From an uncultured Anaerolineae bacterium (GTDB lineage Bacteria > Chloroflexota > Anaerolineae > Aggregatilineales > UBA2796), in the NCBI GenBank assembly GCA_938005675.1, contig CALKXH010000037.1:1-44212 (forward strand): DNA of 44,212 nucleotides. Direction: 5' to 3'. Position numbers and translations under genes: made by a program. Below the pieces are notes generated by a model, which was not told where the DNA came from, searched no databases, and saw only the letters and a program-made list of their open reading frames with translations. Position 1 is the first letter of the stretch. Every line of letters begins with the position of its first letter. Of this stretch, positions 1 to 44,212 are shown piece after piece.

Positions 1-73
1 GGGTTGCCTTCCGAAAGCAGAGCATTGTTGTGGGATGCGCTGCTTTCGAGCGGCAAGCCTGGCTGGCGCGAAA

Positions 74-100
74 GCGGCTCGGTGAGGAGAGCCGAGCCGC
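74..100. repeat. GC-rich hairpin in the gene-free left end
   Basis: Arms of 9 bp (74-82 and 92-100) pair perfectly around a 9-base loop containing GAGGAG. The hairpin lies inside the predicted leader of the leftward transcript. The stretch 1-349 otherwise holds no gene I can support. Confidence 0.4.
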
Positions 101-201
101 GACCGATAGCTGTGCGCTTGTTGAGCGTGCTATGCGGTTCGCGTCTCCTTGCTGGTGATTGCCAAAGGCGTGTCTCCTCTTGCCTGTCCGTTATGCTGAC
201 T

Positions 202-230
202 AGTCTAGCAGGTGGGCGAGACTTTGTCAA
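202..230 (-). promoter_or_regulatory. Putative divergent promoter reading out of the window
   Basis: On the minus strand TTGACA (225-230) is followed after 17 bases by TAGACT (202-207). The predicted transcript runs leftwards through 1-195, where no convincing coding region is seen, so its gene probably lies beyond the window edge. The 12 bases around this -35 recur inverted around the -35 of the arsR promoter at 350-361. Confidence 0.35.
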
Positions 231-352
231 GCGCTTTTTGCTTTTTGGTTGCTGCGGCGTTTATCTTGCCTTGCTTGCCTCGCCCAGCGACACGCATTCT
301 AGCACATCTCAGAGCAGTGTCAAGAGTGAATTGCCCAATTTTGCCCAACCGC

Positions 353-381
353 TTGACAAAGCGATTCGCCGTGCCTATACT
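353..381 (+). promoter_or_regulatory. Sigma70-type promoter of the arsR/His-rich operon
   Basis: TTGACA at 353-358 and TATACT at 376-381 are separated by exactly 17 bases. The -10 box forms the left arm of a dyad that is a candidate repressor site, and the arsR start codon lies 43 bases downstream. Confidence 0.75.
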
Positions 382-422
382 TGAATGTATAATCACTTGC
401 GCATGTGATTGAAGCGAGTTCA
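376..422. promoter_or_regulatory. Candidate SmtB/ArsR operator dyads
   Basis: Three inverted repeats follow one another across the -10 box and leader. They are TATAC-N6-GTATA at 376-391, AATCAC-N8-GTGATT at 391-410 and TGAA-N5-TTCA at 410-422. ArsR/SmtB repressors bind imperfect dyads over their own promoters, so autoregulation is likely. Which dyad is bound cannot be told from sequence alone. Confidence 0.45.
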
Positions 423-424
423 GC

Positions 425-778
425 ATGAGCGAAAAGACGGTTTGCACAGGCGATCACGGCGGCAACGCCGCTTTAGAGCAGCTTGAGGCGAGGCTGCTCA
501 GCGGCGAGACCGCCCTGCGCGTGGCGGAGTTCTTCAAGGCGCTCGCCGACCCAACCCGCGTGCGCATCATCGGTGCGTTGGCGCAGGCGGAGCTGTGCGT
601 GGGCGATCTGTGCAGGCTGCTGGGCATGGCGCAGCCCGCCATCTCGCAGCAGCTGCGCCTGTTGCGCCAAGCGCGCCTCGTGACCATGCGCCGCGAGGGC
701 AAGCACGTCTTCTACACGCTCAGCGATGAGCATATCCGCGCCGTTTTCCAGCAAGGACTCGATCACGTTCAAGAATGA
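425..778 (+). CDS. SmtB-like ArsR-family zinc-responsive repressor
   Basis: This 117-residue winged-helix protein has the ArsR/SmtB layout: dimerisation helix, the ELCVGDLC helix (about residues 57-64), recognition helix AISQQLRLLRQARLV, a beta wing (REGKHVFYTL) and a last helix. The last helix keeps D-x-H followed by H-x2-E (SDEH and LDHVQE), the alpha5 zinc ligands of SmtB and CzrA. A cysteine pair is also present in the alpha3 helix, so a thiophilic site is possible, but the intact alpha5 set favours Zn(II). Such proteins release DNA when metal binds. The stop overlaps an ATG of the next frame, and the gene sits in one transcript with the histidine-rich protein, which it probably controls together with itself. 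Confidence 0.9.
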   Translation: MSEKTVCTGDHGGNAALEQLEARLLSGETALRVAEFFKALADPTRVRIIGALAQAELCVGDLCRLLGMAQPAISQQLRLLRQARLVTMRREGKHVFYTLSDEHIRAVFQQGLDHVQE

Positions 779-789
779 GGAGCATTCAC

Positions 790-1113
790 ATGGAACACAC
801 AATTCACGCCGACCATCCGCACAAGCACTCTGAGCACTGCGGGCATCTGCGCATCGTCCACGGCGACCACGTCGACTATCTGCACGACGGGCATCTGCAC
901 GCCGCGCACGGCGACCACTACGACGAGCACGTCATCGAGGTCAGCGCCGCCAACCCCGACGCCTGCGCTCCGCTTGAGTGTCTGTGCGGTCACACGGGCT
1001 GCGGACATCCGCTCGTGCCGCACGGCGACCACTTCGATTATCTAGTCAACGGACGGCTGCATCATCGGCACGGCGATCACTGCGACGATCACGGCGCAGT
1101 GACGCTTGCCTAA
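790..1113 (+). CDS. Histidine-rich metal-binding protein with HGDH repeats
   Basis: This small soluble protein of 107 residues carries 24 histidines and 6 cysteines. It is built from two related halves, each with HGDH-x-DYL-x2-G-x-LH and a second HGDH, joined by a Cys-rich link (LECLCGH and GCGH). No signal peptide or membrane segment is visible. I chose ATG 790 over ATG 775, which overlaps the arsR stop, because TGAGGAG lies 7 bases before 790. I recall similar uncharacterised proteins next to ArsR regulators in other bacteria. The composition and the zinc-type regulator suggest an intracellular zinc or nickel buffer, comparable in role to the SmtA metallothionein. That function is inference. 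The 3' end overlaps the convergent DUF624 gene by 4 bp. Confidence 0.85.
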   Translation: MEHTIHADHPHKHSEHCGHLRIVHGDHVDYLHDGHLHAAHGDHYDEHVIEVSAANPDACAPLECLCGHTGCGHPLVPHGDHFDYLVNGRLHHRHGDHCDDHGAVTLA

Positions 1114-1721
1114 GCCAATTGGCGAAAACGTGCCAAGCGATCCCGCACAGCCGCGCTGCCGATGCTGGCGAGCAGGCTGAGCGTGAACAGCACCAGCGGC
1201 ACGACGGTCAGCGCGCTGCCGATCACGATCAGCAGCGCGCACAGCCAGATCGTCGCGCTGAAGAGCGGATTCTTCACCACCATCAACGCGGCGTTGTAGA
1301 GCGCCACGCCCAAGTGCGGGCGCTCCATCTCCTCCAGCAGCGGGAAGACGTACAGCAGCATCAAGAGCCACGTCAGGGCGGCGATGAACCAGACTCCGCG
1401 CAGCAGCCCGAACAGCGCGCCCGTCTGCCGCGCGTAGACGGCGAAATTGACGTACAGCACCGCCCAGAACGCCGCGTTCAGCCCGCCCAGCAGCAAGCCA
1501 TGCCAGAAGTAGCGCCGCACGCCGCGCCAAAAGTCATCCGGATGCGCCGTCGGCGCGTTGTGGGCGGCGTGCGCCATGTGCGCCAAGCCCGCCAAGGCCA
1601 GCGGCGCGCTCAGGAGCGGCAAGCTGAGCAACGCGGCGAATAAATTCGCCACGATGAAGACCCAGCCGAAGCGCTCGAAGACCGTCACGCCGCGCCAAAC
1701 TGCCCGCAGAGCCGCGATCAC
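1110..1721 (-). CDS. DUF624 (YesL-like) membrane protein
   Basis: This 203-residue integral membrane protein has about five hydrophobic segments (near residues 19-45, 78-97, 107-127, 148-168 and 172-190) and no catalytic motif. Size, spacing and position match the DUF624/YesL family, which is usually encoded directly after carbohydrate ABC permeases and has no settled function. The start is GTG, 4 bases after the stop of the upstream permease, so it is probably translated from the same sugar-transport mRNA. It is the last gene of that operon and ends convergently against the histidine-rich protein gene. Confidence 0.8.
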   Translation of the reverse strand: MIAALRAVWRGVTVFERFGWVFIVANLFAALLSLPLLSAPLALAGLAHMAHAAHNAPTAHPDDFWRGVRRYFWHGLLLGGLNAAFWAVLYVNFAVYARQTGALFGLLRGVWFIAALTWLLMLLYVFPLLEEMERPHLGVALYNAALMVVKNPLFSATIWLCALLIVIGSALTVVPLVLFTLSLLASIGSAAVRDRLARFRQLA

Positions 1722-1725
1722 GCCC

Positions 1726-2649
1726 TTAACCCTTCACGCCCGTGTAGCTGACCCCCTCGATGAAGAAGCGCTGGAAGATGAAGAAGATGACCGCCATCGG
1801 CAAGGTGGTGATGACCGAACCCGCCAGCATCAAGTCCCACTGGACGGCATCGCCCGTCACGCCGCGCAAAAAGGCGAGCGCCAACGGCAGCGTGTACAGG
1901 TCGCGGTTCAGGTTCAAGGCGATCAGCGGGCCTTGAAAGTCGTTCCAAGTGCCTTGAAAGGCGAAGATCGCCATCGCCGTGAGGGCTGGGATCGCCATCG
2001 GCAGGATGATCACGAAGAACATGCGGAAGCGGCTGGCGCCGTCGATCTCCGCCGCCTCTTCAATCTCGCGCGGGATGCTCTCGAAGAACTGCTTCATCAG
2101 GAAGATGCCGAACGCATCGGCGAAGTAGGGCACGAGCAGCGCCCAGTAGGTGTCGATCCAGCCCAGCTGGTTGAGGATCAGGTAGCGCGGGATCAGCAAG
2201 ACGATGCCCGGCACCATCAGCGTGCCGACCAGCGCCGCGAAGGCGAAGCCGCGTCCGGGAAAACGGATGCGCGCCAGCGCGTAGCCCGCCAGACTGTTGA
2301 ACAGGACGCGCATGATCGTCACAGTGATTGCGATGAAGAAACTGTTGAAGATGGCGCGCGGGAAGTTGATCTGCTGCGTGTTCAGCGCGCGCTCGTAACC
2401 TTGCAGCGTCCAGCTATAGGGCGTGCCATCGGCGCGGACGCCCGGCGTCAGGCGCATTGGGTTGGCGGCGATGTCGGGCAGCTCTTTGAACGAGTTCGCC
2501 ACCGCGAAGACGAAGGGCATGATCATCGCTAAGGCGAAGAGGATCAGGATGCTATAGGTCACCACGGCGCGGACGACCTTGCCCGTGTTGGGCGGCAAGG
2601 CGAAGCCCCGCGCGCTGAGAGGTTGGTGTGCGACTGCACTGGTGGACAT
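1726..2649 (-). CDS. Carbohydrate ABC transporter permease, MalG/UgpE type
   Basis: This 307-residue inner-membrane permease of the CUT1 family has six predicted membrane spans. The cytoplasmic EAA loop (EEAAEIDGASRFRMFF) binds the ATPase subunit, and the family-typical FQGTWNDFQGPL follows. It pairs with the MalF-type permease encoded 16 bp upstream to form the sugar channel. The start is ATG 2647-2649 with a strong GAAAGGAG site a few bases before it. No ATP-binding gene is found in the locus, so energy is probably supplied by a shared MsmX/UgpC-type ATPase encoded elsewhere. Neighbouring enzymes suggest a disaccharide or short oligosaccharide as substrate. Confidence 0.93.
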   Translation of the reverse strand: MSTSAVAHQPLSARGFALPPNTGKVVRAVVTYSILILFALAMIMPFVFAVANSFKELPDIAANPMRLTPGVRADGTPYSWTLQGYERALNTQQINFPRAIFNSFFIAITVTIMRVLFNSLAGYALARIRFPGRGFAFAALVGTLMVPGIVLLIPRYLILNQLGWIDTYWALLVPYFADAFGIFLMKQFFESIPREIEEAAEIDGASRFRMFFVIILPMAIPALTAMAIFAFQGTWNDFQGPLIALNLNRDLYTLPLALAFLRGVTGDAVQWDLMLAGSVITTLPMAVIFFIFQRFFIEGVSYTGVKG

Positions 2650-2665
2650 CTCAAGCTCCTTTCGG

Positions 2666-3745
2666 CTACTGCTGCACGGTCTTGCCGACCAGACGGCGCT
2701 GGATGACCGTGAAGACCGCGATGATCACGAACAGGACGAAGGCGAGCGCCGCGCCCAGCCCAGCTTGCGAGTCGCGCAGGTTGCGGAAGACGATCCAGGC
2801 GATGGTCTTGGTGGTGCCCGCCGGGTTGCCCTGCGAGATCACGTAAATCTGATCGAAGACTTGGAAGCAGCCGATCAAGCCGATGGTCAGCACGAAGAAA
2901 GTGGTCGGGCGCAGCATCGGCACGGTGATCAGGCGGAATTGCTGCCAGCGCGTGGCGCCGTCGACCGAAGCCGCCTCGTAGAGCTGGCGCGGGATATCCT
3001 GCAGGGCGGCGAGGAAGATCAGCATCATCGTGCCGGTCGTCGTCCAGATCGCCAAGAGCATGATCGCCAACATGGTGACCGACGGTCCGCTGATCCACTG
3101 CCAGATAGTCTGTCCGAGGATGGTGGTCTCGGTCATCCAAGCCGGCGCCGTGCGGATGGTCACGCCGAAGAGCCGTAAAAAGTTGTGGATGATGCCGTTG
3201 GCGTCGTTGATCCACGTCACGGGCGAGTACTGCAAGCCCAAGAAGTTCGCCACGCCCCCGATCACGCCGTTGATCACGCCGTTGCGGTTGAACAGCCACA
3301 GGAAGATCGTGGCGATCACGATTGAGGAGGTGATCGACGGGAAGTAGAAAGCGACGCGGAAAAAACCGCGAAAGCGCAGGAACTGCTGGTTGACGATGAA
3401 GGCTAAGACCAGCGCGAGGGCGGTTTGGGTCGGCACGACGCCCAGCGTGTAGTAGAAGGTGTTCTTGATGGCGACGAAGAACTCATCCCGCACGACCGTC
3501 GTGCCATCCAGCCCGAAGATGCGCTCATAGTTGCGCAAGCCGACGCCCTGCGCCTCGAAGGGCGGCTGCAAGCCGTTCCAGTTGGTGAAGCTGATCAGGA
3601 AGGCGCTGAAGAGCGGCAAAAAGATGAAGACCACCACGATGATCAGCGCGGGCAGGATGAAAGTGAAGCCGGCGGCGCGCTCTTGCCCTTTGGCGCTGAG
3701 TTGAAAACCGCCTCGCTTGCCGATAGAAGGCGCTGCGACTGCCAT
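2666..3745 (-). CDS. Carbohydrate ABC transporter permease, MalF/UgpA type
   Basis: This is the first permease subunit of the CUT1 sugar importer, 359 residues from the chosen start. A charged N-terminus precedes a first span (near residues 30-50), a periplasmic loop, and then the transporter core with the EAA loop YEAASVDGATRWQQF and a final pair of spans. An in-frame ATG 23 codons upstream at 3814 exists. I prefer 3745 because GGGAG lies about 9 bases before it and the extra N-terminal stretch does not look like a permease. It follows the binding-protein gene with a gap of about 100 bp and is cotranscribed with the MalG-type permease. Confidence 0.92.
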   Translation of the reverse strand: MAVAAPSIGKRGGFQLSAKGQERAAGFTFILPALIIVVVFIFLPLFSAFLISFTNWNGLQPPFEAQGVGLRNYERIFGLDGTTVVRDEFFVAIKNTFYYTLGVVPTQTALALVLAFIVNQQFLRFRGFFRVAFYFPSITSSIVIATIFLWLFNRNGVINGVIGGVANFLGLQYSPVTWINDANGIIHNFLRLFGVTIRTAPAWMTETTILGQTIWQWISGPSVTMLAIMLLAIWTTTGTMMLIFLAALQDIPRQLYEAASVDGATRWQQFRLITVPMLRPTTFFVLTIGLIGCFQVFDQIYVISQGNPAGTTKTIAWIVFRNLRDSQAGLGAALAFVLFVIIAVFTVIQRRLVGKTVQQ

Positions 3746-3842
3746 AGGATAAAGCTCCCTTCCCAAAGCGGTATTTTTGGCAAAAGCGCCTCGCCTGTGG
3801 TGGGCGAGGCGCATCCATAGCGTTACAGTTCAGAGGGCGCGC

Positions 3843-5057
3843 TCAACGCGAGGCGAGCACCTCGTTGCCGACGCGCTCGATCTCGGCCAAGGCGCCGCGC
3901 GCGGTCTGATTGCCCGCCATCACCAGCGAGAGCTGCTCGTTGACCTTATCCAGCACGGCTTGGAAGCCCGGCACGAACTGCCACTTGCGGGCGTACTCGG
4001 CGCCGTTCAGGTACGGCTCAAGGTTGGGGAACAGCTCCAGCCAGCCCTCGCGCAGCGAGGCGCGCGTGGGCATCGCCAAGCCCAAATCCGTCCACGCCTT
4101 CATGCCCTCGGCGCCAGTCAGGTAGTTGACGAACTTGATGGCGGCGTCGGGATTCTTCGCCTTCATCGGCACGGCGTAGCAGACCGTGAACGCCATGGTC
4201 GCCTTGCCGCCCGGGCCGGCGGGCAGCTCAACCGCCTTGTGCTTCAGGTCGGGGAACTGATCCTTCAGGTACGGCTCGATCCAGTTGCCCTCGAACGCCA
4301 TCGCCACCAAGCCCTTGCCGAACGCCTCGCCCGACCAGCCCACGCCTAGGTCGGCGGGCGTCTTGGCGAAGCCATCGAGGTACAGCCCGGTGTAGAACTC
4401 CATAGCTGCCTCGGCTTCGGGGCTGTTGATGGTCATCTTGGTGAACGCGTCGTCGGTCACCGAGCCACCTGCGCCGTAGAGGAAGGCGATCCAGCGGGCG
4501 AAGTCAGCTGGCACCACCACGCCAAAGACGCCGTCTTTGGTCAGCTTCTCAGCGGCGGCGCGCATCTCTTCCCACGTGGTCGGCGCGCTCAGACCGGCTG
4601 CTTCGAACATCTCGGTGTTGATCTGCAGGGCGAGGGTGGAGAAGTCCTTAGGCGGGCAGTAGAACTGACCGTTGGCGGTGAAAGCGTTGCGCAGGGCGGG
4701 GTAGAAGTCGTCGATGTCGGTGAGTTTCTCGCCGATGGGCATCAGGGCTTCGGCGCGCACGAGGTCGAGGAAGCGGAACGAGTCGACGTAGAAGACGTCC
4801 GGCGGCTCGCCGCCCGCCAGCGATTTCTGCAGCGTGGTATCATAGTCTGGCACTTGGTTCAGGGTGACCTGAATATCGGGGTTGGCGGCGTTCCAGTCGT
4901 CCACGATCTTCTGCAGGCGCTCGTTCTCCGACGGCGAGGATGACCAGCCCATCAGCACCAGGTTGACGGTCTGCGCGGCTTGCGCGCTAGGGGCGACGGC
5001 AACCGCGATCAGGGCGAGGGCGATTGCCAGAGCGAGGAAACGTAAAGACTTCTTCAT
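3843..5057 (-). CDS. Extracellular sugar-binding protein of a CUT1 ABC importer
   Basis: This 404-residue protein starts with a signal peptide (MKKS, long hydrophobic core, cleavage probably after SAQA near residue 27) without a lipobox cysteine. The mature part follows the family-1 solute-binding pattern: [16 protein letters not shown], then [23 protein letters not shown] and a C-terminal [11 protein letters not shown] segment. It should deliver sugar to the two permeases encoded downstream. The start is ATG 5055-5057 with AAGGAG upstream. Its promoter and operators lie in the short divergent gap to the phosphoglucomutase gene, so the LacI protein encoded nearby probably controls it. The exact sugar cannot be read from sequence; GH65 and pgmB point to an alpha-linked glucose disaccharide. 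Confidence 0.92.
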
Positions 5058-5073
5058 GGCTGCAACTCCTTTT

Positions 5074-5098
5074 GTGGTTAAACCACTTAAACGTTTAA
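5074..5098. promoter_or_regulatory. Two abutting palindromic operator candidates for LacI
   Basis: GTGGTTAAACCAC (5074-5086, perfect around a central A) directly abuts TTAAACGTTTAA (5087-5098, perfect 12-mer with central CG). The second matches the LacI-family operator style and shares the AAACGTTT core with the site before lacI (5858-5869). It starts 10 bases past the -10 box of the transporter promoter and overlaps the weak -35 of the opposite promoter, so one bound repressor could silence both directions. Confidence 0.7.
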
Positions 5099-5116
5099 CT
5101 CGCTATCGAATATAAT
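5087..5116 (+). promoter_or_regulatory. Putative promoter of pgmB
   Basis: A perfect TATAAT (5111-5116) lies 45 bases before the pgmB ATG. The best -35 is TTAAAC (5087-5092) at 18 bases, which falls inside the operator palindrome. The -10 overlaps the -10 of the opposing transporter promoter. Confidence 0.5.
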
Positions 5117-5137
5117 CAGGCTCGGCAAACTTGTCAA
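5109..5137 (-). promoter_or_regulatory. Promoter of the sugar ABC transporter operon
   Basis: On the minus strand TTGACA (5132-5137) and TATATT (5109-5114) are spaced by 17 bases. Transcription would start near 5102, immediately before the palindrome at 5087-5098. This geometry matches the lacI promoter and operator almost exactly. Confidence 0.75.
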
Positions 5138-5160
5138 GAGCTCAGCAAAGGAAATGCGAA

Positions 5161-5823
5161 ATGTCTGACATCTCCGCTTTCATCTTCGATCTGGACGGCG
5201 TGATCACCGATACCGCCGAGTATCACTATCAGGCGTGGAAGCGCCTCGCCGATGAGGAGGGCTTGCCCTTCACGCGCGCCGATAACGAGGCGCTGCGCGG
5301 AGTCTCCCGCCGCGAGAGCCTGTTGCGCCTGCTCAAGGGCAAAGTCCTGCCTGAGGCGCAGCTAGAAGCCTACATGGCGCGCAAAAACGCGTATTACCGC
5401 GCTTTCCTCGCCCAGCTCACCCCCGCCGACCTGCTCGAAGGCGTCGCCGAGTTCCTAGCGCAGGCGCGCGCGCGCGGCATCAAGCTGGGACTGGGCTCTG
5501 CCAGCAAGAATGCACGCGAGGTGCTGAACAATCTGGGCATCGCCGACCAATTCGATGCCATCGGCGATGGCTATTCGGTCAGCCGCACCAAGCCGGCGCC
5601 CGACCTGTTCGTCTGGGTCGCTGGCAGACTGAACGTCCCGCCCGCCCAGTGCGTGGTCTTCGAGGATGCTGAGGCGGGCATCGCCGCCGCCCGCGAGTGC
5701 GGCATGTACGCCGTCGGGATTGGCGATCCGACGCGCGTCGGCGCCGCCGACCTGATCGTGCCGAGCGTGGCGCACCTCCAGCTGGACGATCTGCTCAGCC
5801 GTCTTGCCCTCCGAACGCATTGA
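5161..5823 (+). CDS. pgmB: Beta-phosphoglucomutase (HAD superfamily)
   Basis: The enzyme converts beta-glucose 1-phosphate into glucose 6-phosphate through beta-glucose 1,6-bisphosphate in the cytoplasm. The 220-residue protein shows all HAD motifs: DLDGVITD with nucleophile D10 and acid/base D12, the cap region with GVSRRESL, GLGSASKN (motif II), KPAPDLF (motif III Lys) and FEDAEAGI (motif IV). VITDTAEYHYQAW is characteristic of beta-PGM rather than other HAD phosphatases. I start at ATG 5161 with AAAGGA 8 bases upstream; a TTG at 5131 is in frame but less likely. Its partner is the GH65 phosphorylase downstream, which releases beta-glucose 1-phosphate. It is divergent from the transporter across a shared control region. 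Confidence 0.93.
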   Translation: MSDISAFIFDLDGVITDTAEYHYQAWKRLADEEGLPFTRADNEALRGVSRRESLLRLLKGKVLPEAQLEAYMARKNAYYRAFLAQLTPADLLEGVAEFLAQARARGIKLGLGSASKNAREVLNNLGIADQFDAIGDGYSVSRTKPAPDLFVWVAGRLNVPPAQCVVFEDAEAGIAAARECGMYAVGIGDPTRVGAADLIVPSVAHLQLDDLLSRLALRTH

Positions 5824-5848
5824 CAGGCTGAGGCAGTCGGGCTATCAT
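5820..5848 (+). promoter_or_regulatory. Promoter of lacI-GH65
   Basis: A consensus TTGACA (5820-5825) overlaps the pgmB stop codon and is followed after 17 bases by TATCAT (5843-5848). The predicted start near 5855 places the palindrome 5858-5869 just inside the transcript. Confidence 0.75.
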
Positions 5849-5857
5849 CAAAGCAAA

Positions 5858-5869
5858 TGAAACGTTTCA
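5858..5869. promoter_or_regulatory. LacI operator before lacI (autoregulation)
   Basis: TGAAACGTTTCA is a perfect 12-bp palindrome with the central CG typical of LacI-family operators. It begins 9 bases after the -10 box, almost the same placement as at the transporter promoter, so the regulator probably represses its own operon in parallel with the transporter. Confidence 0.75.
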
Positions 5870-5881
5870 ACGAGTGAGAAG

Positions 5882-7048
5882 ATGGCGACGCTGAAACAAG
5901 TCGCGGCGCTTGCCAAAGTGCCATTGCTGACCGCCTATCACGCCCTCAGCGGCGCAGCGGACGTCCCGCCCGCCCAACGCGAGAGCGTCCGCGCGGCGGC
6001 GGAGCAGCTCGGCTACAGCCTCAACGTCACCATCAAAGACGTGGCAGCGCTCGCCGAAGTCTCCATTGCAACCGTCTCTTACGTGCTGAACGATAGCGCG
6101 CCCGTCAGCGCGGCGACGCGCCACCGCGTGCTGGAGGCGGCTGCCGCCCTCAACTACCGCCCTAACGTCAACGGACGCATCCTGCAAGCCAACAAAACGC
6201 GGCTGATCGGCTACGGCTGGCACAACCTCAAACGCGGACACAGCGCCCCGTTCTTGGAGCGCTTCGCCTATTGGATGGCGCAAGCGGTCGAGTCCTACGG
6301 CTATCACGTCCTGACCTTCGCCCACAGCGCCGACTCGCCCACCGACGCCTACCGCGAGCTGATCCAGACCAATCGCGTCGATGGCTTCATCCTCTCTCAC
6401 ACCAACCGCAACGACCCGCGCATCCGCTACCTGCTGGAGGCGCGCGTGCCGTTCGTCGCTTTCGGGCGCGCCAACGACCGCTGGGACTTCCCCTACGTGG
6501 ACGTGGACGGGCGCGAGGGCGTGCGGCTGGTCGCGGAGCATCTGATCGGTTTGGGACACACGCGCCTCGCCCTGATCGGCTGGCCCGAAGGCTCGCTGAG
6601 CGGCGACGCGCGCGTGCAAGGCTATTTCGATGCGCTCGATGCCGCCGCCATCTCGCCGCAGACGGGCTGGATCAAGCGCGCTGAGAACAGCGCCGCCGCT
6701 GCCGCTGCCGCCGCAGCTGATCTGCTCGAAATGCCCCTCGCCACGCGCCCGACCGCCATCCTCTGCGTCAGCGATCTGATGGCAGTCGGCGTGATCAACC
6801 ATCTCAACCGTTGTGGCGTGCAAGTCGGCTACGATATCGCCGTCAGCGGCTTCGACGACGATCCCATCGCCGAACTGATTCAGCCGTCGCTCACCACGCT
6901 GCGCCAACCGGTCGACGATCTGGCTGCGCAGGTCGTGGCGCTGCTCATGGCGGAGCTGGAGCGCATCCCTGCCCCCCAGCGCCAGATTCTGGTGGCGCCG
7001 CAGCTGATCGTCCGCGCCAGCACAGCGCCCCAACGTCAGTTTCCTTGA
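5882..7048 (+). CDS. LacI-family regulator with two tandem HTH domains
   Basis: This 388-residue transcription factor would sense a sugar and control the surrounding uptake and phosphorolysis genes. Its N-terminus carries two successive LacI-type headpieces with a 47-residue period. The first, residues 2-48, is TLKQVAALAKVPLLTAYHAL onward. The second, residues 49-95, is TIKDVAALAEVSIATVSYVL onward. Only the second keeps the canonical TVS-x-VLN recognition helix and is followed by the hinge (NVNGRILQANKT). The rest is a periplasmic-binding-like effector domain (LIGYGW, GFILSHTNRND, VDVDGREGVRLVAEHLI, FDDDPIAELIQPSLTT). Normal LacI proteins have one headpiece and about 330-350 residues. A closer ATG at 5857 meets a stop at once, so the duplication is not a start-site error. 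GH65 follows after 33 bases. Confidence 0.92.
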   Translation: MATLKQVAALAKVPLLTAYHALSGAADVPPAQRESVRAAAEQLGYSLNVTIKDVAALAEVSIATVSYVLNDSAPVSAATRHRVLEAAAALNYRPNVNGRILQANKTRLIGYGWHNLKRGHSAPFLERFAYWMAQAVESYGYHVLTFAHSADSPTDAYRELIQTNRVDGFILSHTNRNDPRIRYLLEARVPFVAFGRANDRWDFPYVDVDGREGVRLVAEHLIGLGHTRLALIGWPEGSLSGDARVQGYFDALDAAAISPQTGWIKRAENSAAAAAAAAADLLEMPLATRPTAILCVSDLMAVGVINHLNRCGVQVGYDIAVSGFDDDPIAELIQPSLTTLRQPVDDLAAQVVALLMAELERIPAPQRQILVAPQLIVRASTAPQRQFP

Positions 7049-7081
7049 GGTTTCTTTCCGAAAGCAAAAGAGGCTTGCTCT

Positions 7082-9250
7082 ATGATCTCTCCCGTTGATC
7101 GGCGCACATGGCTTGTCAGCGAAGCGCCTTTCAATCCCTTCAAGCTCCACCATACCGAGACGATCTTCACCGTCGGCAACGGCTTCATGGGCGTGCGGGG
7201 CACGTTTGAGGAAGGCTACAGCGGCGATATGCCCACCACGCTCGTCCACGGCATCTTCAACCACGCCGAGGGCGACCTCGTGCCGGATATCGTCAACTTG
7301 CCCAATCCGCTGCCCGTGCAAGTGCGGGTGGATGGCGAGGCGTTCCATATGACGACGGGCAAAGTGCTGGGCTTTCGGCGGACGCTCGATCTCAAGCGCG
7401 CCGCCCTGACCCGCGAAGTGCTGTGGCGCACTTCGCAGGGCGTTGTGGTCAAGCTGACCTTCGAGCGCTTCGCCAGCCTGACCGACCAGCACCTCCTGTT
7501 GCAGCGCGTGCGCGTGCGGGCGCTGCTCGGCTCGCCCCGAATCGAAATCCGCTCCTCTGTTGACGCCCAAGTGACCAATCTGGGCGTCCAGCACCTCGCC
7601 GATGTTCACAGGCAGGTCGATGCCGCCGAAATTCTGGTCACGGCGCGCACGACGCACAGCAATTACGGCATTGCCATCTGCGCCGCCCACAGCCTGAGCG
7701 CTGAGTCGAGCCTCGAAGCCGACGGCGAGAGCCTGCGCTACACCTTCAACCTGCCGCACGAGAACGAGGTCAGCCTGACCAAGATCAGCGCCATCTACAC
7801 GACCCGTCAAGGCGCTCAGCCCGCCGAGCTGGCGCAAAAAGCCGCGCGCGCCGCCCTGACGAAGGGCTACGAGGCGCTCTTCGCCGCCCATTGCGCCGCC
7901 TGGGAGCAGTACTGGCACACCTCTGACGTGCAGATCGAGGGCGATGAGTTAGCGCAGCGCGCCATCCGCTTCAGCACCTACCACGTCTTGATCGCCGCGC
8001 CCCGCCATGACGAGCGAGTCAGCATCGGCGCCAAGACCCTCTCCGGGCTGGGCTACAAGGGTCACGTCTTCTGGGATACCGAGCTGTTCATGCTGCCCCT
8101 GCTGATCGTGACTCAGCCCAAGCTGGCGCGCAACCTGCTGCTGTACCGCTATCACAACCTCGAGGGCGCTCGCAACAAGGCGCGCGCCTACGGCTACGAA
8201 GGCGCCATGTTCCCTTGGGAGAGCGCCGACACCGGCGAGGAGACCACCCCGCAATGGTCGCACCCACAGCCCGACGGGACGCGCATCCGCATCTGGACGG
8301 GCGATCACGAGCAACACATCAGCTCGGATATCGCCTACGCCGTGCTGCAGTACTGGCGCTGGACGGGCGACGATGAGTTCTTCGTCAAGTACGGCGCTGA
8401 GATCGTGCTGGATACCGCCGTCTTCTGGGGCTGCCGCGCCGAGTACAACGCCGCGCAGGATCGCTACGAGCTCTCTATGCAAATCGGGCCCGACGAGTAC
8501 CACGAGAACGTCAACAACAGCGCCTTCACCAACAGCATGGTGCGCTGGCACTTGCAGCAAGCCCTCGCCGCCCGCGACTGGCTGCTGACTCACCACCGCG
8601 AGGCGGGCGAGGCGCTTCTAGCGCGCTTGAACATCACGGAGGCGCGCTGCGCCAAATGGGCGGACATCGCCGCCAAAATGTACATCCCGCGCGACGCTGA
8701 GACGGGCGTCTTGGAGCAGTTCGATGGCTTCTTCGGGCTGGAGCGCTTCGATCTGACTCATTGGCAGCCGCGCACCGTCAACCTCGATTGGATTCTCGGT
8801 CACGAGCGGGCGCAGCGCACGATGGTCATCAAGCAGGCGGATGTCGTGATGCTGATGGCGCTCTTGGGCGATCAGTTCGGCGCGCTTGAGCTGCAGCAGG
8901 CGAACTGGGACTTCTACTATCCGCTGGTCGATCATGGCTCGTCGCTCAGCCCCTCGACGCACGCTTGGGTGGCGGCGCGGCTGGGCTTGCTGGAGGAGGC
9001 GTACGACCTGTTCCTGTACGCCTCGCACATCGATCTGGACGACTTGAAAGGCAACGTCCGCGATGGCATCCATGCCGCCGCCTGCGGCGGAGTCTGGCAG
9101 GCGGTCGCTTTCGGGTTCGTGGGCATGAGCCTCGATGAGCGCGGCGAGCTGCAGATCAAGCCCAAGTTGCCCGCCCATTGGCGGAGCGTGACCTTGCGCG
9201 CCTACCATCGCGGTCAGCTCAAGACCGTTCGTCTGACGGCGGAGAGCTAG
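7082..9250 (+). CDS. Glycoside hydrolase family 65 disaccharide phosphorylase
   Basis: GH65 enzymes cleave alpha-glucosides such as maltose, trehalose, kojibiose or nigerose with phosphate and inversion, giving beta-glucose 1-phosphate plus glucose. The 722-residue protein has the N-terminal beta-sandwich (FTVGNGFMGVRGTFEEGY), the (alpha/alpha)6 barrel with WDTELFMLP, the catalytic acid E472 in GPDEYHENVNN, the IKQADVVMLM segment, the phosphate-site region YYPLVDHGSSLSPSTHA and a short C-terminal sheet. No signal peptide is seen, so it is cytoplasmic. The product is the substrate of the nearby beta-phosphoglucomutase, which together with the transporter makes a complete ATP-sparing pathway. 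Which disaccharide is used cannot be decided by eye. GAGG precedes the ATG. Confidence 0.92.
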   Translation: MISPVDRRTWLVSEAPFNPFKLHHTETIFTVGNGFMGVRGTFEEGYSGDMPTTLVHGIFNHAEGDLVPDIVNLPNPLPVQVRVDGEAFHMTTGKVLGFRRTLDLKRAALTREVLWRTSQGVVVKLTFERFASLTDQHLLLQRVRVRALLGSPRIEIRSSVDAQVTNLGVQHLADVHRQVDAAEILVTARTTHSNYGIAICAAHSLSAESSLEADGESLRYTFNLPHENEVSLTKISAIYTTRQGAQPAELAQKAARAALTKGYEALFAAHCAAWEQYWHTSDVQIEGDELAQRAIRFSTYHVLIAAPRHDERVSIGAKTLSGLGYKGHVFWDTELFMLPLLIVTQPKLARNLLLYRYHNLEGARNKARAYGYEGAMFPWESADTGEETTPQWSHPQPDGTRIRIWTGDHEQHISSDIAYAVLQYWRWTGDDEFFVKYGAEIVLDTAVFWGCRAEYNAAQDRYELSMQIGPDEYHENVNNSAFTNSMVRWHLQQALAARDWLLTHHREAGEALLARLNITEARCAKWADIAAKMYIPRDAETGVLEQFDGFFGLERFDLTHWQPRTVNLDWILGHERAQRTMVIKQADVVMLMALLGDQFGALELQQANWDFYYPLVDHGSSLSPSTHAWVAARLGLLEEAYDLFLYASHIDLDDLKGNVRDGIHAAACGGVWQAVAFGFVGMSLDERGELQIKPKLPAHWRSVTLRAYHRGQLKTVRLTAES

Positions 9251-9288
9251 GCGCTCAGCCGCCGCGTGCGCCCCAAAGCCGAGCGATG

Positions 9289-9297
9289 TGCTATCAT
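9289..9297 (+). promoter_or_regulatory. Extended -10 promoter before the GH5-like gene
   Basis: TGCTATCAT (TG at 9289-9290, -10 hexamer 9292-9297) forms an extended -10 without a clear -35. It lies in the short gap between GH65 and the next gene. Confidence 0.4.
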
Positions 9298-9344
9298 AGG
9301 CGCAGTGGCTTGCGGAGGGACGTCAAAGTGACACGGACTCATCG

Positions 9345-10880
9345 ATGCAGGGCGCTCGGCTGATGGCGCGCGCCCTGCGCTTCGCGCTCTACGGCGCGGC
9401 GCTGATCGGCGCGGTCGCGCTGCTCGCCTTCAGCGAGGGCGCAACGCGCCCCGTCCCGCATAGCGCGCCGCTCCCGACCTACGACGCGGGCGCCTTCCGC
9501 GACGGCGGCTCGGCGGTAGCCGCCGCCTTCGCCGTGCCGAACGACCTGCGCCTGCTGCCGCCCGCCGAGCTGTGCGCTCAGCTGCACGCCGCGTGGGATC
9601 GGGACTGGCAGCGCGTCATTGGCGCGCTGACCCTGCTGGTCGATCAGGCGGCGCGCTGCGAGGCTACCGAGTCGCCCCAGTTGCTGCTCTACCCCGCCTA
9701 CTACAACTACGGAGTCGCCCTTGAGCGGCGCGGCGAGCTGCCCGCCGCCTTGGAGGCGTATCGGCGCGCCCTCGCCGTGCGCCCGCAAGGCGCTGAGGCA
9801 GCTCAGGCGCTGCGCAAACACGGCGCGCTCGTCCCGCCGCCCCTTGAGACCTGCTCTGAGGCGCAGATTGCCGCCGCCCAACTGCCCGATTACACGCCGC
9901 AAGGCGCGGGCGGCTTTGTGCGCCTTGAAAACGGGCGTTTCGTCGCCGATGGCGCGCCCTTCGTCGCGCGCGGCGTGAACTACTATCCCGCCCGCGCCCC
10001 GTGGCGGCGCTTCCTGACCGAAGCCGACCTCGCCACCGTCGCCCGCGAGCTAGACCTGCTGGCTGCCGCGGGCGTGAACACGATCCGCCTCTTCGCCTGG
10101 CACGCGGCGCTCTTCCAATGCCCCGGCAGCGGCGTCGTGCCGCGCGCGGAGGGCTTCGCCCGCCTCGATGGGACGATCCGCCTCGCCGCCCAGCGCGGGA
10201 TGCGCATCTTGCTGACCCTCAACGACCTGCCCGACCTGATCGCCCGCCCGCTCTACACCGACTCCGCCCTCGCCGACGCCCAGAGCCTGTTCATCGCCGC
10301 GCGCTACCGCGCCGAGCCCGCCATCCTCGCCTTCGACCTGCGCAACGAGCCCGATATCGACTATTTGCGCGGCTACGCCCGCTCCGCCGACGTGATCGCG
10401 TGGCTGAACCAATTGGCGCCGCGTTTGCGCGCCGCCGCGCCCAATCATCTGCTCACCATCGGCTGGAACGAGAACAGCCTCGCCGCCGAGTCGGTCGTGG
10501 ACTTCCTCAGCTTTCACCATTGGCGCTCGGCTGAGAATTTGCGCGCGCGCATCAGCGCCCTGCGCGCGGGCAGCCGCAAGCCGATCCTGCTCCAAGAGCT
10601 GGGCTATCCCGCCCGCGCGGGCAATCCCGCCGCCCTCACAGAGCAAGCCCGCAAGCTCGAAGCCGCCCTGCAGACGGCTGAAGCCGCCGATCTGCTCGGC
10701 TGGCTGCTCTGGACGGCTTTCGATTTCCCGACCGACGCCACTTGCGTGCCGCCCGCCTGTCCCAGCGCCGATAACGCTGAGCATCACTTCGGCATCTGGA
10801 CGGCTGACTACGCGCCTAAGCCCGCTGCGCGCGTCCTCGAGCGCTTCGCCCGCCCTCAGCCGCGACCGAGCAACCGCTGA
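9345..10880 (+). CDS. Membrane-anchored GH5-like glycoside hydrolase with TPR segment
   Basis: The protein of 511 residues begins with a signal anchor (about residues 8-30). A helical region with one tetratricopeptide-like repeat follows (about 115-155, NYGVALERRGELPAALEAY). From about residue 190 there is a TIM-barrel domain of the GH5/cellulase clan, with GVNYYPARAPWRRF, AAGVNTIRLFAWH, the acid/base E335 in FDLRNEPD and the nucleophile E418 in ILLQELGYP. It should act outside the membrane on a beta-glucan or mannan-type chain; the substrate is unknown. Either ATG 9345 or ATG 9363 could be the start; neither has a convincing ribosome site. Its last 25 bases overlap the convergent zf-TFIIB gene. 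Confidence 0.8.
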   Translation: MQGARLMARALRFALYGAALIGAVALLAFSEGATRPVPHSAPLPTYDAGAFRDGGSAVAAAFAVPNDLRLLPPAELCAQLHAAWDRDWQRVIGALTLLVDQAARCEATESPQLLLYPAYYNYGVALERRGELPAALEAYRRALAVRPQGAEAAQALRKHGALVPPPLETCSEAQIAAAQLPDYTPQGAGGFVRLENGRFVADGAPFVARGVNYYPARAPWRRFLTEADLATVARELDLLAAAGVNTIRLFAWHAALFQCPGSGVVPRAEGFARLDGTIRLAAQRGMRILLTLNDLPDLIARPLYTDSALADAQSLFIAARYRAEPAILAFDLRNEPDIDYLRGYARSADVIAWLNQLAPRLRAAAPNHLLTIGWNENSLAAESVVDFLSFHHWRSAENLRARISALRAGSRKPILLQELGYPARAGNPAALTEQARKLEAALQTAEAADLLGWLLWTAFDFPTDATCVPPACPSADNAEHHFGIWTADYAPKPAARVLERFARPQPRPSNR

Positions 10881-11275
10881 ATCAAACGCAGCACGCCGCC
10901 GTTGAGCGCGGGCAGCTCAGGGCTGTGGGCGGGTCTGCCCAGCAAGGTGAGCGCTTGGCTCAGCTCGCGGGCATCCAGCCAGACTCCGCCGCAGGTCGGG
11001 CAGTAGTCAATTTTGAGGTGGGCGTAGTTGGGGAACTCGATCTGCTGCAGGGGCGTGTGATCGCGCGGGCAGAGGCGGCTGCTCTCGTGAATCAGGCGCT
11101 CGACGGGCGTCCCCTCGCGCAGGATCGCGTCGACTTCTTCGGCGGGGCGCTTGGCGAGCAGCGCCAACTCGCCGCCATCCAGCCAGTGACCGCCGCTGCG
11201 CGGGCAGTGATCGATCGGCACGCCTTCGATCATGATGCTGACCATCTCAACGTCCGGATAGACGGGCGAGCGCAT
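10856..11275 (-). CDS. zf-TFIIB domain protein with one degenerate zinc site
   Basis: The 139-residue protein contains two copies of the zf-TFIIB pattern (C-x-C, a strand, then C-P-x-C-G-G-x-W-L-D). The second copy (about residues 64-108) has CPRD and YCPTCGGVWLDARELS. The first (about 2-40) is worn: its leading cysteines are replaced by SPVYPDVEM and its closing motif reads HCPRSGGHWLDGGEL, with one cysteine left. Proteins of this type are widespread, small and poorly understood. I chose ATG 11275 because AGGAGGGG stands just before it; an upstream start at 11332 adds a stretch overlapping the promoter. The C-terminus overlaps the GH5-like gene by 25 bp. Confidence 0.8.
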   Translation of the reverse strand: MRSPVYPDVEMVSIMIEGVPIDHCPRSGGHWLDGGELALLAKRPAEEVDAILREGTPVERLIHESSRLCPRDHTPLQQIEFPNYAHLKIDYCPTCGGVWLDARELSQALTLLGRPAHSPELPALNGGVLRLIQRLLGRG

Positions 11276-11304
11276 GACATTCCCCTCCTGATAAGTTGGC
11301 GCTA

Positions 11305-11333
11305 TTGTGCCGCAGCGCGCCCAATTCGGCAAG
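11305..11333 (-). promoter_or_regulatory. Promoter of the zf-TFIIB gene
   Basis: On the minus strand TTGCCG (11328-11333) and CACAAT (11305-11310) are 17 bases apart. The gene's AGGAGGGG site and ATG follow about 30 bases later. Confidence 0.55.
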
Positions 11334-11374
11334 CGGGGTCGGCGAGCGCGCCCGCCGCCAAGTTGCGAGACAAT

Positions 11375-11383
11375 TGTTATAGT
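11375..11383 (+). promoter_or_regulatory. Extended -10 promoter of the SpoIIAA-like gene
   Basis: TGTTATAGT (11375-11383) fits an extended -10, with no clear -35. The start codon lies about 78 bases downstream, leaving an AT-rich leader for which I see no strong structure. Confidence 0.4.
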
Positions 11384-11460
11384 AAGCGCTTGTTAAAGCG
11401 TCGCTCGTCTATTATTTTCTTCACGGCGTTCGTTTCATTCAGGCTTGAGGAAAAGCAACC

Positions 11461-11889
11461 ATGTCCACCATCACGCTGATCGATAATCAGTACGTCACGC
11501 TCTGGTTTCACGAGGATACGGGCATCGTCCATCACGTTTATCGGCTCGGCATCGGCGGGGATTATCTCAAAGAGGCGCTCATGCGCGGCACGGATTACCT
11601 GATCGAGCGCAAAGCCTTCAAGTGGCTCTCGGATAACCGCGCCATCGAGGGCGTGACCGACGAGGAATCGCAATGGATCGACACGGTCTGGCTGCCGCGC
11701 ACCATCGAGGCGGGCTGGAAGTATTGGGCGCTGGTGGTGCCGGAGTCGGTCATGGGGCGCATGAACATGATTCAGTTCGTCGAGTCGTTCGCTAATCGCG
11801 GCGTGATGGTGCGCGTCTTCACCGACCCCGATAAGGCGATGGAGTGGCTGATCAACGCCGATAAACAGGCGCAGCCGCGCGGCGCTTAA
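11461..11889 (+). CDS. SpoIIAA/STAS-like small conserved protein
   Basis: The 142-residue cytoplasmic protein alternates strands and helices in the manner of SpoIIAA-like (STAS-fold) proteins. It opens with a strand pair (VTLWFHEDTGIVHHVY) and has a central segment where a motif WLSDNRAIEGVTDEE would lie next to the usual anti-sigma contact helix. It ends with the VRVFTDPDKAMEWL pattern common in this group. No serine in the canonical DSSG phosphorylation context is present. I do not know a specific function. It stands alone with its own promoter, and a clear terminator follows 20 bases after the stop, so it is a single-gene unit. Confidence 0.7.
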   Translation: MSTITLIDNQYVTLWFHEDTGIVHHVYRLGIGGDYLKEALMRGTDYLIERKAFKWLSDNRAIEGVTDEESQWIDTVWLPRTIEAGWKYWALVVPESVMGRMNMIQFVESFANRGVMVRVFTDPDKAMEWLINADKQAQPRGA

Positions 11890-11909
11890 GGAGGAAATTC
11901 CTGAAGTGG

Positions 11910-11937
11910 ATCGCCCAGCGCATTGCTGGGCGATTTT
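11910..11937 (+). terminator. Rho-independent terminator after the SpoIIAA-like gene
   Basis: Arms of 10 bp (11910-11919 and 11925-11934) pair perfectly around a 5-base loop and are followed by TTTT. The convergent site-2 protease gene ends only 6 bases later, so the hairpin may serve both directions. Confidence 0.8.
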
Positions 11938-11942
11938 CATGC

Positions 11943-13184
11943 TCAGCGCCCGAAGGTGAAGGGCGTCGCCGTGCCGATCAGGAAGAACAGGACGATGGTG
12001 GCGTAGCCGATCAGCTTGCGCCTCGCATCCAGCGGCGTGACGTCATCGCCGGGCGGCGGATGGCGCAATCCCGTCAGGAAAGCCAGCAGCGCGAAGAACA
12101 GCAAGCTCGGAAAGATGGTCAGCCCTAGGAAGATCATGGCGGCGAAGGTGATCAGGGCGATAGTCCAAGCCGCCTCGCCGAAGAGCGTGTACATGACGTG
12201 CCCGCCATCCAGCTGACCGATGGGCAGCAGGTTCAGGACGGTCAGCAACATGCCGAACCACGCGGCGAAGGCAATCGGTTGGCGCGCCACGAAGACCGAG
12301 AGCGAGGAGATGTTGCGCCCGCCATAGGTTTGGAGCAGATCGGGGCGCAGCACATCGCCCAAGCCCTGCAGCAGGATCGGCATCCCGATGCGCTCGTTGC
12401 CCACGCCTTGCAGCAGCAAGCTGTTCACGCCGCTGGGCGGCAAGAATAAGCCGATGATGTAGGCGATCAGCGCCACCACGAAGCCCGCCAAAGGTCCGCT
12501 GATGCCCACATCGAAGAGCGCCTTGCGATTGTTGAGCGGACTCTTGATGAAGATCACGGCGCCCAGCGTGCCGAGCAAGAAGAACGGGAAGGGGATGAAG
12601 TAGGGCAGCGTCACCTCGACTTTGTGGCGGCGCGCCGCGAAATAATGCCCCATCTCGTGCACGCCGAGGATCAGCAGCAGCGTCAGGGCGAAGGGCGCGC
12701 CCGCCTGAGCGACCGCGCCGAGACTGCTCAGGTCGCCGCGTTGCAGGGCGCGCATATTCAGCCCGACGCCTTGAAACTGCGCGCCGCTGAGCGTCGCCGT
12801 GATGATGGTGAGCAGCAGCAGCGCCACGTGCAGCCAGACGGGCGAGTTGATCTGGCGCGGCTGCACCGTCCCTTCGATCAGGATGACCAGATCGAGGTTG
12901 CCCTTGCGCCGCAGCAAGGGCGTGTAGCCCAACGCCTTGTAGCGCTTGAGCAGGATCGGATAGGTCGGCTCGGAATCAGCCAGCAGCTTGCCCTGAAAGA
13001 CAATCGCGTGCGCCGCGTTGCCCTCGCGCGTGGGATGCTCTTGGTAGTCGACGTTGTAGATCAGGAAGACGTCCTCAAGGGCTGCCGCCAAACGCTGCAG
13101 GGTATCTTCAGCCGACTGCACAGCGGAAATCGTCGGGCGCGCCGCGAAGGGGTCTACTTCGCCCATCAATTCAGGTAACGCCAT
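11943..13184 (-). CDS. Site-2 protease family (M50) intramembrane metalloprotease
   Basis: M50 proteases cut membrane-spanning substrates inside the bilayer with a zinc ion. The 413-residue protein has a soluble N-terminal domain (about 1-125), then several membrane spans. The zinc motif is H176-E177-MG-H180 and the third ligand D326 lies in LPIGQLDGGH. The layout, with an N-terminal soluble domain and a C-terminal pair of spans near GLTIFPSLLFFALLAF, resembles the S2P/EGY group rather than RseP, since no PDZ domain is visible. The gene lies after the thioesterase on the same strand with a gap of about 90 bp. Substrates are unknown; an anti-sigma factor would be a usual target, but none is encoded nearby. 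Confidence 0.9.
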   Translation of the reverse strand: MALPELMGEVDPFAARPTISAVQSAEDTLQRLAAALEDVFLIYNVDYQEHPTREGNAAHAIVFQGKLLADSEPTYPILLKRYKALGYTPLLRRKGNLDLVILIEGTVQPRQINSPVWLHVALLLLTIITATLSGAQFQGVGLNMRALQRGDLSSLGAVAQAGAPFALTLLLILGVHEMGHYFAARRHKVEVTLPYFIPFPFFLLGTLGAVIFIKSPLNNRKALFDVGISGPLAGFVVALIAYIIGLFLPPSGVNSLLLQGVGNERIGMPILLQGLGDVLRPDLLQTYGGRNISSLSVFVARQPIAFAAWFGMLLTVLNLLPIGQLDGGHVMYTLFGEAAWTIALITFAAMIFLGLTIFPSLLFFALLAFLTGLRHPPPGDDVTPLDARRKLIGYATIVLFFLIGTATPFTFGR

Positions 13185-13277
13185 ATATGCTCACCATTGC
13201 AACTAGACTCTGCTGCCTGAGCGCAGAACGTGGACGTGAAGATGGTTGTAACATGCCTTGTGCGGGGCGGCAAACGC

Positions 13278-13712
13278 TCACTGGCTGGCTGAGCGCCCAT
13301 GCAGCGCCTCGAACTCGCGGCGCATCGCCTCCGGCACGGGCAAGGGGCGCATGGTGGTGAAATCCACGAAGACGCCGTGCTGGGTAGCGCTGGTGGTCAC
13401 TTCGCCCTCGCGCCTGAACTCAGCGCCGACCGTGAAGCGCGCCCGACCCAGCTCTGCCAGCCACAGATGCCCGATCACGGGATCGAACATGCGCAGCGGG
13501 CGCTTGTACTCAATGTGCGTGGCGACCAAGACCGGTCCGTGGTTGCGCGCCACCATCGGCTGCAGGGGCAGGAAGCGCTCCAGCCACATCAGGCGCATAT
13601 CCTCCAGCCAGCGCACGTAGACGATGTTGCTGACGATGCCGGCGAAGTCTACGTCGTAGGTGCGGATCGTGATGGGCGTGCTGATCTCGAAAGCGCGCGG
13701 CGCTTCAGACAT
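13278..13712 (-). CDS. Hotdog-fold acyl-CoA thioesterase (YbgC/FadM-like)
   Basis: This 144-residue cytoplasmic enzyme would hydrolyse acyl-CoA thioesters. It has the hotdog-fold signature of the 4-hydroxybenzoyl-CoA thioesterase group: TYDVDFAGIVSNIVYVRW with the catalytic Asp, the long central helix (LEDMRLMWLERFL), then strands VLVATHIEYKRPLRMFD and FTVGAEFRREGEV. Its length is normal for the family. It starts 37 bases downstream of the large histidine kinase gene on the same strand, so it may be transcribed with the clock operon, although no functional link is evident. The exact acyl substrate is unknown. Confidence 0.88.
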   Translation of the reverse strand: MSEAPRAFEISTPITIRTYDVDFAGIVSNIVYVRWLEDMRLMWLERFLPLQPMVARNHGPVLVATHIEYKRPLRMFDPVIGHLWLAELGRARFTVGAEFRREGEVTTSATQHGVFVDFTTMRPLPVPEAMRREFEALHGRSASQ

Positions 13713-13749
13713 GCTTGTGACCTCTCCTCTCTGACTGCGGGCTGCCTTC

Positions 13750-16700
13750 TCACTGAGCGAGCGGCAGACGGACGATCATGCGCGTGCCGACGCCAACTTC
13801 GCTCTGCGCCGCGATGCTGCCGCCGTGCGCCTCGACGATCTCGCGAGCGATGGTCAGCCCAAGCCCGGTGCCGCGCTGAGTCCCTAAGTTGGCGCGGAAA
13901 AACGGCTCGAAGATGTGCTTGAGCGACTTAGCATCGATGCCGACGCCGCTATCCTGCACCTCCGCGACTGCCTCGGCGCCCTCGCACCGCAGGCTCAGGC
14001 AGACCGTGCCGCCCGTCTCTGTATAGTTTAGCGCATTGACCAGCAAATTGGTGAAAACTTGGGTCAAACGCTCAGGGTCGGCTAAGGCAGGCACCGCTAT
14101 GGCGAGCAGATCGCTCAGCAGCCGAACGCCTTTCTCCTCGAAGTGCGGGCGCTGCACCTCCAAGATGCTCGCCAAGAGCTCATCGAGGCGCAACGGCTCG
14201 CGCTTGAGGGCGATCATGCCGCGCTCGAAGCGCGTCACATCGAGCAAGTCCTCCACCAGCAGCTGGATGCGGCGCGTGACCTGCTCGATCACGGCGAGGT
14301 GAGTCTGGGCGGCTTCGGGCTGGCGGCGCAGGAGGTACAAGCGCATTTTGAGGTTGGTCAGCGGCGTGCGCAGCTCGTGGGCGGCGTTGGCGATGAAGCG
14401 ATCTTTCTGCTCCTGCAGCGCCTTCTCCTTGCTGATATCGCGGATCAAGGCGACCGTCCCGATGTGCTTGCTGCGCAGGTTCGTCACCTTAGTGACTGAG
14501 ACGTGCGCCGCGAAGGCGCTGCCATCTTTGCGGGGGTATTCGATCACTCCCTGCCAAGCGCCGTCGCGCTCAAGGGCTCTCAGAATCTCTCGCTGTGAGG
14601 GGGACGCCTCGGAGACGGGGATCATCTCGGCGAGGCTGAGGAAGGTCTGCCCGACGATCTGGCTCTCCTGCGTGCCGAAGAGCCGATGAAAGGCGGGGTT
14701 GGCGTAGGTGGCGCGCCATGCATCTTCTTGAAACTCGAAGAAGATGACGCCCTCTTCCATCGCATCGAGGATGGCGCGCAAGCGCGCGCGCTCGATCTCC
14801 AGCTCGGCGGTGCGCAGACGCACATGGCGCTCCAGCTCTTTGGCGTTGCGCTCGATGGTCTGGTACAGGTCGGCGTTCTGGATGGCGATGGCGGCGTAGC
14901 CGATCAGCGCCTTGAGGCGCTCGGCGTGTTCGCGCGTGAAGTAGTTGGGCGTTGCGCTATCGAAGCTGATCACGCCGATGGTGCGCCCCTCCAGCTCGAT
15001 CAGCAAGCTCAGATAGGATCGAATCCACTCAGTGCCTTCGATGGGCAGCCAGTCGGGATCGGCGGCGGTGTCGGGGATCAGCTCGATGCCATCCGCGCAC
15101 TGTGAGCGCTCTAGACGCGAGCGTGCATCCAAATGGGATGTGATAGCCTCCCAGCGCCTATGGATCGACTCAGCCGAGCGCCCGCGCGCTGCCCGCACCT
15201 CGCCCGCCTCCCCTTTCAGCAGCACGATCCAGCTGCCCTCGCACGGCACGAGGCGCTCGGCGTATTCGAGGATCGTCTCCAGCACGCTCTGCACCTGCAG
15301 CGAGCGAGTCAGGGCGATGGAGGCGTCGGCGAGCGTCTTGAGGAAGGCGGCGTGGCGGCGCTCGGCTTGTTGAGCGCGTTCGCGCTCGGTCACGTCGAAG
15401 GCGACGGCAATGCCGCCGATGATCGCGCCCGCGTCGTCCCGCAGAGGCGTCAAATAGAGCTCTATGGCGCTGGTATCTTGCAGCTCAAAAGTCAGGCGCT
15501 GAGACTCGCCTTGCAGCGCCTTGCGCAAGTAGGCGCCGATGAAACGATCTTCCAGCGCGCTTTGCCCAACTTTCGGGCGCAGATGCGGATAGCGCTGATT
15601 GACCAGCGCGCCCTCGAGGAAGTCGATCACGCCCTCGCGGTTGAAGGTGAAGAGGATCAGCGGCGCGTTGTTCATCACGAAGCGCAGGCGCGCCTCGCTC
15701 TCGCGCAGGGCGCGGTTGATGGCGGCACGGCGCAGCGTGCTGGCGAAGACGTCGGCGGCGATAGAGAGCAAGGCGGCATCTTCGGGCTGCCAGGGGCGCG
15801 TCTCGCTGACCGATGAGAAGACCAAGCAGCCGCGCAGGACGCCGTTATTGCGCATGGCGATGCCCATCAGCGTGCGCACGCCGCGCCCCCTGAGCACGCG
15901 GCCCACAGGATCGTCGGGCGGCAAGGCTTGGATGTCGGGGACGAGCATCCAGTCCTGCTGTGTGAAGGTCTCCACGGCGGCGCGATAGATCGCCTCAGCG
16001 TCCACATCGGGGTGGTAGCCCGCTATGTGAGGAGCTTCCCACAGGTGCGTGATGGCGAGCCAGGTCGGCGCTCCGCACAGATCGACTAGGGCGGCGCGCT
16101 CGGCGCCGATGAACTCCGCCAGGCGCTGCAGAGCGCTCATGATCCGCTCGTCGACCTCGCCGATGGGCAGGCTGACCAACTGCGCCGAGATGGTGGCGAG
16201 CAGCCGCTCTAGGGCGAGGCGCTGCTGCAAGCGCCGTTGGGCTAAGACGCGCTCAGTGGCGTCGCGCAGGGCGGCGAGGTAAGCCGTCTGCCCCTGCCAC
16301 TCAGTTGTGACGAGCTGCATCTCGACGACGCATTCGCGCCCGTCGGCTGTGCGCAGGTCGAGTTCGGTCGTGCGCCCCAGCACCAGCGGAAAGCCGAAGG
16401 GCAGCCCGATCAGCGCCTCGACCGAGCGCCCGAAGAGCGCTCCCGCCGACTGATTGGCGAAGCGGATGATCCCCTCTTGGTCGATCACCAACATGCCGTC
16501 GGCGTTGTGGTTGATCAAGTTATGGAGCAGGCGGCTGCTATCGGAGAAGGCTTGCAGGTTCTGCTCCAGAAGGCGCTGGGTGCGCCGCTGCTGCACGGCG
16601 AAGTCCACAATTTGGCGCAGCATGTAGGGCTCGCTCTGGACGTAATCGAAGGGCAGGATGTGGGGCAACTCGGCGAGGGGCTGAGCGGCGGCGCGCTCTT

Positions 16701-16953
16701 CGGGGCGCACCAAGAGGATGATCGGCACTTCGGGCGATTGCGCCAAGTAGCTGAGCCAGTCCGCGCAGCAGCGCCTCAGCTCGTCGTATCTCACCAAGAC
16801 GAGGTCGGGCGCTAGGGCGTGGAGGGTGGCGGGCGAGGCGCTGTTCAGGAAATAGATCAGCGGCTCAGGCAGGGCTGCATCCTGCGCGATTCGGCGCATC
16901 TCAGTCAGATCAGCGTCAGGGGCAGCTAGGAGAATTAAGCGATAAGCGTCCAT
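13750..16953 (-). CDS. Multi-PAS/GAF histidine kinase with N-terminal pseudo-receiver
   Basis: This 1067-residue soluble kinase has domains in this order: receiver-like fold (about 1-125), PAS (135-235), GAF (250-420), PAS (425-530), GAF (540-705), PAS (730-850), HisKA with H859 in NAAHELRTPL, and HATPase_c (N-box NLLVNALNY, DSGVGI, GTGLGLTIA). The receiver-like part lacks the acceptor Asp (PDLVLVRYDELR) and the conserved Lys (FDYVQSEP), so it should not be phosphorylated. No membrane span is present. It begins 78 bases after kaiC on the same strand. In the cyanobacterial clock CikA also pairs a kinase with a pseudo-receiver that binds KaiB, so this is a good candidate for the clock output or input kinase. 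No response regulator is encoded next to it. Confidence 0.9.
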   Translation of the reverse strand: MDAYRLILLAAPDADLTEMRRIAQDAALPEPLIYFLNSASPATLHALAPDLVLVRYDELRRCCADWLSYLAQSPEVPIILLVRPEERAAAQPLAELPHILPFDYVQSEPYMLRQIVDFAVQQRRTQRLLEQNLQAFSDSSRLLHNLINHNADGMLVIDQEGIIRFANQSAGALFGRSVEALIGLPFGFPLVLGRTTELDLRTADGRECVVEMQLVTTEWQGQTAYLAALRDATERVLAQRRLQQRLALERLLATISAQLVSLPIGEVDERIMSALQRLAEFIGAERAALVDLCGAPTWLAITHLWEAPHIAGYHPDVDAEAIYRAAVETFTQQDWMLVPDIQALPPDDPVGRVLRGRGVRTLMGIAMRNNGVLRGCLVFSSVSETRPWQPEDAALLSIAADVFASTLRRAAINRALRESEARLRFVMNNAPLILFTFNREGVIDFLEGALVNQRYPHLRPKVGQSALEDRFIGAYLRKALQGESQRLTFELQDTSAIELYLTPLRDDAGAIIGGIAVAFDVTERERAQQAERRHAAFLKTLADASIALTRSLQVQSVLETILEYAERLVPCEGSWIVLLKGEAGEVRAARGRSAESIHRRWEAITSHLDARSRLERSQCADGIELIPDTAADPDWLPIEGTEWIRSYLSLLIELEGRTIGVISFDSATPNYFTREHAERLKALIGYAAIAIQNADLYQTIERNAKELERHVRLRTAELEIERARLRAILDAMEEGVIFFEFQEDAWRATYANPAFHRLFGTQESQIVGQTFLSLAEMIPVSEASPSQREILRALERDGAWQGVIEYPRKDGSAFAAHVSVTKVTNLRSKHIGTVALIRDISKEKALQEQKDRFIANAAHELRTPLTNLKMRLYLLRRQPEAAQTHLAVIEQVTRRIQLLVEDLLDVTRFERGMIALKREPLRLDELLASILEVQRPHFEEKGVRLLSDLLAIAVPALADPERLTQVFTNLLVNALNYTETGGTVCLSLRCEGAEAVAEVQDSGVGIDAKSLKHIFEPFFRANLGTQRGTGLGLTIAREIVEAHGGSIAAQSEVGVGTRMIVRLPLAQ

Positions 16954-17031
16954 AAGGCTATATACTCCATTGACGACCGAGCGTTGGAGCGCCTTGCGAT
17001 CGCGTAAATTATTACGAGTTTAATACGCTGC

Positions 17032-18543
17032 TCACCTATCGGCAAGATCGGGGGCGTCATCTTGGAATAAGTTTGTTAGACGATCCAGCTCATCCTTATT
17101 GAGGTAGCTGAACTGCCCCGACAGGATGCCCGATACGTTGCGGAAAGGCTTGCCGATGTGCATCCCCGTGCCGTCGATAGTGAACTCGCGGATATCCTTA
17201 TCGTGGAGCGAGCCGCGCATCTTCAAGATGGTCAGCCCGCGCCGCATCTCGCCGTAGTACTCCACGTAGCGCAGCAGGATGATCGAATCGGTGATGGTGC
17301 TGATGTGCGCCTCGGTGATCGAGGTGCCGCCCAGCAGATTGGGCGTGGTGGCGGTGAACAAGCCGGCGATCTCTTCGTGTTTGATGAACGAGGTCAGGTC
17401 GATGACGAACTCGCGGAAGCCGCGCCGCGTGCCGACGCGCTCCAAGGCGGAGAGGCTATCAATTGCCACGCGAGTGGGACGGTAAGCGCTGATCTCCGAC
17501 TTGATGCGCAGGAGGTGATCCTCCAGCCCGCTGATCTCAGGGTACTCAGCGACCACGCGCAGGAGTCCGTCGGCTTCCATGCGCGGGAAGTCCACGTTCC
17601 AGCCGATGGCGTTGCGGAAGAGCTGCTCGCGGCTCTCCTCAAAGGCGAACAGCAAGCAGCGCTCGCCTTGCGCCACGCCGCCCGCCAAGAAAGTGGTGGC
17701 GACGAGCGTCTTGCCGGTGCCAGTCGCGCCGGAGACGAGGATGATCGAGTCGCGGAAGAAGCCGCCGCCGCACATCTGATCGAGTTGGGCGCTGCCGGAG
17801 CTGATGCGCAAGTCGGAGGATTTCTGCTTCAGCTCGATGGCGGAGAGCGGCATGACCACCACGCCCTGATCGGGCGTCACGGTGAAGGGGAACTCGCCCT
17901 TGCGATGCGAGGTGCCGCGGAACTTGAGCACCTCGATGGTGCGGCGGCGTTTCTCGTCCTCCAGCACGTTGCGCAGGATGATCACGTTATCGGCGACGAA
18001 TTCCTCCACGCTGTGGCGCGCCACGGCGCCGTACTCGCTATCGCGCTCGCTGGTCACCAGCGCCGTGACGCCCAGCGCCTTCAGGGCGCTGGTCAGGCGG
18101 AGGAGCTCGGCGCGCACCGTGCCGTGGTCGGCGAACTGGCTGAAGACGGCGCTGAGCGAGTCGATCACCAAGCGACGGGCGTTCAGGCGGCGGACGGCGT
18201 GCTCGATGCGCGCCAGCAGCCCGCCGAAATCGTAGCTGCCGACCACCACCTGACTGTCAGGCACGTAGGAGGCATCCACGAACGCCCATTTGTTCTCGGC
18301 TTCCCACTGGGCGATATCCCAGCCGAAGCCGCGCATGTTACGCCGAATGTCTTCAGGCAGCTCTTCAAAGGTGACGAAGATGCCCGCCTCGCCGTGCTGA
18401 ACGCCTTGCGCGAGGAAGTTACAGGCGAAGACCGTCTTGGCGCTGCCAGCGCTGCCGCTCAGCAGCGTGACGCGCCCCTTAGGCAAGCCGCCGTTGGCGA
18501 TGTGATCGAAGCCTTCGATGTAAGTCGGCAGTTTCTCCAACAT
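17032..18543 (-). CDS. kaiC: KaiC, double-domain circadian-clock ATPase/autokinase
   Basis: KaiC is a hexameric RecA-like protein whose CI ring hydrolyses ATP slowly and whose CII ring phosphorylates and dephosphorylates itself. The 503-residue protein has both domains. CI shows GSAGSAKT (K36), catalytic E60-E61 and VIDSLS. CII shows GATGTGKT, E302-E303 and AIDSLS. The phosphorylation pair is retained as S415-T416 in AHISTITDSI, matching S431/T432 of Synechococcus. The C-terminus (GILSGQFSYLNKDELDRL and an acidic end) resembles the A-loop and tail that KaiA pulls on. The CI Walker A has Ala where Gly normally precedes Lys. The ATG overlaps the kaiB stop by one base, implying coupled translation. 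Confidence 0.96.
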   Translation of the reverse strand: MLEKLPTYIEGFDHIANGGLPKGRVTLLSGSAGSAKTVFACNFLAQGVQHGEAGIFVTFEELPEDIRRNMRGFGWDIAQWEAENKWAFVDASYVPDSQVVVGSYDFGGLLARIEHAVRRLNARRLVIDSLSAVFSQFADHGTVRAELLRLTSALKALGVTALVTSERDSEYGAVARHSVEEFVADNVIILRNVLEDEKRRRTIEVLKFRGTSHRKGEFPFTVTPDQGVVVMPLSAIELKQKSSDLRISSGSAQLDQMCGGGFFRDSIILVSGATGTGKTLVATTFLAGGVAQGERCLLFAFEESREQLFRNAIGWNVDFPRMEADGLLRVVAEYPEISGLEDHLLRIKSEISAYRPTRVAIDSLSALERVGTRRGFREFVIDLTSFIKHEEIAGLFTATTPNLLGGTSITEAHISTITDSIILLRYVEYYGEMRRGLTILKMRGSLHDKDIREFTIDGTGMHIGKPFRNVSGILSGQFSYLNKDELDRLTNLFQDDAPDLADR

Positions 18544-18848
18544 TATTTTTGCTCCAAGCTCTCGTCTTCAATGCCCTCAGACGGAAAGGGGATATCGAGC
18601 GCCTTCAAGACGCCTCGCACATCCGAGAGGTCGCCCACCAAGCGGCGGCGCGGCAAGGGCAGCTCGCGGATGACCGTCGGCGTGGCGAGGATTTTCTCTT
18701 CCTCCGCCAATTCAGGATTCTCCAGAACGTCCACGATGGTGATTTGGTAGTTGCCCGCTAAATATTTATCGCAGAGGTCGTATAAATTGTAAATGGCGCG
18801 CTCTGTGCGTACCGTTTTCCCTGTAACATAGAGTTTAAGTATGTACAT
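18543..18848 (-). CDS. kaiB: KaiB clock protein
   Basis: KaiB is a fold-switching thioredoxin-like protein that binds the KaiC CI ring and counters KaiA. The 101-residue protein has the hallmark segments YILKLYVTGKT, the central IVDVLENPELAEEEKILATPTVI and the end RRRLVGDLSDVRGVLKALDI. Length and spacing fit the family, with an acidic C-terminal tail as in cyanobacterial KaiB. It begins 2 bases after the stop of the PAS protein gene and its stop overlaps the kaiC start (TAATG), so the three genes form one tightly coupled transcript. Confidence 0.96.
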   Translation of the reverse strand: MYILKLYVTGKTVRTERAIYNLYDLCDKYLAGNYQITIVDVLENPELAEEEKILATPTVIRELPLPRRRLVGDLSDVRGVLKALDIPFPSEGIEDESLEQK

Positions 18849-18850
18849 GG

Positions 18851-19780
18851 CTAATCTTCTCTAGCGGGCGTGGGCGGCGTAGTGCGTAGAATGCCGAGCG
18901 CATAGGTGCGATAGAACGAGACGAGGTAGCCCATCAGCTCCAGCGCTGCCAAACGCCCCTCTTCGGCGTAGAGTTCGGCTTTGGGCGCGGTTTGGTCGCT
19001 CATCAAAGCGCGCATGGCGCGCACGTGCAGCTCGATCACATCGCGCGGCAAGACCCGCAAGACGCCCAGCTGAGCCGCCAACTGGCGCAACGCCTCCGAG
19101 CGCTCGCGCGTCTCGCCGAAGAGGCGCTGCTCAACGGCGCGCTCAAGCACGGCGCGGTACTGATCGGCGAAGCGCTCGAAGAGGTGCGGCTGGCTCTGGC
19201 TGAGCGGGCGGGCGCCGAAGAGCTGCTCGGTGATGGGCGTCGCGGGGGCGTTCAGGCGCGCCACCGTCTCGATCTCGTGCTGCGCGCGCGCTTGCAGTTC
19301 TTGGCGGGCGTTCAGCACGCGCTCGGTGATATCGATATGGCGCACCAACAAGCCCGCGGGCGCGCTCTCAGCCGCCGTGCGGATCGGCGTGACGTGCAGC
19401 AAGAACCAGCGCTCTTGATCGGGCGCGTGGCAGGGATACTCCAGCTGAAAACTAGGGAGCGCGCCCTCTAGCACGGCGCGCATCCCCTCCAGCGTGCTGA
19501 TCGCCTCGACGCTCTCAGGCGCGCTTGCCCGTCGGCAGACCTCGAAATAATTCGTGCCGACGTCGGTGTGCGCGGTGTTCGGATCGCCGTTTTGACGGGC
19601 GAAATCCCGCCACGCAGCGTTGACCGCCAAGATTGTGCCTTGCGCATCGAGGATGGCGGCGTGATCGGGCAGCGCATCCAGAATTGCCTGTGCTAACACC
19701 TGTTCGCTGAACCTAGAGTCTATCACTGTGCTGCTCTCAGTCTGGGGAACATTGGACGTTTGCCCCGTTGAAACGTCCAA
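18851..19780 (-). CDS. PAS protein with KaiA/RsbU-like C-terminal domain
   Basis: The protein of up to 309 residues has one PAS domain (about 28-152: ILDALPDHAAILDAQGTILA through GLLVRHIDITER), a short helical linker, and a helical domain at about 199-295. The latter has FERFADQYRAVLERAV, RDVIELHVRAMRAL and EEGRLAALELMGYLVSFYR. This order of helices and the D-x-I-E-L-H and L-x-x-M/L-x-x-Y-R positions resemble the KaiA C-terminal domain, which shares its four-helix fold with the RsbU N-terminal domain. It is the first gene of the kaiBC operon, 2 bases before kaiB, so a KaiC-directed, signal-sensing KaiA substitute is plausible but inferred. The start is uncertain: TTG 19780 lies inside a hairpin, while GTG 19726 also keeps the whole PAS domain. 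Confidence 0.85.
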   Translation of the reverse strand: MDVSTGQTSNVPQTESSTVIDSRFSEQVLAQAILDALPDHAAILDAQGTILAVNAAWRDFARQNGDPNTAHTDVGTNYFEVCRRASAPESVEAISTLEGMRAVLEGALPSFQLEYPCHAPDQERWFLLHVTPIRTAAESAPAGLLVRHIDITERVLNARQELQARAQHEIETVARLNAPATPITEQLFGARPLSQSQPHLFERFADQYRAVLERAVEQRLFGETRERSEALRQLAAQLGVLRVLPRDVIELHVRAMRALMSDQTAPKAELYAEEGRLAALELMGYLVSFYRTYALGILRTTPPTPARED

Positions 19781-19781
19781 T
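19751..19781. promoter_or_regulatory. Perfect inverted repeat at the head of the kai operon
   Basis: ATTGGACGTTT (19751-19761) and its exact complement (19771-19781) flank a 9-base spacer. The repeat begins about 7 bases after the predicted transcription start of the operon. It could be an operator or a leader hairpin. It lacks a T run on either strand, so it is not a terminator. Confidence 0.6.
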
Positions 19782-19794
19782 GCCCTCAGCTGTC

Positions 19795-19803
19795 ATTATT
19801 GCA
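19795..19803 (-). promoter_or_regulatory. Extended -10 promoter of the kai operon
   Basis: On the minus strand TGCAATAAT forms an extended -10 box (hexamer 19795-19800). No good -35 is seen. Transcription would start near 19788. Confidence 0.4.
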
Positions 19804-19859
19804 CAGTTTTTGGAAAGATGATCGCACAGCTCGGCGGCTGCGCCAAGCGTCGGCGCAGT

Positions 19860-21602
19860 TCAGTTGCTCAGCTGCGCGTTGAGCTGCTCGATGGTCTCTT
19901 CGATCAGGCTGACCGCCTCGCGCAGGGTGGCGGCGTCGAAGGCGAAGCGCGCGCCCGCCTTTTGGTAGAGTTGCGGCAACGCCGCCGAGCCGCCCAGCGC
20001 CAAAGCTTGGCGGTAGCGCGTCACCGCCGCCCGCTGATCGCTGAGGGCGCCCCGCCAGACTTGCGCCGCGCCCAGCTGCGCCAAGCCGTACTCCACGTAG
20101 TAGAACGGGATGCGGAAGATGTGCAGCTTGCGATGCCAGCCGGTCGCTTTGAAAGCCTCCAAGCCCGACCAATCCACGCCTTGAATGAAGCGATCCCACA
20201 GCGCCGACCACTGCGCGTCGCAGGCGGCGGGGTCTTTGGCGGCTTCGAGGTTGGTGTAGACCCAATGCTGGAAGGCATCCACGACCGCCATGTACGCCCA
20301 GAAGGTGATCATGTTCTGCAGATGCTCAAGGCGGGCGCGGGCGGCGTCGGCGGGGCTGTAGAAGCCGCCCTGATCGGCGCTCAGGTAGGGCGCGGCGAGC
20401 AGCTCCATGCCCATCGAGGCGACTTCGGCGAACTCGATGGGCGTCTCGCGCTGTTGCAGGTAGGGCAGCGGGGCGCTCTCGAAGACGTGGAAGGCGTGAC
20501 CGGCTTCGTGCAGCAGGGTCTGCACGTCATCGTGCAAGCCGACCGCGTTCATGAAGATGAAGGGGCGCTTGGCGACGGGGAAAGCCGTGCAGTAGCCGCC
20601 GGGCGCCTTGTTGGGGCGATTCGCCAAGTCGAGCAAGCCTTCGCGGCGCATGGTGGCGAAGTACTCGCCCAGCGTTGGATCGACGTGGTGGAAGATCGAC
20701 TCGGCGCGCGCCTCCAGCTCATCGATGGATTGATAGGGCTTCAGGGCGGGGCGCGGATGCGCATCGACGCTCAGTTGCATCGGATGGGTCGGATCGATGC
20801 TCATATCCCACGGGCGCAGCGTCTCGACGCCCAGCGCGCGGCGTTGCCGCTCTAGAAGGCGCACCATCGTCGGCACGACCACCTCCTCGATGGCGGCGTG
20901 GAAGTTCAAGCAGTCCTGAGGCGTGTAATCGAAGCGCCCGGCGGCTTTCCAGCGGTACTCAAGGTAGGTGCTGAAGCCGACGTTGGCGGCGATCTGCTGG
21001 CGCACGTTCAGGAATTTGACCCACAGCGCGTTGAGCGCCTCCCGATCCGCCAAGTAGCGCTCATGGGCGAGCCGCCACGCCCGTTCGCGGACAGCGCGGT
21101 CGGGAGTTTGGGCGGCGACTTGCAGGCGCGCCACAGGGACTTCCTCGCCTTCCCACGTGACTGTTTGCGCGCCGATGATCTTATCGTATTCGGTGCCGAG
21201 CTTCTGCTCCTCCACGAAGAGCGGCAAGTTCGCCTCGCGGAAAATCTCCAAATCCACGCGCATGTTGCGCAGCGGTATCTCGAAGCCTTCGGGCTGCAAG
21301 CCGCTCTCCACCAGTTTGCGCTGCAGCAGGTTGTTCGCCATCTGCAGGGGCGGCAACATGCTCTCGACGTAGCTCAGGTAGCGCCGCTCGGCTTCGGCGT
21401 CGGCGGTATTTTGCGAGTTCGCCACAGCGAGGCGCGCGAAGACCTCCATGATCAGCTCGCCCAGCTGAGTCCAGCCCGTCAGCCAGCTCTGGACGTTCTC
21501 GGCGCTCAGTTCGGTCTGGTAGAGGGCTTGAAAGTAGGGCTGATAGTGTTCCATGCGCCAGTCCATCGCCTCTAGCGCACTGCGGGGCAGATCGTCAAAC
21601 AT
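19860..21602 (-). CDS. M3 family oligoendopeptidase (PepF-like)
   Basis: This 580-residue cytoplasmic zinc peptidase would degrade short peptides. The active site is H365-E366-AG-H369 in LLHEAGHAFHVF, followed by the third ligand in PIEFAEVASMGMELL. Upstream are the family's helical segments (EKxxVAR-like AQTPDRAVRERAWRLAHERY) and the downstream HKLHIFRIPFYYVEYGLAQLGA that closes the channel. The size fits the oligoendopeptidase F group. I start at ATG 21602 with AAGGAG 6 bases upstream; an in-frame start at 21644 adds 14 residues without homology. It lies just upstream of the kai operon on the same strand, but the kai promoter region between them suggests separate control. Confidence 0.92.
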   Translation of the reverse strand: MFDDLPRSALEAMDWRMEHYQPYFQALYQTELSAENVQSWLTGWTQLGELIMEVFARLAVANSQNTADAEAERRYLSYVESMLPPLQMANNLLQRKLVESGLQPEGFEIPLRNMRVDLEIFREANLPLFVEEQKLGTEYDKIIGAQTVTWEGEEVPVARLQVAAQTPDRAVRERAWRLAHERYLADREALNALWVKFLNVRQQIAANVGFSTYLEYRWKAAGRFDYTPQDCLNFHAAIEEVVVPTMVRLLERQRRALGVETLRPWDMSIDPTHPMQLSVDAHPRPALKPYQSIDELEARAESIFHHVDPTLGEYFATMRREGLLDLANRPNKAPGGYCTAFPVAKRPFIFMNAVGLHDDVQTLLHEAGHAFHVFESAPLPYLQQRETPIEFAEVASMGMELLAAPYLSADQGGFYSPADAARARLEHLQNMITFWAYMAVVDAFQHWVYTNLEAAKDPAACDAQWSALWDRFIQGVDWSGLEAFKATGWHRKLHIFRIPFYYVEYGLAQLGAAQVWRGALSDQRAAVTRYRQALALGGSAALPQLYQKAGARFAFDAATLREAVSLIEETIEQLNAQLSN

Positions 21603-21701
21603 TTTTCGCTCCTTAAAGCAAGAGATACAGTTGAATTGTGGCACAGCTCGGCGGAATTGAGTAGATTTTTCGGCTGAAAGTCGGATGCGTGAGGCGTTTT
21701 G

Positions 21702-23138
21702 ATGCGGCGCGGACTGATTGCGGCGGTGCTGGTCGCTTGTGCGCTCTTGCCCAGCGCGGCGGGGCGCGCCCAGATGACTTTGCGCTATGGCGAGGCGGTG
21801 CAGGGCGCGCTGAGCGCGGCGCAGCCTGAGGCGCGCTATCGCTTCGGCGGGCGGGCGGGCGATGCCGTGCTGATCGCGGTCGACTCAGCCGACTCTGAGG
21901 CGCTCGATCCGCTCGTCATGCTGCTGGATGGCGAGCAGCGGCAAGTCCTTGCGCTGGACGATAACAGCGGCGGCGGCGTCAACGCGCGCTTGCGGCACGT
22001 CCTGCCGCGCGATGGCGGCTATCTGATCAAGGTGATCGCCTCGCCGCGGGCGCAGCGCGGCAACGGGACTTTTCGGCTGGCGCTGAGCCTGCTCAACCCA
22101 ACTCCGACGCCCTCGCCGCTCAGCGAGGCGCCGCGCCTTGCCGCGCTCACGCCCGGCGAGTCGGTGCGCGCCGAATTGAGCGATGGCGCGCCCTTCCGCC
22201 TGTACGCGCTGTACGCGCTCGCCGCGCAGCCGCTCAGCCTGAGCTTGCGCCTAGAGGGCGCCTTGCCCGTCGGCATGTACCTGTACAGCCACGACTTCGA
22301 GCGGCGGCTGGCTACGGCGGAGCTGACCGATCAGCTGACTTTCACGCCGCGCGCCGAGGGCTGGCACTGGCTGATCCTCTCGCGCCTCGCCCCGACGGGC
22401 GGCGCCGCCTACACGCTCACGCGGGCGCCTGAGCCGCTCAGCCGCCCCGCCGCCGCAGAGGGAATCCGCTTGGTGGCGGGCACGGCGCAAGCGGGCGCGC
22501 TCAGCCCGCGCTTCGCCACGCTCTACCACTTCGAGGCGCAGAGCGGCAGCCGCATCGATCTGCTCTTGCAATCTCAGGAGGCTCTGCCCGCCCTGATCCT
22601 GCTGGGCGACGAGCAGTTTGAGCAGGTGGCGCTCGGCGCGGGGGCGCTGCGCAACGTCGCGCTGGCGCGCACGGGCAGATATTACGCGGTCGTGGTGCGC
22701 AGCGGCGGCGTGAACGATCCCGTCGGCGGCGAATACACGCTCACCCTCAGCGGCGCGCTGACTCCGCCCCCCACGCCGACGCCCGCGCCGCCGACGGTCT
22801 TGCCGATTCGCTCGGGCGAGGCGCGGCGCGGCAGCCTAGACGATCAGCGCTACATCGCCTACTACACCTTCGCGGGCAAGGGCGGCGACTCCGCCCAGAT
22901 CAGGCTGATCGTCGAGGGCGGGACGCTGGAGCCGCTCCTGTATCTATACGTCTATCGGGACGGGCAGCCGAGTCTGCTCAGCAGCGCGGTGGCGGAGGAG
23001 ACACAGCCGCGTAGCGCACAAATTCAGATCGTTTTACCCGAAGCGGCAACCTATTTGCTAGTCGTGACGCGCTACGGCGCCGCCCAAGGCACCTCGCAAG
23101 GCGCCTACGCCCTAGAGTTGACTCTCACAGGGCGGTAA
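21702..23138 (+). CDS. Secreted protein with repeated PPC-type beta domains
   Basis: The 478-residue exported protein has a signal peptide (residues 1-24, ending SAAGRAQ). After it come about four beta-sandwich units of the bacterial pre-peptidase C-terminal (PPC) type: G-x2-V-x-G-x-L...Y-x-F...G-D-x-V-x-I-x-V near 30-130, then near 145-240, 255-355 and 375-475. Proline-threonine linkers join the units (LLNPTPTPSPL and TPPPTPTPAPP). No protease or other catalytic domain is present, so it is a stand-alone PPC protein, perhaps binding polymer or peptide at the cell surface. ATG 21702 follows GAGG by 9 bases. Its role is unknown. Confidence 0.75.
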   Translation: MRRGLIAAVLVACALLPSAAGRAQMTLRYGEAVQGALSAAQPEARYRFGGRAGDAVLIAVDSADSEALDPLVMLLDGEQRQVLALDDNSGGGVNARLRHVLPRDGGYLIKVIASPRAQRGNGTFRLALSLLNPTPTPSPLSEAPRLAALTPGESVRAELSDGAPFRLYALYALAAQPLSLSLRLEGALPVGMYLYSHDFERRLATAELTDQLTFTPRAEGWHWLILSRLAPTGGAAYTLTRAPEPLSRPAAAEGIRLVAGTAQAGALSPRFATLYHFEAQSGSRIDLLLQSQEALPALILLGDEQFEQVALGAGALRNVALARTGRYYAVVVRSGGVNDPVGGEYTLTLSGALTPPPTPTPAPPTVLPIRSGEARRGSLDDQRYIAYYTFAGKGGDSAQIRLIVEGGTLEPLLYLYVYRDGQPSLLSSAVAEETQPRSAQIQIVLPEAATYLLVVTRYGAAQGTSQGAYALELTLTGR

Positions 23139-23193
23139 GCGCGCCGATCAGCTTTCGGGGCAGAAAAGTTTGATTCGCCTTACGGCGCGAGGC

Positions 23194-23202
23194 TGCTATA
23201 AT
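23194..23202 (+). promoter_or_regulatory. Extended -10 promoter of tgt
   Basis: TGCTATAAT, with a perfect TATAAT at 23197-23202, lies 33 bases before the tgt start. No convincing -35 is seen, which is normal for extended -10 promoters. Confidence 0.6.
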
Positions 23203-23235
23203 GTGAGCTTGTGCGCGGAACAACCAAAGAAGCGA

Positions 23236-24378
23236 ATGTTTAAGTTCGAACTACAGGCACAGAGCGGACGAGCGCGGGCGGGCATCTTCCACACCCCGCA
23301 CGGCGCGATTCCGACGCCTGTATTCGCGCCCGTCGGCACCCAAGCGACCGTCAAAGCCATGTCGCCGCGCGACCTCGCAGAACTGGGCGCGAGCTTGATC
23401 CTCGCCAACACCTATCACCTGTACCTGCGCCCCGGCGATGCCCTGATCGCCCGCCGCGGCGGCTTGCATCGCTTCATGGCGTGGCAGCGCCCGATCCTGA
23501 CCGACTCCGGCGGCTTCCAAGTCTTCAGTCTGGATGCCCTGCGGCGCATCGATGACGAGGGCGTCACCTTTCGCAGCCATCTGGATGGCTCGCTGCATCG
23601 CTTCACGCCTGAGAAATCCATCCAGATACAGCACAACCTCGGCGCCGACGTGATCATGTGCTTCGATGAATGCCCTAAGCCGCACAATCGGGAGGCGGTG
23701 CGCGCCGCCTGCGATCGCACGCACGCTTGGGCGCGGCGCTGCCTCGCCGAGCACCTCCGCAGCGGCGATCCCGACCGTCAGGCGCTCTTCGGCATCGTGC
23801 AGGGCGGCATCTTCCCCGATCTACGCGCCGAGTCCGTCCGCTTCCTGACCGATCTGGGCTTCGTCGGCTACGCCGTCGGCGGCTTGGCGGTCGGCGAGAG
23901 CAAAGCCGAGATGTTGGCGACCCTCGACTACACCCTCCCGCTGCTGCCCGCCGACCGCCCGCGCTACTTGATGGGCGTGGGCAGCCCGGAAGACCTCGTC
24001 AACGGGGTGGCGCGCGGCGTGGACATCTTCGATTGCGTGCTGCCGACGCGCATGGCGCGGCACGGCGCAGCGCTGACTCGGCGCGGGCGGCTGAACCTGC
24101 GCAACCTCGAACACGCTGAGGACGACGCGCCGCTGGAGGCGGGCTGCGCCTGCTACACCTGCGCGCACTTCTCACGCGCCTACCTACGGCATTTGGTCAA
24201 GAGCGACGAGCTGCTCGGACACCACTTGCTGACCCTACACAACCTCCACTTGCTCCTCACTCTGATGCGAGAGATGCGTGCCGCTATCTTCGAAGGCACG
24301 TTTGAAGCCTATGCAACGCAGTTCTTAGCGGCGTACCGTCCGACCCATAAGGAGGCATCGGCGCCACCGAGTCTGTGA
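23236..24378 (+). CDS. tgt: tRNA-guanine(34) transglycosylase
   Basis: Tgt exchanges guanine 34 in the anticodon of GUN tRNAs for a 7-deazaguanine precursor (preQ1) on the way to queuosine. The 380-residue protein shows the TIM-barrel motifs: D90 in TDSGGFQVF, the binding region FDECPKPHN, FGIVQGGIFPDLR, the catalytic nucleophile D266 in GVDIFDCVLPTRMARHG, and the zinc site CACYTCAHFSRAYLRHL with a later LHN histidine. The length is normal for bacterial Tgt. I start at ATG 23236 (MFKFELQ), since 23170 would add a non-homologous stretch covering the promoter. No other queuosine gene is nearby. Confidence 0.96.
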   Translation: MFKFELQAQSGRARAGIFHTPHGAIPTPVFAPVGTQATVKAMSPRDLAELGASLILANTYHLYLRPGDALIARRGGLHRFMAWQRPILTDSGGFQVFSLDALRRIDDEGVTFRSHLDGSLHRFTPEKSIQIQHNLGADVIMCFDECPKPHNREAVRAACDRTHAWARRCLAEHLRSGDPDRQALFGIVQGGIFPDLRAESVRFLTDLGFVGYAVGGLAVGESKAEMLATLDYTLPLLPADRPRYLMGVGSPEDLVNGVARGVDIFDCVLPTRMARHGAALTRRGRLNLRNLEHAEDDAPLEAGCACYTCAHFSRAYLRHLVKSDELLGHHLLTLHNLHLLLTLMREMRAAIFEGTFEAYATQFLAAYRPTHKEASAPPSL

Positions 24379-24391
24379 GGCGCGCGCATCT

Positions 24392-24452
24392 CTTGAGGCG
24401 GATCGGGCGATCCGCCCTGCGCTAGGGCTGCCTCAAGCCGACGGCTTGAGGC
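24392..24452. repeat. Paired palindromes between tgt and the lipoprotein gene
   Basis: Two perfect hairpins stand in tandem: 24397-24405 with 24408-24416, and 24430-24440 with 24442-24452. CTTGAGGCG occurs at 24392 and 24445, so the left copy can also pair with 24430-24437, giving mutually exclusive folds. No T run follows. They may end tgt transcription or shape the leader of the next gene. Confidence 0.5.
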
Positions 24453-24499
24453 GAGCTTGAAAGCGCTGTGCCTACTCGGAGAGGATTGAGGGGCTTGAC

Positions 24500-25390
24500 T
24501 TGACATTCGATCAGCCGCACAGCCAGATGAAGAGCATGAGCGCCTTCCTGACCGTCTCTTGGCGCTCCGCCCGACGGACTCTGGTGGCGCTCTCGCTGGC
24601 GTTGGCAGGTTGCCGCGCCACTTTGCCCGCCGCCAGCCCAACGCCGGAGGTGGTCTCGCTGCGCCTGCTGGTCGATGGCGCTAGCGCGCCCCTGCTGCGC
24701 GATCTCGCCCGCAGTTTCCCCGTCGGCAACGCCATCGTGGTCTGGGATATCGTGCCGCTGGAGCCGCGCCGCGCCCTCGTCGAGCTGGCGCGTGGCGAGA
24801 GTCCCTTCGCCGTGCTGAGCTACCTGCCCGATCCGCGCCTTGTGGCGGAGGACGGCGGACTGTGGGCGACGCCGTTGGCGCAGCTGGGCATCGCCCTGAT
24901 CGTGCATCCCACCAACACGCTCAGCAACCTGACCGCCGCGCAGGCGCGCGCCCTGCTGCGCGGGCAGGTGCGCAACTGGGCAGAGCTGGGCGGCGCGGAT
25001 CGTCCGGTGCAGGTCGTGGCGCGCCCCGCCGAGAGCAGCGAGAGCGCCATCTTACAGGCGCTGCTGCTGGGCGATCAGCCCATCGCGCGGACGGCGCGCC
25101 TCGCGCCGACCAGCCAGAGCGTCCTCGACCTAGTGCGCGCCGATCCCAACAGCATCGGCTACGTCTCGACGGGCTACGTGGGCGAGGGCGTGCGCCTCCT
25201 CGCCTTGGAGGGCATCCTGCCCACAGCCGAGGCGCTCACGGCGGGGACTTACGCCCTGCGCGCCCCGATCTTGGCAGTCGGCAACGCCGAGCCCGCCGAC
25301 GATCTCTACCGCGCCTTCTTCGCGTGGATTCAAAGCCCTGAAGGGCAGCGCCTAGTGCGGCGCGCCTACGGCGCCTTGCCGACTCAATAG
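24500..25390 (+). CDS. PstS-like substrate-binding lipoprotein
   Basis: The protein of 296 residues has a lipoprotein signal ending LALAGC (C38) and a two-lobe binding-protein fold of the phosphate/PBP-like type. It shows FAVLSYLP, LGIALIVHPTNTLSNLT, the ARALLRGQVRNWAELGG segment seen after the hinge in PstS-like proteins, SESAILQALLL, and ADPNSIGYVSTGYV. It lacks the amino-acid-binding pattern expected for the neighbouring polar amino acid transporter, so its ligand is uncertain (phosphate, another oxyanion or a different solute). TTG 24500 is preferred because GAGGGG lies 6 bases before it; ATG 24527 also keeps the signal peptide but lacks a ribosome site. Confidence 0.8.
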   Translation: MTFDQPHSQMKSMSAFLTVSWRSARRTLVALSLALAGCRATLPAASPTPEVVSLRLLVDGASAPLLRDLARSFPVGNAIVVWDIVPLEPRRALVELARGESPFAVLSYLPDPRLVAEDGGLWATPLAQLGIALIVHPTNTLSNLTAAQARALLRGQVRNWAELGGADRPVQVVARPAESSESAILQALLLGDQPIARTARLAPTSQSVLDLVRADPNSIGYVSTGYVGEGVRLLALEGILPTAEALTAGTYALRAPILAVGNAEPADDLYRAFFAWIQSPEGQRLVRRAYGALPTQ

Positions 25391-25421
25391 CCTGCTCGCC
25401 CACGCGGCGCGCCAAATGCGC

Positions 25422-25427
25422 TATAAT
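25422..25427 (+). promoter_or_regulatory. -10 box before the amino acid ABC transporter
   Basis: A perfect TATAAT lies 38 bases before the permease start. No clear -35 is present at 16-18 bases, so support is limited to the -10 hexamer and its position in the intergenic gap. Confidence 0.4.
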
Positions 25428-25465
25428 GCAGCGAGTTTTTGTGCGGCACGCTTTGAAGATTGCTT

Positions 25466-27028
25466 ATGAACACATCTGCACACCGTGACCTTGCCGACGT
25501 CCCCGCGCTGGAGCGCCTCGCCATGCGCTTGGCGCGCCTGCCGTGGTGGGCGATCATCATCGTGGCGGGCTTGGCGATAGTCTTCTACTCGTTTTTCACC
25601 AGTCCGCTCTACCGCCGCGCCCTGATCTTCGTCACCGACGACCCGCGCCTGACCACCACGCGCTTCGCCAACGTGATCTACGACGTGCGGACGGATGAGG
25701 GCGGCATCCGCCGCGTGGAGGGCGTCTTCGTCGGGCAGCGCGGCGATATCCTCAACGTGGAGACCAGCCGCCAAGTCACCATTCGCGTCCCGCGCGCCGA
25801 TATCGCCGCGCTCAGCTGCGAGCCGCCCGCCTCCGAGGGCGACTGCCCCGTCGATGCGACCATCACGCTCTTGCGCGCCCAGATCAGCGGCTTCCTGATC
25901 TTCGAGGATATGGGGCGCTTCCGCATCGTGACCGACGACGGCGAGCGCCAAGAGGTGCGCAAGTTCGATGTGATCATCGATGCCGTGCAGCGCACGCCTG
26001 AGAACTGCCCGCCCAGCCCAGAGGCGCGTTGCCGCGTCGTGCTGCCGCTCAACCCCGAGCGCGAGGCGAACCAACTCAGCGGCACCGTCCTAGAGGCGAA
26101 CGCCGACGATTTCCTGATCGAATTGGCGCCCGAAGTGATCGTCCCCGTCCGCCAGAGCGACATCGTGGCTGTGGTGCGCTACACGCCGGCTGAGTGCGCC
26201 CTGAACAACCTCGTCGGCTGCGATTCAGGCATCTTCTTGACGCTGTTCGTGGCGGTGATCGCCTTCGCCCTCGCCGTGGTGATCGGTTTGGTCGCCGGCT
26301 TGATGCGCATCTCGGATAACCCGATCCTCTACAACGCCGCCACGGTCTACGTGGAGGTGCTGCGCGGCGTGCCGCTGTTGGTGACGTTGCTGTTCGTGAA
26401 TTTTGCGCTCTACGTCTGGCTGCGCGATGAATTCCCGAAGATCGCGCCGACTTTGCAGCTGATCATCGCGGCGCTGGCGCTGATCGTCGCCCTGAGTCAG
26501 GCGTGGAGCAAGCGCGCCTTGCTCAAGAGCGAGCCGTCGAGCTTCTGGCAGCCGATCGTCGCCGCCGCCATCATGGGGACGACGTTGGTCGCCGTGACCG
26601 GGCTGTTCGCCGCCAACAGCGACCTGCCGCCGCTCAGTCGCGGCATTTTGGGCTTGGCGATCTGCTACGGGGCGTACCTCGCCGAGCTGTTCCGCGCCGG
26701 CATCCAGAGCATCGGGCGCGGGCAGATGGAGGCGGCGCGCAGCTTGGGCATGAGCTACCTGCAAGCCATGCGCTACATCATCTTGCCGCAGGCGTTTCGG
26801 GTGGTTTTGCCGCCGCTGGGCAACGAGTTCATCGCCATGCTCAAGGATACGGCGCTGCTGACCGTGATCGCCTTGCCGGAGATGACTCAGCGCGCGCGCA
26901 TCTTCGCCGCCGATACCTTCCGCGTCTTCGAGCCGTACATCACCATCGGCGCGCTGTATCTGTGCATGACGCTGCTGCTCTCGGTCTTGGTGCGCGCCGC
27001 CGAACGCCGTCTGGCATTGCCACGCTGA
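25466..27028 (+). CDS. Polar amino acid ABC permease with extra N-terminal domain
   Basis: The C-terminal part of this 520-residue protein (from about 255) is a HisM/GlnP-type permease, with YVEVLRGVPLLVTLLFVNF, the EAA loop MEAARSLGMSYLQAMRYI and LKDTALLTVIALPEM. In front stands one membrane span (28-45) and an outside region (50-250) built from three units. Each unit has a G-containing strand pair and a D-I/V-I/A-A-V turn and ends in a cysteine pair (118/127, 181/189, 244/252). The first cysteines are exactly 63 residues apart. Typical family members are 220-300 residues without this region. The ATPase gene follows after 11 bases, but no matching binding protein of the amino-acid type is encoded in the window. 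ATG 25466 is preferred over an in-frame TTG two codons earlier. Confidence 0.88.
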   Translation: MNTSAHRDLADVPALERLAMRLARLPWWAIIIVAGLAIVFYSFFTSPLYRRALIFVTDDPRLTTTRFANVIYDVRTDEGGIRRVEGVFVGQRGDILNVETSRQVTIRVPRADIAALSCEPPASEGDCPVDATITLLRAQISGFLIFEDMGRFRIVTDDGERQEVRKFDVIIDAVQRTPENCPPSPEARCRVVLPLNPEREANQLSGTVLEANADDFLIELAPEVIVPVRQSDIVAVVRYTPAECALNNLVGCDSGIFLTLFVAVIAFALAVVIGLVAGLMRISDNPILYNAATVYVEVLRGVPLLVTLLFVNFALYVWLRDEFPKIAPTLQLIIAALALIVALSQAWSKRALLKSEPSSFWQPIVAAAIMGTTLVAVTGLFAANSDLPPLSRGILGLAICYGAYLAELFRAGIQSIGRGQMEAARSLGMSYLQAMRYIILPQAFRVVLPPLGNEFIAMLKDTALLTVIALPEMTQRARIFAADTFRVFEPYITIGALYLCMTLLLSVLVRAAERRLALPR

Positions 27029-27039
27029 GGGAGGTCACA

Positions 27040-27792
27040 ATGGCTGAAACGCCCATCATCTTGGTTCAGAACGTCAGCAAGCACTTTCGGACGCCGCGCG
27101 GGGTCGTCCACGCCTTGCGCAACGTCAGCTTGGAGGTCTACCCGCGCGAGGTGATCACCATCATCGGTCCGAGCGGATCGGGCAAGTCGACCTTGCTGCG
27201 CTGCATCAACCGCCTTGAGACCTTCGATAGCGGCGCGATCATCGTCGATGGCATCGCGCTGGATACGGCAGCCAACATCAACCGCGTGCGGGCTGAGGTC
27301 GGCATGGTCTTCCAGAGCTTCAACCTGTTCCCCAACTACACGGCGCTGGAGAACATCTGCCTCGCCCAGCGGGTGGTGCGCAAGCGCAGCCGCAAAGAGG
27401 CAATCGAGATCGCCCGCGCGCTGTTGGCGAAGGTCGGCATCCCGGAGAAGGCGGACGCCTATCCGGGGCAGCTGAGCGGCGGGCAACAGCAGCGCGTGGC
27501 GATTGCCCGCGCCCTCGCCATGCAGCCCAAGATCATGCTCTTTGACGAGCCGACCAGCGCCCTAGACCCTGAGATGATCAAAGAGGTGCTGGACGTGATG
27601 CTGCAGCTTGCCGCCGAGGGCATGACCATGTTGGTGGTCAGCCATGAGATGGGCTTCGCGCGCGCCGCCGCCAGCCGCGCCATCTTCATGGATCAGGGCG
27701 AGATCGTCGAGCAGGGCGATCCGCAGACGCTCTTCACCGCGCCGCAGAGCGAGCGCATGAAGATTTTCCTGAGCAAGATCATCAAGCACTGA
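27040..27792 (+). CDS. Polar amino acid ABC transporter ATP-binding protein
   Basis: The 250-residue ATPase powers the neighbouring permease from the cytoplasmic side. It has Walker A GPSGSGKST, the Q-loop MVFQSFNLFPNYTALEN typical of the GlnQ/HisP group, signature LSGGQQQRVAIARAL, Walker B IMLFDEPTSALDPE and the H-switch VVSHEMGFARAA. The family's usual length is 240-255. The ATG at 27040 follows GGGAGG by about 6 bases; longer in-frame extension upstream would run through the permease gene and is not credible. The stop codon lies in a palindrome shared with the convergent histidine kinase gene. Confidence 0.95.
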   Translation: MAETPIILVQNVSKHFRTPRGVVHALRNVSLEVYPREVITIIGPSGSGKSTLLRCINRLETFDSGAIIVDGIALDTAANINRVRAEVGMVFQSFNLFPNYTALENICLAQRVVRKRSRKEAIEIARALLAKVGIPEKADAYPGQLSGGQQQRVAIARALAMQPKIMLFDEPTSALDPEMIKEVLDVMLQLAAEGMTMLVVSHEMGFARAAASRAIFMDQGEIVEQGDPQTLFTAPQSERMKIFLSKIIKH

Positions 27793-27802
27793 GCGCGCTC
27801 AG
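27789..27802. repeat. Palindrome containing both convergent stop codons
   Basis: CTGAGCGCGCTCAG is a perfect 14-bp palindrome. Its two TGA triplets are the stop codons of the ABC ATPase (plus) and the histidine kinase (minus), which end 6 bases apart. It may help end transcription from both sides, although it lacks a T run. Confidence 0.5.
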
Positions 27803-29274
27803 GCTTTGCGGTTGGAGATGCGCACAATCGGGATGCGCGGGTGCGTGTCGCGCATGGATTCAGGCTTGACTTTGGCGTCCATGCGCGGCAGCTGCACGGT
27901 GAAAGTCGATCCCTTGCCGACCTCGCTCTCCACCTCGATGCGCCCGTGATGCGCCTCGACGATCCACTTGGCGATGGACAATCCCAGCCCGACGCCGCCA
28001 ATGCTACGGTCGCGGGCTTTATCGACGCGGTAGAAGCGCTCGAAGATGTAGGGCAAGTCTTCCTTCGGGATGCCGATACCGGTATCGGTGACGCGCATGA
28101 AGGCGTAGCCGCCCTCCACGTCCAAGCTCAGGATGACCTCGCCGCCTTCGGGCGTGTACTTGATGGCGTTGGTCACCAAGTTCAGCAAGACCTGCTTGAG
28201 CCGATCCGCATCGCCCTTGACGCGGGCGGGCTCAGGTATCAGCAGGCGCACCTTGACGCTCCTGCTCAGCAGCTTGGCTTGTTCGTAGACCTCGACCATG
28301 AGCGTATCGAGGTCGACTTCGCGCTCTTCGAGCGGCAAGTGTCCGCTATCCGCCTGCGCCAAGAGCAGCAGATCGCCCACCAGACGGATCATGCGCTTCA
28401 GCTCGCTCTCCATCGCCTCCAGCGAGGCGGCATCCGCTCCGTGGCGCTTCATCAATTGGAGGTTGCCTTGCAAAGTGGTCAGCGGCGTGCGCAGCTCATG
28501 CGAGACGTCCGCCACGAAGCGCCGTTGCGTCTTGAAGAGCCGCTCAAGGCGATCCAACGTGGTGTTGAAGGTGGCGGTCAGCTCTCCGAGCTCGTCCATC
28601 GGACCCTTGTGCGGGATGCGCTTGCTGAGGTCATCGGCGGCGGTGATCTGCCGAGCGGTCAGGTTGATCGTCTCGATGGGCTGCAGGAACTGGCGCGCCA
28701 TCACGAAGCCGATCAGCGCCGAGAGCAGCACCGCCGCCCCGCCCACGGCGATCATCAGCTGCAAGAGCTGATCGGCTGCCGCGTCTAGGGTGGCGAGTGG
28801 CGAGAGAATCTGCACGCTGGCGAGGTAGTGCCCATCCTGCCCGTAGATCGGCGCAGTCAGGACGAGGGCGTGCGCGCCCTCGTCGGCGAGGTGGACGTCG
28901 CGCAAGACCTCGACGCGGCTGCTGTGGTGGTCGGGATCGAAGGGCGCGCTGTAATCGATGTTATCGGTGCTGAAGAGCAGCTTGCCCTCGCTATCCCAGA
29001 CTTGTACGGCGAAGGCGAAGTAGGGCAGGCGCGCCAACTGCTTGCGGACGGTTGGCTGCAAGGCGTTCTCGGCGAGGGCGTTGGCGCGCAGGATGGCAGC
29101 CACTTCTTCGGCGACGGCGCGCATACTGCCCTCCAGCTGGCTGTGCCAAGCCCAGTGCAGCAGCGTGAACATCGCAAAGCCGAAGATCACGATCAGGACT
29201 GCCAGCAAGGCAGAGTAAGCGAGGGTCAGGCGGGCGCGAATGGTCATCAGGAAAGCGGCGCAGGCTCGCAACAT
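27799..29274 (-). CDS. Membrane sensor histidine kinase (OmpR-type partner)
   Basis: The 491-residue kinase has a first span (about 14-38), an extracytoplasmic sensor region (about 40-165), a second span (about 168-192), a HAMP linker (RQFLQPIETINLTARQI to FNTTLDRLERL), HisKA with H259 in DVSHELRTPL, and an HATPase_c with NLVTNAIKYTPEG, DTGIGIPKED and GVGLGLSIAKWIVEAH. It should phosphorylate the response regulator encoded 67 bp upstream. The start is ATG 29274 with AGGGAG 7 bases before it. The signal is unknown; the operon begins with a secreted propeller protein that could take part in sensing. Confidence 0.94.
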   Translation of the reverse strand: MLRACAAFLMTIRARLTLAYSALLAVLIVIFGFAMFTLLHWAWHSQLEGSMRAVAEEVAAILRANALAENALQPTVRKQLARLPYFAFAVQVWDSEGKLLFSTDNIDYSAPFDPDHHSSRVEVLRDVHLADEGAHALVLTAPIYGQDGHYLASVQILSPLATLDAAADQLLQLMIAVGGAAVLLSALIGFVMARQFLQPIETINLTARQITAADDLSKRIPHKGPMDELGELTATFNTTLDRLERLFKTQRRFVADVSHELRTPLTTLQGNLQLMKRHGADAASLEAMESELKRMIRLVGDLLLLAQADSGHLPLEEREVDLDTLMVEVYEQAKLLSRSVKVRLLIPEPARVKGDADRLKQVLLNLVTNAIKYTPEGGEVILSLDVEGGYAFMRVTDTGIGIPKEDLPYIFERFYRVDKARDRSIGGVGLGLSIAKWIVEAHHGRIEVESEVGKGSTFTVQLPRMDAKVKPESMRDTHPRIPIVRISNRKA

Positions 29275-29341
29275 TGTGCATCTCCCTGAATCCTAATCGG
29301 TCGCTCGCCGCCTGACCATGAGAGCTACCTGAGCAAATGGG

Positions 29342-30019
29342 CTATTCTTCGCGCAGCACGTAGCCGACGCCGCGCACCGTGTGCAACAGACGCGGCTCGC
29401 CCGCCGCCTCAGTTTTTTGGCGCAGGTAGCGCACGTAGACCTCGATGATGTTGCTCTCGCCGCCGAAGTCGTAGTTCCAGACGCGGTCGAAGATCGTCTC
29501 GCGGGTCAGCACTTGGCGCGGATGGCGCATGAACAGCTCCAAGAGCTCGTATTCTTTGGCGGTCAGGTCGATAGGGCGTCCGTTGCGCACGGCGCGATGA
29601 GTGCCGGTATCCAGCTCAAGGTCGGCGAAGCGCAGAATTTCCGGCTTGGAGGTGACCGTCGAGCGCCTGAAGAGCGCCCGAATGCGCGCCATCAGCTCGT
29701 CGAACTCGAAGGGCTTGACGAGGTAATCGTCAGCGCCGGCGTCCAAGCCCGCCACCCGATCTGGGACGGCATCTTTGGCGGTCAGCATCAGGATCGGCAC
29801 GTTCGAGGCGTTGCGCAGCCGCTTGCAGACCTCAATGCCATCCATGCCGGGCAGCATCCAATCCAAGATGACCAGATCGGGCGGGTTATCCCGCGCAATC
29901 GCTAGACCGCTGCGCCCGTCGTGCGCCACATCGACGCGGAAGCCCTCGAAGATCAAGCCGCGCTCGATCACCTGCGCGATGCGGTGTTCATCCTCGATCA
30001 CTAAGATACGCTCTGCCAT
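29342..30019 (-). CDS. OmpR/PhoB-family response regulator
   Basis: This 225-residue regulator has an N-terminal receiver with the acidic pair E9-D10, acceptor D53 in [18 protein letters not shown] and [14 protein letters not shown]-terminal winged helix follows ([51 protein letters not shown] region) that binds DNA. It pairs with the kinase gene just downstream. I start at ATG 30019; a TTG at 30037 is in frame but would overlap the propeller gene. The ATG lies 5 bases after the propeller stop, so the three genes are cotranscribed. Confidence 0.95.
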
Positions 30020-30024
30020 CTCTC

Positions 30025-32103
30025 TCACCTTATCCAACGAACTTGATCGGCGACGCGAAGGTTTTGCAGTGCCACAATGCGCCCGTTGGTCGTGTCTAAA
30101 ATGACTAGTTGATCTATTTTACCACGCCTGCCGCGCGCCTGCCCGACCGCAAAGCGCGCCGAGGGCGAGAAATGCGCCCTCGGCAACGCAAAGGGCGGAC
30201 TCTCGACGCGCACTGTCTCTGGATCGCCCGTCGTGCTGCAGCGCTGCAGCGCTGCCGCCACCGACCAGCCCACTTGCCGCCAAAAGACGACCGTCTGCTC
30301 GGCGGGGCGCGCCGCGCCGCCCAACGGCTGGGCGCTCACAATCGGATACGCTGAACGCGCCAACACAGTTTCGCTCTGCCCGTCGTAGGCGCTCAGCAGC
30401 CACTGAGCGCCCTCCCGCCTGACCGTGAAGAGCGCGTTGCTGCCCCAGACTGCCAGCTCAGCGCGGAAATTCAGCAGGCGCCAACCGCCTTCGGCGACGG
30501 GCGCGAGAGCGAACTCGCGGCTGCCGTCGCTGAGCGTCGCGCGCAAGAGCAGCGAGCGCCCGTCGGCGCTGAAGCTGACCTGATCGTACGTCCGCTCCGA
30601 CGTGCTGGCGGCGATGGTCAGCGGCTGCGGCAAGCTCGACTCTTCGGCGAGCGCCTCGACGACGTAAGCGCCGTCGGTATCCACGAAGGCGATCAGCCGC
30701 CCATCAGGGCTCCAATCCACGCTGGCGAGGGTGGCGCTGCGCAGCTGCGCCACCGCGCGCGATTCGGGCACGTCGGGCAGGCGTGGCGGGGCGGGCGTGG
30801 GCGTCCCGCGCCGAGTCGGGGTGGGCGTGGCGAGGGCGGCGCGCTCGGCGGCGTTCAGGGCGGGCAGGATCGCCACGAACTGCCCGCTCACGACCGCCAT
30901 CTGCCGCCGATCTGGGCTGAGGGCGAAGGCGCGGGCGCCCTCAGGCAGCCGCCAGAGCCGCTCAGCCGCCCGCTCGCCATCGCCCGGCAGCCGCCAGACC
31001 TGCGCCGCGCCCGCTTCTTCGGTCGGATGGGCGTCGGAGTCATCCGCGCCCTCGAAGGCGAGGAAGTACAAGTCGGCATCGAGGGCGAGGTTCGCCACGC
31101 GCTGATAGGTCGGCATTGCCCACGCCAACGCGTGAACGCGCTGCAGCGGCAAGGCATCCTCGGCGCCGGATTCAGGGATGATCAGGATCGGCGTGCCGCT
31201 GGTGATGTAGACGAGTCGGCTGCCCTCGCCGAGCCACGTCATGGCGCTATCGACGCGCCGCTCGCCGAAAGGCGTGGCTGTGCCATCGCCATCGATGCGC
31301 ACGAGGATGCTCTCCGAGAGCGCCCCGACGCGCTGCATGGCGCGCAGCGTCCCGTCGTAAGCGCTGCTCAGGCGCGTGAAGACGCCCTCAGAGGTGCGCC
31401 ACGCCTCCGCGAGGAAAGTCCGCTCCGCCGTCTCGATCACGTTCAGGCGCAGCAAGCCGCCGTCGGTCGGGGCGAGGATCAGGCTGTTATCGTCCAGCCA
31501 CGCCGCGTCGCTCGGCTCGTCAAAGCCTCCGACGCGCCGCAGGTCGCTGCGTATGCCCGCCTCGCTCGCCAACGTGAAGACCGTCCAGCCGCCCAAGTGA
31601 TCCTGCGCCGCCAAGCGCCCGCCAAAGGGCGAGAAGCGCAAGTTGACGTATTGGCGGGCTGCATCGGAGCGGTATAGCGGCGCGCCGTCGGGCGTCGGGA
31701 GCGCCACCTGCAAGCCGTCGGCGGTCAGGTAGGCGAGGGCGACGCCATCGGGCGCCCAGGCGAGGCTATGCGCCTCGCGCGGCAAGAGGGCGGGCAGGAA
31801 GGCGCGCTCGGCGATCAGGATCGGGCGCGGATCGTCGAGCGCCGCGATCAGCACGCGCCCGTCCTCCGTGCGGTAGAGGACGGCGTCTGCGGCGGGCGAG
31901 AGGGCGAACGCCACGACGCGATCCGCGCTGGGCGTGATGAAGCGCGGGGCAGCCGTGCGCACCTCATAGCAGACCACGCGCGCGGCGCTCAGGGCGCATA
32001 GGGGCGCGGGCAGGGCGTGGCGCTCAGGCGTTTGGGCGGCGGCGGGCGCGCCGAGCGCCGCGCTCAGGACGATCAAACAGGCGAGCAGCGGGCGAGGGAT
32101 CAT
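30025..32103 (-). CDS. Secreted beta-propeller protein upstream of a two-component system
   Basis: This 692-residue protein has a signal peptide (residues 1-23, ending APAAAQ). It is a series of TolB/WD40-like blades: repeated patterns of F/W-S-P-x-G-x-x-L/I-A followed by aromatic strands, for example [46 protein letters not shown] and [16 protein letters not shown] Thr/Pro linker ([15 protein letters not shown]) near residue 425 divides two propellers. No enzyme motif is evident. Position as first large gene in an operon with a response regulator and kinase suggests a link to cell-envelope sensing, but this is inference. Its ATG overlaps the stop of a possible 28-codon leader frame. Confidence 0.8.
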
Positions 32104-32189
32104 CAGTTGGGGCGCTCTGCTCCGTCGCTTGAGCAGGTTCGGCTGACTGCTACAGAGATCGCTTCGTGCGGCTTGGCTTGCTCGCTCAT
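32103..32189 (-). CDS. Possible 28-residue coupled leader peptide
   Basis: A short frame starts at ATG 32187-32189, nine bases after AAGGAG, and ends in TGA (32103-32105) whose final A is the first base of the propeller ATG (TGATG). The peptide begins MSEQAKPHEAISVAVSRTC and is hydrophilic without a membrane segment. No regulatory residue run is present. The arrangement suggests translational coupling, since the propeller gene has no ribosome site of its own. It may equally be a chance frame; homologues would decide. Confidence 0.4.
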   Translation of the reverse strand: MSEQAKPHEAISVAVSRTCSSDGAERPN

Positions 32190-32226
32190 GCGCTCGCGCT
32201 CCTTCGCGCTCTCAACGGATGAGCGC

Positions 32227-32235
32227 ATTTTACCA
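32227..32235 (-). promoter_or_regulatory. Extended -10 promoter of the propeller/two-component operon
   Basis: On the minus strand TGGTAAAAT (hexamer 32227-32232) forms an extended -10. It lies about 38 bases before the small leader frame and back to back with the promoter of the ATPase gene. Confidence 0.45.
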
Positions 32236-32254
32236 CAGGCGGTTACGCTTGCGG

Positions 32255-32260
32255 TATACT
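32255..32260 (+). promoter_or_regulatory. -10 box of the membrane ATPase gene
   Basis: TATACT lies only 10 bases before the ATG at 32271. With a normal start point about 7 bases on, the mRNA would be leaderless or nearly so, which fits the absence of a ribosome site. Confidence 0.45.
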
Positions 32261-32270
32261 CTTGAGCATT

Positions 32271-33839
32271 ATGAATCGGTCAGCTAACCCGTACGCGCCC
32301 GATCAGCCCTGCGCCGACCCGCGCGCCTTCTTCGGGCGCGCCGAGACCTTCGCCTTCCTGCGCCAAGCCCTCCACAGCGATCAAACGCCGATCCTGATCG
32401 GCGGGCGCGGCATGGGCAAGACCTCCACCCTGCTGCAGTTGCCCTTCCAGCTGGAGGCGCGCTACCTGACCGTCTACCTCGATCTTGCCGATGGGCAGAG
32501 CGCCCAGAGCCTCTCCGCCCTCGTCGGCGCCCTGATCGCGACGGCGCAGACGGCGCTGCGCGCCGCTGAGCCATCGCTCTACCTGCCCGACCCGCCCGAA
32601 AGCTCCGACGCCGCCCAACTGTGGCGCTGGTTCACTCGGACGCACCTGACGCCCGTCTTCGATGTGATGCGCCGCTTTCAGCGCCTGATCTTCTGCCTCG
32701 ATAACGCTGAGAGTCTGCTGGATGCCGTGCAACGCGGCGACTTGCCGCCCGATTGCCTCGACTCGCTGGCGCTCCTGTGCCGCGAGGAGCGGCGCATCGG
32801 CATGATTTTCGCCTTCGATGCCGCCCGCGAGCCGCAACTCGCCGATCACCCCCTGCTCAGCGAGCCGCTCAATCAACACCGCTTGCCGCCCCTCAGCGAC
32901 GCCGAAGCGACCGAGCTGATCGTGCAGCCCAGCGCGCCCTTTTACTCCCTCTCCGCCGAGCTGATCGAGGCGCTGCGCGCTTACAGCGGCGGGCATCCCT
33001 ACCTGCTGAGCTGGCTGTGCGCGCTGCTGTGGGAATACGCCGCCGCCCGCAACTTCGCCCCGCCCGATCTGGAGGCGCTCAGCGCGAGCCTGCCCGCCGC
33101 CCTGCGCGCCTGCGACAGCATCTTCGAGGGACTCTGGGCGGCTGCCACGCCCAACGAACAAGCCGCCCTGACCGCCCTCGCCACCTTGACTCAGGCGCGG
33201 CGCGGCGCGCCGATCAAGCTGGAGGAGCTGCAAGCGTGGTTGATCCGCGAAAGCGAGCGCCCCCCACATCCAACTGCCCTCTCCGCCGCCCTGCGCGGGC
33301 TTGAGTATCGCGGCATGGTGCGCGCCGCGCCCGATTCTGCCTACACTTTCAGCAGCGGCTTGCTCTATCTATGGCTGCAACCGCAAGCTGAGCTGCCCCG
33401 CCCGCCTGCAAGCTCAGAGTCCCCCTCGCCGCGCCGCCTCGCCTTGCCGCTCGCCCTCATCGCTCTCGGCGCCCTGACTCTGAGCGCCGTCCTCAGCGCC
33501 CTGATGGGCAATTTGCCCTCCGCCCCGCCGACCGCGCCGCCCACCCTGACCCTCGCCCTAGATATCGAAGGCACGCAGCGCGCCTTCGCCCTCACTCAGA
33601 CCTTCGAGGCGCTGCCGACCGCCACCCCTACGCCGACCAGCACCTTCACGGCGAGCGCCACTTCAACCAGCACGCTCACGCCGAGCGCCACGCCGACCAG
33701 CACCTTCACGGCGACAAGCACCGCCACGCCCAGCGCGACGGCGACTGCCACCTCAACGCGCACCGCCACGCCACCCCGCACTCCCACGCCGACCCTCACG
33801 CCCGCGCCGCCCCTGCCGAGCGTCACGCCCTTGCCCTGA
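32271..33839 (+). CDS. Membrane-anchored STAND/AAA-like ATPase with Thr/Pro-rich tail
   Basis: This 522-residue protein has an N-terminal P-loop ATPase of the ORC1/STAND-like kind: FFGRAETFAFLRQAL, Walker A GGRGMGKTS (about 43-51), Walker B LIFCLDNAE, a sensor-like region IGMIFAFDA and the winged-helix-like GGHPYLLSWL. Next come a helical region, one membrane span (about 390-412), and about 100 residues dominated by Thr, Ala, Ser and Pro. The tail is exported if the span runs in-to-out, leaving the ATPase in the cytoplasm. I see no partner domain such as a protease or TIR. Its function is unknown; a signalling ATPase is a fair guess. TTG 32262 is also in frame, but ATG 32271 is preferred. Confidence 0.75.
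   Translation: MNRSANPYAPDQPCADPRAFFGRAETFAFLRQALHSDQTPILIGGRGMGKTSTLLQLPFQLEARYLTVYLDLADGQSAQSLSALVGALIATAQTALRAAEPSLYLPDPPESSDAAQLWRWFTRTHLTPVFDVMRRFQRLIFCLDNAESLLDAVQRGDLPPDCLDSLALLCREERRIGMIFAFDAAREPQLADHPLLSEPLNQHRLPPLSDAEATELIVQPSAPFYSLSAELIEALRAYSGGHPYLLSWLCALLWEYAAARNFAPPDLEALSASLPAALRACDSIFEGLWAAATPNEQAALTALATLTQARRGAPIKLEELQAWLIRESERPPHPTALSAALRGLEYRGMVRAAPDSAYTFSSGLLYLWLQPQAELPRPPASSESPSPRRLALPLALIALGALTLSAVLSALMGNLPSAPPTAPPTLTLALDIEGTQRAFALTQTFEALPTATPTPTSTFTASATSTSTLTPSATPTSTFTATSTATPSATATATSTRTATPPRTPTPTLTPAPPLPSVTPLP
33631..33720 (+). repeat. 30-bp tandem repeats in the Thr/Pro tail
   Basis: Three consecutive 30-base units encode ten-residue blocks TPTSTFTASA, TSTSTLTPSA and TPTSTFTATS. 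The first 24 bases of unit one recur exactly 60 bases later (33631-33654 and 33691-33714). This suggests recent unit duplication and possible length variation between strains. Confidence 0.8.
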
Positions 33840-33851
33840 GCGCCCTGCAAA

Positions 33852-33880
33852 TTGGCGCGTTCGCCAAAGACGGCTATAAT
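33852..33880 (+). promoter_or_regulatory. Promoter of the NERD-like gene and glgP
   Basis: TTGGCG (33852-33857) and a perfect TATAAT (33875-33880) are spaced by 17 bases. The ATG lies 48 bases downstream, and glgP follows in the same direction after an 11-bp gap, so both genes probably use this promoter. Confidence 0.7.
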
Positions 33881-33928
33881 CGGCGCTTGTTTGGCAGGCT
33901 GTGGCACAGCATACCCTGCGAGTGCAAA

Positions 33929-34639
33929 ATGACGATGCAAAACTTGAATCCGGTGCGCAACATCGCGCGGCGCGGGCGCGACTTGATGATCGTCGGCGCG
34001 ATGGTGCTGCTGATCGGGCTGCTGATCGGCAGCGTCGGGCTGCTGACCGTGCTGCTCTTCTCCAGCCCGACCTTCGGCTTGGGCGCGATGGGACTCGGCG
34101 TGATCATCGTGCTGACGGGCTTGGCGCTCATGGTGCGGGGGCTCTCGCTACGCACGGAAAACGAGCCTGCTAAGGTGGTGGCGCAGGCGCTCGGCAACGC
34201 GCTGGGCGCTGAGTACACTTTCATCCGCAACGTCAGTCGGCGCGGCTTGGGCTACATCGATGCCGTCCTCGTCGGACCGCCCGGCGCCCTCGTCTTTCGC
34301 ATTCACGATCAGCCGGGCGTCTTCATGAATGAGAAGGCAGATTGGCTGGTGCGCGGCGTGGATGGCGTGGCGCGCCTCGCGCGCCTGAACCTGACCCGCG
34401 AATGCGTGGCAGACGTCCTTGCCCTGCGCGCCTACCTGAAAAAGCGCGGCTTGGAGCGCGTGCCGGTCTACGCGATTGTGGTCTTCACGCACCCCTCAGC
34501 CAGCATCACAGCCCGCCAACCCAGCGTGCCCATCGCCGATCTGCGCTCGCTGCTGGACGTCATGCGCGGCGATTACATGCGCCAAACGCGCATCGATCCC
34601 AACACCGTTCAAGCGACCGTTAAGGCTATTTACGAGTAG
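33929..34639 (+). CDS. Two-span membrane protein with degenerate NERD-like domain
   Basis: The 236-residue protein starts with two membrane spans (about 17-38 and 46-68). A cytoplasmic domain follows whose start (GYIDAVLVGPPGALVFRIHD) matches the core of NERD nuclease-related domains, then KADWLVRGVDG and VPVYAIVVFTHPSASI. In active-looking NERD proteins the second strand carries E-x-K; here it reads R-I-H, so nuclease activity is doubtful. ATG 33929 is chosen; a TTG at 33887 would extend it without homology. glgP begins 11 bases after the stop, suggesting cotranscription but not an obvious shared role. Confidence 0.65.
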   Translation: MTMQNLNPVRNIARRGRDLMIVGAMVLLIGLLIGSVGLLTVLLFSSPTFGLGAMGLGVIIVLTGLALMVRGLSLRTENEPAKVVAQALGNALGAEYTFIRNVSRRGLGYIDAVLVGPPGALVFRIHDQPGVFMNEKADWLVRGVDGVARLARLNLTRECVADVLALRAYLKKRGLERVPVYAIVVFTHPSASITARQPSVPIADLRSLLDVMRGDYMRQTRIDPNTVQATVKAIYE

Positions 34640-34650
34640 GAGAACTCGGC

Positions 34651-37224
34651 ATGATCAAGCCCATTATCACCGTCTCTGTGGTGCCCAATCTGCCCAGCAG
34701 CTTGGAGCGCCTGCTGGAGCTTGCCTACAACTTGCGCTGGTCGTGGAATTTGGAGACTCTGGCGCTCTTTCGGCGGCTCGACCGCGACCTGTGGGAGAAG
34801 TGCGGTCACAATCCCGTCCTGATGCTCGGACAGATCGATCAGCGCCAGCTCAACGCGGCAACCAACGACGAAGCCTTCATGGCGCACTATGATCGCGTCT
34901 GCCAAGATTTCGACCGCTACATGAGCCAGAGCACCTCGACGTGGTACGCCAAGCGCTATCCCGAAGCGCCGCGCACGCCGCTGATCGCCTATTTCTCGAT
35001 GGAATTCGGCTTGACGGAGTGCTTGCGTAACTACAGCGGCGGTTTGGGCGTCCTCTCTGGCGATCACCTCAAGAGCGCCTCCGATCTGGGCTTGCCGCTG
35101 ATCGGCGTCGGCTTGCTCTACCAAGAGGGCTACTTCGCCCAGTACCTCAACAACGACGGCTACCAGCAAGAGGCGTATCCGATGAACGATTACGCCAATC
35201 AGCCGGTCCGCCGCGTCCTGAACGCCGACGGGCAGCCCGTGATCGTCAAAGTGCCGCTGCCGGGGCGCTTGCTCTACGCCCAAGCTTGGATCGTGCAGGT
35301 CGGGCGCGTCTCGCTGTACCTGCTGGATACCAACATCCCAGAGAACACCCTGCCCGAAGACCGCGACCTGACCGATAGGCTCTACGGCGGAGATCGGCGG
35401 CAGCGCATCCGCCAAGAGATTCTGATGGGCATCGGCGGCATTCAGTTGCTGCGCCTGCTGAACCTGAATCCGACCGTCTACCACATGAACGAGGGACACA
35501 GCGCCTTCATGGGCTTGGAGCGCATCCGCCTGCTGATGGAGGCGCACCCGGAGCTGACTTTCGATCAGGCGCGCGAGATTTGCGCAGCCAGCACGCTCTT
35601 CACCACGCATACGCCCGTGCCCGCCGGCTTGGAGCGCTTCGGCTTCGATCTGATCGACGAGCATTTCGGCTACCTGTGGCCTCAACTCAAGCTCAGCCGC
35701 GAGCAATTCCACGATCTAGGGCGCGAGAACATGGGCAACTACGACCTGTTCAGCATGCCCGTCCTCGCCATCAGGCTCTCCAACTACATGAACGGGGTCT
35801 CAAAGCTGCACGGCGTGGTCAGCCGTCGGCTGTTCGGCTGGATGTATCCGAACGTGCCGCAAGACGACGTGCCGATCGGGCACGTGACCAACGGCATCCA
35901 CGTCGAGACGTGGGTCAGCCAAGAGATGGCGTCGCTCTACGACCGCTACCTCGATCCGCTCTGGCGCGAAGACCCGACCGATCCCAACATCTGGTGGGAT
36001 GTCGATAAAATCCCCGACGCCGAGCTGTGGCGCACGCACGAGCGCCGCCGCGAGCAGCTGGTCGCCTTCTGCCGCGAGCGCCTGCGCGAGCAGTCCATCA
36101 AGCTGGGCTTGCCCGCCGCCGAGATCGAGTTGGCGGAGGAAGTCCTCAGCCCCGACGCGCTGACCATCGGCTTTGCGCGGCGCTTCGCCACCTACAAGCG
36201 CGCCACGCTGATCCTGCGCGATAAAGAGCGCCTCGCGCGCATCCTGAACAACCCCGACCGCCCCGTCCAGCTGATCTTCGCCGGCAAAGCCCATCCGCAC
36301 GATACGCCCGGCAAGGAGCTCATCCGCGAGATCGTCAATACCTCGCGCCTGCCAGAGTTCCGCCACAGCATCGTCTTCCTAGAGAACTACGATATGGCGA
36401 TCACGCGCATGATGCTGCAAGGCTGCGACGTCTGGCTGAACAATCCGCGCCGCCCAGAGGAGGCGAGCGGCACCAGCGGCATGAAAGCCATCTACAACGG
36501 CGGCTTGAACTTCAGCACGCTGGACGGCTGGTGGGATGAAGCCTACGATCCGCAGGTCGGCTGGGAGATCGGGCGCGGCGAGGAATATCCGCCCGAACAG
36601 TGGGCGCATCAGGACTACCTCGAAGCCCAAGCGCTCTACAGCATCCTCGAAAACGACATCGTGCCGACTTTCTACACCCGCTCGCGCGATGGCTTGCCCC
36701 GCGAGTGGATCGCGCGCATGAAGAACAGCATCCGCAAGCTGGCGCCCTTCTTCAACACGCACCGCATGGTCGCCGAGTACGCCGAGCGCTACTACATGCC
36801 CGCCTACGAGGGCTATCAGCGCCTGACCCAGCCCGATCTCGCGCGCGGGGTGGCGCTCGCCCAATGGAAGCAGAAGGTCTACAGCCAGTGGAACAACGTG
36901 CAAGTCCTCAAGGTGACCACCTCGACCGATGAGCTGAAGGTCGGCAGCGCGCAGGAGATCACGGCGGTGGTGCAGCTGGGCAGCCTGACGCCCGACGACG
37001 TGACCGTGCAGGTCTACTACGGCGATCTGGATACGCACGGCAACATCGTCAAGGGCAACGCCGTCAACATGCAGCCCGCTGAGTCGAACGGCGGCGGGAC
37101 GTACACGTTCAAGGCGCAGCTCGTCCACCACACGACGGGCAATCAAGGCATCTCGGTGCGCATCCTGCCCAACCACGAAGATTTGCCGACGCCATTCCTA
37201 CGCGGCTTGATCCGCTGGGCATAG
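34651..37224 (+). CDS. glgP: Alpha-glucan (glycogen/maltodextrin) phosphorylase, GT35
   Basis: This PLP-dependent enzyme removes glucose from alpha-1,4-glucans as alpha-glucose 1-phosphate. The 857-residue protein belongs to the bacterial/archaeal branch with an N-terminal DUF3417 domain (LERLLELAYNLRWSWNLETLALF). It has AYFSMEFGLTECLRNYSGGL, YHMNEGHSAFMGLER, TTHTPVPAGLERF, GFARRFATYKRATL and the PLP lysine K612 in GTSGMKAIYNGGLNFSTLDGW. The C-terminal 100 residues add a beta domain. AGGAG lies 8 bases before the ATG. Together with the GH65 pathway it shows a cell that gains sugar phosphates by phosphorolysis. Confidence 0.95.
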   Translation: MIKPIITVSVVPNLPSSLERLLELAYNLRWSWNLETLALFRRLDRDLWEKCGHNPVLMLGQIDQRQLNAATNDEAFMAHYDRVCQDFDRYMSQSTSTWYAKRYPEAPRTPLIAYFSMEFGLTECLRNYSGGLGVLSGDHLKSASDLGLPLIGVGLLYQEGYFAQYLNNDGYQQEAYPMNDYANQPVRRVLNADGQPVIVKVPLPGRLLYAQAWIVQVGRVSLYLLDTNIPENTLPEDRDLTDRLYGGDRRQRIRQEILMGIGGIQLLRLLNLNPTVYHMNEGHSAFMGLERIRLLMEAHPELTFDQAREICAASTLFTTHTPVPAGLERFGFDLIDEHFGYLWPQLKLSREQFHDLGRENMGNYDLFSMPVLAIRLSNYMNGVSKLHGVVSRRLFGWMYPNVPQDDVPIGHVTNGIHVETWVSQEMASLYDRYLDPLWREDPTDPNIWWDVDKIPDAELWRTHERRREQLVAFCRERLREQSIKLGLPAAEIELAEEVLSPDALTIGFARRFATYKRATLILRDKERLARILNNPDRPVQLIFAGKAHPHDTPGKELIREIVNTSRLPEFRHSIVFLENYDMAITRMMLQGCDVWLNNPRRPEEASGTSGMKAIYNGGLNFSTLDGWWDEAYDPQVGWEIGRGEEYPPEQWAHQDYLEAQALYSILENDIVPTFYTRSRDGLPREWIARMKNSIRKLAPFFNTHRMVAEYAERYYMPAYEGYQRLTQPDLARGVALAQWKQKVYSQWNNVQVLKVTTSTDELKVGSAQEITAVVQLGSLTPDDVTVQVYYGDLDTHGNIVKGNAVNMQPAESNGGGTYTFKAQLVHHTTGNQGISVRILPNHEDLPTPFLRGLIRWA

Positions 37225-37246
37225 CGCGTTAAAAAAGCTCACAGCA

Positions 37247-37269
37247 GGGGCGGACGGCGCGTCCGCCCC
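37247..37269. repeat. Palindrome shared with the 40441 terminator
   Basis: GGGGCGGAC (37247-37255) pairs with GTCCGCCCC (37261-37269) around 5 bases. The same 9-bp arms form the terminator stem at 40441-40466. There is no T run after it on the plus strand, so it may be a dispersed palindromic repeat that sometimes serves as terminator. Confidence 0.6.
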
Positions 37270-37300
37270 GATCATCACACAAGACTTGGAGGGAATTCGG

Positions 37301-38182
37301 ATGCGATCTTGGCGAGTTGGGGTGCTGATCGGCTGCGCGGCGGCGCTGCTGATCGCCTGGACGTCCGCGCCGCCGCTGAAGCCCTACGCCGACGGCGTGG
37401 TGCTGGTTGGGGCGGGCGATATCGCCTCGTGCGGCTCGGAGGGCGACGATCTGACGGCGAATCTGCTCGATAATATCGAGGGCATCGTCTTCACCGCCGG
37501 CGATACCGTCCAAGACGACGGCACGGCGGAAGTCTGGGAGCGCTGCTACGATCCGACGTGGGGCAGGCACAAGGCGCGCACGCGCCCGGCGCTGGGCAAT
37601 CATGAGTATCAGCGGGCGCCCAACGCCGATCCGTACTTCGATTACTTCGGCGAGGAAGCCGCCGGTCCGCGCGGCTTGGGCTACTATAGCTACTACGCCG
37701 GCTCGTGGCTGGTGATCGTGCTGAACAGCATGTTGCCCGCCCACGTCGGCACGCCTCAGTACGAGTGGGCGAAAGCGACCCTAGCCGCCAATCCGACGGC
37801 GTGCACGTTGGCGATCTGGCATCATCCCGTCTATAGCTCCGGGCTGTACGGCGTGACGCGACGCATGAACGCGGTCTGGCGCATGATGATGGATTTCGGC
37901 GTGGACGTGGTCGTCAGCGGCGATGCGCACCACTACGAGCGCTTCGCCCCGATGGACGCCAACGGTCGGCGCGACCCCGAACGCGGCATTCGGCAGTTTG
38001 TGGTCGGCACGGGCGGCGGCTACCTGACGCCCCTGCGCGATCAGCCCTTCCCAGCGACCGAATACCGCCAAAATCAGTTCTGGGGCGTCCTGAAACTGGT
38101 CTTGGGCGGCGGCGGCTACAGCTGGGAGTTCATCAACGTGCGCGGCGAGGTCATGGATTCGGGCAGCGCGCCCTGCCGATAG
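37301..38182 (+). CDS. Secreted calcineurin-like metallophosphoesterase
   Basis: The 293-residue protein has a signal peptide or anchor (residues 1-22) and a metallophosphoesterase domain of the purple-acid-phosphatase type. The metal-binding motifs appear in order: GAGDIASCG, FTAGDTVQDDG, ALGNHEY, AIWHHPVYSSG and VSGDAHHYERF. Thus it is likely an exported phosphatase with two metal ions; the substrate is not known. ATG 37301 follows GGAGGG by 6-8 bases and is preferred over an in-frame TTG 15 bases earlier, which contains the ribosome site. A tag-like C-terminal domain is absent. Confidence 0.88.
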   Translation: MRSWRVGVLIGCAAALLIAWTSAPPLKPYADGVVLVGAGDIASCGSEGDDLTANLLDNIEGIVFTAGDTVQDDGTAEVWERCYDPTWGRHKARTRPALGNHEYQRAPNADPYFDYFGEEAAGPRGLGYYSYYAGSWLVIVLNSMLPAHVGTPQYEWAKATLAANPTACTLAIWHHPVYSSGLYGVTRRMNAVWRMMMDFGVDVVVSGDAHHYERFAPMDANGRRDPERGIRQFVVGTGGGYLTPLRDQPFPATEYRQNQFWGVLKLVLGGGGYSWEFINVRGEVMDSGSAPCR

Positions 38183-38204
38183 CCCTCACTCGGCGAGCGA
38201 TACG

Positions 38205-38233
38205 TTGCCATCTGAGCGGCGGCGTGCCATAAT
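38205..38233 (+). promoter_or_regulatory. Promoter giving a probable leaderless mRNA
   Basis: TTGCCA (38205-38210) and CATAAT (38228-38233) are spaced by 17 bases. The ATG of the next gene is at 38242, just 8 bases after the -10, so the transcript should start at or next to the start codon. Confidence 0.65.
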
Positions 38234-38241
38234 TGCTCAGT

Positions 38242-38625
38242 ATGAGCCAAAAAGCCTTGCGCACGCTGCCGCCCGCCGAGCGGCTGTTCTTCGCCCTAGC
38301 CATCCTCGCCGTGTTGCTGCTGCCGCTCGTCGCTTTCGTCATCCTCAGCAGCCAAGCCGAGCCGCCGCTCACCCTCACGGTCTACGCGGCTGAGCCGCTG
38401 CGCGAGCAGCTGAGCGATCACGCCCGCGCCTTCGAGGCACAGCACAACGTCCGCCTCGATCTGCGCTTCCTGAGCGCGGCTGAGGTGAGACGCCAAGCCG
38501 AGCGCGGCGTGCCCATCGATGTCTTGATCCTGCCCGACTCGTACCGCGTGCTAGAGCGCGCCCGTCAGCCTGAGCTGGCGGCGCAGTTCGTGGCATTTTT
38601 GCAGAGTCGCAAGGCTTTGCCCTGA
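38242..38625 (+). CDS. Small membrane protein resembling half a ModA-type binding protein
   Basis: The 127-residue protein has one membrane span (about 18-40) and an outside domain beginning LTLTVYAAEPLREQLSDHA, followed by FEAQHNVRLDLRFLSAAEVRRQAERG and PIDVLILPDS. It ends AAQFVAFLQSRKAL. These pieces correspond to the first lobe and the last helix of molybdate-type periplasmic binding proteins (ModA), but the whole second lobe is missing. No frameshift or remnant of the missing part is visible nearby, so it looks like a compact gene rather than debris. Ligand and role are unknown. It appears to be translated from a leaderless mRNA. Confidence 0.65.
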   Translation: MSQKALRTLPPAERLFFALAILAVLLLPLVAFVILSSQAEPPLTLTVYAAEPLREQLSDHARAFEAQHNVRLDLRFLSAAEVRRQAERGVPIDVLILPDSYRVLERARQPELAAQFVAFLQSRKALP

Positions 38626-38689
38626 AGCGCGGCGCTCTATTCGCCGCCATCGCTGGGCGCACAGCGCCTAGTCAGAAAGTCGTTCGATC

Positions 38690-39961
38690 ATGCCTGTCTC
38701 GACCTTGCCATCCGAAGAGAGCGTTCAAGAGAGCCTCGCCGTCCCGCGCGCCAAGACCACACCCTTCGCCGCGCTGCAGCACCCCGCCTTTCGCTGGTTC
38801 TTCTTCGGACAGCTGATCTCGGTCAGCGGCACGTGGATGCAGAGCGTGGCGCTGCAGATCGTGGTCTACGCCATGACCGGCTCCAAGACGGCGCTGGGCG
38901 CGGCGGCGTTGGCGCAGGGCATCCCCTCGCTGATCCTGACGCCCTTCGCGGGCGTGATCGTCGAGCGGATGCCGCGCCGCAGGCTGCTGATTCTGGCTCA
39001 ATCTGCCATGATGTGCCTCGCCTTCCTGCTGGCGGGGCTGTACCTCGCTGGGGCGCTGGAGGTCTGGCATATCCTCGCCATCTCGCTGGGCGTGGGCATC
39101 GCCACCGCCCTCGATGCGCCCTCGCGCCTCTCGTTTCTGGTCGAGATGGTCGGCAAAGACGACCTGCCCAGCGGCATCATGCTCAACTCAATGATGTTCA
39201 ACACGGCGCGCATCGTCGGACCGGCGCTGGGCGGCTTGGCGCTGAGCAGTCTGGGCGCGGCGTGGTGCTTTTTGCTCAACGCGCTCAGTTTTTTGGCGGT
39301 GCTGTTCGGGCTAGTGGTCATGCGGGTGCCGCCCGCGCCCCGCCGCGCGGTCAGTTTTGCCATCTGGCAGCCGCTTTTGGAGGGCTTGCAGTTCGCCCGC
39401 CACCATCCCGTCATCGCACCGCTGCTGCTTTTGAGCGCGCTCAGCAGCAGCTTCGGGCTGACCTTCACCGTGCTGCTGCCGCCCTTCGCCGATACGGTCT
39501 TGGGCAACGTGGAGCTGGGCACCTCCGCCCTGCTGACCGTACAAGGCATCGGGGCGCTGTGCGCCTCGATCTTCGTGGCGCGCAGCAACGCGCGCGGCTA
39601 TCGAGGCATCACGCTGCTGCGCGGGGCGATCATCGCGCCGACGGCGCTCATCGCGCTCAGCCTGACCAATTCGCTTCTCACGGCGAGCGTGGCGGTCTTC
39701 GTGGCGGGCTTCGGTTTCGTCTGCCAGTTCGTGCTCACCAACACGCTGATCCAAGCGGTAGTGCCAGATGCCTTCCGCGGGCGCGTGCTGAGCCTCTATA
39801 CGCTGACCTTTTTCGGCTTATCGCCGATTGGCAGCCTGATCATGGGCGTGGTGGCTGATCAGATCGGCACGTTGCCCGCCATCTTGATCTTCGGCGGGGC
39901 TTGCCTGTTCGGCGCGGTGCTGATCGCGCGGCGGGCGGTGCAGTTGCGTCGGTTGCCTTAG
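38690..39961 (+). CDS. MFS exporter (EntS-like, MFS_3 group)
   Basis: This 423-residue transporter has twelve predicted membrane spans after a 30-residue cytoplasmic start. Family marks are FRWFFFGQLISVSGTWMQ in span 1, the loop GVIVERMPRRRLLI between spans 2 and 3, and ALDAPSRLSFLVEMV with NSMMFNTARIVGPALGG in the middle. VVPDAFRGRVLSLYTLTFFGLSPIG appears late (quoted in part as VPDAFRGRVLS). The pattern fits the EntS-like group of proton-driven exporters of siderophores or drugs. The real substrate is unknown, and no biosynthetic genes adjoin. The ATG 38690 has no strong ribosome site. Confidence 0.88.
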   Translation: MPVSTLPSEESVQESLAVPRAKTTPFAALQHPAFRWFFFGQLISVSGTWMQSVALQIVVYAMTGSKTALGAAALAQGIPSLILTPFAGVIVERMPRRRLLILAQSAMMCLAFLLAGLYLAGALEVWHILAISLGVGIATALDAPSRLSFLVEMVGKDDLPSGIMLNSMMFNTARIVGPALGGLALSSLGAAWCFLLNALSFLAVLFGLVVMRVPPAPRRAVSFAIWQPLLEGLQFARHHPVIAPLLLLSALSSSFGLTFTVLLPPFADTVLGNVELGTSALLTVQGIGALCASIFVARSNARGYRGITLLRGAIIAPTALIALSLTNSLLTASVAVFVAGFGFVCQFVLTNTLIQAVVPDAFRGRVLSLYTLTFFGLSPIGSLIMGVVADQIGTLPAILIFGGACLFGAVLIARRAVQLRRLP

Positions 39962-40054
39962 CCGCGCAACCTATCCGACGGCTCTACGTATAGATATAGT
40001 AGAACATGCACATATCCACAACTGAGTCAGGAGTGCATGAAAAGGAGGAAGATC

Positions 40055-40417
40055 ATGTCCGAAGAGATGAAACCTAAGCACGACGCGCCCAAGACCTTCG
40101 CCGAAGAGATGAACGTGGCGGGCAGCCAGCTGGTGGAGCGCCTGCAAGAGTTGGTGCGCCAAGGCAACATCCGCCGCTTGATCCTGCGCGATCAGCACGG
40201 GCGCACCCTGCTGGAGGTGCCCTTGACGCTGGGCGTGGTAGGCGGCGCGGGCGTGGCGCTCTTCGCCCCGTTTTTGGCGGCGGTCGGCGCCATCGCCGCG
40301 CTAGTGACGCGCATCCAGATCGTGATCGAGCGCTATGAGAACCCCGCCGACGCCGCGCAAGAGTCCGGCGGTCCGACCGTCGTGGAGATGGACCCCTCCG
40401 AGCGCCTGAAAGAGTAA
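40055..40417 (+). CDS. DUF4342 domain protein
   Basis: The 120-residue protein has a charged N-terminus, the helix FAEEMNVAGSQLVERLQELV, the strand pair NIRRLILRDQHGRTLLEVPL and a hydrophobic hairpin TLGVVGGAGVALFAPFLAAV, then an end with RIQIVIER and an acidic tail. This order is typical of DUF4342, a widespread small family without known function. ATG 40055 has AGGAGG 6 bases before it, so I prefer it over ATG 40037. A strong terminator 24 bases after the stop closes a single-gene unit. Confidence 0.85.
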   Translation: MSEEMKPKHDAPKTFAEEMNVAGSQLVERLQELVRQGNIRRLILRDQHGRTLLEVPLTLGVVGGAGVALFAPFLAAVGAIAALVTRIQIVIERYENPADAAQESGGPTVVEMDPSERLKE

Positions 40418-40440
40418 TTCCGCCCCGCTCGCCAAGCAAG

Positions 40441-40474
40441 CGTCCGCCCCCAGTTCGGGGCGGACGTCGTTTTT
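40441..40474 (+). terminator. Rho-independent terminator after the DUF4342 gene
   Basis: Arms of 10 bp (40441-40450 and 40457-40466) pair perfectly around a 6-base loop and are followed by TCGTTTTT. It separates the DUF4342 gene from the str operon. Confidence 0.85.
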
Positions 40475-40531
40475 GGGCTCAGGCGCCGCGGCTGAGTCTT
40501 AATGGGCGGGCGGATTTGCTCGAATCGCACC

Positions 40532-40560
40532 TTGACGGGCGGCGCGCGCCGCACTATAAT
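40532..40560 (+). promoter_or_regulatory. Strong promoter of the str operon
   Basis: TTGACG (40532-40537) and a perfect TATAAT (40555-40560) are separated by 17 bases. Transcription should begin near 40567, which leaves a leader of about 195 bases before rpsL. Confidence 0.85.
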
Positions 40561-40566
40561 GCGAAA

Positions 40567-40761
40567 TTGCTGTTATTGGGCGGAACCCAACCTTGTGTGA
40601 CAAGGCAATGGCTTCCGAATTGAGATTGGGTCACCCTTGGTGGAGCCATCCCGCCTGCGTTGCAGCCTTGCGTGGTGGCTCGCCATTTTGGTTGGAGGCT
40701 GGGCAGCCACGCGGGTATGCCCAGCGCGCGCCCGAAAGAACGATGAGCTACGGAGTGCTTC
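40567..40761 (+). ncRNA. Structured leader of the rpsL operon
   Basis: The leader can form a row of hairpins: TTGGG/CCCAA (40576-40590), CCTTGT/ACAAGG (40591-40605), a longer arm 40608-40616 with 40642-40649, and GCTGGGCA/TGCCCAGC (40698-40705 with 40718-40725). No credible gene is present. Ribosomal-protein operons often have leaders bound by their own product (S7 or S12 would be the candidates), but I do not recognise a known class here. Confidence 0.55.
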
Positions 40762-41211
40762 ATGCCGACGATTAATCAGCTTGTGCGGAAAGGACGCCGC
40801 CCCAAAAAGGGCAAGAGCAAGTCCCCCGCCCTACAGTATACCTTCAACTCGTACAGCCAGACGCGCACGCGCCAGCCGAAGGGCTCGCCCCAGAAGCGCG
40901 GCGTTTGCACGGTCGTGCGCACCATGACGCCCAAAAAACCCAACTCCGCCTTGCGCAAGATCGCGCGTGTGCGGCTCACCAACCAAATCGAGGTGACCGC
41001 CTACATCCCGGGCGAGGGGCACGGCTTGCAGGAACACAGCGTGGTCATGATTCGCGGCGGGCGCGTCAAAGACCTGCCCGGCGTGCGCTACCACATTGTG
41101 CGCGGCAAGCTCGATTGCGACGGCGTGAAGAATCGCCAGCAAGGGCGCAGCAAATACGGCGCGAAGCGTCCCAAGAAAGGCGCCGCTGCCGCTCCCGCCA
41201 AGAAGAAGTGA
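40762..41211 (+). CDS. rpsL: 30S ribosomal protein S12
   Basis: S12 sits at the decoding centre of the small subunit. The 149-residue protein shows [43 protein letters not shown] with the lysine hit by streptomycin resistance, [33 protein letters not shown] and [13 protein letters not shown] 14-residue longer stretch ([16 protein letters not shown]) precedes the QKRG motif compared with E. coli, and the C-terminus is Ala/Lys-rich. It is the first gene of the str operon; CGGAG lies 6 bases before the ATG. Confidence 0.98.
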
Positions 41212-41223
41212 GAGGAGTGCCTG

Positions 41224-41694
41224 ATGCCCCGACGCTATAGACCCCAACGCCGCGTGATCCCGCCGGATATCCGCTACAACAGCGTGCTGGTCGGGATGTT
41301 CATCAATCGGATGATGTACAACGGCAAGAAAAGCACCGCCCGCCGCCTCTTCTACCAAGCTATGGACTTGGTAAGCGAGCGCACCAAGCGCGAGCCGCTG
41401 GAAGTGCTGGAGAGCGCCTTGCGCAACGTCACGCCCACGGTCGAGGTCAAGCCCAAGCGCGTGGGCGGCTCGACCTACCAAGTGCCGATGGACGTCGATA
41501 AGGAGCGCGGCGAGTCGCTCGCCATGCGCTGGATTCTGAACGCCGCCCGCGCGCGCAGTGGGCGCAGCATGGCGGAAAAATTGGCAGCCGAAGTCGTAGA
41601 CGCCTTCAACAATACCGGCGCCGCCGTCAAGAAGAAGGAAGAAACTCACCGCATGGCGGAAGCCAACCGAGCTTTCTCGCACTACCGCTGGTGA
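41224..41694 (+). CDS. rpsG: 30S ribosomal protein S7
   Basis: S7 starts assembly of the 30S head by binding 16S rRNA. The 156-residue protein has MPRRYRPQRRVIPPDIRYN, VGMFINRMMYNGKKSTARR, the ALRNVTPTVEVKPKRVGGSTYQ segment (quoted in part as NVTPTVEVKPKRVGG), the RWILNAARAR segment and the end KKKEETHRMAEANRAFSHYRW. It follows rpsL after 12 bases with AGAGGAG upstream. The length is the normal one for bacteria. Confidence 0.98.
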   Translation: MPRRYRPQRRVIPPDIRYNSVLVGMFINRMMYNGKKSTARRLFYQAMDLVSERTKREPLEVLESALRNVTPTVEVKPKRVGGSTYQVPMDVDKERGESLAMRWILNAARARSGRSMAEKLAAEVVDAFNNTGAAVKKKEETHRMAEANRAFSHYRW

Positions 41695-41739
41695 GCCGCG
41701 CATCGCAAGCAGGATTAATCAGGAGAAGCCTTCTAAGCC

Positions 41740-43842
41740 ATGGGGAAGAACCAACGATTTGGCGCCTACGACCTGAGCAAGGTTCGCAATATCGGCATCA
41801 TCGCTCACATCGACGCTGGCAAAACCACCACCACCGAGCGCATCCTCTACTACACCGGCATGGTGCATCGCGTCGGCGAGGTGCATGATGGCGCCGCCAC
41901 CACCGACTACATGGATCAAGAGCGCGAGCGCGGCATCACCATCACGGCGGCGGCGGTCACCTCTAGCTGGCTGGGGCACCAGATCAACTTGATCGATACG
42001 CCCGGTCACATCGACTTCACCGCCGAAGTGCAGCGCTCCCTGCGCGTGCTGGACGGCGGCGTGGTCGTCTTCGACGGCGTGGCGGGCGTCGAGCCACAAT
42101 CCGAGACGGTCTGGCGGCAAGCCGATAAGTACGGCGTGCCGCGCATCTGCTTCATCAACAAGATGGATCGCACCGGCGCCAATTTCCAGCGCTGCGTGGA
42201 CATGATCGTCGATCGCTTGGGCGGCAAGCCGGTCGTGCTGTACTTCCCCTACGGCGAGGGCGAGCGCTTCGCCGGCTTGGTGGACGTGCTGAACCTGAAA
42301 CTGATCACTTACGGCAACGATCTCGGCACGGATATTCAAGTCCACGAGCTGCCCGCCGACGTGCGCGAACAGGCAGTCGCCATCCGCGCCGAGACGGTCG
42401 AGGCAATCGTCGAGACCGACGAGCCGCTCATGGAGCGCTACCTGATGGAAGAGCCGATCAGCGTTGAGGAGCTGATGCCCGCCCTGCGCCGCGCTACCAT
42501 CGCTGGCAAGTGCCACCCGATCCTGTGCGGCTCCGCCCTGAAGAACAAGGGCGTGCAGCTGCTCTTGGATGCGATCGTCAACTACTTGCCCTCGCCGCTG
42601 GATATCCCGCCCGTGCGCGGCACGAATCCTAACACCGGCGAGGAGATCGTCCGCCACGCCAGCGATAGCGAGCCCTTGGCAGCGCTGGTCTTCAAAATCA
42701 TCACCGACCCCTACGTCGGGCGCTTGGCGTTCTTCCGCGTCTACTCCGGCGTGGTGCGCAGCGGCATGACCCTGCTCAACAGCACCAAAGGCAAGCGCGA
42801 GCGCGTCGGGCGCATGGTGCGCATGTTCGCCGATAAGCGCGATGACATCGACGAGGTGCGCGCCGGCGATATCGCCGCCATCCTCGGCTTGAAGGACACT
42901 TTCACCGGCGAGACGCTCACCGATCCAGATAACCCAATTGTGCTGGAGAAGATCAGCTTCCCGGAGCCGGTCATCAACGTCGCCATCGAGCCGAAGACCA
43001 AAGCCGATCAGGACAAGATGGGCGAGGCGCTGCGCAAATTGGCGGAAGAAGACCCGACCTTCCACGTCCGCTCGGACGAGGCGCTCGGTCAGACCCTCAT
43101 CTACGGCATGGGCGAGCTGCACTTGGAGGTGCTGGTGGAACGGATGCGCCGCGAACACGGCGTCGATGCGGTGGTTGGGCGTCCGCGCGTTGCCTACCGC
43201 GAGACGATCACGCGCCCGGTGCGCGTCGATGAGACCTTCAAACGCCAATCGGGCGGCAAGGGGCAGTACGCCCGCGTGGTGATCGAGGTCGAGCCGCTGC
43301 CGGAAGATAGCACCGAGACCTTCCAGTTCGTCGATGAGATTCGGGCAGGCGCCATCCCGCGCGAGTTCATCAAGCCGACCGAAGAGGGCATCCGCGAGGC
43401 AATGCAAGGCGGCGTGATCGCCGGCTATCCGGTCGTCGGGCTGAAGGTGCGCCTCGTCGATGGCGCCTTCCACGAGGTCGACTCGTCCGAGATGGCGTTC
43501 CATATCGCCGGCTCGATGGCGCTCAAGGAAGCCGTCCAACGCGGCAGCCCGGTCATCCTCGAGCCGATGATGCGCGTGGAGGTCGTCGTGCCGGACGACT
43601 ACACCGGCGCGGTGGTGGGCAATCTCTCGGCGCGGCGCGCCCTGATCGAGGGCATGGAGCCGCGCGCCGGCGGCTCGTCGTCCATCCGCGCCATCGTGCC
43701 GCTGGGCGAGATGTTCGGCTATGCCACCGACCTGCGCAATATGTCGCAAGGGCGTGGCTCGTTCACGATGGAATTCTACAAGTACAATCCTGCGCCAACC
43801 AACATCGCTGAAGAAGTGATCAAAGGGCGCGTTGCGAAGTAA
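41740..43842 (+). CDS. fusA: Elongation factor G
   Basis: EF-G drives translocation of the ribosome using GTP. The 700-residue protein has G1 [15 protein letters not shown], the switch region [14 protein letters not shown]3 DTPGHIDF, G4 NKMDR, domain II ([14 protein letters not shown]), domain IV ([11 protein letters not shown] and [15 protein letters not shown]) and domain V ([16 protein letters not shown]). It begins 45 bases after rpsG with CAGGAGAAG upstream. Length and order are standard, and the neighbours confirm the str operon. Confidence 0.98.
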
Positions 43843-43873
43843 GTTCACATACTAACTACGGAGATATGCAGCC

Positions 43874-44212
43874 ATGGCTAAGACCAAGTTCGAGCGCACC
43901 AAACCCCATTGCAACATCGGCACCATCGGTCACGTCGATCACGGCAAGACCTCACTGACCGCCGCCATCACCAAAGTGCTGTCGTTGCAAAAATTGGCGG
44001 ACTACCGCGCCTACGACCAAATCGATAACGCGCCCGAAGAAAAAGCGCGCGGCATCACCATCAACATCGCTCACGTCGAGTACGAGACGCGCAAGCGCCA
44101 CTACGCCCACGTCGATTGCCCCGGTCACCGCGACTACATCAAGAACATGATCACCGGCGCGGCGCAGATGGACGGCGCCATCCTCGTGGTCAGCGCCCCC
44201 GACGGTCCGATG
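43874..44212 (+). CDS. tuf: Elongation factor Tu, N-terminal part (runs off the window)
   Basis: EF-Tu brings aminoacyl-tRNA to the ribosome. The 113 residues visible cover most of the GTPase domain: [21 protein letters not shown]1 [10 protein letters not shown], the switch I end [10 protein letters not shown] and G3 [20 protein letters not shown]. The reading frame is open to the last base of the window (ending DGPM). Where nearly all bacterial EF-Tu have PGHAD, this one has PGHRD. The gene follows fusA after 31 bases with GGAG upstream. Confidence 0.97.

Follow-up and report, generated by a model that had tools for sequence, protein, structure and literature searches.

A PAS-bearing member of the KaiA3 domain family encoded directly upstream of kaiBC in an uncultured Anaerolineae bacterium: a candidate KaiA substitute with an exchanged sensor

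The analyzed window, a stretch of 44,212 nucleotides from an uncultured Anaerolineae bacterium (Chloroflexota), carries a kai operon whose first gene encodes what is probably a KaiA3-family activator, with a PAS domain in the place of the receiver, stimulating KaiC under the control of that PAS domain. An earlier note on this DNA had proposed the protein as a candidate KaiA substitute, a reading that is supported by gene order, domain make-up, predicted fold, family membership, linkage to kaiBC, conserved residues, and the phosphosite and tail of the KaiC partner. Its nearest characterised relative is cyanobacterial KaiA3, not canonical KaiA or RsbU. The features of the operon are as follows.

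18851-19780, minus strand: PAS-KaiA3-type protein (ORF, 309 aa), first gene of the operon
19316-19681, minus strand: PAS domain, residues 34-155 (PAS_4, PF08448, 43.5 bits, above the Pfam cut-off)
19253-19327, minus strand: signalling linker helix, residues 152-176, leaving the PAS domain as an unbroken helix in the AlphaFold model
18893-19189, minus strand: predicted KaiA-C-like four-helix domain, residues 198-296 (profile, AlphaFold, Foldseek and residue alignment)
19025-19045, minus strand: motif RDVIELH, residues 246-252, with H252 aligned to KaiA H237
18908-18964, minus strand: motif EEGRLAALELMGYLVSFYR, residues 273-291, with R276, Y290 and R291 aligned to KaiA R262, Y276 and R277
18543-18848, minus strand: kaiB, 101 aa (PF07689, 89.5 bits, above the cut-off)
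17032-18543, minus strand: kaiC, 503 aa, two ATPase domains (PF06745, and TIGR02655 at 627 bits, above the cut-off)
17296-17301, minus strand: KaiC S415-T416, corresponding to phosphosites S431/T432 in KaiC of S. elongatus
17035-17130, minus strand: KaiC C-terminal segment (GILSG..., conserved ELDRLxxLF tail), where the KaiA-like domain presumably docks
13750-16953, minus strand: PAS/GAF histidine kinase (domain matches), 78 bases past kaiC

The genes of the operon are tightly packed. The stop codon of the PAS protein (18851-18853) lies 2 bases from the kaiB ATG at 18848, and the reading frames of kaiB and kaiC share 1 base; the ORF, the Pfam match and the coordinates thus bore out the earlier description of a PAS domain followed by a helical domain with RDVIELH and EEGRLAALELMGYLVSFYR, encoded 2 bases before kaiB. 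Translation could start at TTG 19780 or at GTG 19726 (residue 19), the latter having the better-spaced purine stretch. The kaiC gene encodes the sole strongly matching double-domain KaiC of the assembly. The histidine kinase past it is possibly an output or input partner of the clock; a receiver-like N-terminus was suspected in this kinase and none was detected, while its first PAS domain (residues 145-241) scored 99 bits against the subfamily formed by the first PAS of the PAS-PAS-KaiA proteins of relatives, which suggests that sensor modules are shared. Sugar ABC transporter genes, a family 65 glycosyl hydrolase and a glycogen-phosphorylase-like gene (1726-5057, 7082-9250, 34651-37224) are found on the same contig.

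In the full-length AlphaFold model (pLDDT 88), the PAS domain leads through the linker helix into a helical bundle. The top structural matches of this model were PAS/LOV structures, such as the PAS domain of the sigma-factor regulator Rv1364c (3k3c/3kx0). By inspection, the window PAS lacks the LOV flavin-cysteine motif (NCRFLQ-like), leaving direct light sensing, one of the options raised in the earlier note, without support. Moreover, no match to the reaction centre family PF00124 was obtained in the assembly of this organism (94% complete), so that the clock would serve a non-phototroph. Our guess is that redox state or a metabolite is a likelier PAS signal than light.

Outside the PAS domain, nothing in the protein was recognised by Pfam or NCBIfam at E < 1. 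AlphaFold2, run on residues 156-309 together with 58 natural homologues, predicted a helical bundle (pLDDT 89.6, pTM 0.80), the helices of which span residues 198-221, 226-240, 245-261 and 265-296 in the full-length model. When 350,542 PDB chains were searched with Foldseek, the KaiA C-terminal domain 1q6a ranked first (probability 0.99) and KaiA accounted for eight of the 12 best matches, with a TM of 0.76 to the 91-residue KaiA structure 1r5q. Foldseek E-values for KaiA were weak (0.09-0.8, and no match of any kind fell below 0.05), and the argument from fold consequently rests on rank and consistency rather than on any single score. On this basis the C-terminal domain is predicted to adopt the KaiA-C-like four-helix fold, in agreement with the KaiA-like domain claimed from the letters.

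Sequence comparison, taken alone, would link the domain only weakly to canonical KaiA. The canonical model PF07688 gave no match at E < 1 in the PAS protein and none in 301 genomes of the phylum, with the control recovered, and a phmmer search of the PDB with the single C-terminal domain returned chance matches only. A profile of the near family of the window (A1) placed four KaiA-C chains at the head of 177,635 PDB sequences (E 0.00096 to 0.074); the broader profiles A3 and A4 scored KaiA worse (E 0.079 and 0.79) and their lists were headed by a chance helical match, SHERP (2x43). The profile-profile score to KaiA exceeded the best of 300 shuffles by a narrow margin (24.5 vs. 23.4). In the reciprocal direction, the Pfam KaiA model was applied to 14 cyanobacterial genomes. 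In most of these it recovered canonical KaiA, with values near 1e-63, and six of its seven best matches below the cut-off were members of the family sharing the window domain.

The residue pattern was examined in an alignment of 120 family members. Invariant positions of KaiA include Y198, H237, R262, Y276, R277, D260 and D267, of which R262, Y276 and R277 sit in the dimer interface (PMC8113500). The first five were retained in 109, 110, 115, 120 and 120 of the 120 members, respectively, and D260 and D267 were replaced by Glu. The dimer-interface residues R262, L272, Y276 and R277 correspond to R276, L286, Y290 and R291 of the window protein, and were retained in 115 to 120 of the members. The window protein therefore shares with canonical KaiA (S. 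elongatus 1r8j, T. elongatus 1q6a, Anabaena 1r5q) the predicted four-helix fold, the residues Y198, H237, R262, Y276 and R277, and the place 5' of kaiBC, whereas it falls below Pfam recognition, stands apart on a long branch, lacks a pseudo-receiver and is changed at F224 and D242.

A closer counterpart is KaiA3 (Synechocystis Sll0485 and its orthologues), which consists of a receiver domain and a KaiA-like C-terminus and is encoded 5' of kaiB3, usually with kaiC3 as well (PMC11372060). KaiA3 interacts with KaiC3 and raises its phosphorylation (Koebler et al. 2024, PMC11372060), an oscillator of KaiA3, KaiB3 and KaiC3 has been proposed, and S. elongatus KaiA is unable to replace KaiA3 (PMC11372060). 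The window domain belongs to the same C-terminal family: in a quick tree based on few columns it joined the KaiA3-type domains of cyanobacteria, separate from canonical KaiA, and in alignment A4 it is 35% identical to the Microcystis KaiA3-type domain, Microcystis taking the place of Synechocystis in this comparison. The window also matches the kaiA3-kaiB3-kaiC3 gene order and has a KaiC3-type partner with a Ser-Thr phosphosite. It differs in the N-terminus, a PAS domain instead of a NarL-type receiver, and in its non-cyanobacterial host; with the receiver replaced, the protein was filed as a PAS-bearing member of the KaiA3 domain family rather than as KaiA3 proper. The Roseiflexus, Crocosphaera and Microcystis loci in our dataset were of the KaiA3 kind, the Microcystis locus being a kaiA3-kaiB pair without kaiC, as described (PMC11372060). 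The earlier note knew of no described function for similar proteins at other kai loci; one is described for the family through KaiA3 (PMC11372060), the PAS form excepted. Chloroflexus and Roseiflexus are already on record as having KaiA3 orthologues, and both kaiABC in other bacteria and variable N-termini have been reported (PMC8113500). KaiA-like proteins outside cyanobacteria were therefore known; no PAS-, GAF- or MASE3-linked KaiA was found in the open-access literature searched, which covers few subscription papers.

The domain is conserved beside kaiBC. With the C-terminal domain alone as query, 151 related genomes yielded the window and 10 strong matches (E < 1e-8), each immediately 5' of kaiB. 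A wider profile detected it in 34 of 400 genomes of the phylum, chiefly at kaiBC, along with some orphan second copies. These orphans, receiver-KaiA-like proteins without adjoining kaiBC (L040-L044, L057 and L195, phylum family f30), come from genomes that mostly hold a second, PAS-PAS form at kaiBC. A public scan of one genome per species (84,980 species), again with the C-terminal domain only, returned at least 80 loci; it was built on a single conserved peptide pattern and is no census. Among the 80 loci listed, a same-strand kaiB lay directly 3' of the domain in 76, more than chance would give, and was followed by kaiC in 63. By record title, in which bin errors are possible, the carriers were Chloroflexota, Cyanobacteriota, Desulfobacterota, Magnetococcales, purple sulphur bacteria, Zixibacteria, Planctomycetota, Spirochaetales and one Helarchaeota bin. 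In the last (L103, titled Candidatus Helarchaeota archaeon LW55_61), on a contig assigned to an Asgard archaeon, kaiB and kaiC come after a receiver-KaiA-like gene; this may be a binning error.

Within the related genomes, the association was restricted to one type of KaiC. KaiB was matched in 24 of the 151 genomes, and the domain was present at 10 of the 11 kaiB loci (window included) whose KaiC is at least 59% identical to that of the window; one further carrier, L175, stops short of kaiC. None of the kaiB loci of relatives with KaiC2-like genes (29-38% identity) or without kaiC had it, indicating that the domain is tied to one KaiC type and not to kaiB in general. In three of the loci without the domain (L161, L162, L165), two kaiB genes lie in tandem after a KaiC2-like gene whose product is 34-38% identical to KaiC of the window. 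L173/L187, a near relative, has kaiBC and lacks the domain. Loss of the KaiC tail at this locus was considered and rejected, as the L173 fragment had ended early and the longer L187 has the tail.

The N-terminal part of the family proved variable. According to in-house profiles, with a Pfam check on 18 proteins, the sensor was a receiver in 81 of the 120 members (counted as loci, redundancy included), PAS-PAS in 16, a single PAS of the window's type in six, receiver-PAS-PAS in four and MASE3-GAF in two; the rest had other PAS forms, or, in a few cases, no assignment. The receiver and PAS states require at least eight changes on the KaiC tree, which, together with the variety of N-termini, indicates a constant effector with a swapped sensor. 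The two MASE3 fusions, both from Desulfobacteraceae (L117, 3696-5309, and L133), join the KaiA-like domain to a GAF-like domain and to the membrane sensor MASE3 (316 bits), immediately 5' of kaiB and kaiC, as in a membrane-bound clock activator. In the KaiA-like proteins of L030 and L106 the N-terminus looks GAF-like by eye only and had no Pfam match; L106, titled Proteobacteria, is near-identical to L030, which is of the window's phylum.

The KaiC partner clusters with KaiCs from kaiA3 loci and retains the Glu pairs in each of its two ATPase domains; its CI P-loop reads AGSAKTV, vs. SGTGKTL in S. elongatus KaiC, and its CII P-loop is standard. The tail comprises 32 residues, led by GILSG and bearing the acidic pattern ExDR(L/I)xxLF, which recurs with small variations across 69 compared KaiCs (net tail charge -1 to -6, vs. 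0 in S. elongatus). On the side of the activator, M241, one of the KaiC-contact or rhythm-critical positions of KaiA, is retained in the window protein, while D242 is Arg and F224 is Gly; across the family D242, a KaiC contact, is mostly Lys or Arg, and F224 is likewise Gly. If activator and tail have exchanged charges in this way, the failure of S. elongatus KaiA to replace KaiA3 would be accounted for.

By homology to KaiA3 and KaiA, the window protein would bind and stimulate KaiC. Its four-helix domain would dimerise as that of KaiA does, and the dimer would capture the short tail at the C-terminus of KaiC, whose gene is the second one downstream, holding the autoinhibitory A-loop out and favouring phosphorylation of S415/T416; KaiB, on phosphorylated KaiC, would later sequester the KaiA-like protein. 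Judging from the architecture only, the PAS domain may alter the geometry of the dimer via the linker helix, tuning its activity by the state of an internal ligand, redox or a cofactor, which would give the KaiBC timer a direct input.

The changes at F224 and D242 would also suit an adaptor that does not stimulate the kinase, but docks on KaiC or KaiB and passes the PAS signal in or the state of the clock out, for instance to the downstream histidine kinase, with KaiC phosphorylating by itself. Several KaiCs autophosphorylate in the absence of KaiA (PMC5520375), and a histidine kinase follows kaiC, as in the window, in 24 of 50 loci with room for one, about half. This reading is nevertheless unlikely, given that the close homologue KaiA3 does stimulate KaiC3 (PMC11372060) and that the window KaiC is short-tailed, without the long extension of a KaiA-independent KaiC. 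Such an extension is found in Rhodobacter, where a KaiBC-only timer operates (PMC10076222); like the window, that system has kaiBC outside cyanobacteria, whereas the window combines a short-tailed KaiC with a KaiA-like partner, and the KaiC2-like proteins of relatives, which have no KaiA-like partner, carry long coiled C-terminal extensions (four tails read).

A stress regulator of the RsbU-N/RsbP kind, with a PAS sensor and an RsbU-type helical domain that binds an RsbT-like kinase, and with a place beside kaiBC that is incidental or has a regulatory meaning at a different level, is more improbable still. The KaiA-C fold is common to RsbU-N (PMC11372060), the N-terminal domain of B. subtilis RsbU (1w53, 2j6y) has a similar PxxxIxxIH pattern, and the PAS of Rv1364c is among the best matches of the window PAS. 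The earlier note had called the domain KaiA/RsbU-like, and the link to RsbU proved much weaker than that to KaiA: KaiA led both by sequence (E 0.00096) and by fold rank, whereas RsbU (1w53) reached E 0.57 in the A1 search and was outside the Foldseek top 50. An hhalign comparison with RsbU-N gave a 22-column match on par with shuffles, PF08673 did not match the protein, and no PP2C phosphatase follows the helical domain, past which the protein ends. Stress-operon context is absent, and the position at kaiB in 76 of the 80 loci listed argues further against this reading. That the protein is a PAS sensor unrelated to KaiA, with a merely similar-looking helical domain and a different cause for its co-transcription with kaiBC, is hardly credible: taken singly, the sequence scores against KaiA are marginal, but fold, residue pattern, reciprocal Pfam matches and the KaiA-like architecture of the receiver-bearing members concur.

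With a KaiA3-family activator as the preferred reading, the view of Kai systems outside cyanobacteria may change. They are usually described as timers built on kaiBC or kaiC that have no KaiA and probably work as hourglasses (PMC10076222, PMC10278575), yet the activator piece occurs at kaiBC in many phyla with varied sensors, and clocks thought to be KaiA-less may have one. Among the relatives of the window, a KaiA3-type activator with exchangeable sensors adjoins nearly every short-tailed kaiBC examined. Tentatively, and with slightly more doubt than confidence, we propose that most short-tailed non-cyanobacterial KaiC systems called KaiA-less have a KaiA3-type activator with a freely exchanged sensor (receiver, PAS, PAS-PAS, receiver-PAS-PAS or MASE3-GAF), each lineage wiring its own signal into a complete KaiABC-type oscillator. 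An activator of this type beside kaiBC reduces the question of self-sustained clocks in such bacteria to a three-protein in-vitro test, and the sensor-swapped KaiA3-type activators would constitute a natural series of clock inputs.
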